Part shown: in pieces, positions 1 through 64,000 of the stretch | Layout: every line of letters starts with the position of its first letter | Numbering within the stretch: position 1 is the first letter of the stretch | Assembly (NCBI GenBank): GCA_021776515.1 | Contig: JAJFFS010000016.1 | Coordinates: 248,001-312,000, forward strand | Reading direction: 5' to 3' | From: Robiginitomaculum sp. | GTDB taxonomy: Bacteria > Pseudomonadota > Alphaproteobacteria > Caulobacterales > Maricaulaceae | Length of the DNA stretch: 64,000 nucleotides | Notes under the pieces: generated by a model | Told to the model about the DNA's origin: nothing | What the model saw: the letters and a program-made list of their open reading frames with translations, nothing else | The model's database searches: none | Made by a program: the position numbers and the translations under genes

Positions 1-165
1 CATATGCTCCCCTCTAGCCCGGATGATGCTTTTGCCGCCTGGGGCTTTGGTGATATGCAGATGCACATGGTACCATCCGAGGATCTGGTGATTGTAAAAT
101 TTGGCGGTTCCGGTGACCAGAACCCGTTTTTCTCTGCATTATTCAACGGCGCATTTGACGAATAG
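1..165 (+). CDS. Serine hydrolase of the beta-lactamase family, C-terminal end (partial)
   Basis: The reading frame is open from the first base of the window and stops with TAG at 163-165, so only the last 54 residues are present. The visible tail has the pattern typical of the C-terminal strands of class C beta-lactamase-related hydrolases: a small-residue/aromatic stretch (AAWGFGDMQM) followed by a VPSEDLVIVKFGG strand. In this family the catalytic SxxK and YxN motifs lie upstream and therefore outside the window. Such proteins are usually esterases or peptidases rather than true beta-lactamases. The family call rests on a short tail and is moderate. Confidence 0.55.
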   Translation, partial: HMLPSSPDDAFAAWGFGDMQMHMVPSEDLVIVKFGGSGDQNPFFSALFNGAFDE

Positions 166-203
166 GTGTTTATCAAACATCCTTGGAGGAAATGGAGGTT
201 TTT

Positions 204-644
204 ATGAAACGCTTTACCCTCTCGCTTGCTGCACTTGCCCTCACTGCCTGCTCGGCTTCACTTGAAGCCGGTGTTCCGGATGCCAAGCCTCATGCGAATG
301 CGGGACCGGCGGTTTATATTGTTAATCTGCATGATGGCGATGTGGTGCAATCGCCTGTTCGGGTGGTGTTTGGGCTTTATGGTTATGGTGTTGCGCCTGC
401 AGGCGTGGACAAACCAAAAACCGGTCACCACCATTTACTGATCGATACGGCGCTCAGTGAGGAAGAGCAGCAATTTGCTATTCCCGCCGACGAGCAGCAC
501 CGCCATTTTGGCGGCGGGCAAACCGAAGCTGCGATCGAGCTAGCCCCTGGCAAACACACCCTGCAATTGATGTTAGGTGATTATACCCATGTGCCGCACT
601 TAGCTGTGCAGCCATCAGCGCCGATTACTATTACAGTTCAATAA
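204..644 (+). CDS. DUF4399-type lipoprotein
   Basis: A 146-residue secreted protein. The ATG at 204 is chosen because a GGAGG lies about six bases upstream and because translation from there gives a lipoprotein signal, MKRFTLSLAALALTAC, with lipobox LTAC. An in-frame TTG at 183 would add seven charged residues in front of the signal. The mature part carries the hallmarks of DUF4399: an NLHDGDVVQSPV strand, a GHHHLLID motif and a GGGQTEAAIELAPGKH segment that ends in LMLGDYTHVPH. The biochemical role of this domain is unknown; its clustered histidines suggest metal binding (inference). It overlaps the next gene by one base (TAATG), so the two are probably translated together. Confidence 0.8.
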   Translation: MKRFTLSLAALALTACSASLEAGVPDAKPHANAGPAVYIVNLHDGDVVQSPVRVVFGLYGYGVAPAGVDKPKTGHHHLLIDTALSEEEQQFAIPADEQHRHFGGGQTEAAIELAPGKHTLQLMLGDYTHVPHLAVQPSAPITITVQ

Positions 645-1783
645 TGATTGTTCGTTATCTCATTTTTCCCCTGATCTTGTTTGCCAGTTCTCATGCGGCA
701 TGGGCGGAGCCGCATCTTATCGGCCAGGAGCACAGCGCCCAGGCAGGTTTTGACATCATTGAAATCACTACGGGTCTTAATACGCCGTGGGGGCTGGCAT
801 TTTTGCCAAATGGTGATGCGCTCGTCACTCAGCGTTCTGGTGGGCTTGTACGGGTTAATCTGCAAAGCGGCGAGAAGGCGGAGATACCCGGCGCGCCTGT
901 GCCGCTGGTTTTGCATCAGGGTGGGCTTCTGGATATTGCTCTATCGCCAGCGTTCAATACGGATCACCTCATCTATTTTTCCTATGCTGCGGGTAGTCGT
1001 AAATCAAACCATACTGCGATCGCGCGCGGGCGTTTCGATGGTGAGGAAATCGTAGAGTTGGAAGTTGTTTTTCGGGCCAACACCACCAAGAAACGCGGCG
1101 GCTCTCATTTTGGCTCACGCCTTGTTTTTGGCCGCGACGGTATGCTCTATGCCAGTATTGGTGAAGGGTTCAGTTATATGAAAGAGGCACAGAACCTTGC
1201 CAGTCATTTTGGTTCAATCATTCGTATTCATCCCGATGGTCGTGTGCCAGACGATAACCCGTTTGTGGGTCGTGATGATGCGGCACCAGAAATATATTCT
1301 TACGGTCATCGCAACCCACAAGGCATGACCCTGCATCCGCAAACAGGCATTTTATGGGAACACGAACACGGCCCCATGGGGGGTGATGAGATCAACATTA
1401 TCAATGCTGGTGAAAACTATGGCTGGCCCAAGGCCACCTTTGGCATTGACTATACCGGCGGGGTTATTTCCGATTACACAGAACGTCCCGGTATGACCTC
1501 ACCATTGCTGCACTGGACACCGTCCATCGCGCCTTCAGGTATGGCGTTTTATACGGGCGATCAATTTCCCCAATGGCAGGGCGATATTTTTGCCGGCGCC
1601 CTTGCCGGGCAACATTTACGCCGGGTGAAGTTTCGCGGCACCAAAGTCATTGCACAGGAAAAATTGCTGGAAGGTTTGGAAGCGCGCATTCGTGATGTAC
1701 GCAATGGCCCGGACGGGGCGCTTTATATTCTGACTAATGGTGACGGTGGAAAATTATTAAAACTGCAACCGATCAGAAAATAG
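644..1783 (+). CDS. PQQ-dependent sugar dehydrogenase (Asd/YliI-like)
   Basis: A 379-residue periplasmic protein beginning with a cleavable signal peptide (MIVRYLIFPLILFASSHAAWA). The family is a six-bladed beta-propeller that oxidises aldose sugars using PQQ and passes electrons to quinone. Recognisable elements are TGLNTPWGLAFLPNGDALVTQR near residues 40-65, GGSHFGSRLVFGRDGMLY in the middle, the SYGHRNPQGM segment, the EHGPMGGDEIN motif and the C-terminal RIRDVRNGPDGALYILT. These match the soluble aldose dehydrogenase family. The start codon overlaps the DUF4399 lipoprotein stop, indicating an operon. The gene is convergent with prs, with only three bases between the stops. No PQQ biosynthesis genes are visible in the window. 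Confidence 0.88.
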   Translation: MIVRYLIFPLILFASSHAAWAEPHLIGQEHSAQAGFDIIEITTGLNTPWGLAFLPNGDALVTQRSGGLVRVNLQSGEKAEIPGAPVPLVLHQGGLLDIALSPAFNTDHLIYFSYAAGSRKSNHTAIARGRFDGEEIVELEVVFRANTTKKRGGSHFGSRLVFGRDGMLYASIGEGFSYMKEAQNLASHFGSIIRIHPDGRVPDDNPFVGRDDAAPEIYSYGHRNPQGMTLHPQTGILWEHEHGPMGGDEINIINAGENYGWPKATFGIDYTGGVISDYTERPGMTSPLLHWTPSIAPSGMAFYTGDQFPQWQGDIFAGALAGQHLRRVKFRGTKVIAQEKLLEGLEARIRDVRNGPDGALYILTNGDGGKLLKLQPIRK

Positions 1784-1786
1784 AAA

Positions 1787-2719
1787 CTAGTCAAAAAGCA
1801 AGGAAACAGATTCTTCGTTATCGATGCGCCTGATGGCTTTGCCTAAAAGCGGTGCAATGGAAATCTCGCGGATTTTTTTGGCATTTTTAACCGCTGCGGG
1901 TTGTTCGATTGAATCAGTAATGACCAGTTCTTTCATTTCCGACTTTTCAATACGCTCAGCCGCCTTGCCCGATAGCACCCCGTGGCTGCAATAGGCGGCA
2001 ACTTCGGTTGCGCCTTGTTCCAAAAGGGCATGGGCTGCGTTGACCAGCGTACCGCCGCTATCAACGATATCGTCCACCAGAATACATTTGCGGCCCTTAA
2101 CATTGCCAATAATGTTCATTACTTCGGATTTACCGGGTTCCGGTCTACGTTTGTCGACAATGGCAATGTCCGCACCCAGGCGTTTGGCAATGCCGCGCGC
2201 CCGTACCACGCCGCCTACATCCGGGGATACCAGCATCAAATCGTCGGTACCGTAATTTTCGCGGATATCTTCACGAAAGACCGGGCCAGCAAAAAGGTTA
2301 TCAACGGGAATATCGAAAAAGCCCTGAATTTGCCCGGCGTGTAAATCCATAGTCAGCACCCGATCTGCCCCTGCTGTGGTAATCAAATTAGCCACCAGTT
2401 TGGCAGAGATGGGTGTGCGCCCTTCTGATTTACGGTCCTGCCGTGCATAACCAAAATAGGGAATGACTGCCGTTATGCGCCGCACACTGGCGCGTTTCAG
2501 GGCGTCCATACAGATTAGCAATTCCATCAAATGGTCATTGGCGGGATAAGAGGTGGATTGAATTATGAAAACATCCTGCCCGCGCACATTTTCATCAATC
2601 GTTACATAAATTTCATTATCGGCGAAGCGGCGGACATTAGTTTTTGTCAGGGGAAGATCAAGAGCACTGGCGATATTCCTGGCCAGAGAACGGTTAGCAT
2701 TTGCTGTTAAAAGCTTCAT
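1787..2719 (-). CDS. prs: Ribose-phosphate pyrophosphokinase
   Basis: PRPP synthetase, 310 residues, which transfers pyrophosphate from ATP to ribose 5-phosphate and supplies PRPP to nucleotide, histidine, tryptophan and NAD synthesis. The sequence shows the conserved YARQDRK loop (91-97), the [18 protein letters not shown] region (125-142) and the PRPP-binding loop [10 protein letters not shown] near residues 215-224. Length matches bacterial class I enzymes. It is the last gene of the same-strand run lgt-midA-pgeF-prs, 54 bases after pgeF, and is probably transcribed at least partly with them. Confidence 0.97.
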
Positions 2720-2773
2720 GGAAAACTCCCTCAGTGGCTTATCCGCGCCATGTGCCGCAGTGCCCCTTATGCG

Positions 2774-3496
2774 TCAATGCCTGTTCTCAGCCCCCTGCTG
2801 TAAAAGGATGACACTAATGTTGCGTCCATAGTCCGATTCGCCCCGCAATGTGGCCCGCCGATAGCTAAAAAAATCATTCTCATCAGCGCAGGTATCCTGA
2901 GGCAGTGTTTCAACGGTATTTACACCGGCATGACGAAGCCGGAACTGGCAAAAAGCCTTGAGATCAAAATGCCAGCGATCCGCTTTGCCCCGCATAAAGA
3001 AATGCTCATGGGTCGCGTCAGCTTGGGTGAAGGTTTGCAAGAACTCTGGCCCCACCTCATAGCTGGTTTGGGCAATGCAGGGGCCAATGGCGGCGTGAAT
3101 GTTGTCGGTTTCTGCGCCCATGTCCTGCATGGTTGTTATGGTGGCTCCGATGATGCCGTCTAGTGCACCGCGCCAGCCTGCATGGGCGGCACCGACCACA
3201 CCGGCCTTTGGGTCGGCAAAAAGGATAGGTGCGCAATCGGCGGTACGAATACTCAAAGCCATTCCGGGGGTGGCGCTGACCATGGCATCGGCTTTGGGAG
3301 CATCGCTAGGCCACCGTCTTGTAACAATTACCGCCTTGGCAGAATGCACCTGGTGAATACCCACAAGGTACGCTGGTTTTACGCCCATAGCACGGGCATG
3401 AACCCCGGTGGAGGGATCATCGCCGCGCCCGAAAAACAGGTGGCGAATACCTGCATGTTTCAGGGTCTTGGCTTCAAAAACAGGAAGCTTGTTCAT
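2774..3496 (-). CDS. pgeF: Peptidoglycan editing factor / laccase-domain purine nucleosidase (YfiH family)
   Basis: A 240-residue Cu-oxidase_4 (YfiH) protein. Family members remove L-Ser that has been misincorporated into UDP-MurNAc peptide; some act on purine nucleosides or phenols. The metal-binding residues are visible: HQVHS (48-52), RTADCAP (84-90) and GAAHAGWRG (102-110), followed by the IGPCI signature (137-141). The last four bases of midA overlap its ATG, and the gene sits in the common alphaproteobacterial order lgt-midA-pgeF. Catalytic activity is inferred from the family. Confidence 0.93.
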   Translation of the reverse strand: MNKLPVFEAKTLKHAGIRHLFFGRGDDPSTGVHARAMGVKPAYLVGIHQVHSAKAVIVTRRWPSDAPKADAMVSATPGMALSIRTADCAPILFADPKAGVVGAAHAGWRGALDGIIGATITTMQDMGAETDNIHAAIGPCIAQTSYEVGPEFLQTFTQADATHEHFFMRGKADRWHFDLKAFCQFRLRHAGVNTVETLPQDTCADENDFFSYRRATLRGESDYGRNISVILLQQGAENRH

Positions 3497-4605
3497 GCGT
3501 CAAAACCCTCCGGTGCCGGTATGCCATCTGAAAAAATAGCGATTACCTTGAAAAGATCGCCCATTTGCTCATCATCGCTCAGGCGGTGAACTTGCCGGGC
3601 GAGTTTGCGTTTCTGTTCAGGGTTTTTGCGGGCCAGATCGGCGGCACGGTATTCAAGACCAAGGTGTTTTAGCCAGTTTCCTTGCGTTGTTGGTCCGGCG
3701 GTTTGTAAGCCAGCTTTTTCGGCGGCTTGCTTTATATCTTCAAAATCAACGCGGGTGGTCAGGTCTGCTGTACCGGGCGCCGCCAGCGGGTCAACTTTCT
3801 TGTGCGCAGTAATGGCTTGCAAGGTGTCGCCAAACTCGCTGTGCGCCGGGCCGTAATCTATGAACAGGGCCATGCCGGGCACGTCCCTAAACCGCGCCGC
3901 CAGCTCGTCAATCAGGGGGGCAATACCCGGGCGCACCTCGACCAGTGCGCCGTCTTTTGCCACTCGCAATGCGGGCGGGATCACCTTCACATCAACACGT
4001 GATGCCGGTGTCGCACTTAGCACAAAGCTGAAATTGTCTGCCTCATCCACGTCGACCAGACGTTCATGCCATGCGCTGCTTTGGCTCACAAACTGGCGCA
4101 CGGGCAGGCAATCAAGATATTCATTGCCGATGATCAGGCTTGGCCCCGCTGGAACATCATGCAGGGCGTTTTTCCAGTTTACCGGGCAGGGGGCAGACCC
4201 AAGCATACTTGCTTGCACATTTATCAGTGCCGGGCTGGCCTCGATCAAATTAACCTGCAACGCCTTGGCAAAGCCTGGCACCGCACGGGCAGCCCGTAAA
4301 ACATCTTTCATCATGGTGCCCCGCCCTGGGCCAAATTCGACAAGCTGCACCGGGGTAGGGGTGTCCATCTCGTGCCAAATTTGCGCCAGCCACAGGCCAA
4401 CAAGCTCACCAAACATCTGGCTGATTTCTGGTGCAGTAATGAAATCCTCACCAGCGCCAATAGGGTCTTTAGTAGCGTAAAATCCCTCACGCGGGTCAAA
4501 CAACGCTTCGCTTAGAAATACACCTGTACTTACGGGTCCACTCGAACGGATACGTTCCGCAAGTCGTTTGGAAAGGCTAGCACTGGCTTGTGCTGCCATG
4601 TTCAT
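3493..4605 (-). CDS. MidA/NDUFAF7-family SAM-dependent methyltransferase
   Basis: A 370-residue class I methyltransferase of the DUF185 family. The mitochondrial homologue NDUFAF7 methylates an arginine of a complex I subunit; bacterial members are less studied. The sequence shows the family signature GEDFITAPEISQMFGELVG (52-70) and the SAM-binding motif VEFGPGRGTMM (89-99), followed by IGNEYLDCLPVRQFV. It overlaps lgt upstream and pgeF downstream by four bases each, which implies tight translational coupling. A role in methylating an inner-membrane protein is inference from the homologue. Confidence 0.9.
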   Translation of the reverse strand: MNMAAQASASLSKRLAERIRSSGPVSTGVFLSEALFDPREGFYATKDPIGAGEDFITAPEISQMFGELVGLWLAQIWHEMDTPTPVQLVEFGPGRGTMMKDVLRAARAVPGFAKALQVNLIEASPALINVQASMLGSAPCPVNWKNALHDVPAGPSLIIGNEYLDCLPVRQFVSQSSAWHERLVDVDEADNFSFVLSATPASRVDVKVIPPALRVAKDGALVEVRPGIAPLIDELAARFRDVPGMALFIDYGPAHSEFGDTLQAITAHKKVDPLAAPGTADLTTRVDFEDIKQAAEKAGLQTAGPTTQGNWLKHLGLEYRAADLARKNPEQKRKLARQVHRLSDDEQMGDLFKVIAIFSDGIPAPEGFDA

Positions 4606-5447
4606 TTGCTAACCGGAGGTTTTTTCATGGCAAGATAAATAAGAACTAGCCCACCAAGCCAGAGCGGTATGGAATAGGTCATGCCCCGTGTCAGGCCGAA
4701 CAATAATCCAGCATCCGGTTCACGCACAAACTCAACCGCCGTGCGAAACACCCCATACCCCAGCGCAAACAATCCGGTGGTCAATCCTGGCCGGGTCAGT
4801 GTACGGAACTGCGTGATGGCAATACGCAAAATGATAAACAGAACCAGCCCCTCAAGGGCCGCCTCATATAGTTGACTGGGGTGGCGCAAGGGGTGCGCCG
4901 GGTCAGCATCGCAGGGAAAGCGCATGGCCCAACTGCCATCCCACGCCCGACCATACAGCTCGCCATTGATGAAATTGGCCAAGCGGCCAAAGAAAAGCCC
5001 TATAGGTGCTACGGCAGCAACCGCGTCCGCCAGACTCCAGACAGCAATTTTACGCGATAACGCGATATAGAGCACAGCGACCAACACACCAAAAGCACCG
5101 CCATGAAAGGACATGCCACCTTGCCAGACCTGCAGAATTGATAGCGGTTCGCTCCAAAGCCATTCGGTACGATAAAGCAGGACAAAGCCAAGTCGCCCGC
5201 CCAATATAACGCCCAGTGTACACCAGAACAGCAAATCTTCGGTAATCGTGGGCGGTGCAGGGGGTGTGCCTTTTTGCCCACGAGGTGCCCACAATGCAGT
5301 GTTTTTCAGGATGTGATGAAAAACCCAGGCACCCAGTGTTAGCCCGACAATATAAGCCAGCGCATACCAGCGCAGGGAAATGGGGCCGAATAAATGTATA
5401 ATAACAGGATCAAACCCGGGAATTGGTGAGCAATTAAAGTCTGACAT
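4602..5447 (-). CDS. lgt: Prolipoprotein diacylglyceryl transferase
   Basis: Lgt moves the diacylglyceryl group from phosphatidylglycerol to the lipobox cysteine of prolipoproteins, the first step of lipoprotein maturation in the inner membrane. The 281-residue polytopic protein carries the HGGAFG motif (115-120) and the Lgt signature GRLANFINGELYGR (154-167) with its essential arginine. The start at 5447 (MSDFNCSPIPGFDP) is chosen over an upstream in-frame start at 5510 because the family begins right before the FDPV segment and because the upstream extension is hydrophilic. It opens the lgt-midA-pgeF run and is divergent from ubiK. Several lipoprotein substrates are encoded in this window. 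Confidence 0.96.
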   Translation of the reverse strand: MSDFNCSPIPGFDPVIIHLFGPISLRWYALAYIVGLTLGAWVFHHILKNTALWAPRGQKGTPPAPPTITEDLLFWCTLGVILGGRLGFVLLYRTEWLWSEPLSILQVWQGGMSFHGGAFGVLVAVLYIALSRKIAVWSLADAVAAVAPIGLFFGRLANFINGELYGRAWDGSWAMRFPCDADPAHPLRHPSQLYEAALEGLVLFIILRIAITQFRTLTRPGLTTGLFALGYGVFRTAVEFVREPDAGLLFGLTRGMTYSIPLWLGGLVLIYLAMKKPPVSK

Positions 5448-5554
5448 ATCATGCCCTTTTGCATTTGCGCCGCGCTTAATAGCATTGCCTTGGGCGCTTG
5501 CGCAGCCCATATAGCGATATACCGCGCACTATGCGCTCTGCTCAAGAGGCGAAC

Positions 5555-5842
5555 ATGCAAACTCGCAGCCCTTTTTTTGACGACCTGGCGGATATAATGA
5601 CCAGTGCAGCCGGTGCCGCCGCCGGTGCCGGTGAGGAAGTTAAATCCGTTATCCGCGCACAGGCCGACCGTTTTATTGCTGATATGGATCTGGTTAGTCG
5701 GGAAGAGTTTGAAGTGCAAAAGGCGCTTACACAAAAACTTCTTGAAGATAATGAAGTGCTGCGGGCAGAGATTGCCGCGATCAAAAGCGCGGGTAAAAAA
5801 CCTGTTTCAAGAAAACCTCGCAAACCTAAGGCACCATCCTGA
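5555..5842 (+). CDS. ubiK: UbiK/BMFP-domain accessory factor
   Basis: A 95-residue protein of the BMFP (YqiC) family. The E. coli homologue UbiK assists ubiquinone biosynthesis in the Ubi complex under aerobic conditions. The SPFFDDLADIMTSAAGAAAG segment is the family N-terminal amphipathic part. A C-terminal coiled coil follows (LVSREEFEVQKALTQKLLEDNEVLRAEIAA), and the tail is lysine/proline-rich. The ATG at 5555 is preferred over an in-frame start at 5498 because the family starts directly at this helix. The gene is divergent from lgt. ubiE and ubiB lie elsewhere in the window. Confidence 0.85.
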   Translation: MQTRSPFFDDLADIMTSAAGAAAGAGEEVKSVIRAQADRFIADMDLVSREEFEVQKALTQKLLEDNEVLRAEIAAIKSAGKKPVSRKPRKPKAPS

Positions 5843-5992
5843 ACGTCATAATCATTGTACTGCACAGATATTGCGGTTCGGCGTATAAATAAATCAAGGC
5901 CATTGCCCCGGACCCCGACGCACCGTTACCGTTAAGCCAAGAATGTTGGGGGACGATTCGATACCCCTTTTCTGTATTTGAGGAAACCCATT

Positions 5993-6493
5993 GTGGACGC
6001 CACGCTTGAGAATATTGCTATCGCCAGTGATCCTCTGGATCTGGTTGAATACATTCTGACAGCAGAAGAAGTTGGCTTTGAGCGCATTGGTGAACAGGAG
6101 ATCCATTTCTCTGTTCCCGGCCAATGGTGTGATTACCCTTTATGGTTTGCCTGGCGTCCGGAAAATGAAGTGTTGCATCTGTGCCTGGGTATTGATTCCA
6201 AAGTGAAGCCCCGCCGCCGTCTTGATGTGTGCGACCTGCTGGTACGGGTGAATGAACGACTGGCAAGTGGACATTTTGATCTGTGGAGTGAAGATGGCAC
6301 CATTATCTACCGCCATGCCTTGCCTTTACCAGACGCCATATTGCCAACGCCTTCGCAATTGGCGGCCATGACCAATGCGGCCAGCGCCGCCGCAGAACGC
6401 CTCATCCCGGCATTGAATTTTGTGTTGTGGGCTGGCAAGAGCCCGGCAGAGGCTGTGGAAGCGGCTATGTTTGAAACCGCAGGGGAAGCCTGA
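5993..6493 (+). CDS. YbjN-domain protein
   Basis: A 166-residue soluble protein with a YbjN (type III secretion chaperone-like) fold: DPLDLVEYILTAEEVGFERIG, then FSVPGQWCDYPLWFAWRPENEVLHL and RRRLDVCDLLVRVNERLASGHFDLW. The function of alphaproteobacterial members is unknown; some YbjN proteins affect stress responses. The GTG at 5993 is preferred because GAGGAA lies eight bases upstream; an in-frame TTG at 5978 contains that ribosome site. Its TGA overlaps the proC ATG by one base, an arrangement conserved in many alphaproteobacteria. Confidence 0.8.
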   Translation: MDATLENIAIASDPLDLVEYILTAEEVGFERIGEQEIHFSVPGQWCDYPLWFAWRPENEVLHLCLGIDSKVKPRRRLDVCDLLVRVNERLASGHFDLWSEDGTIIYRHALPLPDAILPTPSQLAAMTNAASAAAERLIPALNFVLWAGKSPAEAVEAAMFETAGEA

Positions 6494-7323
6494 TGATCCG
6501 TAAGCCACGCCTGGCACTGATCGGCGCAGGCAATATGGGGCTGGCGCTTGCGTCTGGCTGGGCCGAGCATGGCCTGATTGACCAGCAAGGCTGGCTTGTC
6601 ATTGTTGACCCGGCGCCATCAGAAGCGGCGCAAGACTTTGCCGTACAGAATAAAATCACCATTGTGTCAGAGCTGGATAAAGATCAGGCCAGCCTTCTTG
6701 AAACTGTGGTGTTGGCTGTGAAGCCCCAAATCATGGCTGGTGTGGCCGAAGAGCTTACCCAAATTATACCGCAAACCACACTGATTATTTCTGTGGCTGC
6801 CGGGCTAACCTTAAACAGGCTGCGGAATTATTACGGGGACCGGCCACTTGTGCGCGCCATGCCCAACACACCAGCGGCCATAGGGCGCGGAGCCACTGCA
6901 TTTGTTGCGCCGTCCAGCGTGGATGAAGAGGCTTGCACGCGTGCGAACACGCTGCTTGGTGCCACGGGTATGGTCGAGCGGGTTTTTGAAGAAAGAGCCA
7001 TAGATACGGTAACGGCGGTTTCCGGCTCTGGCCCTGCTTACGTATTTTTATTGGCCGAAGCCATGGCGGCGGCAGGCGTTGCCGAAGGGCTGGACCCGGA
7101 ATTGGCCCGGAAACTGGCGTGCGAAACTGTTGCCGGTGCGGGCGAATTGTTACGTCAACGGGGCTGCGATCCGGCACAATTGCGTGCTGAGGTTACATCA
7201 CCGGGCGGAACTACGGCGGCAGCGATGGATGTACTTATGGGTTCTGGCGGTTTTGCCGAGATGATGCGTCGTGCTGTAAATAGTGCGGCAAGGCGTTCAA
7301 ACCAGTTGGGCGCTCAATCCTGA
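6493..7323 (+). CDS. proC: Pyrroline-5-carboxylate reductase
   Basis: ProC reduces 1-pyrroline-5-carboxylate to proline with NAD(P)H, the last step of proline synthesis. The 276-residue protein has the N-terminal dinucleotide-binding motif LIGAGNMGLALASGW (9-23), the VRAMPNTPAAIGRGATAF region, VSGSGPAYVFLLAEAM and the C-terminal signature VTSPGGTTAAAMDVL. Length and motifs are normal. It is translationally coupled to the YbjN gene. Its 3' end overlaps the convergent histidine kinase gene by ten bases. Confidence 0.96.
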   Translation: MIRKPRLALIGAGNMGLALASGWAEHGLIDQQGWLVIVDPAPSEAAQDFAVQNKITIVSELDKDQASLLETVVLAVKPQIMAGVAEELTQIIPQTTLIISVAAGLTLNRLRNYYGDRPLVRAMPNTPAAIGRGATAFVAPSSVDEEACTRANTLLGATGMVERVFEERAIDTVTAVSGSGPAYVFLLAEAMAAAGVAEGLDPELARKLACETVAGAGELLRQRGCDPAQLRAEVTSPGGTTAAAMDVLMGSGGFAEMMRRAVNSAARRSNQLGAQS

Positions 7324-8687
7324 TGTTCGCCAGGCAGGCTTAGTACAACACGCAATCCCCCCATTTCTGAACGTCCAAGAATAATATCGCCGCCGTGGGC
7401 GCGTGCCGTATCTCTGGAAATGGAAAGCCCTAGTCCGACGCCTTCCTCATTAAGGTTACGCGCCGGGTCAAGACGATTAAAGGGCTGAAATGCATCCTCT
7501 ATAAGGTGGTCTTCAATGCCGGGGCCATCGTCTTCAATCACTATTTTAATATTAGCCATATTTCGGTGTGTTGAAATGCGGACTGCTTCACCGTAATGCA
7601 CCGCATTTTCAATGAGATTGTTAAGACACCTTCCCAGCGCACTTTGACGCCCCGTGATGCCAAGCCCGTCCTCGATCTGCATCTCAATTTGTGCCCCACT
7701 GCGCCGGGCGTTATGTGCACAATCAGTAATAAGGATACCTAGATCAATGAAGGTGCTTTCTTCTTCTGACTCATCGCGGGCAAAGGTTAGGTAACCATCC
7801 AGCATATTTTCCATTTCTTGCAAATCCTGCAGCGCATCCTCTATGCCAGCACTCTTGTCCAGCAGAGTAAGTTGCAACTTCAGCCGTGTTAACGGCGTGC
7901 GCAGATCATGACTGACCCCGGCCAGCATGGCAGTGCGTTGTTCAACAAAGCGCACAATGCGGTTACGCATTTCAAGAAAGGCCGAAGCGGCTTGCCGTAC
8001 CTCGCGGGCCCCAGAAGGTGAAAAACCGGGGTCATCCTGCCCCTTGCCAAACCGTTCAGCAGCATTGGCCAGGCGCTGAATGGGCCGCACCTGATTGCGG
8101 ATAAAAATCACGGCAATTCCGGTTTGTATAAATGTTGCCGCGATAAGCCAGAATACAAAGATATGCCCCGTGGTGGAGAAGACCTTGTCTCGCGGCGCAA
8201 TGAAGCGCAAAATTCCAGCGCTGGTTTGTACCTGAATTTCCACATAAGACGGATAGCGAGTTGTATCGAACCAGAAGGGTGTCTCAAGTCTACCGTTCAG
8301 CGCCGCACGCAAAGTACGGTCCAGAACAGAAAAAATGGATGAGCGTAGATTGTTCGGTAAAACCCCGTCAGGCTGTAACACGACGGACAGGTTCATTTTA
8401 TCCAAAGCCATTTGCGACAATGCATCCAGATTTTCAGGGCTTGGGTTTTGTTCAAACTGCATGGTTATAACGGCCACGTCTCCGGCAACGCTTTCGGAAA
8501 GACGGGTAGTTACGGTTTCCCATTGGGAGTCAAAAAACATCCACAGAACGGCAATCTGCATCAGGGCCACGGGTAAGGCAACAATAAGAAGCGAGCGTCC
8601 AAACAAACCTTTTGGCGTATAATCGCGCAAACGGCGACGTCGGAATAATCGGTGTCTCAATGCCGTATAGTGCTCCTTGATGCTCAT
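7314..8687 (-). CDS. EnvZ-like sensor histidine kinase
   Basis: A 457-residue inner-membrane kinase. Two transmembrane helices (about 29-52 and 175-196) enclose a periplasmic sensor of about 120 residues. A HAMP segment (about 197-250) follows, then the dimerisation domain with phospho-acceptor H260 in the SHDLRTPLTRLK H-box, and an ATPase domain with N-box LNNLIENAVHY (355-365), G1 DDGPG (386-390) and G2 GVGLGLS (416-422). All catalytic boxes are intact. Its start overlaps the end of the response regulator gene by four bases, so it forms a two-component pair with it. The stimulus is unknown; EnvZ-type architecture suggests envelope or osmotic sensing. Confidence 0.93.
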   Translation of the reverse strand: MSIKEHYTALRHRLFRRRRLRDYTPKGLFGRSLLIVALPVALMQIAVLWMFFDSQWETVTTRLSESVAGDVAVITMQFEQNPSPENLDALSQMALDKMNLSVVLQPDGVLPNNLRSSIFSVLDRTLRAALNGRLETPFWFDTTRYPSYVEIQVQTSAGILRFIAPRDKVFSTTGHIFVFWLIAATFIQTGIAVIFIRNQVRPIQRLANAAERFGKGQDDPGFSPSGAREVRQAASAFLEMRNRIVRFVEQRTAMLAGVSHDLRTPLTRLKLQLTLLDKSAGIEDALQDLQEMENMLDGYLTFARDESEEESTFIDLGILITDCAHNARRSGAQIEMQIEDGLGITGRQSALGRCLNNLIENAVHYGEAVRISTHRNMANIKIVIEDDGPGIEDHLIEDAFQPFNRLDPARNLNEEGVGLGLSISRDTARAHGGDIILGRSEMGGLRVVLSLPGEHQD

Positions 8688-9406
8688 GGAGCACTTTGTT
8701 CAGGCGCATGGCGGGCCAATAGGCGATAACCTTCGCCCCTTACCGTTTGCAAAAATTGCGGGTGACGCTGGTTTTCTTCTATTTTTCGTCTCAAGCGGGC
8801 CATCTGAACATCGACCGAGCGTTCAGCGACAGAGGTGTCACGTGATAATGCGGTGCGGCTGAAAGCCTCCCCCGGGCGTTTGGCCAGTGCGGCCAGAAGT
8901 CGTGCCTCGCTATCGGTCAGTGAAATCCGTCCCTCCGGGCCGGTAAGTTCGCCCGTTGCCGGGGTAAACTGCCAGGGGCCAAAATCAAGCCTGGACCCGT
9001 CATGGGTGTGGATGCGTTGGCGCCGTAATATGGCGGCAATACGCAACAATAGCTCTTCAGGCTCAAATGGTTTGGACAAATAATCATCAGCCCCGGCGCG
9101 CAAACCTTCAATGCGTTCATCAGGTTCGCCCCGCGCCGTAAGTAGTAAAACCGGAATGGTGCTGGTTTCATGGATAAATTTTGTCAGGCTAATACCATCT
9201 TCACCGGGCATCATGATGTCGAGAACCACCAGATCAAACGTTAGTGTTTTCAGTAAACGTCGCACCTTGGCCGCATTTGATGCTGTGGAGACCCGAAAGT
9301 TGTGCTGCGACAGATACGTTTTTAATAGCGAGCGGATGCGATCATCGTCATCCACCACCAATAAATGTACTTTTTCCTGTTCTGCCGTACTCACAAGGTT
9401 CTCCAC
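8684..9406 (-). CDS. OmpR/PhoB-family response regulator
   Basis: A 240-residue DNA-binding regulator. The receiver domain (about 12-130) has the acidic pocket VVDDDD (17-22), phospho-acceptor D63 in LVVLDIMMP, and K112 in DYLSKPF. A winged-helix output domain follows (about 140-235), with the typical TDSEARLLAALAKRPGEAFSR and VDVQMARLRRKIE segments. It is the first gene of the pair with the EnvZ-like kinase. The pair next to ilvE is a recurring alphaproteobacterial arrangement, but I cannot assign it to a named system such as CenKR or PetR without alignment. Confidence 0.93.
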   Translation of the reverse strand: MENLVSTAEQEKVHLLVVDDDDRIRSLLKTYLSQHNFRVSTASNAAKVRRLLKTLTFDLVVLDIMMPGEDGISLTKFIHETSTIPVLLLTARGEPDERIEGLRAGADDYLSKPFEPEELLLRIAAILRRQRIHTHDGSRLDFGPWQFTPATGELTGPEGRISLTDSEARLLAALAKRPGEAFSRTALSRDTSVAERSVDVQMARLRRKIEENQRHPQFLQTVRGEGYRLLARHAPEQSAP

Positions 9407-9607
9407 CTTTTTGCGTTACTGCATTAAAGGATTGCTATCAGAGAAAAGCAAGAAGGCGTTCTTAATGATGTGAACAGCTAACGCAGTTTGTCATTGGTGG
9501 CGCGTGCTGGTAAAATACGCGTCGGACACGCTTGACAATATAATGCTTTGTTAGGCGTCTGCCGCAAAGACACTTACGCCATCAAACAATAAAAAATGAG
9601 ATATTTT

Positions 9608-10489
9608 ATGGCCCAAACTCTCCTTTTTCGACAAACCAGTGGTAAACTTTGGATGGATGGCGCGTTCATCGAAAGTGACAAGGCGCAAATATCCATACAA
9701 ACCCATGGCCTGCACTATGGTTCCTGTGTGTTTGAAGGCGAGCGCGCCTATGGTGGTAAAATTTTCAAAAGCCGTACACACACGGAACGCCTTAAAAATT
9801 CCTGTAAACTTTTGGGGTTTGACCTTCCCTATAGTGTTGACGAGTTTGAGCGTGCCAAGCGCGAATTGCAGGAAATGTCGGGTATAGAGCAGGCCTATGT
9901 ACGCCCCGTTGCCTGGCGCGGGGCTACGCAATTGGGCGTTTCTGCCAAATCGAACACTGTTCATGCGGCGATCGCAATTTGGCAGATGAACACCTATTTT
10001 GCTGATAAAATGGCTGGCATACGGCTGACCATCTCTGACTGGCGGCGGCCACCGCCCGTTTGTGCGCCGGTAAAGGCCAAGGCCGCCGGATTATATATGA
10101 TTTGCACCTTGTCCAAGGATGCTGCCGCCGAGGCCGGGTATAACGATGCGTTGATGCTGGATTATGAAGGCCGCATTGCAGAATGCACAGGGGCGCATAT
10201 TTTCTTTGTTCGTGATGGTGAGCTGCACACCCCCAGTGCTGAATGTATGCTGGATGGCATTACCCGGGCAACGGTTCTGGAAATTGCCGCCGCCCGTGGC
10301 CTCGCTGTCCATGAACGTCATATTATGCCCGATGAATTATCCAGTTTTTCAGAATGTTTCATTGTGGGTTCCGCCGTTGAAATAACGCCGGTGAACGAGA
10401 TTAAAGGCGTTGCCTACACCCCTGGCGAGCTGTCCCGCCAGATGGTTGAGGATTATGATGCGCTAATCCATGGCGGTCAGTTAGGGTAA
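9608..10489 (+). CDS. ilvE: Branched-chain amino acid aminotransferase
   Basis: A class IV PLP aminotransferase of 293 residues that transfers amino groups between glutamate and the 2-oxo acids of valine, leucine and isoleucine. The IlvE region GLHYGSCVFEGERAY (34-48), the AKAAG segment with the likely PLP-Schiff base lysine K158, and the EGRIAECTGAHIFF strand are visible. The ATG at 9608 (MAQTLLFRQ) is chosen; an ATG at 9596 would add four residues. A D-amino acid aminotransferase role is less likely given the IlvE-like length and motifs. A perfect TATAAT lies at 9539-9544 upstream, but no convincing -35 accompanies it. Confidence 0.92.
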   Translation: MAQTLLFRQTSGKLWMDGAFIESDKAQISIQTHGLHYGSCVFEGERAYGGKIFKSRTHTERLKNSCKLLGFDLPYSVDEFERAKRELQEMSGIEQAYVRPVAWRGATQLGVSAKSNTVHAAIAIWQMNTYFADKMAGIRLTISDWRRPPPVCAPVKAKAAGLYMICTLSKDAAAEAGYNDALMLDYEGRIAECTGAHIFFVRDGELHTPSAECMLDGITRATVLEIAAARGLAVHERHIMPDELSSFSECFIVGSAVEITPVNEIKGVAYTPGELSRQMVEDYDALIHGGQLG

Positions 10490-10593
10490 ATAAAGTGCCT
10501 GATGAGTTGCATCTCTTTGTTCGGGCAGTTGACGTTACCTTTGCTACATTGCACCTATGAGGCGAATTTTATGGAGCAGGAGCGGCGATTCCC

Positions 10594-11997
10594 ATGACAG
10601 ACACATATGATCTGGTTATTATTGGCGGTGGGCCGGGTGGTTATAACTGCGCCATTCGCGCTGGTCAGCTTGGGCTAAAGGTTGCCTGTGTTGAAAAAGG
10701 CGAGACGCTTGGTGGCACTTGTCTGAACGTCGGTTGTATCCCTTCCAAGGCTTTGCTTCATGCTTCCGAAGCCTATGAGAACGTCAATACGACTTATGGG
10801 GCATTGGGCATCAAGGCCAGTGGTGTATCGCTGGATCTGGATAAAATGATGGCATCCAAGGTTGAAACCGTGGATGGTTTGACCAAGGGCATTGCGTTCT
10901 TGTTCAAAAAAAACAAGGTAGAGCACATTACCGGAACCGGGCGTATTACGGGCGCAGGCAAGGTGGAAATCACCCCTGCCAAAGGCAAGAAAACCACGCT
11001 TACGACTAAAAACATTGTCCTTGCCACCGGCTCAGAGGTAACGCCTTTGCCGGGCGTCAAGATTGACGAGCAGCGTCTTGTATCATCAGCGGGCGCACTT
11101 TCCTTGCCTAAAGTTCCTAAATCCATGGTGGTTATCGGGGCCGGTGTTATCGGGCTGGAGCTTGGCTCGGTTTGGCGACGTCTGGGTGCTGATGTCAGCG
11201 TGGTTGAGTATTTGCCGCGCATATTACCGGGCGCGGACGGTGAGGTAGCCAAACAGGCGCAGCGGGCCTTCAAGCGGCAAGGCATGGGCTTTCATCTGGG
11301 TATGAAAGTCACCGGCGTAGAAAAGCTGAAAACCAAACTTAAACTTTCCATGGAACCAGCCGAAGGTGGCGATACACAAGTGCTGGAGGCCGATGTCGTA
11401 CTGGTCTGTATTGGCCGTCGTCCCTTTACCCAAGGGCTGGGACTGGAAGAGGCCGGGGTGAAAACAGACCCACGCGGCTTTATCGAAACGAATAACTGGC
11501 AAACAGATGCAGCGGGTATATGGGCCATAGGCGATTGTACCACCGGGCCGATGCTGGCCCACAAGGCGGAGGAAGAAGGCACGGCCTGCGCTGAGGCCAT
11601 TGCTGGCAAGGCCGCGCACGTTAATTACGGTGTTATTCCGGGCGTGGTTTATACCGCACCAGAGATTGCCTGGGTGGGCCGCACCGAAGAAGAATTAAAA
11701 GAGGCTGGTGTCGCCTACAAAAAAGGTGCCTTTCCCTTCACCGCCAATTCTCGTGCCCGGGCCAATCATGAAACAACGGGCTTTGTCAAAGTGCTGGCCG
11801 ATGCCACAAGCGACGAAATTCTGGGCGTGCATATGATGGGCGCTAATGTATCCGAGATGATCGGCGAGGCAGCACTGGCGATGGAGTTTCGCGCTGCATC
11901 CGAGGACATTGCCCGCACCTGCCACGCCCACCCAACGCTCTCTGAGGCCTTGCGACAGGCTGCCATGGGCGTTGAAGGCTGGACCATGCAGATGTAG
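10594..11997 (+). CDS. lpdA: Dihydrolipoyl dehydrogenase
   Basis: The flavoprotein E3 subunit of 2-oxo acid dehydrogenase complexes, which reoxidises dihydrolipoyl groups with NAD+. The 467-residue sequence has the FAD-binding GGGPGGYNCAIRA (11-23), the redox disulfide in GGTCLNVGCIPSKALLH (C43 and C48), the NAD-binding VIGAGVIGLELGSVW, the second FAD motif IWAIGDCT, and the C-terminal HAHPTLSEALRQAA with the His-Glu pair of the partner subunit active site. It stands apart from any E1/E2 genes here. Thirty bases separate it from the antiporter gene. Confidence 0.96.
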   Translation: MTDTYDLVIIGGGPGGYNCAIRAGQLGLKVACVEKGETLGGTCLNVGCIPSKALLHASEAYENVNTTYGALGIKASGVSLDLDKMMASKVETVDGLTKGIAFLFKKNKVEHITGTGRITGAGKVEITPAKGKKTTLTTKNIVLATGSEVTPLPGVKIDEQRLVSSAGALSLPKVPKSMVVIGAGVIGLELGSVWRRLGADVSVVEYLPRILPGADGEVAKQAQRAFKRQGMGFHLGMKVTGVEKLKTKLKLSMEPAEGGDTQVLEADVVLVCIGRRPFTQGLGLEEAGVKTDPRGFIETNNWQTDAAGIWAIGDCTTGPMLAHKAEEEGTACAEAIAGKAAHVNYGVIPGVVYTAPEIAWVGRTEEELKEAGVAYKKGAFPFTANSRARANHETTGFVKVLADATSDEILGVHMMGANVSEMIGEAALAMEFRAASEDIARTCHAHPTLSEALRQAAMGVEGWTMQM

Positions 11998-12026
11998 CGG
12001 GTCTAGACCCAAAGAGGGAAACGTGA

Positions 12027-13397
12027 ATGGGTTGGCTAACCGTATTACCACCGCTGGTGGCGATCATTATTGTTTTATGGCGCAAGGAAGTTATTCTGGC
12101 GCTGTTTGCGGCTATTATTACTTCCGAGATTTTGCTCTTGGGCGCGGGCGGCGGATTTTCTCCTTTTTTGGGTTTTATTGCTGGTATTGACCGGGTAAGC
12201 GGCGTTTTTGCCAGCGCGTCTAATACGCGGCTTTTATTGTTTAGCCTGCTGATCGGCGCGTTGCTGGCTTATATGCGTCATTCCGGCGGGGTGACGGCAC
12301 TGGTGGATTTTCTGGTCAATAATAATATGACCAAAACCCGACGGCAGGCCGGGCTCTTGAGCTTTGGGGTTGGCGTTGTTTTGTTTATCGAAAGCAATCT
12401 TTCCATTCTCACCGCCGGTATTTTATCGCGCGGGCTTTATGACCGTTTTGGCCTTAGTCGTGAGCGTCTGGCTTATGTTATCGACAGCACCTCAGCCCCG
12501 GTTTGCATTCTGCTTCTGTTCAATGGCTGGGGCGCTTATGTGCTGGGGCTATTGAACGGCTATGATCTGGACAATCCGGTAAAAATTCTGATCGGTTCGG
12601 TCGCCTTTAACTTCTATGCGTGGATAGCGCTGGCTATTGTTCTTTTTACTATTGTTGCTGACAAGGTGCATGGGCCGATGAAGGCCTTTGAAGCCAGTAG
12701 CCAGAAAATTGCCGAAGCCACGCCGGAGTTTCCAGCGTCAAAACCCCGCTTTATGCTGGTGCCTTTGATTGTGCTTATTGGCGGTATTTTTGGTTTTATG
12801 TACTGGACGGGCGAGGGCGTTCTGATCAATGGCGATGGGGCGCGGTCCATTCTTTATGCGACCATTGTCGCCAGCATAACGGCCTATGTGATGATGCTGA
12901 CCTCCGGGCGTTTCACACACATAGGTCTGGTGAAAATCGGCTTTACCGGCATGAGTGAGCTTCTGCCGCTGGTGACCATAGTGCTTATGTCGCTGGCGCT
13001 GGGGGCCAGTTTGAAAGTCCTGGGTACCGGCGCTTTTATTGCCGGCATTGCTGACGATGCTTTGCCAAGATTGCTCATCATTCCCATGCTGTTTGCTGCG
13101 GGCGCGTTGATGTCTTTCACCACCGGCACATCATGGGGAACATTTGCGCTATTGGTGCCGCTGGGGGTGCCGCTTATCCAGAATTTGGGATTGCCACCAT
13201 CACTGGTATTGTCGGCCATATTGGGCGGCGGTATTTTTGGCGATCATTGCTCGCCTATATCAGACACCACCGTGGTGTCATCACTGGCCGCCGGGTGCGG
13301 GCTATTGGACCATGTGCGCACCCAGTTGCCCTATGCACTATTGGGTGGCGGCATCACCTTTGTGTTTTATATAATCGCCGGATTGTTCATGCTTTAA
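12027..13397 (+). CDS. NhaC-family Na+/H+ antiporter
   Basis: A 456-residue polytopic membrane protein with about eleven or twelve hydrophobic helices. It matches the NhaC/ion transporter superfamily: the SNTRLLLFSLLIGALLAYMRHSGG segment, the VVLFIESNLSILTAGILSR helix, YVIDSTSAPVCILLLFNGWGAYV, and the strongly conserved C-terminal region TTGTSWGTFALLVPLGVPL followed by IFGDHCSPISDTTVVSS. These serine/threonine- and acid-containing broken helices form the ion site in the family. Export of sodium in exchange for protons is the expected activity; a substrate such as malate or lactate (MleN-like) cannot be excluded. Confidence 0.87.
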   Translation: MGWLTVLPPLVAIIIVLWRKEVILALFAAIITSEILLLGAGGGFSPFLGFIAGIDRVSGVFASASNTRLLLFSLLIGALLAYMRHSGGVTALVDFLVNNNMTKTRRQAGLLSFGVGVVLFIESNLSILTAGILSRGLYDRFGLSRERLAYVIDSTSAPVCILLLFNGWGAYVLGLLNGYDLDNPVKILIGSVAFNFYAWIALAIVLFTIVADKVHGPMKAFEASSQKIAEATPEFPASKPRFMLVPLIVLIGGIFGFMYWTGEGVLINGDGARSILYATIVASITAYVMMLTSGRFTHIGLVKIGFTGMSELLPLVTIVLMSLALGASLKVLGTGAFIAGIADDALPRLLIIPMLFAAGALMSFTTGTSWGTFALLVPLGVPLIQNLGLPPSLVLSAILGGGIFGDHCSPISDTTVVSSLAAGCGLLDHVRTQLPYALLGGGITFVFYIIAGLFML

Positions 13398-13696
13398 CCC
13401 TCGCTCAGCAGGCTTTGCATGTGAGTGAGATAATCAATCCAGGCGGTGCGCCCGGCCTCGCTTAGCCCTATTGTGGTGAGGGGTTTGCGCCCCGCAAAGC
13501 TCTTGCTTACCAGCACATAACCGGCATCCTCAAGTTTGCGTAAATGGGTGGACAGATTACCGTCCGAAGCCTCCAGTTTTTCTTTCAGCTCACTAAAGCT
13601 GGCCGTCGAAACCGACGCCAGGTAGGCCATTATGCCAAGGCGTACACGACCATGGATCACCGGATCCAGCGCGTTGGTGTTAAAGTGCGGCTCCAT
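13394..13696 (-). CDS. Winged-helix transcriptional regulator (PF13601-like)
   Basis: A 100-residue single-domain winged-helix protein. HGRVRLGIMAYLA opens the domain, FSELKEKLEASDGNLSTHLRKLEDAGYV is the helix-turn-helix, and KPLTTIGLSEAGRTAWIDYL is the wing and dimer helix, typical of small MarR/ArsR-like regulators. It lies 11 bases after the membrane protein gene on the same strand and overlaps the 3' end of the convergent antiporter gene by four bases. It is probably an autoregulator of the two-gene operon, acting at the palindromes at 14351-14375. Confidence 0.85.
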   Translation of the reverse strand: MEPHFNTNALDPVIHGRVRLGIMAYLASVSTASFSELKEKLEASDGNLSTHLRKLEDAGYVLVSKSFAGRKPLTTIGLSEAGRTAWIDYLTHMQSLLSEG

Positions 13697-13707
13697 GGTT
13701 CCGCTCC

Positions 13708-14340
13708 CTAAACAATTTGCGCTGGTTCGCGGCGAATAGCGATGATGCCGGGTACAATGGTGGTCAAAATTACAAACCCGGCGGCGACAAGATAGGCGGT
13801 GGGCTGATGAATCAATGCCCCGTTAATGATCGCGGCAATAAAGCATAATAGGGCAAACCCATACATGCTGTGATTTCCAGAAAGGCTGCCCGTAGTGATA
13901 TAGCAAATGCCATAAATGCTGAACGACATCATCATGATGGTATCCAAAATAGCATGTTCTGCCTTGCCCATAAAAATGCCAGCCAGGATAGCAAGCCAAT
14001 AAGCAAGAATGGCAAATCCAGCGGCCATCCAAACAATGTTTTCTGCACGATTACCGATAGAGCCAACGCCGGGTTTGCCTTTCATGGTGCTGCCAAGAAC
14101 GGCTGATCCAATGCTACCCATGATCACGATGGCAAGCCAGACAATGCCGATAACATTGGTGTCAAAAGGTGTTTGATTGGTGATGATCATCCATTGTATC
14201 AATAGAGCCGCAGAAATCAGTGCGCCCCACATGATAGCAAACCTTCCCCCCATCAGAGGTGCGTGCCGCCCCTCTTCAGCCAGTGTGCGCAAATAATCGA
14301 GGTCGTTTGCAGCTTCTTTTGCGATTTCCAATTCAGTCAT
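13708..14340 (-). CDS. Integral membrane protein of a regulator-membrane pair
   Basis: A 210-residue protein with a short charged cytoplasmic N-terminus (about 30 residues) followed by about six transmembrane helices, such as FAIMWGALISAALLIQWMII, ENIVWMAAGFAILAYWLAIL and TAYLVAAGFVILTTIVPGII. I do not recognise a named family or conserved polar active site. Its neighbour is the winged-helix regulator 11 bases downstream. Membrane protein/PF13601 regulator pairs recur in proteobacteria, and no function is established. A GGAGAG ribosome site lies just before the ATG, and the operator palindromes abut it. Confidence 0.75.
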   Translation of the reverse strand: MTELEIAKEAANDLDYLRTLAEEGRHAPLMGGRFAIMWGALISAALLIQWMIITNQTPFDTNVIGIVWLAIVIMGSIGSAVLGSTMKGKPGVGSIGNRAENIVWMAAGFAILAYWLAILAGIFMGKAEHAILDTIMMMSFSIYGICYITTGSLSGNHSMYGFALLCFIAAIINGALIHQPTAYLVAAGFVILTTIVPGIIAIRREPAQIV

Positions 14341-14350
14341 TTTTCTCTCC

Positions 14351-14375
14351 TACAAAGAACTTTGTATTACAAAGT
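14351..14375. promoter_or_regulatory. Overlapping palindromic operator of the regulator-membrane protein operon
   Basis: Three half-sites overlap to give two perfect inverted repeats: TACAAAG-AA-CTTTGTA (14351-14366) and ACTTTGTA-T-TACAAAGT (14359-14375). The array begins 11 bases upstream of the ATG at 14340 and lies between that start and a TTGACA hexamer read on the minus strand (14393-14398), so a bound dimer would block transcription. The winged-helix protein encoded in the same operon is the obvious ligand (inference). Confidence 0.7.
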
Positions 14376-14906
14376 ATATGTTTGAATGAAAATGTCAAGG
14401 TGGGAGCGGGGCAGGGGCAAGGGCAGGGCGTTTTTTTAGGTGAGAGTGAATTGCGAGTATGGGTAGGTAGACAGTGGAGGGAGTTAAAGAAGGGGGGCGG
14501 GGGGTAAGGCGTATCTCGTCTTTTTCTACCCTCTTTGGGAAAAGCCTGAGAACAGCCTGTATCCGAGATGTTTCCACCAATAAAGATAAACTTTTATTTC
14601 TTCCCATTTTTTTTGTGGGGGTTTTCAGCAAGGCAGTGGAAGGGGTAAGTTTTTATTTTATTTTTAGAATAGGTTCTTGATGTGGATTTTGCATTTTCGA
14701 TAAGTAATATGTCCAACTCTTATACAGCCCCGCCTTGAGCTTGCCGAAAGGTGATTTGTATCTGTAACCATTTAGCCTACAGTAGAGATGTACCAGCATT
14801 AGTGCCGTTCCATATACCGTTGCACGTAAAATTATAGACGCACTGATCACTTTGTTCTTGCAATTTCTACTTTCAGCTTTCACCTTGCGAAACTTATGGA
14901 GTGTTC
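14376..14906. other. Non-coding, compositionally odd stretch with G-quadruplex-type tracts
   Basis: About 530 bases without a credible gene. The left part is extremely G-rich on the plus strand: 14402-14428 holds five runs of three or four G with spacers of two or three bases, and 14491-14503 holds two runs of six G separated by one C. The right part is AT-rich with T runs (about 14570-14670). A 76-codon minus-strand frame (14653-14883) has no recognisable domain and no clear ribosome site. Composition differs from both flanks, consistent with the boundary of an acquired segment that carries the restriction-modification gene. Confidence 0.6.
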
Positions 14907-17723
14907 ATGCGCTTAAGCTGGAATGAAATTCGCTTGCGAGCTAAAAGCTTTGCTACTGACTGGGCTGATGCTGCTTACGAGAAGGGCGAAACCCAAAGTT
15001 TTTATAATGATTTTTTCCACGTGTTCGGTAAGCCCCGGCGGAGCGTCGCCACCTATGAGGAGGCTGTCAAAAAGCTGGATAACCGCCAGGGCTTTATTGA
15101 CCTCTTTTGGCGAGGCGTTTTGCTGATTGAGCAAAAAAGCGCTGGGCGTGATCTGTCCAAGGCCCGCGCCCAGGCGTTTGGTTATATCGAGGCACTAAGC
15201 GATACAGACAAGCCACGTTTTGTGCTATTGTCAGATTTTCAAAATTTTGACCTGATCAATCTTTCCACACGCGAAGAGGTTAGCTTCACGCTGGCTGATT
15301 TGCACAAAAATGTAGAAAAATTTGGCTTCATTATCGGGGTGGAAAAGCGCACCTTCAAAGACCAGGACCCAGTCAATATCAAGGCCGCCGAGCTATTGGG
15401 CAAGCTGCATGACGAGATCGAGGCATCGGGCTTTACCGGCCATGATCTGGAAGTGCTTTTGGTAAGGTTGGTGTTTTGCCTGTTTGCCGATGACACCGGG
15501 GTTTTCCCCCAGCGCGATATGTTTTTGGAGTTTCTGGAAACCCGCACAGCCGAAGACGGCTCTGACATGCGTGGCAAGCTGGGCGGCTTGTTCGAGGTGC
15601 TCAACACCCCCGAAAACAAACGCAATGCCAATGAAGATGAGGATCTGGCCGCTTTTCCTTATATCAACGGACGCCTGTTCGAGGCGCGAATGTTAATCCC
15701 GCCGTTTAACGCAAAAATGCGCGAGCGGCTGATTGATGCCTCACGTTTTGACTGGACGCCCATATCGCCAGCCATTTTTGGTTCCCTCTTTCAGTCGGTG
15801 ATGGAGCCAGAAGAGCGGCGTAAAAAGGGTGCGCACTACACCACAGAAAAAAACATCATGAAGGTCATCGGACCGTTGTTTCTGGATGAATTGCAGGCCG
15901 AGTTTGAGCGCCTCAAAAAATTGAAACGAGGCAGAAAAGCGGCGCTTGATAAACTGGCGCAGCGCCTTGGCACCCTGAAATTCTTTGACCCGGCCTGTGG
16001 CTGCGGCAATTTTCTGGTCATCGCCTATCGCGAAATTCGTGCACTTGAAATTGACATTCTGAAAGAAGCCCTGGGCGGCGTAAATTTCAAGCAATTGGAA
16101 CTGGATGCAAAAATCCTCTCAGTCGTCGATGTAGACCAGTTTTATGGCATTGAGCTGGAGGAATTTCCCGCCCGCATCGCCGAAACCGCCATGTGGATGA
16201 TGGACCACATCATGAATACCCGCCTTTCGGAAGAATTTGGCGAGATTTATGTGCGCATCCCACTTAAAAAATCACCGCACATCCACCACGCCGACGCGCT
16301 GGAAATGGACTGGGGCGCGGTATTGGCCGCCAAAGACTGTGATTATGTGTTCGGCAATCCGCCGTTTATTGGGCAAAGCTATCAAAGTAAATTTCAACGT
16401 GAGCAAATGGCGCGCATTATTGACGCTAAATCCGGGCGTGCCGGGTCGCTGGATTATGTAACCGCATGGTTTTTGAAGGCAGGAGCTTATGTGGGGCATG
16501 GTGGCGTCAAGCCACCGCGCATTGGCTTTGTGGCGACAAATTCGATCACTCAGGGCGAACAGGTGGCGCAACTCTGGCCGCTTTTGTTCGAGCGGTACAA
16601 ACTGGAAATTGCCTTTGCTCATCGCACGTTCGAGTGGGGATCAGACGCCCGTGGCAAAGCCCATGTGCATTGTGTCATCATCGGCCTGGCCCATCGGAAC
16701 TACGCGCCCGAATGGAAACGATTGTTCAGTTATGAGGACATTAAGGGCGAGCCAGAGGAAAGCCAGCATAAATGGCTTTCCCCGTATTTGTTTGACGCCA
16801 GCGGGTTAAAGGACAGGCACACGGTCGTGGCCGATAGTGCAAAGCCATTATCGCCAAGGCCACGGATGTTTAATGGACCAAAAGCAACAGATGGCGGGCA
16901 TTATATCTTTCGGGGCGAGGAATATGATGAATTTCTCGCCATAGAACCAAATGCAATGAAGCTATTAAAGCCGTATATTGGAGGGGCTGAATTCATCAAT
17001 GGGAAAGAGCGCTGGGTATTGGACTTTAATGGCATTTCCCCGGCAGAAATTCGGCAAATGCCTGAGGCTCAGAAACGTATTGCTATGGTTCGTATGTTTC
17101 GGGAGAACAGCAAAAAGCAGGCAACCAGAAAGCTAGCGAAATTCCCAACCCAACTGGAAGGAAAAGCCATTCCTGATAGTGCGTTCTTGGTAATTCCAAG
17201 AGTAAGTTCTGAACGACGTCAATATCACCCGATTGGCTACTTTTTACCACCAACAATCCCGTCAGACATGCTGATTTGGGGCGAAAATGCCTCAGTGTTC
17301 GATTTTTCCATCCTTACTTCCACCATACACATGGCCTGGCTGCGCAATATTGGTGGCCGTCTGGAAAGTCGTTATCGCTATTCCGTTGGCGTGGTTTACA
17401 ACACTTATCCCTGGCCCGCGCTTTCCGATGCTACCAAGGCCAAGCTCACCGCTACAGGCCAGGCCATCCTTGACGCCCGCGCCGCCTGGCCGGATGCCAG
17501 TTTGGCGGACCTTTATGACCCGGATGCCATGCCCGCTAATTTGCGCAAGGCACACATTAATAATGACCGGTGCGTAGACCGTTTGTACCGTAAAAAACCA
17601 TTCGATTCGGAGCGCGAACGGGTTGAGCATCTGTTCATGCTTTACGAGGCAATGACCGCCCCCATGCTGGCCGCCGCCAAAGCCAAACCCCGCCGGGCAA
17701 AAGCACGGGCGATAAAACTCTGA
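14907..17723 (+). CDS. MmeI-like (type IIL) bifunctional restriction-modification enzyme
   Basis: A 938-residue single-chain enzyme combining endonuclease, adenine methyltransferase and target recognition. The N-terminal nuclease shows the D-x9-ExK motif in FIDLFWRGVLLIEQKSAG (about residues 63-80), equivalent to the catalytic residues of MmeI. A helical connector follows, with GAHYTTEKNIMKVIGPLFLDEL near 310. The methyltransferase has motif I DPACGCGNFL (about 361-370) and motif IV NPPF (about 484), the form expected for N6-adenine methylation. The region after about 600 is the target-recognition domain, which ends in an SVGVVYNTYPWP segment. The ATG at 14907 is preferred because GGAG lies six bases upstream; a GTG at 14901 is in frame. 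No separate restriction or methylase gene is adjacent. A hairpin (arms 17716-17723 and 17734-17741) spans the stop codon. Confidence 0.9.
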   Translation: MRLSWNEIRLRAKSFATDWADAAYEKGETQSFYNDFFHVFGKPRRSVATYEEAVKKLDNRQGFIDLFWRGVLLIEQKSAGRDLSKARAQAFGYIEALSDTDKPRFVLLSDFQNFDLINLSTREEVSFTLADLHKNVEKFGFIIGVEKRTFKDQDPVNIKAAELLGKLHDEIEASGFTGHDLEVLLVRLVFCLFADDTGVFPQRDMFLEFLETRTAEDGSDMRGKLGGLFEVLNTPENKRNANEDEDLAAFPYINGRLFEARMLIPPFNAKMRERLIDASRFDWTPISPAIFGSLFQSVMEPEERRKKGAHYTTEKNIMKVIGPLFLDELQAEFERLKKLKRGRKAALDKLAQRLGTLKFFDPACGCGNFLVIAYREIRALEIDILKEALGGVNFKQLELDAKILSVVDVDQFYGIELEEFPARIAETAMWMMDHIMNTRLSEEFGEIYVRIPLKKSPHIHHADALEMDWGAVLAAKDCDYVFGNPPFIGQSYQSKFQREQMARIIDAKSGRAGSLDYVTAWFLKAGAYVGHGGVKPPRIGFVATNSITQGEQVAQLWPLLFERYKLEIAFAHRTFEWGSDARGKAHVHCVIIGLAHRNYAPEWKRLFSYEDIKGEPEESQHKWLSPYLFDASGLKDRHTVVADSAKPLSPRPRMFNGPKATDGGHYIFRGEEYDEFLAIEPNAMKLLKPYIGGAEFINGKERWVLDFNGISPAEIRQMPEAQKRIAMVRMFRENSKKQATRKLAKFPTQLEGKAIPDSAFLVIPRVSSERRQYHPIGYFLPPTIPSDMLIWGENASVFDFSILTSTIHMAWLRNIGGRLESRYRYSVGVVYNTYPWPALSDATKAKLTATGQAILDARAAWPDASLADLYDPDAMPANLRKAHINNDRCVDRLYRKKPFDSERERVEHLFMLYEAMTAPMLAAAKAKPRRAKARAIKL

Positions 17724-17763
17724 AAAAAAAGACAGAGTTTCTGTCAGGCTCTTAAACGCCCTT

Positions 17764-17861
17764 CCTTGTCACCCCGGCCCTCGCTTTCGCAAGGACAGGC
17801 TTCAGCCGGGGCCTATTGTGATGCCTCAAGGTGGATTGCGGTCTTCACCGCAATGACAAGG
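17764..17861. repeat. 98-bp palindromic repeat element (MITE/REP-like)
   Basis: The element is bounded by perfect 8-bp terminal inverted repeats, CCTTGTCA (17764-17771) and TGACAAGG (17854-17861). Inside are CCCCGGC (17772-17778) paired with GCCGGGG (17805-17811), and a perfect hairpin of ATTGCGGT and ACCGCAAT arms around a CTTC loop (17835-17854). The wording around the CCCCGGC and GCCGGGG arms resembles dispersed intergenic repeats common in alphaproteobacteria. It sits between the restriction-modification gene and gyrB. No coding capacity. Confidence 0.75.
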
Positions 17862-17940
17862 GTGGGATTAGTTGAACCGACTTAATGTGCCTAGTATCGC
17901 ACTCGCAAACGGAATAACTACACCTTCATCCACCACGTTT

Positions 17941-20376
<2,436 letters not shown>

Positions 20377-20416
20377 CTACCCCGCACGCCCCATGTATGC
20401 GAGGGAAAAGGTGTGT

Positions 20417-21535
20417 TTAACCGACAGATTTTGCGCACCCTTCGCCCACTTCAAAAAATTGCGCCCGATCGCCAAAAGCATCAAATAAAGCCCGGTCCGT
20501 ACCGGTCAGCCAACCTTGCCCCTTCATGGCGCAAACTTCATTAATAAGCGCCGCGCGGCGGTCAGGGTCCAGATGTGCACACGCTTCATCCAGCAGCACC
20601 AAGGGGGCTGGTGTATCCTTGCTGGTGGCTACAGCACGGGCATGAGCCAGGGTGAGGCCGATCAGTAATGCTTTTTGCTCGCCGGTGGAGGAAAGCGCCG
20701 CCGGCATGGCCTTGGCTCGCCACATCACCTGAAGGTTTGCCTTATGCGGACCACATAGCGCCCGGCCCGCCGCCGTATCGCGGGGGCGCGAAGCAGCAAA
20801 GAGGGCCGCAAGGCGAGCGGCGCAATCGGGGGCATCAACTTCGGGGGCACCATCATATAAGGGTTCCAGGCTCAGTGCCGCCTGTGGAAAGGCGCTTGTT
20901 TCACGGGCATCAATCTGCGTCTGTAGGTGCGTGATGGTGTCTGCCCGGGCGCGCATAATGGCCGCACCGGTATCGGCCATTTGCCGCTCGCACGCTTCCA
21001 GCCATGATGGGTCGGCATTTCCCTCATCCAGAAGACGTTGGCGGTCACGCATGGCTCGCTCATAAGCGGTGGCGTTACGGCCATGGCCAGGATGCAGGCT
21101 CAGTGTCAGGCGATCAAAAAACCGCAAACGCGCTCCACGCGGTCCGGCAAACAAACGATCCTGCGCCGGGGTCAGCCAGACAAGTCTCAAAAGATCAGCT
21201 AGCGCCCCGGCCTTGGCATTTTGCCCATCAATGCGAACGCGGCGTGCGCTTGTTTGCGGATCCAGACCCGTACCCAGTGAAAAGGATTCTTCGTCCGCGC
21301 GCGCCAGTGTGGCATGAACGGCCCAGGCACCGCTTTGGCAGTCATGACGCACCGGTACATTCATGGCAACACGGCGCATGCCTCGGCCTGGTGCCAGAAA
21401 GGAAATGGCCTCCAGAATATTGGTTTTGCCAGCACCATTGGCACCAAAAAGCACAACTGGGCGCTTATCCAACACCAGGTCCAGTGCCGCGTAAGAACGA
21501 AAATCCTGTAATTGCAAAAGGCTGAGCGCACTCAC
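20417..21535 (-). CDS. recF: DNA replication and repair protein RecF
   Basis: An SMC-like ATPase of 372 residues that helps load RecA at gaps and stalled forks. Walker A GANGAGKTN is at 31-39, the TGEQKALLIGLTLAHA signature is near 285-300, and the Walker B/D-loop LVLLDEACAHLDPDRR follows at about 315. It starts with GTG and overlaps the dnaN stop by four bases, giving translational coupling in the conserved dnaN-recF-gyrB order. Confidence 0.95.
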   Translation of the reverse strand: MSALSLLQLQDFRSYAALDLVLDKRPVVLFGANGAGKTNILEAISFLAPGRGMRRVAMNVPVRHDCQSGAWAVHATLARADEESFSLGTGLDPQTSARRVRIDGQNAKAGALADLLRLVWLTPAQDRLFAGPRGARLRFFDRLTLSLHPGHGRNATAYERAMRDRQRLLDEGNADPSWLEACERQMADTGAAIMRARADTITHLQTQIDARETSAFPQAALSLEPLYDGAPEVDAPDCAARLAALFAASRPRDTAAGRALCGPHKANLQVMWRAKAMPAALSSTGEQKALLIGLTLAHARAVATSKDTPAPLVLLDEACAHLDPDRRAALINEVCAMKGQGWLTGTDRALFDAFGDRAQFFEVGEGCAKSVG

Positions 21536-22647
21536 ACCCGCAGCGGCATCAACACATAGAGTGCCCCGGTTTCACCCTCATCCTCGACCAGTGATGGGGC
21601 TGCTGAATCGGCAAAGCGAAACACCGCTTCATCACTTTCAATCTGGCCCAAAATATCCAGAAGATAGCGCGCATTAAAACCGATTTCCAAAGGCTCGGCA
21701 TCATAGTCAACCGATAATTCTTCAACCGCCAGACCCGCCTCGGGGTTATTGACCGTCAGCGTCAAAGTATCCGCCTCAAGCGTCATTTTGACGGAACGGG
21801 ATTTTTCAGCAGAAATGGTGGCCACTCTATCAACGGCGGCAGCGAATACATCGCGCTCAATTTTCAAGGTGTGTTCATTGGTGCGCGGGATTACCCGTTC
21901 ATACTCAGGGAACGAACCATCAATAAGCTTGGAGGTCAGGGTTGCTGCACCAATGGCAAAGCGAATTTTGGCCTCGGATACCGATACGGTGACATCGCCA
22001 TCAATACCATCCAGCAGACGGCGAACCTCCTGCACGGTTTTGCGTGGAATGATTATCCCGCTCATGCCTGCCGCCCCATCAGGAAGGTTAATCTCGGCAA
22101 GTGCCAGACGATGACCGTCTGTAGCTACAGAGCGTAGCGTGGGCGTATCTTCTTCTACTGCATGTAAATGAATGCCGTTAAGGTAGTAGCGGGTTTCCTC
22201 GGTTGAGACGGCAAAGCGGGTTTTATCAATCAGCTTGACCAGATCGGAACTATGCACTGAAAATGTATGATCCAGACCATCGGCGCTTAGCACTGGAAAT
22301 TCATCTTCAGGCAAGGCAGGCAAGGAAAACCGTGATCGTCCGGCATTGACCATGAGGCGTGGATCATCGGCAGTTTTAATAAGCTCCACCTCTGCGCCTT
22401 CGGGCAGTTTGCGCACAATTTCGTAAAACGTATGCGCCGGGGCCGTTACTGTACCATCCTGACTTATCTCGGCGGCGATGGCCTCGATGATTTCAATATC
22501 AAGGTCCGTTGCCGTAAAGCTGATTTTGCCGTTCGCGGCGCTCATCAGAACATTCGAGAGGATCGGAATAGTATTGCGTCGCTCGACCACGCTTTGCACA
22601 TGGTTAAGTGCCTTGAGCAGGTCGGCACGTTCAATGGTCAATTTCAT
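21532..22647 (-). CDS. dnaN: DNA polymerase III beta sliding clamp
   Basis: The processivity clamp, 371 residues in three similar domains that dimerise into a ring around DNA. It starts MKLTIERADLLKALNHVQSVVERRNTIPILSNV, the standard N-terminus, and ends with the conserved LMPLRV tail. The ATG at 22647 is chosen because the family starts there; the frame stays open to 22698. It lies 86 bases after dnaA on the same strand and overlaps recF. Confidence 0.97.
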   Translation of the reverse strand: MKLTIERADLLKALNHVQSVVERRNTIPILSNVLMSAANGKISFTATDLDIEIIEAIAAEISQDGTVTAPAHTFYEIVRKLPEGAEVELIKTADDPRLMVNAGRSRFSLPALPEDEFPVLSADGLDHTFSVHSSDLVKLIDKTRFAVSTEETRYYLNGIHLHAVEEDTPTLRSVATDGHRLALAEINLPDGAAGMSGIIIPRKTVQEVRRLLDGIDGDVTVSVSEAKIRFAIGAATLTSKLIDGSFPEYERVIPRTNEHTLKIERDVFAAAVDRVATISAEKSRSVKMTLEADTLTLTVNNPEAGLAVEELSVDYDAEPLEIGFNARYLLDILGQIESDEAVFRFADSAAPSLVEDEGETGALYVLMPLRV

Positions 22648-22733
22648 AATGCAGGCGAATCCCGTTTTATGCGAAAGAGGTTTGGCAATTTTCAACAAGA
22701 AAGGTCGTGCTGTCCAGTGCTGGTGCGCTTTAT

Positions 22734-24155
22734 CTATGAACCTGGTGACATCAATTCACGGCGAATAGTCTTTACTTCCGCTGCAAGAGTAGGCTCTTCC
22801 TCAATCAATCTGGTAATCAGCTTGTCGGCATGAATCACTGTTGCATGGTCTCTGCCATCAAACCGGCCACCGATCATCGGCAATGAACAAGTGGTCATAT
22901 GCTTGGACAGATACATGGCAATCTGTCGGGGGCGCACAATATTGCGGGTGCGGCGACGTGACAGCAATTGCTCAGTAGTCAGGCTATAATATGTGGCGAC
23001 AGCCAATTGTATTTGCGCAATGGTCAGTTTGCGCGACGGATCACGCATAATATCTCCCAAAATTTCACGGCAACGGTCTTCGTTCACAGGTTGGCCAATC
23101 AAGGCTGTGCGGGCCAGTAATGTATTCAAAGCTCCGATCAACTCTCGCGGATTGCTGCTGACCTCTTCTGCAATTATGTCCAGTACCGCAGAAGGTATAG
23201 CCAGACCCCGGTATTCGCGCGCCAGAAGATCGACACGATGCTCCAGTATCTGTCGGCGAAGTGCCAAACTGCTTTGGCCGATTTCGCAGACAAGACCGCC
23301 AGAAATACGTGATAACAGTCGGGGGTCCAGTTTCGCTAGTTTGCCTGGCGCACTATCGGCACTTAGAACAACCTGTGCACCAGCAGATGTCAGTGTGTTC
23401 AGCGTGTGAAAAAATTCGTCCTGGCTGGCATCCTTGCCTGCCATAAACTGCAAATCATCAAGCAATAATAAATCGAGGGTGCGAAACTGTGCCTTGAACT
23501 TATGGGTTTCACGTTCACGTACAGCAGCTACAAAATCATAGACAAATTCTTCAGCAGTCAGATAGCGTACCCGCTTACCCGGTTGCCCCCAAAGGCGGCT
23601 TTCTGCAATCGCTCTGAGTAAATGGGTTTTGCCAACGCCATAACCACCATGGACAAAAAATGGATTGAAACCAGCGGTGTTGCCGTTGCTTACCTGACGG
23701 GCTACGGCATAGGCCACTTCGTTAGAGCTATCGACGACAAAATCATCAAAACCTGGCTCAGCAATATGGAGCGGTGTTTCTGGCTGCGATGTTATTGGCG
23801 CTTCCGGGCTCGGATGTGACGTGGTTTCAGTGAGAAATGCCGGGGGTGTTGTCTGCTGCGCATTTATCGCATTTTGTTGCTCAATAATTTTAACTAGAAT
23901 ATCCCGTTGGTGAGGGTCAAAAATTTGCCAGGCCCGTGTGAGTTTACGCCCCAGATTTTCACGTATCCAGTCACGGCAAAAAGCGTTTGGTGCGCCCACA
24001 TGAACGGTCTCAGTGTTAACCTCAAGTAAATGCAGGGGTTTCACCCATGAAGCGAATTTCTCCGGCCCTATTTCTCTTTGCAAATGTTGACAAGTCTGTC
24101 CCCACAAGACCTGTGGTGGGGGATTTTCTGCTCCACCGTGTTGTCCACTTAACAC
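22734..24155 (-). CDS. dnaA: Chromosomal replication initiator DnaA
   Basis: The AAA+ initiator that binds DnaA boxes and unwinds the origin. Numbered from the in-frame ATG at 24194, domain I includes the LQREIGPEKFASWVKPL helix (38-54), a variable linker spans about 105-150, Walker A GGYGVGKT is at 183-190 and Walker B DLLLLDDLQF at 241-250. The C-terminal DNA-binding domain has the signature GGRFDGRDHATVIHAD. I choose the GTG at 24155 because AGGAGG lies exactly seven bases upstream, giving 473 residues. The ATG at 24194 adds 13 residues but has no ribosome site and follows a small hairpin directly. The leader from the proposed promoter is about 155 bases. Confidence 0.95.
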   Translation of the reverse strand: MLSGQHGGAENPPPQVLWGQTCQHLQREIGPEKFASWVKPLHLLEVNTETVHVGAPNAFCRDWIRENLGRKLTRAWQIFDPHQRDILVKIIEQQNAINAQQTTPPAFLTETTSHPSPEAPITSQPETPLHIAEPGFDDFVVDSSNEVAYAVARQVSNGNTAGFNPFFVHGGYGVGKTHLLRAIAESRLWGQPGKRVRYLTAEEFVYDFVAAVRERETHKFKAQFRTLDLLLLDDLQFMAGKDASQDEFFHTLNTLTSAGAQVVLSADSAPGKLAKLDPRLLSRISGGLVCEIGQSSLALRRQILEHRVDLLAREYRGLAIPSAVLDIIAEEVSSNPRELIGALNTLLARTALIGQPVNEDRCREILGDIMRDPSRKLTIAQIQLAVATYYSLTTEQLLSRRRTRNIVRPRQIAMYLSKHMTTCSLPMIGGRFDGRDHATVIHADKLITRLIEEEPTLAAEVKTIRRELMSPGS

Positions 24156-24199
24156 CCGTTTTCCTCCTGCACCCAATATTACCACTTCACCCATAGCTT

Positions 24200-24276
24200 C
24201 ACGAAGTATTCGTGTGCTATTGTATTGTTTTTATGGACAAAATCCCCCATTCGCATATACATGAAATTTATATGCG
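24200..24276. promoter_or_regulatory. Inverted repeats in the dnaA leader region
   Basis: Two perfect inverted repeats precede dnaA. CACGAA-GTA-TTCGTG occupies 24200-24214, and CGCATATA-N9-TATATGCG occupies 24252-24276. If transcription starts near 24312 as proposed, both lie in the 5' untranslated leader, where the first could fold into a short hairpin about 45 bases before the GTG start. Alternatively the second is a protein-binding site. No function can be read from sequence alone. Confidence 0.5.
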
Positions 24277-24318
24277 TGGCACACAAAACTTTAGGAAATG
24301 CCGATGTCCAGACCACTC

Positions 24319-24346
24319 AAATTAATCATGAATTAAGCTGCGTCAA
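24319..24346 (-). promoter_or_regulatory. Putative dnaA promoter overlapped by a CtrA box
   Basis: On the minus strand TTGACG (24341-24346) and TAATTT (24319-24324) are separated by 16 bases, a plausible sigma-70-type promoter for dnaA. A perfect CtrA full site, TTAA-TCATGAA-TTAA (24322-24336), covers the spacer and part of the -10. A second CtrA-like half-site, TTAACCAT on the minus strand, lies within the inverted repeat CAATGG-TTAAC-CCATTG (24386-24402), and one GANTC (CcrM) site is at 24362-24366. Binding between the hexamers would be expected to repress. Confidence 0.6.
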
Positions 24347-24607
24347 CACATCAAAACTGCTGATTCGCTGCAAGTTCCTGCTTGACAATGGTTAACCCAT
24401 TGAAGGGAATTGGTTTGCTCGTTTAAAAAAAATAATAAAAATTTTTATTGACAAAAACCAGTTAAAGTGCCGCAGGGAAAAAGGTAGAAAACTGGCTGCA
24501 ATGGGAGCAAAATACGCCTCTGGTTTGGGCTAACAGAAGACACAACTTCGCCCAGTGCAACCCATGGCTTTACCGGGTAAAAAATCAACTTAATTCAGAA
24601 GTGGTAG
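24347..24607. other. dnaA-rpsT intergenic region with AT-rich tract, possible origin
   Basis: The rest of the dnaA-rpsT gap. It contains an AT-only stretch of about 25 bases inside 24421-24452 and two TTGACA words on the plus strand (24383 and 24448) without a gene to serve. I find no exact DnaA box (TTATNCACA) in the gap; the nearest is TTATGGACA at 24231. It is therefore only a candidate origin. In Caulobacter the origin lies near, but not at, dnaA. Confidence 0.35.
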
Positions 24608-24874
24608 CTACTTACCTAGCGCCTTTACACGGCGGCTCAGGCGAGAGATTTTACGTGCAGCCGTGTTTTTGTGAAACACACCCTTGCCAACAGCACGCAT
24701 CAATTCAGGTTCTGCAATTTTAAGGGCTGCACGAGCCGCTGTGGCATCACCGGTATCAACGGCTTCTTCTACTTTGCGCAAATACGTACGCACCCGAGAG
24801 CGGCGTGCTGTGTTGACCGTCGTGCGACGGGAGATTTGCCTTACGGCGCGTTTAGCAGAAGTCGTATTGGCCAT
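24608..24874 (-). CDS. rpsT: 30S ribosomal protein S20
   Basis: An 88-residue basic ribosomal protein that binds 16S rRNA early in 30S assembly. It begins [21 protein letters not shown] and is rich in Arg, Lys and Ala throughout, ending in [13 protein letters not shown]. The ATG at 24874 is the family start; the frame remains open upstream to 24925. rpsT next to dnaA is a conserved alphaproteobacterial arrangement. A good promoter lies 60-90 bases upstream. Confidence 0.97.
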
Positions 24875-24933
24875 TTCTATTTCCGTAAATATTGGTTGCA
24901 TCCCATGACGCATACCTTGATCCAAGGCGTGGG

Positions 24934-24962
24934 CGTATAGCCGTGGGCAGCGCTGACGTCAA
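24934..24962 (-). promoter_or_regulatory. rpsT promoter
   Basis: Read on the minus strand, TTGACG (24957-24962) and TATACG (24934-24939) are separated by exactly 17 bases, a strong sigma-70-type promoter. The predicted start is near 24927, about 50 bases before the rpsT ATG. Confidence 0.65.
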
Positions 24963-24993
24963 CTCTATGAGGTGTATGGATATGCTGCAAGTT

Positions 24994-25770
24994 TCAGCGG
25001 TTTTTGAAGTGCGGTGCTCTTTTCTCTGTAAAAGCAGCCATGCCTTCTTTTTGATCTTCCAAAGTAAACTGTGAATGAAAAACGCGCCTCTCAAAACGAA
25101 TGCCCTGTGTCAGGGTTGTTTCATAGGCTGTATTAATGGTTTCCTTGGTCATTATAGCAACTGGCAAGGACTTTTCTGCAATGCTGATCGCTGTTTTCAT
25201 GGCGTCTTCAAGCAGGTCATCCACAGCCACAATGCGGCTCACCAGGCCAGCTCGCTCGGCCTCGGCGGCATCCATCATGCGCCCTGTCAGGCAAAGTTCC
25301 ATGGCTTTGGCCTTCCCAATTGCACGGGGCAAACGCTGGGTGCCACCTGATCCGGGCATAACACCCAGATTAATTTCTGGTTGCCCAAACTTTGCATTTT
25401 CTGCGGCAATGATGAAATCGCACATCATGGCAATTTCACAACCACCGCCCAGCGCATAACCGGAAACGGCTGCGATGATCGGTTTTTTGAAACGTGACAC
25501 GGCCTCCCAGGATTTAGCAAAGGGGTCATTCATATAAAGATCAACAAAAGTACTTTCCTGTAGCTCTTTTATGTCTGCACCCGCAGCAAAGGCTTTTTTG
25601 GATCCAGTCAGGACCACGCACCCAATGTCTTCGTCTGCATCAAAAGCACCAAGTGCCTCAGCCAGTTCTTCAGTGAGTTGGGCACACAGGGCATTCAAAG
25701 CCTCTGGCCTATTGAGCGTAATTAGCCCTACTCTACCTTGCGTGCTTACCTGAAGTGTTTCAAACGCCAT
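24994..25770 (-). CDS. Enoyl-CoA hydratase
   Basis: A 258-residue crotonase that adds water to trans-2-enoyl-CoA in fatty acid and amino acid breakdown. The oxyanion-hole segments [12 protein letters not shown] and [13 protein letters not shown] are present, and both catalytic glutamates are in place: one in GGGCEIA, the other in [20 protein letters not shown]. It is close to mitochondrial ECHS1-type short-chain hydratases. It lies 120 bases upstream of rpsT on the same strand. Confidence 0.93.
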
Positions 25771-25944
25771 GCCAAAAGGCTCCGGTTCTGTTCGTCAAAA
25801 TGTTTCTTTTTTCACTCCCAATGTTGATCCAGGAGCTATCCGGGCGCTGACATAGCGCAGGAATGCACCCACGTCACCCTTTTGACTCACGGCTTCATGA
25901 TTTGGCCATGTGAAAAATAATGCAGCACCACAGCTCAAATTTAT

Positions 25945-25959
25945 GTTCACTTTACGTTC
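25945..25959. promoter_or_regulatory. LexA (SOS) box of the alphaproteobacterial type
   Basis: A perfect GTTC-ACTTTAC-GTTC direct repeat. GTTC-N7-GTTC is the established LexA-binding sequence of alphaproteobacteria. A TATGAT that could serve as a -10 lies five bases downstream (25964-25969), so LexA would cover the promoter. The gene start at 26018 is about 60 bases away. Confidence 0.85.
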
Positions 25960-26017
25960 TTAATATGATTATATTCCTAACATTGGAAAACAACCCTAAA
26001 TAAAATGTCCTCATACA

Positions 26018-27322
26018 ATGCGCTCTCTTGCTGTTCCTGATGCCTTCCCCGGCCCCCTGGGGCCATACCGCTGGCTGTACCTCGACCTTAACTCTTACTT
26101 TGCCTCGGTAGAGCAACAGGAGTATCCACATTTGCGCGGCAAGCCTGTGGTTGTATCCCCGGCACCAACTGAGTTTACCGTAGCTATTGCTGCCAGTATT
26201 GAAGCGAAACGGCTGGGGGTAAAAACCGGCACTCCCATACATGAAGCTCGGCGGCTCATCCCCGGCATTCATGTCGTACCTGCCCGCCACGACCTTTATG
26301 TACGTTATCATCACCGTATTGCCCGGGCGCTGGATAAGCATATCCCTATAGAGGCTGCTTGCTCCATAGACGAGTTTGCCTGCCGCCTGACAGGCACCCA
26401 AACCCATGAAGCCAAAGGTCGCACCATTGCCGCAGCCATCAAAGCACAAATAGCCAAAGATATTGGTCTGTTTGTACGTGCCTCTATTGGCCTTGCCCCC
26501 AACAAGTTTCTGGCCAAAATAGCCACCAATATGCAAAAGCCGGATGGTCTGGTTCTGCTGAACAAGAATGATTTGCCGAAACGGCTTTATGGTCTTGGCT
26601 TCAAGGATATTCCGGGCATTGGCCGGGCGATGACGCGGCGTCTGGAACGCGCAAATATTACAGATATGGCCGGGCTTCTGGCCTTGGCCCCCAAACAGGC
26701 GCGCGCAATCTGGAACGGCGTGCAGGGTGAACGCTTGCTGGCAGCGCTTGGCGGTGTTGAGGTGGAGGAACCGCGCACTGTGCGGCGCAGTGTGAGCCAC
26801 TCACATGTCCTGGCCAAGGCCATGCGTGCCGCGCCCCATGCCCGGGCGGTCAGTCGCCGTTTGACGGCCAAGGCGGCTAGTCGCTTGCGCCGTCTTGATT
26901 ATCAGACCCGGCGTTTTGGATTGCATGTGAGGTTTGTCTCGGGCGGCAGGTGGCGCGGTGATGCTGGCATACAGGCCACGCAGGATAGTTTCCTATTACT
27001 GAGAACCCATGATTCTTTGTGGGCGCAGATGCATGAGCAACACCCGGCAGAATGCGCCCGCGGCTTACGACAGGTGAGCGTGTGGATGGCAAATTTATAC
27101 GCCATAGATGCTCAGGTGCCTGATCTGTTTGCCAATGGTGGCGACGCGGCGTTTACGCGCAGCAAGGCACACGAACAGTTATGCCATGCGCTTGACGGCC
27201 TAAACGCCCGTTATGGGCGGAACGCGATCAGTATTGGCGCGCATAATATGGATGTGGGCCAATACACCGGCGTAAAAATTGCTTTTACACGTATACCCGA
27301 TGCCTCTGAGTTTGATGAATAA
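26018..27322 (+). CDS. Y-family (DinB/UmuC-type) translesion DNA polymerase
   Basis: A 434-residue lesion-bypass polymerase. The palm carries all three metal ligands: D23 in YLDLNSYFASVEQQ, and D118-E119 in CSIDEFACRL. The fingers (SIEAKRLGVKTGTPIHEARRL) and the helix-hairpin-helix thumb (YGLGFKDIPGIGRAMTRRLERA) follow, then a little-finger domain from about 240 to 360. About 80 C-terminal residues end without a clear beta-clamp motif. The sequence is not a standard DinB: the SIDEFACRL wording and the N-terminal 15-residue extension point to a distinct alphaproteobacterial subfamily. It is preceded by a perfect LexA box, so SOS induction is expected. The ribosome site is weak. No imuA or dnaE2 partner is nearby. 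Confidence 0.88.
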   Translation: MRSLAVPDAFPGPLGPYRWLYLDLNSYFASVEQQEYPHLRGKPVVVSPAPTEFTVAIAASIEAKRLGVKTGTPIHEARRLIPGIHVVPARHDLYVRYHHRIARALDKHIPIEAACSIDEFACRLTGTQTHEAKGRTIAAAIKAQIAKDIGLFVRASIGLAPNKFLAKIATNMQKPDGLVLLNKNDLPKRLYGLGFKDIPGIGRAMTRRLERANITDMAGLLALAPKQARAIWNGVQGERLLAALGGVEVEEPRTVRRSVSHSHVLAKAMRAAPHARAVSRRLTAKAASRLRRLDYQTRRFGLHVRFVSGGRWRGDAGIQATQDSFLLLRTHDSLWAQMHEQHPAECARGLRQVSVWMANLYAIDAQVPDLFANGGDAAFTRSKAHEQLCHALDGLNARYGRNAISIGAHNMDVGQYTGVKIAFTRIPDASEFDE

Positions 27323-27341
27323 GCCTAATATATATTATGGC

Positions 27342-28727
27342 CTAATATTTTAATGCCCGGGGCAGTAACTCTCCACGACGATTGATCAGTAGTGCCACGG
27401 GTCCAGGGCCTGTTTTTTGCAATGCTGCAATACGTGCTTTGGCGTCTTCCAGTGTTGCTACCGACGTCCAGCCGATTTCCTCGACCACATCGCCAACCCG
27501 AATTTTACCCATGGCGTCACTATCTGCGTCAATATCAGTAACAATCAGCCCGGAAACGGTTGAGCGTACATTATAGCGCCGCCGCAGCGTATCATTAAGT
27601 GTCGAGAGGCTCATGCCCAGGATCTGCCCTTCCACAGGTGAAGATGTTTTTTTGCGTTCCTCTGGCTCAGTGATTTCTTCCTCTTCAAGTCGACCAATGG
27701 TTACGCTGGTCTCGTGGGATGTCTTGCCGCGGATGTAATGGAGTTCTACTTTTTCTCCGATAGGGCTATCTGCGGCAATACGGGTGAGTCCTCGAGAGTC
27801 CGCAATAACCTGTTCACCAAAATGTGTAATCAGATCGCCGGTTTCCAGTCCTGATTTTTCTGCCGGGCCGCCCGCCGTCACGCTTAGCACAATGGCTCCG
27901 GTTGGTTTGTCAAGGCCATAGGTCTGGGCGACTTCGTGAGTAATGGAGCGCACAGAAACCCCAAGCCAGCCGCGTTTTGTATGGCCATATTCCAGCAATT
28001 GATCCACCACATGCAACACCAGATTGGAAGGAATGGCAAAGCCTATACCCACTGATCCGCCGGTGGGCGAAAGAATGGCCGAGTTTACCCCGATAACCTC
28101 ACCATCCATGTTAAATAATGGTCCGCCGGAATTACCTTTGTTGATGGCTGCATCGGTCTGGATGAAATCGTCATAGCGCCCGGATTGAATATCGCGATTA
28201 CGGGCAGAGACAATACCAACAGACAATGATCCGCCAAGACCAAAAGGGTTGCCAATGGCCAGAACCCAGTCACCGGCAAGGGCTGTATCGGAATTTCCAA
28301 GGGAGATAGCTGGTAATTTCCCTTCAGGCTTTACTCGTAATACCGCCAAATCCGTAGCTGCATCGCGTCCAATAACGTCTGCGTTTAAGGTCGTTCCATC
28401 AGGAAAGGTAATATCAATTTCATCAGCACCCTTGATGACATGATCGTTGGTGATGATGATCCCGTCCGGGTCAACAACAAAACCGGACCCCAGCGAATTT
28501 TCTGTGCGCGGCTCGTTTGGTCCGAATGTATCGTTAAACCGTTCCAGCGGAGAGCCTTCAGGGAATAAAGGTAAATCCCCCTCCACCTTCTGGCTGGTAG
28601 AAATGTTCACCACTGAGGGCGACAGTCTCGCCGCAAGTTCAGCAAACCCATCAGGTGCTGGATGGGCAAAAACAGGCGGGGCCAGCAATAATACCAGCCC
28701 CGCAACAATCCATATAGCTATCTTCAT
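27342..28727 (-). CDS. DegP/HtrA-type periplasmic serine protease
   Basis: A 461-residue secreted protease of the Do family with an N-terminal signal peptide (about 1-21). The trypsin-like triad is complete: H96 in TNDHVIKGA, D126 in DAATDLAVL, and S200 in NKGNSGGPL. Two PDZ domains follow, about 255-345 and 370-455. It degrades or refolds damaged envelope proteins. It is 15 bases after hflC on the same strand; hflK-hflC-degP is a common alphaproteobacterial operon for membrane and envelope protein quality control. Confidence 0.95.
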   Translation of the reverse strand: MKIAIWIVAGLVLLLAPPVFAHPAPDGFAELAARLSPSVVNISTSQKVEGDLPLFPEGSPLERFNDTFGPNEPRTENSLGSGFVVDPDGIIITNDHVIKGADEIDITFPDGTTLNADVIGRDAATDLAVLRVKPEGKLPAISLGNSDTALAGDWVLAIGNPFGLGGSLSVGIVSARNRDIQSGRYDDFIQTDAAINKGNSGGPLFNMDGEVIGVNSAILSPTGGSVGIGFAIPSNLVLHVVDQLLEYGHTKRGWLGVSVRSITHEVAQTYGLDKPTGAIVLSVTAGGPAEKSGLETGDLITHFGEQVIADSRGLTRIAADSPIGEKVELHYIRGKTSHETSVTIGRLEEEEITEPEERKKTSSPVEGQILGMSLSTLNDTLRRRYNVRSTVSGLIVTDIDADSDAMGKIRVGDVVEEIGWTSVATLEDAKARIAALQKTGPGPVALLINRRGELLPRALKY

Positions 28728-28742
28728 GCGCAGCGTTACACC

Positions 28743-29633
28743 TTATTTCTTTTGCTCAGAAAAATAACTGAAAAAATCACTATCCGGAGAAAGAACCAGT
28801 GAGGTTTTGCCATCAAGAAGGGCCTTTTCATAGGCTTCCATCGAACGATAAAAGGCAAAAAATTCAGGGTCCTTACTATAGGCTGCGGCATAAATATCAT
28901 TACGTCTGGCATCCCCTGCACCCCTTAGGATCGAAGCCTTTTCCCGTGCCTTGGCGATGGTTACACGTACCGTCCGGGCGGCTTCGGCGCGCACCGTCCG
29001 AGCACGTTCCTCACCTTCGGCGCGGATTTGTGCGGCGGCTTGCTGACGCTCTGACTGCATGCGTGAATAAACCTTTTCGGCGTTTTGCTCAGGCAGGTCG
29101 GCACGGCGGATTTTTACATCGATGATTTCAACACCAAGATTAGACTCAGTGGCTTGCGCGTTCACCGCATCACGAATGGCAATCATTAATTCGGCCCGGT
29201 GTCCCGAAACAATATCGTTGGAAACAACACCGCCCAATACCCGGCGAAGCGAGGCTTCCATAAACGGAGCAAGGCGTGTGGTGGCACCGCGAACGTCTTT
29301 TACCGCCTTATAGAACTGCAAGGGGTCAGAAATGCGAAAACGGGCAAAGGCATCCACAATCAGGCGTTCCTGATCCGAGGCCGTGATCTCTTGAGGTGGA
29401 ATATCCAGCATGAGATTACGCCGATCGAACTTGACCACGTCCTCCCAGGGAAAGGTTTTCATGTGCAAACCCGGATCTTCATCAGCATTCCAGGGGTTGA
29501 CCACACCAACCGGTTCACCAAAGCGCAGGATCAAAACCTGTTCGCGCTGATCCACAGTGAACAGCATGATGCTGGCAAATATACCGCCAAGTCCGGCAAT
29601 CATAATGATAAAAATTGTAAGCAGGCGTCCCAT
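28743..29633 (-). CDS. hflC: HflC, FtsH protease modulator
   Basis: A 296-residue SPFH/prohibitin-type protein anchored by one N-terminal helix (about 6-25), with its bulk in the periplasm. It forms a complex with HflK around the FtsH protease and limits membrane protein degradation. The VVKFDRRNLMLDIPPQEI strand, the SPFH core ending near residue 180, and the long helical segment AEGEERARTVRAEAARTV are typical. It overlaps the hflK stop by one base. Confidence 0.95.
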   Translation of the reverse strand: MGRLLTIFIIMIAGLGGIFASIMLFTVDQREQVLILRFGEPVGVVNPWNADEDPGLHMKTFPWEDVVKFDRRNLMLDIPPQEITASDQERLIVDAFARFRISDPLQFYKAVKDVRGATTRLAPFMEASLRRVLGGVVSNDIVSGHRAELMIAIRDAVNAQATESNLGVEIIDVKIRRADLPEQNAEKVYSRMQSERQQAAAQIRAEGEERARTVRAEAARTVRVTIAKAREKASILRGAGDARRNDIYAAAYSKDPEFFAFYRSMEAYEKALLDGKTSLVLSPDSDFFSYFSEQKK

Positions 29634-30775
29634 TAGCGACCTCCCTGTATAGCAGGTTGTTGTTTTGGGTTAATTGGCAAATATGGCACCACCTGATTAC
29701 CGGCATTTTTATCCAGTAATATCTTGTCAGTGCCGCCCAATACCCGTTCCATGGTTTCCAGATACATGCGCTGTCGCGTGACCACAGGGGCTTTGCGATA
29801 TTCCCCATAAATAAGATTAAAGCGTTCCGCTTCACCAGAGGCCTCAGCAATCACCGCATCACGATAACCAATGGCTTCCTGTTCCAGCTTGGCCGCGTCG
29901 CCGCGGGCCTTTGGCACCACATCATTAGCATAGGTGGTGGCCTGATTGACCTTGGTTTCAGCGTCTTGCCCGGCATTGACCACATCACGAAATGATTCGA
30001 TCACGCGCCCTGGCGGGTCGGCCTTTTGTAATTGCACCTGGGTAATCACTATCCCGGCACCATATTCATCCAGTGCCGTCTGGATCAAATCGCGGGCTGT
30101 GGTTTCCACAATCTGTCTGCCTTGGGTGATGATGGGTTCAAGATCGTTCTTGCCAACTACCTCACGCATGGCGCTTTCGGAAACTGCCTTTACAGCCCCG
30201 ATGGGGTCATCAAGATTAAATAGAAAGTCACGAGCGTTCTTGATCTGCCAGATTACCGAAAAATTGATGTCCACAATGTTTTCATCGCCGGTCAGCATCA
30301 AACTTTCATGGGGAATATTGGACTGGGTATTACGGCCAGAGGAAACGCGAAAGCCAATATTTTCCTGGTGCACGCGATCTGTTTTGGGCTTTAGGGCACG
30401 CTCAAACGGCACAGGCAGCTTCCAGTGAAAGCCTGGCAGCTCAGTACGATTATAAGCACCAAAGCGTAAGACAACGCCCTGTTCTTCAGCATTGACCACA
30501 TACCAGCCGGAACCGGGTGTGAAAAACCAAACCCCGAGCAGCGCAATGACGATAACGCCCAGACCAAGGCCGCCAAGGCCCCTGCCGCCGCGCCCGGAGC
30601 CATTGCCCCCGCCGCCGCCAAAAATGCCACCAAGGCGTTTTTGTAAGTTGCGAACCATTTCATCAACATCAACTTCGGGCGGTTCTCTCCCATCCTCCGG
30701 ACCATTGCCCCAGGGGCTGTTTCCATTATTGCCAGGTTTCTGGCCATTGCCATTTGACTGATTATTCCAGGGCAT
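29633..30775 (-). CDS. hflK: HflK, FtsH protease modulator
   Basis: A 380-residue partner of HflC. It starts MPWNNQSNGNGQKPGNNG with a Gly/Asn-rich cytoplasmic tail of about 70 residues, followed by one membrane helix (LGLGVIVIALLGVWFF), the SPFH domain (VNAEEQGVVLRFGAYN onward), and a helical region with AASGEAERFNLIYGEY-type repeats. The ATG at 30775 fits the family N-terminus; the frame is open further upstream to 30892. It is divergent from mrp, with 80 bases between starts, and leads the hflK-hflC-degP operon. Confidence 0.95.
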   Translation of the reverse strand: MPWNNQSNGNGQKPGNNGNSPWGNGPEDGREPPEVDVDEMVRNLQKRLGGIFGGGGGNGSGRGGRGLGGLGLGVIVIALLGVWFFTPGSGWYVVNAEEQGVVLRFGAYNRTELPGFHWKLPVPFERALKPKTDRVHQENIGFRVSSGRNTQSNIPHESLMLTGDENIVDINFSVIWQIKNARDFLFNLDDPIGAVKAVSESAMREVVGKNDLEPIITQGRQIVETTARDLIQTALDEYGAGIVITQVQLQKADPPGRVIESFRDVVNAGQDAETKVNQATTYANDVVPKARGDAAKLEQEAIGYRDAVIAEASGEAERFNLIYGEYRKAPVVTRQRMYLETMERVLGGTDKILLDKNAGNQVVPYLPINPKQQPAIQGGR

Positions 30776-30855
30776 ATTTCGCCTTTCGTCTTGTATAGTG
30801 TTCATACCTAACCGATATGTGGCCTTAACCCGTGCACCAATCAAGGAGCAACCGC

Positions 30856-31947
30856 ATGACGGACCCCACAATTCATACCGTAAGCAAGGCATTAGGTAAA
30901 ATTAAAGACCCGCAAAGTGGCAAAGATATCATGAGCGCCGGTTTGGTGCAGGGGCTGACCGTAAAGGATGATCGCGTGGGTTTTGCCATTCAGACCAGCC
31001 GCGAAATGGCCGAATCTATGGAAAAAATACGCAGCCTTGCTGAAAAGGCGGTACGCAAGATCAAAGGCGTCAACGCGGTAACCGCCGTACTAACCGCACA
31101 TTCTGATTCGCCTGCGGCAGAGCCACCAAAGGCTAAAAGTCTTGGACGTCATGGCACCCCACCACCGCCAAAGCCCAAGGATTTACCCGGTGTTGCGGCG
31201 GTCATTGCCGTGGCCAGCGGCAAAGGCGGGGTAGGTAAATCCACTATTGCCGTCAATTTAGCCGTGGCACTGGCGCAAAAAGGCAAGCGTGTAGGCCTGA
31301 TGGATGCTGATATTTATGGCCCCTCTGCGCCTATTCTGTTGGGCCTTCAGGGACAGAAACCAAAACTCAACGCCGAGGAAAAGATTATCCCGCTGGAGGC
31401 CTACGGCGTTAAAACCATGTCCATGGGGTTTATGGTGGGTGACGGACAGGCGGTGATCTGGCGCGGGCCAATGATTATCGGTGCCTTACAGCAAATGTTT
31501 GCTGATACCAATTGGGGCGAACTGGATGTACTGGTGGTGGATATGCCGCCGGGTACCGGGGATGCGCAGCTCACCCTGGTGCAAACGGTAAACCTTGCCG
31601 GTGCCGTGATTGCCGCCACACCGCAGGAAGTGGCCTTATCGGATGTGCGCCGGGGCGTGCATATGTTTAACAAGGCCAATGTACCCATTTTGGGCGTGGT
31701 GGAAAACATGGCCGGGTTTATCCACCCGACAAGTGGCGAGCGCATTGATATATTCGGGGCTGGCGGGGCCAAACGCACAGCCAGCGAGCTTGGCGTGCCG
31801 TTTTTGGGCGAAATACCACTGGACCCGGGCTTGCGCGAAGCCTCGGACAATGGCACCCCGCCCGCCCGTGATCCCGATACTGTGATTGGCAAAGTCTTTG
31901 CTGATCTGGCAGATAACGTGATGGCGGCCATTGCCGCAGAGAAATAA
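30856..31947 (+). CDS. mrp: Mrp/ApbC-family Fe-S cluster carrier ATPase
   Basis: A 363-residue P-loop ATPase that handles Fe-S clusters. An N-terminal MIP18-like domain (1-80) is joined by a proline-rich linker (about 98-110) to the ATPase with the deviant Walker A SGKGGVGKST (121-130), a DADIYGPS segment, and VVDMPPGTGD. The cluster-binding CxxC usually found after VENM is replaced by histidine, proline and serine (VENMAGFIHPTSGERIDIFG). AAGGAG about seven bases before 30856 decides this start over one at 30832. Confidence 0.93.
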   Translation: MTDPTIHTVSKALGKIKDPQSGKDIMSAGLVQGLTVKDDRVGFAIQTSREMAESMEKIRSLAEKAVRKIKGVNAVTAVLTAHSDSPAAEPPKAKSLGRHGTPPPPKPKDLPGVAAVIAVASGKGGVGKSTIAVNLAVALAQKGKRVGLMDADIYGPSAPILLGLQGQKPKLNAEEKIIPLEAYGVKTMSMGFMVGDGQAVIWRGPMIIGALQQMFADTNWGELDVLVVDMPPGTGDAQLTLVQTVNLAGAVIAATPQEVALSDVRRGVHMFNKANVPILGVVENMAGFIHPTSGERIDIFGAGGAKRTASELGVPFLGEIPLDPGLREASDNGTPPARDPDTVIGKVFADLADNVMAAIAAEK

Positions 31948-31966
31948 TGTTAACTGAAAGAAACCA

Positions 31967-32377
31967 ATGTCCCTTTTTCATCTTGCAATTAACGTCACCA
32001 GTTTGAACGAAGCCCGCGCCTTTTATGGCGACCTGTTGGGCGCAGAAGAAGGGCGCAGCTCAGACACCTGGGTTGATTATGACTTCTTCGGTCACCAGCT
32101 TACCGTGCACCTTGGCGAACCATTCAAGGCGCAAAATACAGGCCGGGTAGATGGTAAAAAGGTACCGATACCGCATTTTGGTGTTGTTCTGGAAATGCCT
32201 GCCTGGCGAAAAATGGCCGAACACCTGACCAATGCCGGTGTGGATTTCATCCTCGCCCCCAGCCGCCGCTTTGAAGACCAACCTGGCGATCAAAACACCA
32301 TGTTTTTCCTCGACCCCTGCGGCAACCCTATCGAGATCAAGGGCGTCGCCAGTATGGGAGAGGTTTTTGCCTCATAA
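31967..32377 (+). CDS. VOC-family (glyoxalase/dioxygenase fold) protein
   Basis: A 136-residue vicinal oxygen chelate protein with two beta-alpha-beta-beta-beta modules. FHLAINVTSLNEARAFYGDLLG opens the first, with a likely metal-binding His, and the end MFFLDPCGNPIEIKG supplies the conserved glutamate. The HQLTVHLGE and PHFGVVLEMPAW segments complete the fold. Substrate unknown. It follows mrp by 19 bases and may be co-transcribed. Confidence 0.85.
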   Translation: MSLFHLAINVTSLNEARAFYGDLLGAEEGRSSDTWVDYDFFGHQLTVHLGEPFKAQNTGRVDGKKVPIPHFGVVLEMPAWRKMAEHLTNAGVDFILAPSRRFEDQPGDQNTMFFLDPCGNPIEIKGVASMGEVFAS

Positions 32378-32468
32378 TATCCGGTACATTACGGCAAGCC
32401 TTTAATTCCTCATCCTCATTTGCCAATGATGTGATTACCCGGCACAGTGTGGGCGGGAGATCAAATAC

Positions 32469-33482
32469 GTGCGTATTCTCATTACAGGTACTGCCGGGTT
32501 TATCGGTTTTCATACGGCGCGGGCGATGCTGGCCAAGGGCCATGAGATTGTCGGCATTGATGTGCTCAATGACTATTATGACCCGGCCTTGAAAGAGGCA
32601 CGTCTGGGCATACTCAAAAAACATGACAATTTTACCGAGGCCCGCCTTGATATTGCTGATGCAGAGGCTTTGCGGGAAGTGTTTGCAAAGTTTCGGCCAG
32701 CACGTGTTATCCATCTGGCGGCGCAAGCGGGGGTTCGCTATTCGCTGGAAAACCCGCAAAGCTATGTAGACAGCAATCTTCAAGGGTTTTTGAACATACT
32801 GGAATGCTGCCACCATGCAGAGGTGGAACATCTGGTTTATGCTTCGTCCAGTTCTGTTTATGGGGCAAATCCGGTTTTACCGTTTCGTGAAAGTGATGGC
32901 GTACATCATCCGCTTAGTTTTTATGCGGCCACAAAAATTGCTGGTGAGGCTATGGCCCATAGCTATGCCCATACCTATGGATTGCCGTGTACGGGATTGC
33001 GGTTTTTTACTGTTTACGGACCGTGGGGACGGCCCGATATGGCTTACTTCAAGTTTACCCGTGCTATCCTCAATGGCGAGCCAATAGACGTTTATAATCA
33101 GGGCGATATGCGCCGCGATTTCACTTATGTTGATGATGTGGTTGAGGGAATAAGCCGCGTTAGTGATAAAATTCCGCACGCGGCTCCCCGGCAAGCTGAC
33201 AGCCGTTATATGAACCCCGGTCAAAGCCGTGTTGCGCCCATCGCGCTTTATAATATTGGTGGTGGTACGCAAGAAGAGCTGATGACCATGATCCACGCGC
33301 TGGAGGAAAATCTGGGCGTCAAAGCCAAACTTAATTTCATGCCCATGCAAACCGGAGATGTGCAGGAAACCTTGTCGGATAGCTCTGCGCTGTGGGATGC
33401 AGTTGGCTTTAAGCCTGCAACCAGTTTGGCCGACGGCATGGCAAAGTTTGTGAAGTGGTATCGGGAGTTTTATGGGGATTAG
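32469..33482 (+). CDS. NAD-dependent nucleotide-sugar epimerase (UDP-glucuronate 4-epimerase-like)
   Basis: A 337-residue extended short-chain dehydrogenase. The NAD-binding GTAGFIG (7-13), a DVLNDYYDPALKEARL segment typical of UDP-glucuronate 4-epimerases, the serine-rich strand ASSSSVYG and the catalytic Y152-x3-K156 (FYAATKIAGE) are all present, as is the FFTVYGPWGRPDMA signature. The product would be UDP-galacturonate for capsule or LPS sugars. It is a single gene with no surface polysaccharide cluster around it. It is convergent with the tRNA-Phe gene. Confidence 0.88.
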   Translation: MRILITGTAGFIGFHTARAMLAKGHEIVGIDVLNDYYDPALKEARLGILKKHDNFTEARLDIADAEALREVFAKFRPARVIHLAAQAGVRYSLENPQSYVDSNLQGFLNILECCHHAEVEHLVYASSSSVYGANPVLPFRESDGVHHPLSFYAATKIAGEAMAHSYAHTYGLPCTGLRFFTVYGPWGRPDMAYFKFTRAILNGEPIDVYNQGDMRRDFTYVDDVVEGISRVSDKIPHAAPRQADSRYMNPGQSRVAPIALYNIGGGTQEELMTMIHALEENLGVKAKLNFMPMQTGDVQETLSDSSALWDAVGFKPATSLADGMAKFVKWYREFYGD

Positions 33483-33526
33483 TAAAACCCAGCCCTCGAA
33501 TAGCGAAGCGATTGGGCGGATAAAAA

Positions 33527-33601
33527 TGGTGCCCGGGGGCGGATTTGAACCACCGACACGAGGATTTTCAGTCCACTGCTCTACCCCTGAGCTACCCGGG
33601 C
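33527..33601 (-). tRNA. tRNA-Phe (GAA)
   Basis: A 75-nt cloverleaf on the minus strand. The acceptor arm GCCCGGG pairs with CCCGGGC, the D arm has GTAGCTCAGGGGTAGAGC, the anticodon stem-loop holds GAA in CTGAAAA, the T arm has GGTTCAAATCC, and CCA is encoded at the 3' end (33527-33529). All conserved tRNA positions are readable. Confidence 0.96.
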
Positions 33602-33641
33602 GCCGGGTTTGCCGGGGATATGTTTCCGGCAGGGTGCGGGG

Positions 33642-33670
33642 GTTATAGGAAAGCGTGCTGCCCCTGTCTA
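33642..33670 (-). promoter_or_regulatory. tRNA-Phe promoter
   Basis: TAGACA (33665-33670) and TATAAC (33642-33647) on the minus strand are separated by 17 bases. The predicted start is about 35 bases before the mature tRNA. The promoter lies between yacG and the tRNA gene, so the tRNA can be made independently of the infA-maf-rng-yacG transcript. Confidence 0.6.
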
Positions 33671-33704
33671 TGACTTTTCTCCGGTGGCTGCACCTTGAGT
33701 TCAG

Positions 33705-33881
33705 TTAGGTGTCTTCCTCATCGGATGAGGGTAGGCCTTCGCTTTCATCTATAGCCGGGCCGGGCACCACATAATTTCCTTTTAACCAGCGCCCAAGATC
33801 AATGTCAGCACAGCGTTTTGAACAAAATGGCTTGTGCTGTTCGCTCATGGGTTTTTTGCACAAAGGGCAGGGAATATTCAT
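33705..33881 (-). CDS. yacG: DNA gyrase inhibitor YacG
   Basis: A 58-residue zinc protein. It starts [20 protein letters not shown], with the four zinc cysteines as CxxC and CxxxC (C5, C8, C20, C24), followed by [21 protein letters not shown] and an acidic tail, exactly the YacG pattern. The E. coli protein binds GyrB and inhibits gyrase. Its ATG overlaps the stop of the RNase E/G gene by three bases (ATGA). Confidence 0.92.
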
Positions 33882-34945
33882 GGGGCAATGACCTCGAATT
33901 TATCCGGTGCCAAATCGGGTTTTGCTTCCCATGTTAGGCGCCCGCCAAGGCGTGATAACAATGGCTCTGTCCAAAAAACCTTATGATTGTTTAGCCAATC
34001 AATAATGGCCGGTGCGGCATGCAGTACCAGTGCCTTGGCCGGATTGGCCCGGTGTTCATTCTCCACACTGCGCAAAGCGGCAAGGGCAATTGTTTCGGTG
34101 CTTGGTTTACCGGCCTTATCCAGCATGGTTTCGCTGATGGGCCTCTGGTTACGCTGCATGGTCAGCACGGCAACGCCAAAGCGGTTAAGCGGGGCTATTT
34201 CCATCCGCCCATGCTGCGCACTAACAGCCTGGGTGAGCGCGGTTTCCAGTTTTTTACGTTCCTTGGCACCTTTCATCGGGGCGAAATCTATGGCGATAAT
34301 GCCGGCAAGGCCGCGAAGGGAAAGTTGGCGAAATATAATGGGTATGGCCTGAATGTTTACATCCAATGCCCGGCTCTTGTCGGCGGCGGTGTCCACATCA
34401 ATGGCGACAAGGGCGCGGGTTTGCTCGATCATCAGCTCCCCGCCGCCAGGCAGGATGACATGGGGGCTTAAAGCCTCATCGAAAATGGCATCCAGCGTTT
34501 CGCGCACCTCCCGATTGGCTTCGCGCACCTCTGCATCCTGGGTATTGATACGGGTGAGAAAATCCGGTGCCGGGGCCAGCAAAGACGGGCAGGGCGTGTC
34601 TGTGCTGTTTTTTGCCACCTCTTCAAGCACTAATAGAGGGCCTTTTTCGGCAAAGGCTTCGCGGCGTACACGCGCACATATTGCAGCGCCCTCAAAAACG
34701 CGATCATCTTTGCGGGCTTTACCAAGGGGCATGAACCCCGGTGCGCCAATGCCAAGGTCAACAAAGGCAGCGTTCAAGCCGGGCTCTACACTTTTCACCC
34801 GTGCATGATATTTGGCCCCGGCCAGGGCGCGGGTCTGACGTTCGGAGGCACGCTCTACATAGAGGGCTAGTGCATTATCATGGCTATCGAACAAGCCGAC
34901 GCGGGTTTCCCCCGGCGCCCGGTCAACGAGCAAAACCTTGCTCAT
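33878..34945 (-). CDS. rng: Ribonuclease E/G family protein (short form)
   Basis: A 355-residue endoribonuclease of the RNase E/G family. The N-terminal S1-like domain (about 35-110; [22 protein letters not shown]) precedes the catalytic DNase I-like segment with the metal-binding aspartates D183 (VAIDVDT) and D220 (IIAIDFAPM). It is shorter than E. coli RNase G (489 residues), and I see no Zn-link CPxC motif. It probably trims rRNA or mRNA ends. It lies between maf and yacG with overlapping ends, in the common infA-maf-rng-yacG order. Confidence 0.88.
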
Positions 34946-35535
34946 GGTGCAGGAAAGGCGGGATAACCCGCCCCTTCCAGAAGCGCCGCCGTTTCATAAA
35001 GCGGCAGGCCAACAACGGCGGAATAGGAACCGTTCAGGGACAAGACAAACACCCCGGCCAGCCCTTGAATGCCATAGGCACCGGCTTTGCCTTCCCATTC
35101 GCCACTGTTGATATACCCCTCGATCTCGGGTGCGTTCAGACGCTTGAATTTAATGCGCGCCTCAACCAGACGATGGGTCAGGGTGCCACCTGGCTGGTGT
35201 ACGGCGATGCCAGTATAAACCCGGTGCGCACGGCCAGAGAGCAGTTTCAGCATGGCGCGGGCATCATCAGCATTTTTGGGTTTACCTAAAATGCGCCGCC
35301 CGACACCAACCACCGTATCGGCGGCCAGATAGAGGCTGCTTTCGTTAGCCTTTGCGGCAGCATACGCTTTTTCCTGCGCTAACCGCAGGGCCAACAGGCG
35401 TGGTGTTTCATTGGGCTTGGGTGTTTCGTCTATATCGGCTGCTTCAATCGCATCGGGAACAATGCCTATATGGGCGAGTAATTCGCGCCGACGCGGGCTT
35501 TGGCTGGCCAAAACGAGGCGCGGGCGCTGCTTCAC
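34942..35535 (-). CDS. maf: Maf-family nucleoside triphosphate pyrophosphatase
   Basis: A 197-residue house-cleaning enzyme that hydrolyses non-canonical or free NTPs to NMP and pyrophosphate. The N-terminal LASQSPRRRELLAHIGI is the Maf signature; DIDETP and AADTVVGVGRRILGKP, with its catalytic aspartate, follow, and then GKAGAYGIQGLAG. It lies five bases after infA and overlaps rng by four bases. Confidence 0.93.
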   Translation of the reverse strand: MKQRPRLVLASQSPRRRELLAHIGIVPDAIEAADIDETPKPNETPRLLALRLAQEKAYAAAKANESSLYLAADTVVGVGRRILGKPKNADDARAMLKLLSGRAHRVYTGIAVHQPGGTLTHRLVEARIKFKRLNAPEIEGYINSGEWEGKAGAYGIQGLAGVFVLSLNGSYSAVVGLPLYETAALLEGAGYPAFPAP

Positions 35536-35539
35536 AGGC

Positions 35540-35758
35540 TTATTTGTAGCGATAGGTAATGCGCCCTTTGCTTAGATCATAGGGCGTCATTTCTACCAGC
35601 ACCTTGTCGCCAGCCAGAACCCGGATGCGGTTCTTGCGCATTTTACCGGCGGTGTGGGCGATGATCTCGTGATCGTTTTCCAGTTTCACGCGAAAGGTCG
35701 CATTGGGAAGCAATTCTGTGACTTCACCCGGAAATTCCAATAGTTCTTCTTTTGCCAT
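35540..35758 (-). CDS. infA: Translation initiation factor IF-1
   Basis: A 72-residue OB-fold protein that occupies the ribosomal A site during initiation. [19 protein letters not shown] is the standard N-terminus and [13 protein letters not shown] the standard end. The ATG at 35758 is chosen; an in-frame upstream start at 35770 would add four residues outside the family pattern. First gene of infA-maf-rng-yacG. Confidence 0.97.
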
Positions 35759-35825
35759 GCAGTTCTTCAATTCCTGTCAATTGGGTCTGTTTGCGCCTGT
35801 ATAAGCGTTTGCACCGCTCACGTCA

Positions 35826-37058
35826 CTAAATAATGCCGTGTTTTCGCAGAGCGGCAATTTCTATCTCGCTCAGCCCCAAAAGTGTGCTGAGGATATTCTT
35901 TGTATCGGCCCCCAGCGTCGGTGGCACCTTGCGTATACCTGTTGGTGTTTCAGACAGACGCAAGGGTGAAGCAGGTATCTGTACCGGTTCTTCAAGGTCC
36001 GGGCGTTCCATGATGTCGATCATGTTTCTTGCGGCAATTTGTGGTTCTGCCAATGCCTGTTCAACGGTATTCACTGGCCCGCAGGGGACATTGGCGGTGG
36101 CTAACGCCTCAATCCAGCACATCACTGGGCGTGCATGGATCAATGGCGTGATCAGACTTTCCAGTGCTGTACGGTTTTCAACGCGGGCAGTATTGGTGGT
36201 AAAGCGCGCATCATGGTGCAGGCCATCAAGGCCGATGGCATCGCACAGTCGGGCAAATTGCCCGTCATTGGCTACGGCGATAACCACAGGGGCATCACTG
36301 GCCTCAAAAACCTGATAGGGAGCAAGGCTGGGGTGTCGTGTACCCATGCGGGTGGCGTTTTCATTGGTCAGTAGTGTGTTGGCAGCCTGATTGGTCATCA
36401 CCGCCATCTGACAATCCAGCAGTGATATATCAATATGCTGGCCCTGGCCTGTTGCCCGGGCATGCATCAGCGCGGCCAAAATGCCATTGGAAGCATAAAG
36501 CCCGGCCACCAGATCCGATATAGCCAGGCCAACCTTGGTAGGTGGCCCATCGGTTTCGCCGGTGACACTCATCAGGCCGCTCATGGCCTGAATGAGATAG
36601 TCATAACCCGCGCGCTCAGCCATCGGCCCGGTTTGGCCAAATCCGGTGATTGAACAATACACAAGACGTGGGTTTAATGCGGTGGCGCTTTCATAATCCA
36701 GCCCATATTTGGCCAGATGTCCAGTGCGAAAATTTTCTACCAGTACATCACATTTTGGGATCAGACTGTGCAGAATATCTCGACCTTTGCCGGTGGAAAA
36801 ATCAACGCAGAGGGAGGATTTATTGCGATTGGCCACCATGTAATAGGCGGCATCACCGTTTTTACCCTCACGGGTTTTATAAAACGGTGGCCCCCATGCT
36901 CGCGTGTCATCGCCTGTGCCGGGGCGTTCCACCTTAATGACCTCGGCACCAAGATCAGCCAAGGTTTGCGTGGCCCAGGGTCCGGCCAGTACACGGCTAA
37001 GGTCCAGCACGCGTACGCCGTCCAGTGCTCCGCGTTTATGGCCTTTGGTTTGTGTCAT
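35826..37058 (-). CDS. CaiB/BaiF-family (class III) CoA transferase
   Basis: A 410-residue CoA transferase. VRVLDLSRVLAGPWATQTLADLGAEVIKVE is the N-terminal Rossmann part, and the catalytic aspartate is D182 in GLAISDLVAGLY. Such enzymes move CoA between carboxylic acids through an aspartyl-CoA thioester. It closes the minus-strand run gcdH-yciI-crotonase-GST-CoA transferase. A CaiB-type transferase near glutaryl-CoA dehydrogenase suggests activation of glutarate to glutaryl-CoA with succinyl-CoA (inference from gcdH/gcdG pairing in other bacteria). Confidence 0.9.
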   Translation of the reverse strand: MTQTKGHKRGALDGVRVLDLSRVLAGPWATQTLADLGAEVIKVERPGTGDDTRAWGPPFYKTREGKNGDAAYYMVANRNKSSLCVDFSTGKGRDILHSLIPKCDVLVENFRTGHLAKYGLDYESATALNPRLVYCSITGFGQTGPMAERAGYDYLIQAMSGLMSVTGETDGPPTKVGLAISDLVAGLYASNGILAALMHARATGQGQHIDISLLDCQMAVMTNQAANTLLTNENATRMGTRHPSLAPYQVFEASDAPVVIAVANDGQFARLCDAIGLDGLHHDARFTTNTARVENRTALESLITPLIHARPVMCWIEALATANVPCGPVNTVEQALAEPQIAARNMIDIMERPDLEEPVQIPASPLRLSETPTGIRKVPPTLGADTKNILSTLLGLSEIEIAALRKHGII

Positions 37059-37067
37059 GAAAGTCTC

Positions 37068-37724
37068 TTATTTTAGGCTCTTTCTATATTCAGCCAGCCC
37101 TTTTGTAATTTCGTCAAGGGTTTTGACGCAAAGAGGTTGGGTTTTAATGTTCTGCCAATAGGCTGAGACCCTATCATAATCGCCAAAAACATTATCAACC
37201 TTGAATATACCGGCCAGCATTTCAACGAAGTACAAGATCGGCACAAGAGCACAATCTGCCGTGCTCATTTTAGTACCAACAGCCCAAGGGCCCGGGCGCA
37301 GTTGGACGTTAAGATAGTTCAGGCCATCACCGATAGCAGCAAAACTGGTTTTGATGAGAGTAAGGTCGCGTTCGGTGGCGCTAAGTTGCCCAAACAAGGG
37401 GCGCATATGTTCGGCCACATGAAAATCAGCAATGCGTGCCAACACCCGCGCCCGGGCGCGCATTTCCAGATCCTTTGGGCGCAGGGAGGGGTCCGGGTAG
37501 AGGTCTTCGATATATTCAAGGATTATTTCTGATTCCGGCAGCAAATACCCGCTTTCCAGTTCCAGTACGGGGATGCGTCCGGCGGGATTGATGGCCAGAT
37601 ATTCTGGTGATTTCAGCCCCCCCGGCGGCGTCAGGCTTTGCCAGTCATCAACATTTTTGAATGCCAGCGCCATGCGGACGCGAGCGGCGAAAGGCGAAAG
37701 TGCGGAGTCGTATAATGTGATCAT
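37068..37724 (-). CDS. Glutathione S-transferase family protein
   Basis: A 218-residue two-domain GST. The thioredoxin-like N-terminus MITLYDSALSPFAARVRMAL, with serine in the catalytic region, is followed by NPAGRIPVLELESGYLLPESEIILEYIEDLYPDPSL, which contains the cis-Pro and the SE glutathione-binding pair. A helical C-terminal domain begins near 85. It is ten bases from the CoA transferase gene and probably serves the same pathway, for example as a zeta-like isomerase; the substrate cannot be read. Confidence 0.88.
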   Translation of the reverse strand: MITLYDSALSPFAARVRMALAFKNVDDWQSLTPPGGLKSPEYLAINPAGRIPVLELESGYLLPESEIILEYIEDLYPDPSLRPKDLEMRARARVLARIADFHVAEHMRPLFGQLSATERDLTLIKTSFAAIGDGLNYLNVQLRPGPWAVGTKMSTADCALVPILYFVEMLAGIFKVDNVFGDYDRVSAYWQNIKTQPLCVKTLDEITKGLAEYRKSLK

Positions 37725-37746
37725 TTCAGTTTTAAGTCCTTATATA

Positions 37747-38520
37747 TCAGGAAAAATCAGGTTTTCGTTTTTGCGTAAACGCGGCATAGCCCTCAGCAAA
37801 ATCCTTGCCGGAAAAGCATTGTGCGAAAATTTCCCGGCTTTGTGCTTCAGCTGCCGGGTCAAATTCGCTTAAGCTGTTAATCATGCGCTTCATGGCCTGT
37901 TGCGTAAAGAGGGAGCGCCCGGCCATTTCTTGCGCGCGCCCAAGGGTATAGGCAATGATCTCATCAGCAGGAACGACTTGTTCAATGAGGCCCATGCGCT
38001 GTGCCTCATCCGCATCCATCAGGCGTGAGGAAAGGAGTATATCTTTTGCCCGCGCCGGACCAATGAGGGTTACGAGGCGGCGGGTATCGCCAAGCGGATA
38101 GATAAGGCCCAGCTTGGCCGGGGTTATACCAAAACGTGCAGTGCTGCCGGCAAAACGCATATCGCAACAAAGCGCCAACGCCATTCCCGCACCAATGCAC
38201 GGGCCTTCAATGCGGGCGATGACGGGTTTGGGGAAACTGGCTAATGTACCCAGTGCTACGGTCATTTCACCATGAAAGCGTACCGCCTCGTCCTCATTGT
38301 CTTTCAGTTTTCCCAGCTCACTTATGTCTGCCCCGGCGCTAAAGACGCCGCTTTGTCCGCCATGGATAACAAGAACCCGGATGCCGGGATCATTCGCGGC
38401 CTTGCCCAGCAGTGCCGGTATGTCTCGCCACATGGCGCGGGTGATGGCATTGCGGGCCGCCGGGCGGTTCAATACCAGTTCGCCAATGGCGCCATTTATT
38501 TCTAGGGTTATGTCAGCCAT
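37747..38520 (-). CDS. Crotonase-superfamily protein lacking both hydratase glutamates
   Basis: A 257-residue enoyl-CoA hydratase/isomerase family protein. The oxyanion-hole segments FSAGADISELG and GPCIGAGMALALCCD are clear, so it should bind acyl-CoA. At the two catalytic glutamate positions of classical hydratases it has alanine (GAGMALALCCD instead of [19 protein letters not shown] instead of FGQPEI). Water addition by the usual mechanism is therefore unlikely, and an isomerase, hydrolase or other crotonase activity is more probable. It overlaps yciI by 13 bases and belongs to the gcdH operon. Confidence 0.85.
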   Translation of the reverse strand: MADITLEINGAIGELVLNRPAARNAITRAMWRDIPALLGKAANDPGIRVLVIHGGQSGVFSAGADISELGKLKDNEDEAVRFHGEMTVALGTLASFPKPVIARIEGPCIGAGMALALCCDMRFAGSTARFGITPAKLGLIYPLGDTRRLVTLIGPARAKDILLSSRLMDADEAQRMGLIEQVVPADEIIAYTLGRAQEMAGRSLFTQQAMKRMINSLSEFDPAAEAQSREIFAQCFSGKDFAEGYAAFTQKRKPDFS

Positions 38521-38807
38521 GCACCCGTAACCGGTTGGAAATGACGAATTGTTACGGAGGCAAAGAGGCCATTTTTGGCGTAAGGGTCATCGTTTAACAG
38601 GGTTTGTACGGCATCTTCATTGTCGGCTTTCATCAGCAGCAGCGAGCCAATTACCGGGCCATCTTCATGATCACGCAAGGGGCCAGCCATCATGAAGGCA
38701 TCCTGGCAGGTTTCAATCCAGCGTAAATGCTCGGGGCGCAGGTGCGCACGTTTTTCTGTACTGTCCGGATGGTCCAGTGCAGTAACGACATAAATTAACT
38801 TACTCAA
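38508..38807 (-). CDS. YciI-family protein with a recently displaced start
   Basis: A 99-residue YciI (ferredoxin-like fold) protein. The RPEHLRWIETC and DDPYAKNGLFASVTIRHF segments carry the conserved His and Asp of the family, whose members are small enzymes or accessory proteins often found with catabolic genes. The start is TTG at 38807, the ATG of the ancestral gene having been altered at the junction with the inserted lipoprotein gene, whose TAA lies inside the first codons here. The first 15 codons are duplicated at 40075-40119. Translation probably depends on coupling to the lipoprotein gene. Confidence 0.82.
   Translation of the reverse strand: MSKLIYVVTALDHPDSTEKRAHLRPEHLRWIETCQDAFMMAGPLRDHEDGPVIGSLLLMKADNEDAVQTLLNDDPYAKNGLFASVTIRHFQPVTGAWLT
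38762..38806. repeat. 45-bp imperfect direct repeat, copy A
   Basis: Matches copy B (40075-40119) at 40 of 45 positions. It covers codons 1-15 of the intact yciI gene. Differences are two single substitutions and a TAA/CGG triplet. It marks the downstream edge of the lipoprotein cassette. Confidence 0.88.
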
Positions 38808-39915
38808 TTTTTTCTAATTTGAGTGCTATATCGCATGGCTTTGTATCGCTATTAGGACCAACAGCATAAGACATATGGCTAGAGTTATTTTCGTCTTGAT
38901 CTAATGATGGCTCTCCGTATTTGGGGGGGGTGCCAAGAGCAAAACAGACCGAATCAAAAGCTACAGACCAGGCATTTGTTTTCGGGTCTTGTTTAATGCC
39001 TCCAAATCTATATGCGCCTATATAGCGGAATGAAAATGTACGTGCATTTCGAAAGCGATGTGGAGTGTATGTTGTCTTAAACTTTTCAACAAATTTTCTA
39101 GTTTCTAATTCGCGATTCAGGTTTGGCATAACTTCAAGGTACGGTGAATAAAAATAATTTATTCCACGGACTAGGCTAGGTTTGTAATATTGAGGGTTTT
39201 GTATTCTCTCAGGAGAGACGTTGCTCCTACTATTATTAAATATAAGGGTGTTGAATTTGAAAGATTGATTATCTTCTTCTAGATCAAGAAGTAAATGCCC
39301 CCCCATATAAATAATAAACTTTCCTGAGTTTAACCGGGTTCCTGCCTCGACTAAATCTGATTTTATTTTTTGAATTAATCCTGCTTTTAAATCTTCTTGC
39401 TCAAACACATTAGCTGCGCGGTAGTCTCTTAATTCATTCATTATGTCAGGACGATACCACTTTCGGTTGTCATTGCCTTGATAGTTAGGCCCCTCATTAT
39501 ATCTTATTTGCCGGGGGACAAAATAAGTCGCATCATACGGGTTATACACCTTTTTTTCTTGTACTATTTTTGCCGCAATTTTACCTGCCTTGACTGAAAT
39601 GATATTTGTATCAAGTTGCCAAAAATTTCCTGCAACAAAATGGAATAATTCACCGTTTATCTGCCAGAAATTTATATTTTTAGAATAAGTGAATCCGGCA
39701 CTATGGTAACCACTACCAACAAAGCTTCTATGTTCCAGCTTTAAAACTTCGAAATTAACAGATTCACCGGTTATGGCGGCCGCTCGTGCTTCGCGTTGTA
39801 AATTTATATTCCTTATTTTTTCCTGATAGGAGGACGCGGCATCAGTTTGGTCACAGCTTGCTGTTATGATTGTAGCTATTGCCATGAATACTAAATTTCT
39901 GACATGTTGTTTCAT
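38800..39915 (-). CDS. AT-rich lipoprotein of unknown function
   Basis: A 371-residue protein I do not recognise. The ATG at 39915 gives a lipoprotein signal, MKQHVRNLVFMAIATIITASC, with lipobox ITASC. The mature part is rich in Asn, Tyr, Arg and Lys and has no visible catalytic motif. It reads as a globular, beta-rich extracytoplasmic protein (QINGELFHFVAGNFWQL, YMGGHLLLDLEEDNQSFKF, TFSFRYIGAYRFGG). Base composition is far more AT-rich than every neighbour. It lies inside the gcdH operon on the same strand, between gcdH and yciI, and is bordered by a 45-bp duplication of the yciI start. Acquisition by transfer is likely. Three cysteines beside the lipid-anchored one are near the C-terminus and elsewhere; no function is inferred. 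Confidence 0.72.
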   Translation of the reverse strand: MKQHVRNLVFMAIATIITASCDQTDAASSYQEKIRNINLQREARAAAITGESVNFEVLKLEHRSFVGSGYHSAGFTYSKNINFWQINGELFHFVAGNFWQLDTNIISVKAGKIAAKIVQEKKVYNPYDATYFVPRQIRYNEGPNYQGNDNRKWYRPDIMNELRDYRAANVFEQEDLKAGLIQKIKSDLVEAGTRLNSGKFIIYMGGHLLLDLEEDNQSFKFNTLIFNNSRSNVSPERIQNPQYYKPSLVRGINYFYSPYLEVMPNLNRELETRKFVEKFKTTYTPHRFRNARTFSFRYIGAYRFGGIKQDPKTNAWSVAFDSVCFALGTPPKYGEPSLDQDENNSSHMSYAVGPNSDTKPCDIALKLEKIE

Positions 39916-40028
39916 AGAGTTTCTCAAAAAATTAAAAAACAGATAGGGGCAATATATTCTGTGCGTCTGGGATGGCAATGGGTCTAAGAGTATCGGTAGA
40001 TCTGGTTTGAAATATAATTTTTGCTCTG

Positions 40029-40046
40029 AATATAAGGCCTTATATT
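40029..40046. promoter_or_regulatory. Perfect 18-bp palindrome upstream of the lipoprotein gene
   Basis: AATATAAGGCCTTATATT is perfectly self-complementary. It lies about 115 bases upstream of the lipoprotein ATG, inside the AT-rich inserted segment. A dimeric regulator site is the simplest reading; no regulator gene is carried by the cassette. Confidence 0.5.
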
Positions 40047-40051
40047 GTCAG

Positions 40052-40120
40052 TCAAAGATAATGAGAACCTTGTATGTCCGGGTGGTTCAGTGCAGTAACG
40101 ACATAAATCGGCTTACTCAT
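40052..40120 (-). pseudogene. 5' fragment of yciI
   Basis: A 22-codon remnant. It starts with ATG at 40120, overlapping the gcdH stop (TGATG), reads [15 protein letters not shown] like the intact YciI protein, then runs into unrelated sequence and stops at 40052. It preserves the ancestral gcdH-yciI translational coupling and contains direct repeat copy B. It is probably still translated as a short peptide. Confidence 0.8.
40075..40119. repeat. 45-bp imperfect direct repeat, copy B
   Basis: The second copy of the yciI 5' end, 40 of 45 bases identical to 38762-38806. With copy A it brackets about 1.27 kb that holds the lipoprotein gene and its upstream region. Confidence 0.88.
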
Positions 40121-41298
40121 CAGGAAAATGCCTGCAATCCCGTCTGTGCCCGCCCCAGAATTAGCGCATGCACATCGTGGGTGCCTTCATAGGTGTTGAC
40201 GGTTTCCAGATTGAGCATGTGGCGGATGACGTGATATTCGTCTGCTATGCCATTACCGCCATGAATATCTCGCGCCACGCGGGCAATATCCAGCGCCTTG
40301 CCACAATTATTGCGCTTCATCAGCGATATGGCTTCGGGGATAAATGCACCTTCGTCGATCAGGCGGCCAAGACGCAAAGCGCCTTGCAAGCCCAGGGTAA
40401 TCTCGGTTTGCATATCGGCGAGTTTTTTCTGTACCAATTGTGTGCCAGCAATGGGTTTGCCAAACACCACCCGGTCCAGCGCATAGTCACGCGCCGCGTG
40501 CCAACAAAACTCCGCTGCGCCCATAGCCCCCCAGGCAATGCCATAACGGGCTTTGTTCAGGCACGAAAACGGTCCGCGTAACCCTTTCACCTCAGGGAAC
40601 AGGTTTTCCTCGGGAACGAAGACGTCCTCCAGCACCACTTCGCCGGTAATAGACGCCCGCAGAGACATTTTACCTTCGATCTTGGGGGTGGAGAAACCGT
40701 CCATGCCGCGCTCGACCACAAAGCCCCGAATAACGCCGTCCAGCTTGGCCCAAACTACCGCCACATCGGCAATAGGGGCATTTGAAATCCACATTTTGGT
40801 GCCGTTCAGCTGATAGCCGCCATCAACCTTTTTGGCCATTGTGCGCATGGCACCGGGGTCCGAACCGCCATCAGGCTCGGTCAGGCCAAAGCAGCCGACC
40901 TTCTCGCCACTGGCCAGACCGGGCAGCCATTTGCGGCGTATGGCCTCGCTGCCAAATTCATAGATGGGGTACATAACAAGGGAGGATTGTACACTCATCA
41001 CCGAACGATACCCCGAATCCACTCGTTCAATCTCCCGGGCAATCAGCCCGTAAATAACGTGCGAGGTTTCCGCGCAACCGTATTCTTCTGGCAGGGTGGA
41101 ACCCAAAAACCCCATTGCGCCCATCTCGGTCATGATCTCGCGGTCAAAGCGTTCCTCACGATTGGCAGTTAAAATGCGCGGCATCAGTTTGTCTTGCGCG
41201 TAAGCCCGTGCTGCATCACGTACCATACGTTCATCTTCGTTTAGTTCCAGATCCAGCAAGAGCGGGTCTTGCCAGTCAAAGGTAAGGGGGTTGTTCAT
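40120..41298 (-). CDS. gcdH: Acyl-CoA dehydrogenase, glutaryl-CoA dehydrogenase type
   Basis: A 392-residue FAD flavoenzyme that decarboxylates glutaryl-CoA to crotonyl-CoA in lysine, tryptophan and glutarate breakdown. The N-terminus [35 protein letters not shown], the FAD segment [17 protein letters not shown] and the C-terminal [21 protein letters not shown], with catalytic base E371, all match GcdH. The first gene of the minus-strand operon with yciI, a crotonase, a GST and a CaiB-type CoA transferase. The 205 bases upstream are non-coding. Confidence 0.9.
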
Positions 41299-41503
41299 GG
41301 GTATCTGACCTAGGCTATTAATATGGGGCGAATAGATTTGAATCTATCCATATTGTGTTTTTCATTCACAATCCAGCGCCAGATATATCCAAGTTGTGCA
41401 ATCAGGTTAATTTCGCAATCAGGTTAATATTGATACGCCATGGAATTTTATGGAAAAATGTGCTTTTATGGGGTATGGATAGGCAGACACATCGATAACG
41501 AAT

Positions 41504-41938
41504 ATGAAAACCACCATATTTTGGGTTATGAGTATATTCACCCTGTTTTTCTGGGCCTATGGCGGTGTGGATATGTTTTTCACTCTCACGGGCAATGAGG
41601 CGTATTTGAAAGATTTTCCACCGCAAATGATTGTCTGGATACAGGAATTTCCGGTTTGGCGGAAAATGCTTTGGGGGTTTACGGTATTGCTTGGCACCCT
41701 TGGCGGTGTGATGCTGTTAATGAAGCGGGCGCAGGCACCAGCGCTTTTATGGGGCGCAACCATGGTGGCGCTTTTTGCTTTTGTAGGCCACGATATTCTG
41801 ATGGCTGAGGGTGTAAAAAATTATGGTCATGCAGGTATAATCACCGCGAGCGTGATGATAGCCTTGGGGTTTGTTATGGCCCTGCATGCCAGCATGGCCA
41901 TTGCGGCCAAAAGCAGGAACAGACAGGTTAAACGCTAA
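41504..41938 (+). CDS. Small four-helix membrane protein
   Basis: A 144-residue protein with four predicted transmembrane helices: about 5-28 ([21 protein letters not shown]), 57-73, 80-98 and 107-132. A loop between helices 1 and 2 has [16 protein letters not shown]. The layout resembles DoxX-like or related small membrane proteins, but no signature is decisive. It overlaps the 3' end of the convergent mutM gene by four bases. Confidence 0.7.
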
Positions 41939-42774
41939 CGCTGGCAGGTAGAGCAATAAAAGCTGGATCGCCCCGATTGCACAATGCGTTTGACCTTTCC
42001 GGTGCACTCATCTCGAAGGCAAGGCTCCCCTTCGCGTCCATAAACTGAAAAGCGATGTTGAAAATACCCAAGTGCGCCATCACTGGCGGCAAAGTCGCGT
42101 AATGTGGAACCACCCGCCGCAATCGCTTCACCGATGACATCACGCACACATATTGTGAGGCGTTCCAGGCGTTTCTGGCCGATTTTTCTGGCCGGTGTTT
42201 GCGGGCAGATACCGGCACGCCAAAGTGCCTCGCAAACATAGATGTTGCCAAGCCCGGCCACCACGCGCTGATCCAGCAATGTTGCTTTGACCGGTTGCGC
42301 CTTGCCGGTAAATTTTTCTGCCAGCCATTGCGAGGAAAATTCATTACCCATGGGTTCGGGGCCAAGCCCTGCCAGAAAACGATTTTCCTCCAGCGTGGCA
42401 CTGGGTGTGAGGTCCATAAAGCCAAACCGGCGAGGGTCATTATAGATAATGCGGTGGTGATTACTGAGGGTTAATTCCACATGGTCGTGCGCCGGGTTGG
42501 TGTCCGGGGCAGGGCCATCCGGGGGAATAATGCTGAACCGGCCCGACATGCCCAGATGGGCGATCAATGTTTCATCCGTTGAAAGGTCTATCAGTAAATA
42601 TTTGGCACGGCGGTGCAAGCGAAGTACCCGCACGCCTGTCAGCCGTTTGCAAAAGTGCGAGGGAAAGGCAAAGCGTAAATTGGGCCGGTTTATTATGGCA
42701 TCAACAATTTTCTCGCCTTCCATCACAGGGGCAAGACCGGTGCGTACGGTTTCAACTTCAGGAAGTTCAGGCAT
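41935..42774 (-). CDS. mutM: Formamidopyrimidine-DNA glycosylase
   Basis: Base-excision repair enzyme that removes 8-oxoguanine and formamidopyrimidines and cuts the abasic site. The catalytic N-terminal proline P2 and E3 are in [14 protein letters not shown]; the C-terminal zinc finger uses C-x4-C and CxxC (PCLRDEC and YCSTCQR), the alphaproteobacterial form. The helix-two-turn-helix region [16 protein letters not shown] is present. 279 residues, normal length. It is divergent from ubiE. Confidence 0.95.
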
Positions 42775-42824
42775 AATGTCTCACCCTATAGCGCAGCCTG
42801 TCGCGGGGCGCTATGGTTTGCCCC

Positions 42825-43598
42825 ATGAACAAGACCAACCATAAAGATGAAACTGCTTCTTTTGGCTATCGCACCGTAGGGCGCGATCAAAAGGCGGGCA
42901 TGGTGCGCGGTGTTTTTGACCGCGTTGCAGGCCGTTATGATCTGATGAATGATCTTATGTCCGGCGGCGTTCACCGGCTGTGGAAAGACATGGTGATCAA
43001 TCGCGCCAACCCGCAACCGGGCGAGATATTATTGGATATGGCGGGTGGTACGGGCGATCTGTCACGGCGTTTTGTCAAACGTGCCGAAGATGTGCGCGCA
43101 CGGCGTAATGGCAATCCGGCACGGGCGATTGTGTGCGATATAAATGCGCAAATGCTGATCGCGGGGGTTGAACGCGGCGATGCCAGTGGTCTTGGCTGGG
43201 TTTGCGGTGATGCCGAGCATATACCCTTGCCTGATGCCTGTGTGGATGTGGTGACGATCAGCTTTGGTATTCGCAATGTCACCAACAAGGTTCGGGCATT
43301 ATCCGAAATGCGCCGTGTCTTGCGCCCGGGCGGACGGTTTCTGTGCCTTGAATTTTCCAAACCGGTGAACAAGGCGCTGCAAGTACCTTATGATCTATGG
43401 TCGTTTCACGCCATTCCGCGTCTGGGGCAGCTGTTTGCCAATGACCGCGAGAGCTATCAGTATTTGGTTGAATCCATTCGTAAATTCCCCGATCAGACGC
43501 GCTTTGCCGCGATGATGGAGGAGGCTGGTTTTGCCAATGTTGATTATACAAATTTCTCTGGTGGCGTTGCCGCCATGCACACGGGATGGGCGGTCTGA
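42825..43598 (+). CDS. ubiE: Demethylmenaquinone/2-methoxy-6-polyprenyl-benzoquinol methyltransferase
   Basis: A C-methyltransferase of ubiquinone (and menaquinone) synthesis. 257 residues from the ATG at 42825; an ATG at 42813 is in frame. The UbiE signature [25 protein letters not shown], the SAM motif [15 protein letters not shown] and the second signature [26 protein letters not shown] are complete. It is followed by ubiB after three bases, a ubiquinone operon. Confidence 0.95.
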
Positions 43599-43601
43599 AT
43601 T

Positions 43602-45155
43602 ATGAGTTTCGGCACCTATTTTCGGCTCGCCCGCGCAGGGTTGGTTCTGGCCCGCCATGATGCCATTTTGCCTCGTGAGTATCAGGCCATTCTGCCCCTA
43701 CCTGCACGGCTGGTAGGTAAGTTGGCGCGATTATTGGCGCGCAAAGGCGAGGGTGGGCCTGGTGAGCGACTGGCCCGGGCGCTGGAACAGCTTGGTCCAA
43801 GCTATGTAAAGTTTGGCCAGTTTTTGGCCAGCAGGGGCGATATTCTTACCCCGGAAATTGCCGCTGGTTTAGCGGGCTTGCGCGATAAAATGCCGCCCTT
43901 TTCCATGGACGAGGCCCATGCAGCGCTGGCGGATGCTTTTGGTGAGCACAGCGAGACATTATTTGCCGGGCTAGAGCCCCCTGTTGCCGCAGCGTCGGTA
44001 GCGCAGGTTCATCCGCTAGTCCTTAAAGCTGGAGGCAAACTGGCGGTTAAAATCTTGCGCCCCGGCATTGAAGTACGCATTGCCAAAGATATTGATGCTA
44101 TGGCACTGGGCGCACGGCTAATGGAACGGTTTCTGCCTGCTTCGCGCCGCCTTGAACCGTGCCAGTTCGTGGATACATTGTCGCGCTCGCTGACCCTGGA
44201 AATGGATTTGCGCATGGAGGCGGCTGGTGCGTCCGAGCTATCGGAAACCATGGACGGGCAAAATGGCGTTATCATTCCGACTGTGAACTGGCCGCGTACC
44301 AAGGCCCGCGTCTTTACCATGCAATGGCTGGATGGCGCGGCGCTTAGTGATGAAGCCGCGTTGCAAAAAACGAGTGTGGACCGGGTGAAACTTGCCCAAA
44401 CTATAACGGCGAGCTTTTTGCAAAGCGCACTGGATCATGGTGTTTTTCACGCAGACATGCACGAGGGTAATCTGTTTGCATTGGAGGAAAGCCATCTTGG
44501 CATGGTGGACTTTGGCATACTTGGGCGTATTGGCTCGGCTGAGCGGCGTTATCTGGCTGAAATTCTCTATGGGTTTTTGCGTCGTGATTATCGCCGTGTG
44601 GCCGAAGTGCATTTTGAGGCCGGTTACGTACCGGGTGTGTACAAAGTTGATGATTTTTCCCAGGCCTTACGGGCGGTGGGCGAGCCAATTTTTGGTAAAA
44701 CCGCCAAAGATGTGTCCATGTCGCATTTATTGTTGCAGCTTTTCGATGTCACTGCCCAGTTCGATATGCACCTGCGCCCTGAACTGGTGTTGTTGCAAAA
44801 AACCATGGTGCAAGTTGAAGGCGTGGCCCGGATGCTGGATCCGGATCACGATCTGTGGGGTACGGCCACACCTGTGGTGGAACGCTGGATCGCCCGCGAA
44901 CTTGGCCCTGAAGGCATGATGAATGATGCCTATGATACCTTGCGTGAATTACACCGAGTGATGGGCGGTATACCCGCCGCCATAGAAAATGCGACCCATA
45001 TTATAAGCGATGCCCGCGTTAACGGTATAAAACTGAGCCAGCAAACCATAGCACAATTGGCTACCGCCAAAGCGCACCACACCCGGTGGGGCAGACGTGC
45101 GTTTGTTGTTCTGGCACTGGCGGCATGTGCTATGGTTTTGAAGCTGTGGCTTTAA
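43602..45155 (+). CDS. ubiB: UbiB-type atypical kinase for ubiquinone biosynthesis
   Basis: A 517-residue ADCK/UbiB protein, an atypical kinase/ATPase needed for ubiquinone synthesis. The KxGQ motif appears as VKFGQFLASRGDILTPE (about 67-83), the A-rich loop as AAASVAQVH, the catalytic strand KLAVKILRPG, and the metal site MVDFGILGRI. A C-terminal membrane anchor (AFVVLALAACAMVLKLWL) ends the protein. It is three bases downstream of ubiE. Confidence 0.95.
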   Translation: MSFGTYFRLARAGLVLARHDAILPREYQAILPLPARLVGKLARLLARKGEGGPGERLARALEQLGPSYVKFGQFLASRGDILTPEIAAGLAGLRDKMPPFSMDEAHAALADAFGEHSETLFAGLEPPVAAASVAQVHPLVLKAGGKLAVKILRPGIEVRIAKDIDAMALGARLMERFLPASRRLEPCQFVDTLSRSLTLEMDLRMEAAGASELSETMDGQNGVIIPTVNWPRTKARVFTMQWLDGAALSDEAALQKTSVDRVKLAQTITASFLQSALDHGVFHADMHEGNLFALEESHLGMVDFGILGRIGSAERRYLAEILYGFLRRDYRRVAEVHFEAGYVPGVYKVDDFSQALRAVGEPIFGKTAKDVSMSHLLLQLFDVTAQFDMHLRPELVLLQKTMVQVEGVARMLDPDHDLWGTATPVVERWIARELGPEGMMNDAYDTLRELHRVMGGIPAAIENATHIISDARVNGIKLSQQTIAQLATAKAHHTRWGRRAFVVLALAACAMVLKLWL

Positions 45156-45223
45156 CCGGCACTGATCTTGTTTCTGTTTTAATGCCCGCGTAGAGATGCA
45201 CCATAGTCGCGTGGGGAATCATT

Positions 45224-45880
45224 ATGGCAGACAATACCAACGATAACAGTATTGAAGGCGTTACCGTCGTTAATCACCCGCTGGTGCAACACAAACTTAG
45301 TTTGATGCGACGCAAGGAAAAAAGTACCGCGGAATTTCGCATACTTTTGGAAGAAACCGCGATGTTATTGGGCTATGAGGCGATGAAGGATTTGCCTACT
45401 GAGCTGCGTGAGATCAAGACACCAATTTGCGCCACCAAGGCACCGGTATTGTCTGGTAAAAAACTGTGCTTTGTTTCCATTTTGCGTGCTGGCGAGGGGT
45501 TGCTTGGTGCCATGTTGCATCTGGTGCCCTCGGCCCGGGTGGGTCATGTAGGGCTCTACCGTGATGAAGAAACCCTGCAGCCGGTAGAGTATCTGGTGAA
45601 AATGCCAAAAGACATGAACGAGCGTACCGTCATTGCGCTGGACCCCATGCTGGCTACTGGCAATTCTGCTATTGCCGCGATTGACCGGATAAAGGAAGCC
45701 GGTGCGCGTGATGTGCGCTTTGTCTGCCTGTTATCTGCACCGCCTGGCGTGGAAAATCTGCGCCGCGCTCATCCAGATGTGCCAATTATCACCGCCGCGA
45801 TAGACGAAAAACTTAACGAAAATGGCTTTATTGTGCCGGGTCTGGGCGATGCCGGTGACCGGCTGTTTGGCACCAAATAA
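45224..45880 (+). CDS. upp: Uracil phosphoribosyltransferase
   Basis: A 218-residue salvage enzyme that converts uracil and PRPP to [26 protein letters not shown] is the standard N-terminus, [17 protein letters not shown] follows, the PRPP loop is [15 protein letters not shown], and the C-terminus [15 protein letters not shown] binds uracil. A monocistronic unit by spacing. Confidence 0.95.
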
Positions 45881-45922
45881 ATATCAGGGGCAAAACCCGC
45901 ACCAAGATCTGAGCTTTTGTTC

Positions 45923-48586
45923 TTACCCTGTTTTTCTGGGGTCATAAGCCAGAATGGGAGAGAGCCATTTTTCAGCTTCGCTGAAGGCCATGCCTTTGCG
46001 TTTTGCATAATCGGCAACCTGATCGCGCTCGATGCGACCAACGGCAAAATAGTGCGATTGGGGATGGCTGAAATAAAACCCGGAAACACTGGCCGGTGGC
46101 GTCATGGCGCAGCTTTCAGTCAATGAGACGCCAATGCGCTTTTCAGCACCCAGAAGTGAAAACAAGGTGCGTTTTTCTGTGTGGTCCGGTTGAGCCGGAT
46201 AACCGGGGGCAGGGCGGATGCCCTGAAATTTTTCAGAGATCAATTCGCGATTGGTAAATTCTTCCTTGCGGGCATAACCCCACAATTCGCGCCGCACCCG
46301 GGCATGCAGGCTTTCCGCCAGTGCTTCGGCGAGGCGATCGGCAAGGGATTTGACCATAATGGCGCTATAATCATCCCCGGCGCGGGCAAAGCGTGCAGAG
46401 CATTCCGCCTCGCCATGGCCCGCGGTAACGCAAAATCCGCCGACATGATCGTCAAGGAGGCTTTCTTTGGGGGCTACAAAATCGGCAAGCGCAACATTGG
46501 GTTTGCCGGTGTCCTTGGCCATTTGCTGACGCAGGGTATGCAGGCGGGTTAGTTCGCGGGCACGGTCTTGCCCCTCCCAGAGAATGACATCATCGCCATC
46601 GGCATTGGCACGCCAGAAACCCACAACGGCCCGTGGTTGCAGCCAGCGTTCATGAACAATACGGTCCAGCATGGCTTTGCCATCGGCAATGAGTGCCCGG
46701 GCTGCTTTGCCTTTTTTGGGGTCATCCAGAATTTGTGGATAGCGGCCCTTTACGTCCCAACTGGCCAGGAAAGGCGTCCAGTCAATATGACGGCGCAAAT
46801 CACCCAGATCCCAGTCGTCAAACGTGCGGACACCCAAAAACGATGGCTCTGGTGGTGTGTAACCGTGCCAATCTGGCTTTAATGCCCGGGCGCGGGCTTC
46901 GTTCAGTTTCAGACGTGGTTTCGCACTGCGACCATTGGCATGAGAAATACGCAGGCGTTCATAATCATCGCGGGTTTGTTTTACCAATGCGTCCCGGTTT
47001 TGCTCCGATAGAAGTGTGCGCACAACGCCTACAGCACGCGATGCATCGGAGACATAAATGGTGGCACCCTTGTCATAAGCAGGCTCAATCTTGACTGCCG
47101 TATGCATGGGGGAGGTGGTGGCCCCACCGATCAGCAGGGGCAAATTCCAGCCTTGGCGTTGCAGCTCGCTGGCTACATGCACCATTTCGTCCAAAGATGG
47201 CGTGATAAGACCGGAAAGCCCAATCATGTCGGCCTTTTCTTCACGGGCAATACGCAAAATTTTATCGGCTGGAACCATAACCCCAAGGTCCACCACTTCA
47301 TAACCATTACATTGCAGCACCACGCCAACTATGTTCTTGCCGATGTCATGGACATCGCCTTTGACTGTGGCCATAACAATTTTGCCATTGGAAACCCCGG
47401 CCATGCCGGTGCGTCTTTTCTCTTCTTCAAGATAGGGTACCAGATGTCCGACCGCCTGTTTCATCACCCGGGCAGATTTCACCACTTGCGGCAGAAACAT
47501 TTTACCGGCACCAAAGCGTTCGCCCACAGCGTTCATGCCGGCCATAAGCGGGCCTTCGATAACCTCCAGCGGTTTGTCAGCGCCTTGACGTGCTTCTTCG
47601 GTATCTTCAACAATAAAATCAGTCAGGCCGTGGATCAGTGCATGTTTTAGCCGCGCAGCTACGTCGCCCTCGCGCCAGCTTAAATCGGCAGCCTTGGCCA
47701 CAGCACCAGATTGCCCGCGAAAGCGATCGGCAATCTCTAGTAAGCGTTCGCCCGCATCTTCGCGGCGGTTAAGGATCACATCTTCAACACGCTCTCTGAG
47801 GTCAGGTTCTATCTGGTCATAAATATCAAGCTGGCCAGCATTAACGATAGCCATGTCCAGCCCGGCGCGAATGGCATGGTAGAGAAACACAGAGTGCATG
47901 GCCCGGCGTACCGGCTCATTGCCGCGAAACGAAAATGATAAATTGGATAGCCCGCCGGATACGCGTGCATGGGGCAGGGTTTCCTTGATGCGCCGGGTGG
48001 CGTTAATGAAGTCAACGCCGTAATTATCATGCTCAGGCAGGCCCGTGGCCACTGCAAAAATGTTAGGGTCAAATATTATGTCCTCGGGTGGAAAACCGGC
48101 TTCGGTCATCAGCTTGTAAGCCCGCGTGCATATTTCCACCTTGCGCTCTTCGGTGTCGGCCTGGCCTTTCTCGTCAAAGGCCATGACCACCACGGCAGCA
48201 CCATAGCGCAGACAATCATGCACACGGGCGAGAAATGCTTCTTCTCCTTCTTTCATGGATATGGAATTGACCACCGCCTTGCCTTGCACACATTTAAGGC
48301 CGGCCTCGATCACTTCCCATTTGGAACTGTCGACCATCAAGGGGACACGGGCAATATCTGGCTCTGTAGCAATCAGACGTAAAAACCGCGTCATGGCATC
48401 AACGCCGTCCAGCAGTCCATCATCCATATTCACGTCGATGATTTGTGCGCCATTATCGATTTGCTGGCGGGCGACTGACAAGGCTTCCTCGTAATCGCCC
48501 TCGACAATGAGACGCTTGAACCGTGCAGAGCCGGAGACATTGGTACGTTCACCAATATTGACGAAACGGGAAAGTGTACCTGTCAT
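45923..48586 (-). CDS. metH: Cobalamin-dependent methionine synthase, C-terminal half
   Basis: An 887-residue protein with the folate, cobalamin and reactivation modules of MetH. The pterin-binding TIM barrel (1-270) opens [16 protein letters not shown]. The cobalamin cap and Rossmann domain follow, with the lower-ligand H413 in [12 protein letters not shown]. The SAM-binding activation domain runs from about 560, with the [16 protein letters not shown] motif near the end. The homocysteine-binding module is encoded separately, two genes upstream. Start overlaps the stop of the PNPOx-like gene (ATGA). Requires vitamin B12; no B12 riboswitch is visible. Confidence 0.95.
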
Positions 48587-49149
48587 GACGGATCACCTTT
48601 GCCTGGTCTTGAAAGTCCGGGAAGGCCGTCCAGGCTAACGGCATTAGTGTTATAACGATGTTCGATCCACGCCTCGAAGGTTTTATGGCCATGGCTGCGG
48701 CGTAATTGATCGCGTTCGCCCTTGAACTCGTAAAATGGTACACCCCAACCACAAGAATCCATGATGCTGTCGATATGAATTTTAAAGATCGCCCGCGCCC
48801 GATCAAAGGCAGGAAATAGCGCCATCAGCTCATCAAATTCCGGGTCGGCAAAATCAAAAACCTCACCACGCCCATAAATGCGCATGATATTGGCCGGACC
48901 ATCGAAGGCACAGAACATCAGGGTGATGCGCCCGTTTTCGCGCATGTGCGCCTGGGTTTCAATGCCTGAACCGCCAAGGTCGATATAGGCCACCGTTTTT
49001 TCATCAATGACTGCCAGACTGTCATACCCTTTGGGTGAAACATTGATGTGCCCTTCTTCGGACAGGGGTGCGCTGGCTACAAAAAACAGCTTTTGTGCCT
49101 TGATAAAATCAATCAGCTTGTCATCAAGTTTATCGTATGTCTTACCCAT
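48583..49149 (-). CDS. Pyridoxamine 5'-phosphate oxidase-fold flavin protein
   Basis: A 188-residue split beta-barrel protein that probably binds FMN or a related cofactor. [51 protein letters not shown] is the core typical of this family, followed by [25 protein letters not shown]. The C-terminal part ([20 protein letters not shown]) matches a widespread uncharacterised subfamily. It sits between the two metH halves, nine bases after the first and overlapping the second by four, so it is made with the methionine synthase parts. Confidence 0.85.
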
Positions 49150-49158
49150 AATGTGTTC

Positions 49159-50220
49159 TCATGATCTCAGTTCAAACGGTTCCAGCCCAGAAAGACGCAA
49201 GGCTGTGTGGCGAGGCTTTATGGCGCGGGGGACTACCCCTTCAACCGCGGAAACAATGGCCCGGATATGTGCGGGCGTGGTGCCACAACACCCACCAACA
49301 ATGTTGACCAGACCATCCGCTGCCCACTCGCCAAGGTGTGTGGATGTGGTTTGCGGTGTTTCGTCATATTCACCAAAGGCATTGGGCAGGCCAGCATTGG
49401 GATAGGCAATGACCATGCAGTCGGCGGCGCGGGCCATATCGGCCACAAAGGGACGCAGATCGCTGGCGCCAAGAGCGCAGTTTAGTCCCGCCGCCCACGG
49501 ACGCGCATGGGCAATGGAATTCCAGAACGCTTCGGTGGTCTGGCCGCTAAGTGTGCGACCGGAATTATCAGTAATGGTGCCAGAAAGGATCAAGGGCACC
49601 GGATCATCACTCGTGGTGTTAACATCCATACAGGCCGCAATAGCGGCTTTGGCGTTCAAGGTATCAAATACGGTTTCAATGGCAAAGAAATCTACAAAAG
49701 GAGCCATGGCCTCGGCCTGTTCAAAATAGGCTTCATAAACCTGGTCAAAGTCCACTTCACGATAGCCGGGGTCATCCACCTTGGGAGAAATGGAAAGTGT
49801 CTTGCTTAGCGGACCAATGGCCCCCATCACGCCGCGTGGACGGTCCGGGTCTTGTGCCTCAAACGCATCGGCTGCTGCCCGGGCAAGCCGTGCCCCTTCG
49901 CGTGCCATTTCAGCGGCCACGTCTTGCAATCCATAGTCAGCCTGACTGATCGACGTGGCGTTAAATGTATTGCTCCCGATCAGGTCGGCGCCGGCCTCAA
50001 GGTAATCATTATGGATAGTGCGGATAGCTTCGGGCAGTGTGAGATTAAGCAGGTCGTTATCGCCTTTTAACGGCGTTGGCCAACCGGCGAAGCGCTCACC
50101 ATGAAAGAGGCTGTCATCCAGCCCCAGGGCCTGAATAGCTGTGCCCATGGCGCCATCGGTGACCAGCACGTGTGTTTTGGCCCGTGTTTTCAACCAGGCG
50201 CGACGTTCATTACGGGTCAT
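49159..50220 (-). CDS. metH: Methionine synthase, homocysteine-binding half
   Basis: A 353-residue homocysteine S-methyltransferase domain that corresponds to the N-terminal module of Met[13 protein letters not shown] opens the barrel, [18 protein letters not shown] follows, and the zinc cysteines are in GLNCALGAS and [11 protein letters not shown]. The ATG at 50220 overlaps the metF stop (ATGA); an upstream start at 50343 lies inside metF. It needs the C-terminal half for methyl transfer from methyltetrahydrofolate. Confidence 0.94.
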
Positions 50221-51146
50221 GATGCTATGCCTTGTTGGTTTGGGTGCAATCCTAATACCCGGCAGGTGGCATAGGCCAGATCCGCCCGGTTCAGAGTGTA
50301 GAAGTGAAAAGCACGCAAGCCCTCTTGTTGCAAACGTGCGCAATAATTTGCAGCAATACTGGCCGAGAGCAGACGGCGGGTTTGCTCGTCACCCTCAAGC
50401 CCTTCGTACATGGCGTGCATCCAGTCCGGGATGTGCATGCCGCACATTTTTGCCATACGTGTCAGGCCTATAAAATTGGGTTGCAGCATAATGCCTGGGA
50501 TAACGGGTAAATTGATCCCGGCGGCACGCACTCGTTCAATATAGGCAATCAGAATGTCAGGATCAAAACAGAATTGGGTGATGATCCGGTTTGCCCCGGC
50601 ATCAACCTTGCGTTTCAGGTTTTCAATTTCGGCAGCCCAGTCTGGAGATTCAGGGTGCATTTCAGGATAACCGGCAGCAGAAATATCAAAGTCAGCAATA
50701 CGCTTTAAGCCGGCGATTAAATCGCTTGCATGGGGGTAACCGCCTGGAAAGGCGACATAACGAGCGCCAACGCCCTCTGGAGGGTCACCGCGCAGGGCAA
50801 CAATATGGGTAATACCCGCTTCATGGTAGGTGCGGGCAACCGCATCCACTTCATCGCGCGTAGCCCCGACACAGGTTAGATGAGCAGCAACCTTCAGGCC
50901 GGTCTTGCGGGCCAGGGATGTAACGGTACGGTGTGTGCGCTCTCGCGTAGTTCCCCCTGCACCATAGGTTACTGATACAAAAGCCGGGGACAAAGGTGCC
51001 AGTTTTTGCACTGCATTATTAAGCTGTTGCTCGGCTTTTTCTGTTTTTGGCGGGAAAAACTCAAACGAAACGTCAAATTCTCGTGCATTGTCAAATGCAG
51101 AGTGAAGGTAAGCGGCAGCTTTTGTGCCTGCGGGATTAATGCTCAT
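50217..51146 (-). CDS. metF: 5,10-Methylenetetrahydrofolate reductase
   Basis: A 309-residue FAD enzyme that makes 5-methyltetrahydrofolate, the methyl donor for MetH. FDVSFEFFPPKTEKAEQQL carries the catalytic Glu region, FVSVTYGAGGTTRERT and HLTCVGATRDEVD follow, and ALRGDPPEG and FCFDPD are present. It overlaps the regulator gene upstream and metH downstream by four bases each. Confidence 0.96.
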   Translation of the reverse strand: MSINPAGTKAAAYLHSAFDNAREFDVSFEFFPPKTEKAEQQLNNAVQKLAPLSPAFVSVTYGAGGTTRERTHRTVTSLARKTGLKVAAHLTCVGATRDEVDAVARTYHEAGITHIVALRGDPPEGVGARYVAFPGGYPHASDLIAGLKRIADFDISAAGYPEMHPESPDWAAEIENLKRKVDAGANRIITQFCFDPDILIAYIERVRAAGINLPVIPGIMLQPNFIGLTRMAKMCGMHIPDWMHAMYEGLEGDEQTRRLLSASIAANYCARLQQEGLRAFHFYTLNRADLAYATCRVLGLHPNQQGIAS

Positions 51147-52120
51147 GCGTTTTCTTTCTCGGGAACAGGCGTCAGGGCACGCTTACCTGTCCATATTTTA
51201 ACGGTTAAATGCTGTTCATTTGCTTCGGAAACTTCCGGGCGCAATGCCTGATGAGAAATTGTTGTCAGCCCGGCAGCGCTCATCCAGTCTTCCATTTCAG
51301 CATCGGTAAAGCCTAGCCGCCGATGGGCATGTTGTTCGCGCAAAAATTCCAGCTGGTGGGGGGCAAAATCAACAATCGCCACCAATCCACCGGGGGCTAA
51401 AACCCGCGCAGCTTCAGCCAGTGCAGCTTTTGGTTCATCTATGTAATGCAAAACCTGGTGGATAGTCACCAGATCAAATTTTGCGCTCTCAAATGGTAAA
51501 CTGTACAGATCTGAATGTCGTACGGAGCAATTTTCCAAACCGGCTCTCTCAAGGTTGAGGCGTGCCAGATTGAGCATTTCATGAGAAAGGTCCACGCCCA
51601 GAGCGCGATCTGTTTGCTTGCCAAAGACTTCCAGTATTCGGCCTGTCCCGGTGCCGATGTCGAGCATGGATTTGAAGTGCCGTTTCCCAGCTACATCTCT
51701 GAGCGCGGCTTCAACACTACCCTCGGACAGATGCAGGGAACGGATATGTTCCCAATCCTTTGCGACTCCTGCAAAATAGGCGTTGGCTGCATTTGTTCGT
51801 GCGTGCTTTACCGCGTCTAGGCGCTCCATGTCGCGGGCCATTATTCTGTCGTTCTCATCAAAGAGAGAAATGATACTTTGGGCTATTTTTTGCCCGCGCC
51901 CATGATCAGCCAGGCGATAAAACACCCAAGTGCCTTCGGGAAGGCGCTCAACTATTCCGGCGCTGGCCAGTAATTTGATGTGGCGGCTTACCCGGGGTTG
52001 ACTTTGGCCCAGCACACTAACCATTTCGCTAACGGTCAGTTCACCGCGTGCCAACAAAGACAAAATACGCAATCGCGTAGGCTCGCCTATTGCCCTTAAA
52101 GCACCGACTAATTGCTCCAT
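51143..52120 (-). CDS. sahR: SahR-type ArsR repressor with SAM-methyltransferase sensor domain
   Basis: A 325-residue fusion. An ArsR winged helix (1-90; TRLRILSLLARGELTVSEMVSVLGQSQPRVSRHIKLL) is joined to a class I methyltransferase-like domain with LDIGTGTG at 153-160 and VDFAPHQLEFLREQHAHRRLGF near 275. This architecture and the position ahead of metF-metH match SahR, described as a repressor of the SAM cycle that releases DNA when S-adenosylhomocysteine rises. The methyltransferase-like domain is the effector sensor. First gene of the operon; a palindromic site lies 49 bases upstream. Confidence 0.88.
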   Translation of the reverse strand: MEQLVGALRAIGEPTRLRILSLLARGELTVSEMVSVLGQSQPRVSRHIKLLASAGIVERLPEGTWVFYRLADHGRGQKIAQSIISLFDENDRIMARDMERLDAVKHARTNAANAYFAGVAKDWEHIRSLHLSEGSVEAALRDVAGKRHFKSMLDIGTGTGRILEVFGKQTDRALGVDLSHEMLNLARLNLERAGLENCSVRHSDLYSLPFESAKFDLVTIHQVLHYIDEPKAALAEAARVLAPGGLVAIVDFAPHQLEFLREQHAHRRLGFTDAEMEDWMSAAGLTTISHQALRPEVSEANEQHLTVKIWTGKRALTPVPEKENA

Positions 52121-52168
52121 ATCGCGTTACCTTTTTACTGTACGAATGCGATTCTAGCACCTCATTAC

Positions 52169-52188
52169 ATATAAAGATATATTTATAT
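52169..52188. promoter_or_regulatory. Candidate SahR operator
   Basis: ATATAAAGATATATTTATAT is an inverted repeat matching its own complement at 18 of 20 positions. It lies 49 bases before the sahR start, in an AT-rich gap, at a distance expected for a promoter-overlapping operator. Symmetry and length suit an ArsR dimer. Assignment to SahR is by position. Confidence 0.65.
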
Positions 52189-52325
52189 CATTATTATTAA
52201 TATTCAAAATTGCGGACGAGATCACAAAAAAGCGAACTATTTGGACTTGCGTTAAGCCCCCAAACCGCCACATTCTACAGGTCAGTTAGATGGAATCGTT
52301 AGAAGGTGATAATGTGGAGAGCCAA

Positions 52326-53063
52326 ATGGTGCAGATTGTCTTGCGTTTGCTTGCACTGACAGGGGCCGTTTTTACGGTGGCGGCATGCAGTACTAACAGT
52401 GCTGCACACGCTGATGATCCGCTTTACAAGTGGAACAAGGGGGTGCTTGCCTTTAACAAGGCAGCAGACGAGGTCGTCGTTAAGCCTGCCGCTAAAGGGT
52501 ATCGCGCTGTGGTGCCCAAGCCAGGACGCGATGGTGTTCGTAATGTACTTGATAATTTACGCAGTCCGGTAATTTTTGGAAATGATGTATTGCAAGGTAA
52601 GTTTGGACGGGCTGGAAAAACGCTGGCGCGGTTTGGTATTAATTCAACGATTGGATTGGCTGGCCTTTTTGATGTTGCCAAAAGAAATGGCATAGAAAGG
52701 CATACTGAAGATGCAGGGCAAACTTTGGCAACATGGGGGATCAGCAGCGGTCCTTATATTATGTTGCCTATATTGGGACCATCCAATTTCCGTGATGCAA
52801 CAGGCTTTGTGCTGGATTTGGGACTGGAGCCACTAACCTATATGCGCTTTGATGGCCGAAAAGCCATTTTAGCAGGCCGTTTTGGTGTGAATGGCATTTC
52901 TGTGCGTGAGGCAAATCTGGAGACGGTTGAGATGTTGCGTGAAAGTAGTGTCAACGAATATGCCAGCTTGAAAAGTGCCTATGAACAATTGCGAGCGGAC
53001 GCTATTTCGGATGGGAAGATCAATGTAGATGATTTGCCCGATTTCGATGAATTTGAGGAATAA
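52326..53063 (+). CDS. mlaA: MlaA/VacJ-family phospholipid-retention lipoprotein
   Basis: A 245-residue outer-membrane lipoprotein that removes misplaced phospholipids from the outer leaflet. The ATG at 52326, with GGAGAG five bases upstream, gives the signal MVQIVLRLLALTGAVFTVAAC with lipobox VAAC; an in-frame start at 52290 lacks this fit. DPLYKWNKGVLAFNKAADEV, LDNLRSPVIFGNDVLQGKF, FGINSTIGLAGLFDVAKR and GPYIMLPILGPSNFRDA are MlaA signatures. It is followed by mlaC. Confidence 0.94.
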   Translation: MVQIVLRLLALTGAVFTVAACSTNSAAHADDPLYKWNKGVLAFNKAADEVVVKPAAKGYRAVVPKPGRDGVRNVLDNLRSPVIFGNDVLQGKFGRAGKTLARFGINSTIGLAGLFDVAKRNGIERHTEDAGQTLATWGISSGPYIMLPILGPSNFRDATGFVLDLGLEPLTYMRFDGRKAILAGRFGVNGISVREANLETVEMLRESSVNEYASLKSAYEQLRADAISDGKINVDDLPDFDEFEE

Positions 53064-53067
53064 AACA

Positions 53068-53688
53068 ATGCGTTTTCTAAAAAGAACTTTCCTGACACTT
53101 TTTGCAAGTTTGCTCATGACCAGCATGGCAAGTGCGATGACTCTGGAAGAGGAGTTTGTGCAAACCAGAGCTAATGAAGCGCTGGCAATTCTTGCTGATG
53201 ACTCGCTGGACAAGGGAGCCAAGGCCGAGCGCTTTCGCACTTTTATTGATGAAGCAACGGATGTGCCGCGCATTGCCCGCTTTGTACTTGGCAAGTACGC
53301 TCGCGGTGCTGACCCGCAAAAAATATCCACCTTTACCGATGTTTTTCGTAATTATGCCAGCGGTGTTTATGAAGCACAGTTGGGCAATTATGCCGGAGAG
53401 GTCATTAAGGTCACAGGTTCACAAGAACGTAAACCGGGCGATGCGGTTGTTATGAGCGTTATCAGTGGTGGGCAACTGGATGAACCCTTGGCGGTAAATT
53501 GGCGTATTCGTACACGCGAAGGAAAAGTTCAGGTGCTTGACGTGCAAGTCTTTGGCATTTGGCTGGCCCTGCAACAGCGTAATGAAATCACCGCCGTTCT
53601 GGCCAATAATAATGGCAATATTAGTGCAGCCATCACCCTTCTGGAAGATAAAACCGTCAAGGGTGAGTATGCCAGCAACGAACAATAA
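53068..53688 (+). CDS. mlaC: MlaC-family periplasmic phospholipid carrier
   Basis: A 206-residue exported protein (signal peptide MRFLKRTFLTLFASLLMTSMASA) of the Ttg2D/MlaC family, which ferries phospholipids between MlaA and the inner-membrane MlaFEDB complex. FRTFIDEATDVPRIARFVLGKYARGADPQ and FRNYASGVYEAQL are family segments, and DVQVFGIWLALQQRNEITAVL is the C-terminal part. It starts four bases after mlaA. No mlaFEDB genes are in the window. Confidence 0.92.
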   Translation: MRFLKRTFLTLFASLLMTSMASAMTLEEEFVQTRANEALAILADDSLDKGAKAERFRTFIDEATDVPRIARFVLGKYARGADPQKISTFTDVFRNYASGVYEAQLGNYAGEVIKVTGSQERKPGDAVVMSVISGGQLDEPLAVNWRIRTREGKVQVLDVQVFGIWLALQQRNEITAVLANNNGNISAAITLLEDKTVKGEYASNEQ

Positions 53689-53794
53689 TGGCCCGGTGAT
53701 AAGGCCTGATTTTAATTGAATGGCTGCATGCGGGCCACTTTCCTCTGCGCTGTATTCAACATACATTGCCGCGTAAAATCGCAGCAGGGAATTT

Positions 53795-55078
53795 ATGCTT
53801 AAACATTTATCAGAACGCGCAGGTTCTTCACACTTGACGTCCGGCGATGCGCCTTTACGCATTCTTTTGGCCAGCTATCGCTCACATCCGCATGTTGGCG
53901 GGCAGGGTGTATATGTACACCATCTCAGCAAGGCCCTTATTGATCTCGGCCATAGTGTTGATGTGGCTTCTGGCCCGCCATATCCCGATCTTGCACCCGG
54001 TATCGGATTGGTAAAATTGCCATCTTTGGATCTTTTTGCCGAGGATAATGCCTTTTCTGCCATTCGTTCGCGGCATTTTTCATCGTGGTCAGATGTTTCC
54101 GAATGGCTTTCGCATAATTCCGGTGCCTTTGGTGAACCTTATGCGTTTGGCCGCCGACTTCGCCGTTTTATCAAAAACAATCCTGGCCGTTATGATGTGG
54201 TTCATGACAATCAAACCTTAGCCCGGGCGCTGTTGAAAATTCGCAAAACTGTACCTGTGGTGACGACCTTGCATCACCCGATCAGCATTGACCTTAAACT
54301 GGCATTGCAATCTGAAAAGCGCTGGTGGATGCGTGCGCTTATTCGTCGCTGGCACCGGTTTGTGGGTATGCAGGCCAAGGTGGCGCAAAAGCTGGACCCT
54401 ATACTGACGGTATCGGAAGCCTCCAAGTACGCCGCCATGCGTGATTTTGGTGTACCTGCGCGTAGCTTTCATGTTGTGCCTAACGGGGTAGACCAGGATA
54501 TATTTGCGCCACAAGCGGATGTAGTGCGTGAAGATAATTTGATTGTCACAACGGCTAGTGCTGATACGCCGCTTAAAGGTCTGCCGGTTTTAATAAAAGC
54601 CTTTGCCCGAATTGCGAATGAGTATCCAAAATTGCGCCTTGTTGTTATTGGCCGGTTGCGCAATGGCCCGACAAAAGAGGCAATTGAAGCGGCAGGCCTT
54701 GAAAGTCGTATCACGTTTTGCGGCGGTATATCGCAAGATGAAATTGCCAAGCTGTTTTGCAAGGCAACAATTATGGTGTCGCCATCCCTGTTTGAAGGAT
54801 TTGGTATGCCGGCCGCCGAGGCCATGGCCTGTGCTGCTCCCGTAATTGTCAGCACCGGGGGGGCCTTGCCCGAAGTGGCCGGTGATGCCGGTATCATCAC
54901 CCCAAAGGGTGATGCGGAGGCGTTGGCTAAGGCCATCATGTACCTTCTGGAAAACCCGGGCAAACGCGTTGAACTTGGGCAGGCCGCCTTAATGCGTGCG
55001 CGGACAGTTTTCTTATGGTCTGAACATGCGGCTGGTGCCGTTGCTCTTTATCGTTTGGCGCTTCATGCATACCATTGA
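53795..55078 (+). CDS. Family 4 glycosyltransferase
   Basis: A 427-residue GT-B enzyme. The N-terminal domain has SYRSHPHVGGQGVYVHHLSKALIDLGHSVDV, typical of acceptor-binding halves. The C-terminal nucleotide-sugar domain has VVPNGVDQDIF and the EGFGMPAAEAMACAAPVIVS loop with the E-x7-E catalytic motif. Cytoplasmic, without a signal. It opens a same-strand trio with a methyltransferase and a prenyltransferase-like protein, whose product is unknown. Confidence 0.9.
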   Translation: MLKHLSERAGSSHLTSGDAPLRILLASYRSHPHVGGQGVYVHHLSKALIDLGHSVDVASGPPYPDLAPGIGLVKLPSLDLFAEDNAFSAIRSRHFSSWSDVSEWLSHNSGAFGEPYAFGRRLRRFIKNNPGRYDVVHDNQTLARALLKIRKTVPVVTTLHHPISIDLKLALQSEKRWWMRALIRRWHRFVGMQAKVAQKLDPILTVSEASKYAAMRDFGVPARSFHVVPNGVDQDIFAPQADVVREDNLIVTTASADTPLKGLPVLIKAFARIANEYPKLRLVVIGRLRNGPTKEAIEAAGLESRITFCGGISQDEIAKLFCKATIMVSPSLFEGFGMPAAEAMACAAPVIVSTGGALPEVAGDAGIITPKGDAEALAKAIMYLLENPGKRVELGQAALMRARTVFLWSEHAAGAVALYRLALHAYH

Positions 55079-55784
55079 TTTTGAACGCCTGAATTTGCGC
55101 GACGGGATGGCCGTGCTGGACCTTGGTTGTGGTCAGGGGCGGCATATTCACGGGCTCTATTATGCTGCTGATATGACTTGTCTGGGCATGGACCTCTCAT
55201 TTGAAGATGTATTGCATACACGCAAAGGCTTTGATGCCTTTCCTGATTTTTCAGATGACCGCGGGCAGTCCTACGGTCTGGCTTGTACCGATGCACTGCA
55301 CTTGCCGCTGTCCGATGCCTCACTGGACCGGGTGATTTGTTCTGAGGTGCTGGAACATTTGCCTGACTACCATACGGCATTAGCGCAAATCGCCCGTGTG
55401 ACCAAACCGGGGGGGATTTTTGCCATGAGTGTGCCACGTGCCTGGCCGGAGCGGCTCTGTTGGCACCTTAGTGAGGAATATCATAATACGCCGGGTGGCC
55501 ATGTGCGTATTTTTAATGCGGCCTCTTTGCGCACTGATATTGAACGCACCGGCTTTCGTTTTATTGCCCGGCATTATGCGCATGGCTTGCATGCACCCTA
55601 TTGGTGGCTGAAATGTCTGTTGTGGCAGCGACGGGATGACCACCCGCTTATTCTCGCCTATAAGCGGTTTCTTGAGTGGGACATTATCGCCAGACCATGG
55701 CTCACACGGGCGCTGGAGACAGTAGCCTCACCGATGATGGGAAAGTCTGTGGTGATGTATTTTGAACGCATAGAGAGCGAATGA
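55065..55784 (+). CDS. Class I SAM-dependent methyltransferase
   Basis: A 239-residue methyltransferase with motif I VLDLGCGQGRHIHGLY near residues 17-32, LGMDLSFEDV, and the post-motif ICSEVLEHLPDYHTALAQIARVTKPGG. Small-molecule or glycan acceptor likely. The ATG at 55065 is chosen (14-base overlap with the glycosyltransferase); starts at 55026 or 54996 would overlap more. It overlaps the next gene by four bases. Confidence 0.86.
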   Translation: MHTIDFERLNLRDGMAVLDLGCGQGRHIHGLYYAADMTCLGMDLSFEDVLHTRKGFDAFPDFSDDRGQSYGLACTDALHLPLSDASLDRVICSEVLEHLPDYHTALAQIARVTKPGGIFAMSVPRAWPERLCWHLSEEYHNTPGGHVRIFNAASLRTDIERTGFRFIARHYAHGLHAPYWWLKCLLWQRRDDHPLILAYKRFLEWDIIARPWLTRALETVASPMMGKSVVMYFERIESE

Positions 55785-56860
55785 CGGCCAAAAACACCAT
55801 AACGCATTGTGCAGACTGGATAGTGCAATTGCAGCGCCCTGATGGGGCAATACCGTGGCTGCAAAGCGGGATATTCGATCCGTGGAACCATACCGAATCT
55901 GCTATGGCGCTTGGTGTTGCCGGACACATGGATGCCGCCCGCAAGGCATTAGATTATCTATACACAATACAACGTGGCGATGGTGCCTTGCCGGGAGAGT
56001 GTGGTGCCTCGGTGCCTATGGATGCCCAAAACAGGCACCTTGTGGCGGCCAGGGCAAAACCCTTGGTGGATACTAACTTTACGGCTTATTGCGCCCTTGG
56101 TGTATGGCATCTCTATTCCCTGAGCGGTGACCGCCATGATCTTGAACATTTTGCACCTTTGGTGGAAGCGGCGATGGAATTTGTTCTGGCTCATCAGTCA
56201 ACGCATGGTGAAATTTCCTGGCGTGCCCGCGAAAACGGGGAGGCTCTGGAAGACATTGATGCCCTGCGTTCCGGGAATTGCTCCATATACAAGAGCCTTG
56301 AAGCGGCGGCACAAATCCGCCAGACACTAGGTGGTTCTGCCGAAAATTTACTAACAGCACGAGAGCGCATTGGTGTTGCCTTGCGTACCTTGCCGTCACG
56401 ATTTGACCGTACCTGGGCACCCAAGGATAATTTTGCCATGGACTGGTATTATCCGGTTCTGTGCGGACTGCTGGATGGTGAAGAGGCACGGGCGCATTTG
56501 CTATCCCGCCGTGAGGAATTCATTGATGATAGTCTGGGGTGTCGTTGTGTTACCGAGCAGCCCTGGACCACGGTTGCGGAAACTGCGGAACTGGCTATGG
56601 CATTAATGGCGATAGGGGAGACTGTGCGGGCGAAAACCTTATTAAGCTGGTGTGCCCCTTTGCGCGATGATCGAGGTGGTTTTGCCATGGGCTGGCAATC
56701 TGAAGAACAAATAGTCTGGCCCGAGGAGCGTCCATCATGGACCGCAGCGGCCATGGTTCTGGCATTAGACGCAGTAAACGAGATCAGCTCCGCGCACCGG
56801 GTTTTATACGGAAAACTTAGCCCAAACGGCGTAAAAATACTAATGACTGCACAAGGTTGA
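55781..56860 (+). CDS. Prenyltransferase/squalene-cyclase-fold (alpha-alpha barrel) protein
   Basis: A 359-residue protein with repeats of the terpenoid cyclase/prenyltransferase toroid: WIVQLQRPDGAIPWLQSG, LDYLYTIQRGDGALPGECG, HQSTHGEISWRA and a later DRGGFAMGWQSEEQ. The QxxDGAxPW and GDGALP turns are the QW-like elements. No DDTA/DxDD cyclase motif is visible, so it may be a binding or glycan-modifying relative rather than a cyclase. It overlaps the methyltransferase upstream and the 3' end of the convergent methyltransferase by 44 bases. Confidence 0.72.
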   Translation: MTAKNTITHCADWIVQLQRPDGAIPWLQSGIFDPWNHTESAMALGVAGHMDAARKALDYLYTIQRGDGALPGECGASVPMDAQNRHLVAARAKPLVDTNFTAYCALGVWHLYSLSGDRHDLEHFAPLVEAAMEFVLAHQSTHGEISWRARENGEALEDIDALRSGNCSIYKSLEAAAQIRQTLGGSAENLLTARERIGVALRTLPSRFDRTWAPKDNFAMDWYYPVLCGLLDGEEARAHLLSRREEFIDDSLGCRCVTEQPWTTVAETAELAMALMAIGETVRAKTLLSWCAPLRDDRGGFAMGWQSEEQIVWPEERPSWTAAAMVLALDAVNEISSAHRVLYGKLSPNGVKILMTAQG

Positions 56861-57428
56861 TTTGCTCAAAAAGGCCGGATGCTAACGCCTTGCAATAAAT
56901 TTCATAAGGTGGCCGCCCCCCATCAGCTGGATTGGGAAATACGTCATGTATGGCCAGTACGCCCCCCGGTAGCACTTTGGAGGCCCATCCACGGTAGTCT
57001 TCAAAGGCGGCTTTCATGGTGTGTCCGCCATCGATAAAGACCATACCTAACGGTGTTGTCCAGTGCCGAGAAATGGTCCTGGAGGGACCAATGAGTGCCA
57101 CCACACTATCCTCAAGGTCAGCACGCGCCATTGTGCGTCGAAAACTGGGCAAGGTATCCAGGGTTCCGGCTTGTTCGTCCATGAGCTCCGGATCATGCCA
57201 TTCCCAGCCGGGTTGATTTTCTTCTGAGCCGCGATGATGATCCAGTGAATAGAGGATGGTGCCTGCCGCTTTTGCTGCGGGTCCCAGATAAGCTGCCGAA
57301 CGACCGCAATAGGCACCAATTTCCAAAACCGGGCCAAGCGTGCCGCTTTCACGGGCTGCATCACCAAGCGCTGCGCCTTCTTCAGGTGTAAGAAAACCTT
57401 TGATGGTTTGTGGGTCAATGCCACCCAT
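56817..57428 (-). CDS. SAM-dependent methyltransferase of the Methyltransf_24 type
   Basis: A 203-residue methyltransferase on the opposite strand of the sugar cluster. LTPEEGAALGDAARESGTLGPVLEIGAYCGRSAAYL holds motif I (about 36-43), LDHHRGSEENQPGWEWHDPELMD follows, and VFIDGGHTMKAAFEDYRGW is the acidic metal- or SAM-binding part. The fold is shared with macrocin/cephalosporin-type O-methyltransferases. Its 3' end overlaps the prenyltransferase-like gene by 44 bases. It is one base from the lipoprotein gene downstream in sequence (57430). Confidence 0.85.
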   Translation of the reverse strand: MGGIDPQTIKGFLTPEEGAALGDAARESGTLGPVLEIGAYCGRSAAYLGPAAKAAGTILYSLDHHRGSEENQPGWEWHDPELMDEQAGTLDTLPSFRRTMARADLEDSVVALIGPSRTISRHWTTPLGMVFIDGGHTMKAAFEDYRGWASKVLPGGVLAIHDVFPNPADGGRPPYEIYCKALASGLFEQINLVQSLVFLRRLG

Positions 57429-57429
57429 T

Positions 57430-58095
57430 TTAGCTGGTCGGGTTGTTGGACAGGCGCAGGGTGTTCAAGGCATCAACCAGACTTTTCATGCGTTCAACTT
57501 CGGCAGCATTTACGGCCAGATGTGTGACCATCTCCTCGCGCCCGGTTTCATCAAGTGTATCGCTGATCCGTGTGTTTGTCTCTGTAAACAAAGACTGGGC
57601 TTTGCGGGCTGACAACAAGGCACGTTCCAGCAACATGACATTCGCTCGCATGCCTTTCGTTTGGCTGGACACTTCGGGTTTCAGCAACGGTTCTGCCAGT
57701 GCGTTTAGCTCTACCATGGCCGTGCGGGCCTGAACCAGATCGCTCTTTATATGCACGACGAGTGGTGCCGGGTTGTCTTCTGCCTGCGCTGTAAGGCGCG
57801 CCAGATACAGTGAAACTGCATCCTTGGGCTCTGTATCGCTCTTGCCTTTTGCTTTGGCCCAGCCTTTGGTAAAAATAGAGAGAACAGCCTGCGCCCGGCT
57901 TTCACTTTCCGTCTCGCGCAGCCAACCCGCTTTGCGAAAACGATTTTGAAAGGCTTGTGCGCCGCGCTGAAATACAGCGTCGTCAGATATGTCACTTTGC
58001 AGGGTTAGTGTATCATGTCGGGGCAGCGAGAACGTCGTACAGCTGGCAAGGAATATTGCTGTTGAGAGGGCCAGTATAATCGTTTGTATTCGCAT
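57430..58095 (-). CDS. Helical lipoprotein of unknown function
   Basis: A 221-residue protein with a lipoprotein signal (MRIQTIILALSTAIFLASC, lipobox LASC). The mature chain is almost entirely helical by appearance, with Ala, Glu, Lys and Arg periodicity in the AVSLYLARLTAQAEDNP, AMVELNALAEPLLKP and LLERALLSARKAQSLF segments, suggesting a coiled-coil or bundle. I do not recognise a domain. It precedes the Methyltransf_24 gene by one base on the same strand, so the two form an operon. Confidence 0.75.
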   Translation of the reverse strand: MRIQTIILALSTAIFLASCTTFSLPRHDTLTLQSDISDDAVFQRGAQAFQNRFRKAGWLRETESESRAQAVLSIFTKGWAKAKGKSDTEPKDAVSLYLARLTAQAEDNPAPLVVHIKSDLVQARTAMVELNALAEPLLKPEVSSQTKGMRANVMLLERALLSARKAQSLFTETNTRISDTLDETGREEMVTHLAVNAAEVERMKSLVDALNTLRLSNNPTS

Positions 58096-58217
58096 ACTAG
58101 GTCACATACTCCAACAAATTTGCCAATAATCCCGAGGTGCGCATAATCAGGCAGACGCCAGTAAAAACCGCACACTGCCCTATACGTGTTTAAAATATTC
58201 TAACAGGAGATTATGAA

Positions 58218-59189
58218 ATGGACAAATCAACACAGGGGCGCAGAGGGCTTTATACTGATATTTCTCCCTTTGATTTCGGTATTTTACAGATGGATTCCCT
58301 CCACCGGGTTTATTTTGAACAGTGTGGCAACCCAGAGGGTAAAGCTGCTGTATTCCTGCATGGAGGGCCTGGGGGCGGGTGCTCGGCTGATATGCGCCGG
58401 TTTTTCAACCCCGAACGCTGGCGCAGTGTCCTTTTTGACCAGCGTGGTTGCGGGCGCTCTACGCCATTTAGCGAACTTACAGATAATACCGTTTGGCATC
58501 TGGTTGAGGATATAGAACGCCTGCGCAAACATTTAGGCATAGAGCGCTGGGTAGTGTTTGGTGGTTCCTGGGGTTCAACATTGGCGTTAGCTTATGCGCA
58601 AGCCCACCCGGAAAGGGTCAGCGGCTTAATCTTGCGCGGTATATTCCTGTGCCGCCAAAGCGATATAAACTGGCTTTATCAGGATGGTGCCAGTGCACTT
58701 TTCCCCGATGCCTGGGAAGACTTTCTGGCCCCCATCCCCGAAGACGAACGTCACGACATGGTAGCGGCCTATCATAAACGCCTGTTTGGTGAAGATATGG
58801 CAACACGACTGGCGGCTGCCCGTGCCTGGTCTCGATGGGAAGGCGATACTGTGACCATCAAGGGGCCAGAAGGTCGCGCTGCTGACTTTGAAGATGATCA
58901 TTTTGTCGATGCCTTCGCCCGTATTGAAAATGCATACTTTGCGGACGGGGGAGTTTTTGAGCGCGATAACCAGCTGTTGGAGAACGCTCATCTGATCGCT
59001 GATATTCCCTGTACCATCGTGCAGGGGCGCTATGATGCGGTATGTCCGCCGCGCGGCGCGTGGGCATTGCACAAGGCCTTGCCGCAATCCAAACTGCAAA
59101 TCATTGGTGATGCGGGCCACAGTGCCATGGAGCCGGGTATTATCGATGCGCTGGTGCGGGCGACAGATGAGTTTGCGGGCAGGGGCTAA
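58218..59189 (+). CDS. pip: Prolyl iminopeptidase
   Basis: A 323-residue alpha/beta hydrolase that removes N-terminal proline from peptides. The oxyanion loop HGGPGGG (48-54), DQRGCGRS (75-82) and the nucleophile S118 in GGSWGST are the S33 iminopeptidase signatures; the acid is in GRYDAVCPP and the catalytic His in GDAGHSAMEP near the end. AGGAG precedes the start. Monocistronic. Confidence 0.94.
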   Translation: MDKSTQGRRGLYTDISPFDFGILQMDSLHRVYFEQCGNPEGKAAVFLHGGPGGGCSADMRRFFNPERWRSVLFDQRGCGRSTPFSELTDNTVWHLVEDIERLRKHLGIERWVVFGGSWGSTLALAYAQAHPERVSGLILRGIFLCRQSDINWLYQDGASALFPDAWEDFLAPIPEDERHDMVAAYHKRLFGEDMATRLAAARAWSRWEGDTVTIKGPEGRAADFEDDHFVDAFARIENAYFADGGVFERDNQLLENAHLIADIPCTIVQGRYDAVCPPRGAWALHKALPQSKLQIIGDAGHSAMEPGIIDALVRATDEFAGRG

Positions 59190-59480
59190 AAGAGAGGGCA
59201 TCTTATCTCAGAAGAGAGAAGGGGCAGACAGGAACGTGGTTTGGAACGGTTGCTCTTTGAGCGATTTGCAAGCAACACTTTGCCTATAGCTCGCAAGTTT
59301 AAACCATCTGAGTCTGATCAGTTTTCTTCGTCTCTCAATTGTCAGCGCTGCGTCTCTTAACCACAAATGCACAATTTTTTGTGATTACACCTTTTGCATA
59401 TTGTTTTTCGATAAATTTTTGTTATATTCATCAGCAGACACCAATATCACTTTGTGCATGCAATAATCTTTGAGGAAGCA
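59190..59480. other. Intergenic region upstream of sppA
   Basis: About 290 bases without a gene. The last 110 bases are AT-rich (59370-59450) and contain TTGTTTTT and TTATAT words that could serve as a promoter, and CACAAATG/TTTTTTGTG as a weak inverted repeat (59362-59383). I see no riboswitch or RNA gene. Confidence 0.5.
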
Positions 59481-61271
59481 ATGAAACAGTTCTTTTTGAC
59501 CATGGCCGGGGTTTTTGCCGCGTTTTTTCTGCTTCTTCTTATTCCCATAATGACGTTAATTGCCTTTGGGCTATTTGCTTCGGGGTCACAAAAGGCGGTT
59601 ACTACCGCTGCGACCAGCAAAGCTAATCACATTGTATTGCGTGCCGATCTGCGCATTCCCATGCTGGACCAAAGCCAGAAAAGTTTTATCGGTGGCAACC
59701 GCCCTTCGGTGGTTGGATTTATAGAAACCCTGCAACGAGCCGAAACGGACAAGCGCGTCAAAGGCCTGTTCATCCGGGCAAACTCTTACGGGATGCCCCC
59801 GGCCCAGGCCGAAGAAATTCGTGATGCCCTGAACAGTTTTCGGGATACCGGGCGTTTTGTTATTGCCCACGCCCAAGGCTTTGAGGGTACTTCGATCACC
59901 TCATATCTTTCGGTGAGTGCCGCTGATGAAATCTGGCTGCAAGAATCGTCTGGCTTTTCTGCTTCGGGTATTGGCAGCGAGGTTGAGTTCTTTGGTGGCG
60001 TGATGGAAAAACTTCATGCCAAGCCCGAGTTTGAACAATTCTATGAGTACAAGAACGCGGCCAATACCTACACCCAGAAAACCTTTACCCCGGAACACCG
60101 GCAAAGCGTCATGTCTTATATTGGGTCTATTTATGATTCGGCAGTCGCTGAGATCAGCACTGACCGGGACATGGATGAAAGCGCCATACGTGATGCCATT
60201 GAAAATGGCCCTTATAGCGCTGAGGAAGCCATTGCGCTGGGCCTTGTTGACCAATTGGGGCAAGTGATTGAGGCCCGCGAGGCCGCGCTGGAAAAAGCTG
60301 ATAAGGGCGCCATGGTTGAGCTGGCCAATTACGCCCAGCAAAAAGACAAGCTGAAATCACTTTCCGGCAAGCATCCTGTTATCGCGCTTATTGAAGGTCA
60401 GGGCGAGATTGTTACCGGTGAAGCCGAAGACAACCCGTTTAGCAGCAATGTTTCTATCGCGTCAGACACCATGGCGGAAACCATTTTGAGTGCGGTTAAG
60501 GCGCAAAACGTAAAAGCCATTGTACTGCGTATTGATTCGGGCGGCGGTTCAGCCATTGCCTCTGACCAGATCTGGTATGCCGTTGAGCGCGCCAGAGAAG
60601 CCGACATTCCTGTTGTCGTCAGCATGGCGCAACTGGCCGCATCCGGCGGGTATTATTATGCGGCGGGCGCTGATTATATCTTTGCCATGCCGACCACACT
60701 GACCGGCTCCATCGGGGTGCTGGGCGGCAAAATAGTGCTTGATGAAACCTTTGATATGGTGGGCTATAACGTAGAGTCGGTTGCCGTTGGTGGTGACTTC
60801 ACCCTGGCCTATTCCAGTGTCCAGAGCTTTACCCCAAAACAGCGCAAGGCATTTCGTGATGGCATGGCACGCACTTACGAAGATTTCACCAACGTCGTGG
60901 CCAAAGGGCGCGATATGCCGCTGGAAACTGTGCTGGAAATTGCCAAGGGCCGGGTCTGGACCGGTGAACAGGCATTGAAGAACGGCCTGGTTGACGAACT
61001 TGGTGGTTTGCGTGATGCGATCGCCAAGGCCCGCGAACTGGCCGGTATCGAAGCCGATGACAAATTCAAGGTAAGACGCTTTCCCGCGCCAGAGGCACCC
61101 TTGCAACAGCTAAAGCGCTATTTTGGTATTTCCTCTGAAACGGCTGAGGCCATGGCCGCCATGCAGACGATCATCGAGTCGCCACAGATGAAAGCCTTGC
61201 TGAAGTCTGCCGAAGCGGTGCAGGAAAAACCACCCGCCCTAAAAGCCAGTGTGCCGGAGTTTGCGCATTAG
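59481..61271 (+). CDS. sppA: Signal peptide peptidase SppA, 67-kDa type
   Basis: A 596-residue inner-membrane protease that digests cleaved signal peptides. An N-terminal anchor (about 4-36) is followed by two tandem ClpP-like domains. The catalytic lysine is K191 in YEYKNAANTYTQK, in the first half, and the nucleophile S388 is in AASGGYYYAAGA, in the second, as in the E. coli enzyme. TLTGSIGVLGGKIVL follows. GAGGAA seven bases before the ATG at 59481 decides the start over an upstream frame from 59454. Confidence 0.94.
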   Translation: MKQFFLTMAGVFAAFFLLLLIPIMTLIAFGLFASGSQKAVTTAATSKANHIVLRADLRIPMLDQSQKSFIGGNRPSVVGFIETLQRAETDKRVKGLFIRANSYGMPPAQAEEIRDALNSFRDTGRFVIAHAQGFEGTSITSYLSVSAADEIWLQESSGFSASGIGSEVEFFGGVMEKLHAKPEFEQFYEYKNAANTYTQKTFTPEHRQSVMSYIGSIYDSAVAEISTDRDMDESAIRDAIENGPYSAEEAIALGLVDQLGQVIEAREAALEKADKGAMVELANYAQQKDKLKSLSGKHPVIALIEGQGEIVTGEAEDNPFSSNVSIASDTMAETILSAVKAQNVKAIVLRIDSGGGSAIASDQIWYAVERAREADIPVVVSMAQLAASGGYYYAAGADYIFAMPTTLTGSIGVLGGKIVLDETFDMVGYNVESVAVGGDFTLAYSSVQSFTPKQRKAFRDGMARTYEDFTNVVAKGRDMPLETVLEIAKGRVWTGEQALKNGLVDELGGLRDAIAKARELAGIEADDKFKVRRFPAPEAPLQQLKRYFGISSETAEAMAAMQTIIESPQMKALLKSAEAVQEKPPALKASVPEFAH

Positions 61272-61340
61272 GCCGCTTTGCCACTGCCCGGATTAATGAC
61301 TGGAATTGTGAGTCTTCATAATAATCATATCCCGCGTGTC

Positions 61341-61458
61341 GTTACCGGGTTTATCCCGGTAATCCAGATGGGAAATGAAAATGCCCGTTCTCATATAGCA
61401 AATATAGCGAAGCGATAGAACAACAAGAAAACTGGATTACCCGAACCAGTCGGGTAAT
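61341..61458. repeat. Hairpin-forming intergenic repeat
   Basis: Two hairpins with a long-range pairing. TACCGGG and CCCGGTA arms surround a short loop (61343-61361). ATTACCCGA and TCGGGTAAT form a perfect 9-bp stem with a 5-base loop (61436-61458). GGTAATCCAG (61358-61367) pairs with CTGGATTACC (61432-61441). It resembles dispersed repeats in alphaproteobacteria whose translation is often mis-annotated as short proteins. Confidence 0.7.
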
Positions 61459-61552
61459 GGCAAATAGGGTGTTTGAACGCCCCGCCTTTACATCTTCGCG
61501 CCTAGCCATAAAACTGCCTGCAAAACGACAGTGAAAAATCAGGGGGTATATA

Positions 61553-62905
61553 ATGGCGCAAGGCAAGCTGAAGCGGGTACTGGGAAGCGCTGATACTTTC
61601 TTCCTGGGCTTTGGGGCGATGATCGGCTGGTCGTGGGTCATTCTGGCCGGCGTGTGGATCAGCAATGCCGGGGTTTTGGGCGCCGGGCTGGCGTTTCTGC
61701 TCGGCAGTATCGCCATCACAGTGATCGGCCTTACCTATGCCGAGCTGGCCTCTGCCATGCCCATTGCCGGCGGTGAGCATTCCTATACAGAGCGCGCCTT
61801 TGACCCGTTGCATTCATTTTTATGCACCTGGGCGCTCATTTTTGGATATGTCTCCGTCGTTGCCTTTGAGGCAATTGCCCTTCCCGTAGCCGTTAGCTAT
61901 ATTTTTCCAGGCTTCAAAATGCTGCCCTTGTGGAGCATTGCCGGGTATCAGGTCTATGGCAGCGAAGTGGCTTTGGGTGCGCTTACCGGCGTGCTGATCA
62001 CGGGCTTGAATATTCTGGGTGTGCGTCTGGCAGCCCGTATTCAGATCGGTATCGTCATTCTGATCCTCATCGCCGGGGCTGTACTCGTTGGTGGCGGGCT
62101 GGTTAATCTGGACGCACTGGATACCTCCGAGCCCTTATGGAAAGGCTTTCCCGGCGTCTTTGCGGTTATTATCATGGTGCCTTTCATGTTTGTCGGCTTT
62201 GATGTTATTCCGCAATCCGCCGAGGAGGTAAATCTGCCGCCGCGTGACATTGGCCGGGCGTTGGTTGCCTCCATACTTTTGGCCGTGGTTTTCTATTTGC
62301 TCATTGTTCTTACCGTTGGCTACGCCCCCTTTGACAAAAGTACATCAACACTTTTTGCCGCTGATGCGGCGGGTGCCTACTGGAACTCCAAAACTGCCGC
62401 AGCGTTCCTTGTTTTTGCCGGCATTGGCGGCATTGTCACAAGCTGGAATGCCTTTCTCATTGGTGGCAGCCGCGCCGTTTTTGCACTGGCCCGGTCGGAG
62501 CAATTGCCTAAAATCCTTGGTGCCGTGCATCCGCGCTTTGGCACCCCCTGGCCGGCCATTATCCTTATCGGCGTGTTTTCTGTTCTGGCCCCCATGCTGG
62601 GGCGTAATGCGCTCAACTGGATCGTCAATGCGGGCGGCTTTGGCATCGTCATTGCTTATCTTTATGTTGCCGCCTCATTTATCAGGCTGCGGCTGAAAGA
62701 GCCTGATATGCCTCGCCCCTATACGGCACCGGGCGGTATGCTGACCGGCATTGGCGCTTTTGTTCTCGGACTGGCTATATTTGTGCTCTATCTGCCGGGG
62801 TCCCCCTCGGCGCTTAAATGGCCACAGGAATGGGGCATGCTCCTGATCTGGGCCATTATTGGTGTTGTTTTTATGGCTATTGGCAAAAAAAGCCAGCGCC
62901 GCTAG
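61553..62905 (+). CDS. APC-family amino acid permease
   Basis: A 450-residue membrane transporter with about twelve helices. The first helix has the unwound substrate-binding GFGAMIGWSWV sequence, followed by GLTYAELASAMPIAGGEHSYTERAF and later VPFMFVGFDVIPQSAEEVNLPPRDIGRALVAS, all typical of amino acid/polyamine permeases. Substrate unknown. It is 280 bases after sppA and overlaps the convergent kinase gene by four bases. Confidence 0.88.
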   Translation: MAQGKLKRVLGSADTFFLGFGAMIGWSWVILAGVWISNAGVLGAGLAFLLGSIAITVIGLTYAELASAMPIAGGEHSYTERAFDPLHSFLCTWALIFGYVSVVAFEAIALPVAVSYIFPGFKMLPLWSIAGYQVYGSEVALGALTGVLITGLNILGVRLAARIQIGIVILILIAGAVLVGGGLVNLDALDTSEPLWKGFPGVFAVIIMVPFMFVGFDVIPQSAEEVNLPPRDIGRALVASILLAVVFYLLIVLTVGYAPFDKSTSTLFAADAAGAYWNSKTAAAFLVFAGIGGIVTSWNAFLIGGSRAVFALARSEQLPKILGAVHPRFGTPWPAIILIGVFSVLAPMLGRNALNWIVNAGGFGIVIAYLYVAASFIRLRLKEPDMPRPYTAPGGMLTGIGAFVLGLAIFVLYLPGSPSALKWPQEWGMLLIWAIIGVVFMAIGKKSQRR

Positions 62906-64000
62906 GCAGTCTTTTTAGAACCATCGACCGGAATATGGCGCTCGAGCTCAGCAGCATTGGCAATGGCAGCATGTAATTCATGCAAGTCGATCGGCTTGGT
63001 GACATAATCATCCATGCCGACGGACAGGTATTTTTCCCTGGCACCCTGCACCGCATTGGCGGTCAAGGCGATGACGGGTACAAACTGGTTTGGCCCCTCT
63101 TGCTTGCGGAGCAGCTTTACAACATCCGTCCCGTCCATTTTTGGCATTTGAATATCCATCAACACCACGTCAAAGGCTCGGGATTGCAATTGTTGCAGGG
63201 CATCTTCGCCATCTTCTGCAAAGATCAGGTCAACATCAAGCGGCTTTAAAAAGGCTGCCAAAATTCTGCGGTTATGCTCATTGTCTTCTGCCGCCAATAA
63301 AGACAGACGCTGATCAGGCATCACTATTTCATCTACAGGGGAAACCTCGGCTTCTTCCCTGGGTTGTCCATTACTGGTTACAACGGGGGCATCCAGTTCT
63401 ACTGTAAAACATGAACCTTCGCCCTCTACTGATTTAACATGAATATCCCCTCCCATAAGGCGGGTAAATTTCCGTGATATGGCAAGGCCAAGCCCGGAGC
63501 CACCAAAGCGGCGGGTGGTTGAGCCGTCGGCCTGTTCAAAAGCTGTAAACAGGCGTGCTTGCGCCTCCCCGGAAATACCGATCCCTGTATCTGTAACGTC
63601 AAAGCGTAATGTTGCCACGCCATCCTTCTGGTTGAGCAGAATAATATTCAGACACACTTTGCCTTTTGGCGTAAATTTTATGGCGTTAGAAATAAGGTTG
63701 AATAAAACCTGCCTCAGCCTTGTACCATCAATATGGATATAGGGTGGTACTGCCTCATCAATTGTGCAGATCAGTTCTATATTGGCTTCTTTTGCCTTGG
63801 GTTGCCACAAACGTTCCAGCTGTTTTACCAAATCTGAAATATTGATGTCGATGGGGTTTATATCCAGTTTCCCGGCTTCGATTTTGGAAAAATCCAGAAT
63901 ATCATTCAATACCGTTATCAAAATATCGCCACCATCAAGCATGGTCTTGACGTGGTCGCTTTGCTCTTCACTCAGTTCTGAGGCCCCAAGCAATTGAGCT
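62902..64000 (-). CDS. Hybrid sensor histidine kinase/response regulator, C-terminal part (partial)
   Basis: The reading frame is open to the window edge, so the N-terminal sensor is missing. The visible part has the end of the dimerisation domain (LNDILDFSKIEAGKLDINPID), an ATPase domain with LFNLISNAIKFTPKG, DTGIGISGEAQARLF and GSGLGLAISRKFTRLMGG, then a receiver with VVLMDIQMPKMDGTDVVKLL holding the phospho-aspartate and the KPIDLHEL lysine. An ArcB/BarA-like multi-domain layout, without a visible Hpt domain at the C-terminus. Confidence 0.9.
   Translation of the reverse strand, partial: AQLLGASELSEEQSDHVKTMLDGGDILITVLNDILDFSKIEAGKLDINPIDINISDLVKQLERLWQPKAKEANIELICTIDEAVPPYIHIDGTRLRQVLFNLISNAIKFTPKGKVCLNIILLNQKDGVATLRFDVTDTGIGISGEAQARLFTAFEQADGSTTRRFGGSGLGLAISRKFTRLMGGDIHVKSVEGEGSCFTVELDAPVVTSNGQPREEAEVSPVDEIVMPDQRLSLLAAEDNEHNRRILAAFLKPLDVDLIFAEDGEDALQQLQSRAFDVVLMDIQMPKMDGTDVVKLLRKQEGPNQFVPVIALTANAVQGAREKYLSVGMDDYVTKPIDLHELHAAIANAAELERHIPVDGSKKTA

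Follow-up and report, generated by a model that had tools for sequence, protein, structure and literature searches.

Insertion with long target duplication has been described in Helicobacter (Nobusato et al. 2000, Gene 259:99; via the excerpted accounts in PMC1643837, PMC4978471, PMC3031569 and PMC2869330). According to the available excerpt of PMC11708052, most IS elements produce target duplications of 1-14 bp. In an E. coli conjugation assay, the homologous locus was found duplicated in 56 of 60 Lac- clones, and the 14 sequenced clones carried duplications of 109-950 bp that the authors read as single crossovers (PMC3240628, abridged text). When a single gene enters an operon without a mobility gene, the event usually goes unseen, its joints having been erased. 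Here we describe a locus of Robiginitomaculum sp. in which all three traces of such an event survive: a foreign insert, its duplicated target and, in relatives, the site without the insert. A narrow search of the open-licence literature found no report of a gcdH-yciI lipoprotein locus.

The interrupted gcdH-yciI junction

The locus lies on the minus strand of a 64-kb stretch of DNA that was analysed as a whole (the window), where the gene order is gcdH, lipoprotein gene, yciI and enoyl-CoA hydratase gene. The gcdH-like acyl-CoA dehydrogenase gene (40120-41298, minus strand) is intact and encodes the Pfam acyl-CoA dehydrogenase domains; its product is 90-95% identical to full-length orthologues in seven genus members and 78-80% identical to those in five others. 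It is followed by a 22-codon remnant of a yciI start (40052-40120, minus), whose ATG preserves the ancestral overlap with the TGA that ends gcdH, and by a unique inserted stretch of 1268 bp with 37.1% GC (38807-40074, minus). The lipoprotein gene (371 codons; 38800-39915, minus) ends in an 8-base overlap with the start of an intact yciI (38508-38807, minus; PF03795 at 9.3e-17), which begins with TTG, and the enoyl-CoA hydratase gene (37747-38520, minus; PF00378 at 5.1e-53) comes next in the operon.

The earlier note on this DNA had claimed that gcdH and yciI were formerly coupled and had expected an uninterrupted junction in relatives. Such a junction, with yciI directly after gcdH, was present in eight of the 17 other genus genomes in the searched collection (G002, G004, G005, G007, G008, G010, G011 and G013; the G005 junction contains ambiguous bases), and in most of them the gcdH stop and the yciI start overlap or abut. 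The TGATG overlap of the remnant also occurs in G007, G010 and G013. Together with the remnant itself, which retains a 22-codon frame and an ATG overlapping the gcdH stop, these junctions uphold the former coupling. Of the 15 relatives that allowed a judgement (the 17 less G001, whose contig ends within gcdH, and G009, which gave no gcdH match at threshold), 8 have the empty site, which makes it the commonest arrangement, and the ancestral junction is therefore one that has since been filled in Robiginitomaculum sp.; no same-species genome lacking the insert was among those compared.

Six further relatives (G006, G012, G014, G015, G016 and G017) carry, directly after gcdH, either a hydratase gene (four genomes) or a CoA-transferase gene (two genomes), the latter frame being named by eye from its likeness to that of the window. 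No yciI was found at E 0.001 in these six genomes, two of which (G006 and G012) are incomplete assemblies, and yciI thus seems dispensable in the operon. In the remaining judged relative, G003, a different gene of 624 codons with a signal-like start separates gcdH from the enoyl-CoA hydratase gene (G003:C28:36000-46500, 6111-7985 minus), and yciI was not found. This gene has no family above cut-off. No direct repeat lies on both sides of it, and a duplication accompanying the G003 junction gene was rejected on that ground.

The composition of the insert departs from that of its surroundings. The lipoprotein ORF has 37.5% GC and 30.9% GC3, against 52.7 ± 3.5% GC and 52.7 ± 5.3% GC3 for the 51 window ORFs of at least 150 codons (the lipoprotein ORF included), the next-lowest of which has 47.4% GC. 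The insert is foreign by composition, and the match to the host that the earlier note had named beforehand as speaking against its reading was absent. The lipoprotein gene is the only gene on the insert; no replication or mobilisation gene was found in its 1.27 kb, no further copy of the insert was detected in the genome at E 0.001, and 0 of the 18 listed inverted pairs have arms at both insert edges. Likewise, none of 10 flanking proteins (33.9-45.9 kb), one of which has no Pfam match of any kind, is a transposase or recombinase (Pfam, E 1e-5), in keeping with the earlier claim that none lies in or near the cassette. No RNA family was found in the region (E up to 1).

The insert is situated deep within a 433,705-base contig of an assembly listed as 99.85% complete. 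The jump in composition over the insert, judged from the assembly alone, is also what would result had the assembler joined foreign DNA to the operon. Against such an error, which we regard as extremely improbable, both edges continue the same operon in order, the repeats described below are imperfect and nowhere agree over more than 21 bases in a row, and contamination is listed as 0.

The 45-nt direct repeat and the probable capture of the insert

The insert is flanked by two copies of a 45-nt direct repeat, the first within the remnant (40075-40119, minus) and the second inside the working yciI start (38762-38806, minus). Intact yciI begins about 1.27 kb beyond the remnant with TTG for ATG, and 40 of 45 bases are common to both starts, all as previously noted. 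The 40 identities are obtained without gaps; a gapped alignment adds TACA beyond a 1-base gap, and with the first base of the start codon included the copies differ at 6 of 46 positions. All five differences within the repeat are transitions, the pattern favoured by point mutation after a duplication event, whereas the start-codon difference that precedes it, A (ATG) versus T (TTG), is a transversion. The lipoprotein gene, too, reaches into the repeat, which contains its last codon and its stop (GAG TAA). Among 122.8 million ungapped 45-mer pairs in the window at spacings of 50-2000 bases, this pair is the only one with at least 33 identities; the repeat is not a product of chance. The 21-base repeat core, searched with up to 3 mismatches, occurs at just these two sites in the 2,569,164-base genome, and a reversed-pattern control gave 0 matches.

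Each repeat copy matches the yciI starts of seven relatives (the eighth, G005, being omitted for its ambiguous bases) at 15-30 of 45 positions without gaps (33-67%), against 89% between the two copies. The copies are thus far closer to each other than to those relatives, and it was therefore the target itself that was duplicated, after those lineages had split off. The dS of gcdH to the Robiginitomaculum sp. genome is 0.97-1.51 for seven relatives, a set that takes in G003 and leaves out G013 and G005. Repeat divergence, estimated from five sites, has a 95% range of 4-24%, which allows no fine dating.

Taken together, we consider it probable that a foreign, AT-rich fragment of about 1.27 kb was captured at the yciI start with duplication of 45 bases of its target; the insertion at a start codon proposed in the earlier note is supported by the empty junctions of relatives and by the foreign composition. 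The ancestor of Robiginitomaculum sp. would have had gcdH and yciI overlapping at TGATG. Two cuts or nicks in the chromosome, some 45 bases from each other, would have been followed by capture of the foreign fragment with its single lipoprotein gene and its joining in at the yciI start. Fill-in of both strands would then have created the duplication, leaving the 45 target bases (second base of the yciI ATG to codon 16) as a copy at each end of the insert. The outcome would be the present arrangement, with gcdH whole, a full yciI rebuilt from a TTG that overlaps the lipoprotein gene's last bases, and the 22-codon remnant left behind. No targeting need be invoked for the exact position at a start codon, because insertions sparing gcdH and yciI would survive selection. 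Ku protein was not found in the genome, which makes classical bacterial end-joining unlikely, and the ends would have been joined by another route; joining by Ku/LigD was discounted on this search for Ku. Also speaking against the proposed reading, flanking duplications are absent both from the other gene at this junction in G003 and from the lipoprotein's relative in Marinicaulis (see below).

The exact extent of the duplication may be smaller than 45 bases. Codon 4 shows a triple difference between the copies (CCG/TTA), and since the start codons also differ (A/T) and the lipoprotein stop lies inside the repeat, the right junction is perhaps located some bases further in. It would then fall in a short sequence common to yciI and the end of the insert, and the true duplication could be about 34 bases. 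Furthermore, the alignment of the lipoprotein with a Marinicaulis protein (see below) reaches within one residue of its end, which, together with the stop codon in the repeat, suggests that the insert may have brought its own stop in the stretch shared with yciI.

The same anatomy would arise without a staggered break if a small circle, carrying the lipoprotein gene and a piece of the yciI start of a related strain, had recombined once with the chromosome in a Campbell-type single crossover, in which case the base differences between the copies would be donor and recipient alleles. The duplications recovered in the E. coli conjugation assay provide a precedent (PMC3240628, abridged text). Such a circle, however, would have to have held part of the gcdH-yciI operon already, the 1.27 kb contain no replication or mobilisation gene, and the lipoprotein is unmatched in searches of 72,556 plasmid and 50,697 phage records. 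Moreover, a homology of 45 bp is short for RecA. We judge this origin unlikely.

Import by homologous recombination would account for the copy differences and the foreign gene together: a relative with the order lipoprotein gene-yciI would have supplied, by transformation, DNA that replaced the host yciI start, one end being homologous and the other illegitimate. GcdH is closest to that of G004 (95%) and YciI to those of G007, G013 and G002 (66-67%; G004 61%), while G002-G007, the one pair of relatives to reach that GcdH similarity (96%), has 82% identical YciI. Equally divergent YciI is nevertheless seen at similar gcdH dS in other pairs (G004-G010, 61%; G011-G007, 70%), and the repeat copies are by far each other's nearest relatives. 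The lipoprotein was found in none of the 17 other genus genomes, one match in G005 at E 0.4 being taken as chance. A search of 137 family genomes (136 besides its own) found no real relative, with two scraps at E 0.07-0.08. We hold import of this kind to be decidedly unlikely.

The lipoprotein gene, its product and a distant relative

The geometry of the locus makes it plausible that the lipoprotein gene is under operon control, and the 159 bases preceding its start (39916-40074) could also accommodate a promoter. Promoter and terminator counts show no excess over shuffles, and the 160-base stretch before the gene folds no better than shuffled sequences. A perfect 18-bp palindrome, AATATAAGGCCTTATATT, lies between the remnant and the lipoprotein gene (40029-40046, no strand). 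It is the longest perfect palindrome of the window, the runner-up having 16 bp, and a scan of the window that tolerated up to 3 mismatches gave no second copy. Lying upstream of the lipoprotein gene, it is a candidate operator.

The 371-residue product begins with a putative signal peptide and a lipobox-like ITASC, both read by eye, in which cysteine 21 is followed by Asp-Gln. From these features it is probably a membrane-anchored lipoprotein, and most likely an accessory periplasmic one. In E. coli, the Lol rule holds that Asp after the lipoprotein cysteine leads to retention in the inner membrane; by analogy, the residues following cysteine 21 suggest that this lipoprotein, too, would be kept there. 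The predicted structure has a mean pLDDT of 30.5 for the lipoprotein alone and 31.1 when modelled with its one relative.

The earlier note had stated that the protein matches no known family. This holds insofar as no family above cut-off was found in Pfam, PHROGs, NCBIfam or PADLOC, and no sequence match in the PDB. It does not hold entirely, in that one distant relative exists, itself below threshold for DUF4852. A score to DUF5995 (E 0.23) was taken as noise. Besides the plasmid and phage searches mentioned above, searches of viral contigs were empty. The relative emerged from 398 genomes of the order, being 26% identical over residues 10-366 (E 6e-19), and no further credible relative was found in 385 class genomes searched with the protein or in 398 phylum genomes searched with a two-row profile, where one partial match at E 0.008 was not credited. 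The two-row profile drew no match from the PDB either. Pattern scans, which detect only sequences holding the conserved stretch, returned nothing from genome contigs with the window protein and the relative's record alone with the two-row alignment. As judged from these searches, the lipoprotein is nearly an orphan.

The relative is encoded in a Marinicaulis MAG (JAJFFY010000010.1; now Hyphococcus, Parvularculaceae, Alphaproteobacteria). By eye, its lipobox reads TVGGC against ITASC in the window protein, with the cysteines aligned, and the following residues are Asp-Asn against Asp-Gln, for which the E. coli rule would again predict retention in the inner membrane. It scores 15.8 bits against DUF4852 (PF16144), for which the cut-off is 22.8, over positions 7-114 of the 116-position profile, so that it resembles this family along nearly all of the profile yet stays below its cut-off, and the window protein has no match to it at all. 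In the open-licence literature searched, no paper on DUF4852 came up. The score of the relative to a ribosomal protein in NCBIfam (E 0.009; 15.7 of 85 bits) was taken as chance. Its gene has 43% GC against 55% for its contig and lies between RNase P RNA and a gene that, from its sequence, we take to be ampD-like, a site unrelated to the gcdH-yciI junction; a search of the 61 further genomes of the MAG's family did not find it. Upstream of the gene, the sequences of Robiginitomaculum sp. and Marinicaulis are no more alike than shuffled ones. The lipoprotein family is thus of sporadic occurrence and probably moves between species. The stretch between the ampD-like gene and RNase P RNA varies between tens of bases and more than 1 kb in the 12 other loci of this genus with both ends seen, and is possibly a spot for accessory genes.

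No repeat flanks the Marinicaulis gene. The expectation that the same lipoprotein would be found elsewhere between start-codon duplications was thus disappointed in the sole relative found, a lipoprotein unit carrying its own duplication habit is unsupported, and the duplication is not a property of the lipoprotein family. This comparison also bears on the reading of the 1.27-kb unit as a site-specific cassette, with att-like repeats, on which a recombinase from elsewhere would act in trans. The direct repeats are of att-like length, the gene start is rebuilt, and the perfect palindrome is close to one end. The insert is single-copy, though, the repeat core is absent from the rest of the genome, the repeat is host coding sequence, and the Marinicaulis relative occupies an unrelated location that lacks a repeat of this kind; we regard a cassette of this kind as very improbable.

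The lipoprotein gene contains two homopolymer tracts that are unusual for its composition, a G7 tract at codon 204 (39298-39304, minus) and a C8 tract at codon 329 (38923-38930, minus). On the coding strand they make up two of the window's five G or C runs of at least 7, and C8 is its longest G or C run and its only run of 8. Both tracts arise in 0.04% of 5000 synonymous-codon shuffles (0.0004), a post hoc figure, as the tracts were seen first. A one-base slip at G7 or C8 truncates the product. In the Marinicaulis gene, runs of G or C all stay below 5. From the sequence of these tracts, we hypothesize that G7 and C8 might mediate on/off switching (phase variation) of the lipoprotein. The number of stops expected in the lipoprotein gene since insertion is 1.5-6.4, and the chance of finding none is, depending on the model, 0.23-0.002; the stop-free frame is only suggestive of selection on the lipoprotein since insertion.

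A broader proposal, which we advance as speculation and consider decidedly improbable, would combine these observations. Single genes for secreted proteins would have landed repeatedly at the gcdH-hydratase junction in the genus; here a capture independent of Ku, with long target duplication, would have filled it, and the lipoprotein thus acquired would be phase-variable through G7 and C8. If true, the operon would be linked to the display of a new envelope protein that can be switched on and off.

Comparison with known kinds of insertion

Several established kinds of gene acquisition resemble this locus in part. Transposon and IS insertions likewise leave a direct repeat of the target on both sides. 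The repeat here is 45 nt, against 1-14 bp for most IS elements, there is no transposase in the insert or its 10 neighbours, and no inverted pair marks the edges; given the usual length of IS duplications and the absence of a transposase among the 10 neighbours, transposition is unlikely. Site-specific integrative elements are recognised by a recombinase gene nearby or by further copies of the attachment site; no recombinase was found among the 10 flanking proteins, and no further copy of the repeat core in the genome. More generally, the preserved joints argue against transposition, against integration at a site that has further copies in the genome and against Ku-dependent joining, and the preservation of the empty site, the duplication and the insert together places the event after several species splits.

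The closest likeness is to insertion with long target duplication. In the excerpted accounts of that process, as here, a gene lies between direct copies of a host target that are longer than transposon duplications, and a relative has the empty site. The two features that define it, an uninterrupted homologous site and flanking repeats that are copies of the target (45 nt, possibly nearer 34), are both present at the gcdH-yciI junction. A link to restriction-modification genes, which is usual rather than defining, is absent, the insert holding one lipoprotein gene with no PADLOC match. Thus, whereas the Helicobacter pylori cases are tied, in those accounts, to restriction-modification genes, the present one concerns a lone lipoprotein gene in an alphaproteobacterium; here, moreover, the copies are already 11% apart and the reading frames have been rebuilt at a start codon. 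As far as the pattern is described in those accounts, the locus would extend it from restriction-modification genes to another kind of gene and another bacterial class, and it shows, in well-preserved form, a way of gaining genes that is known but has seldom been described.
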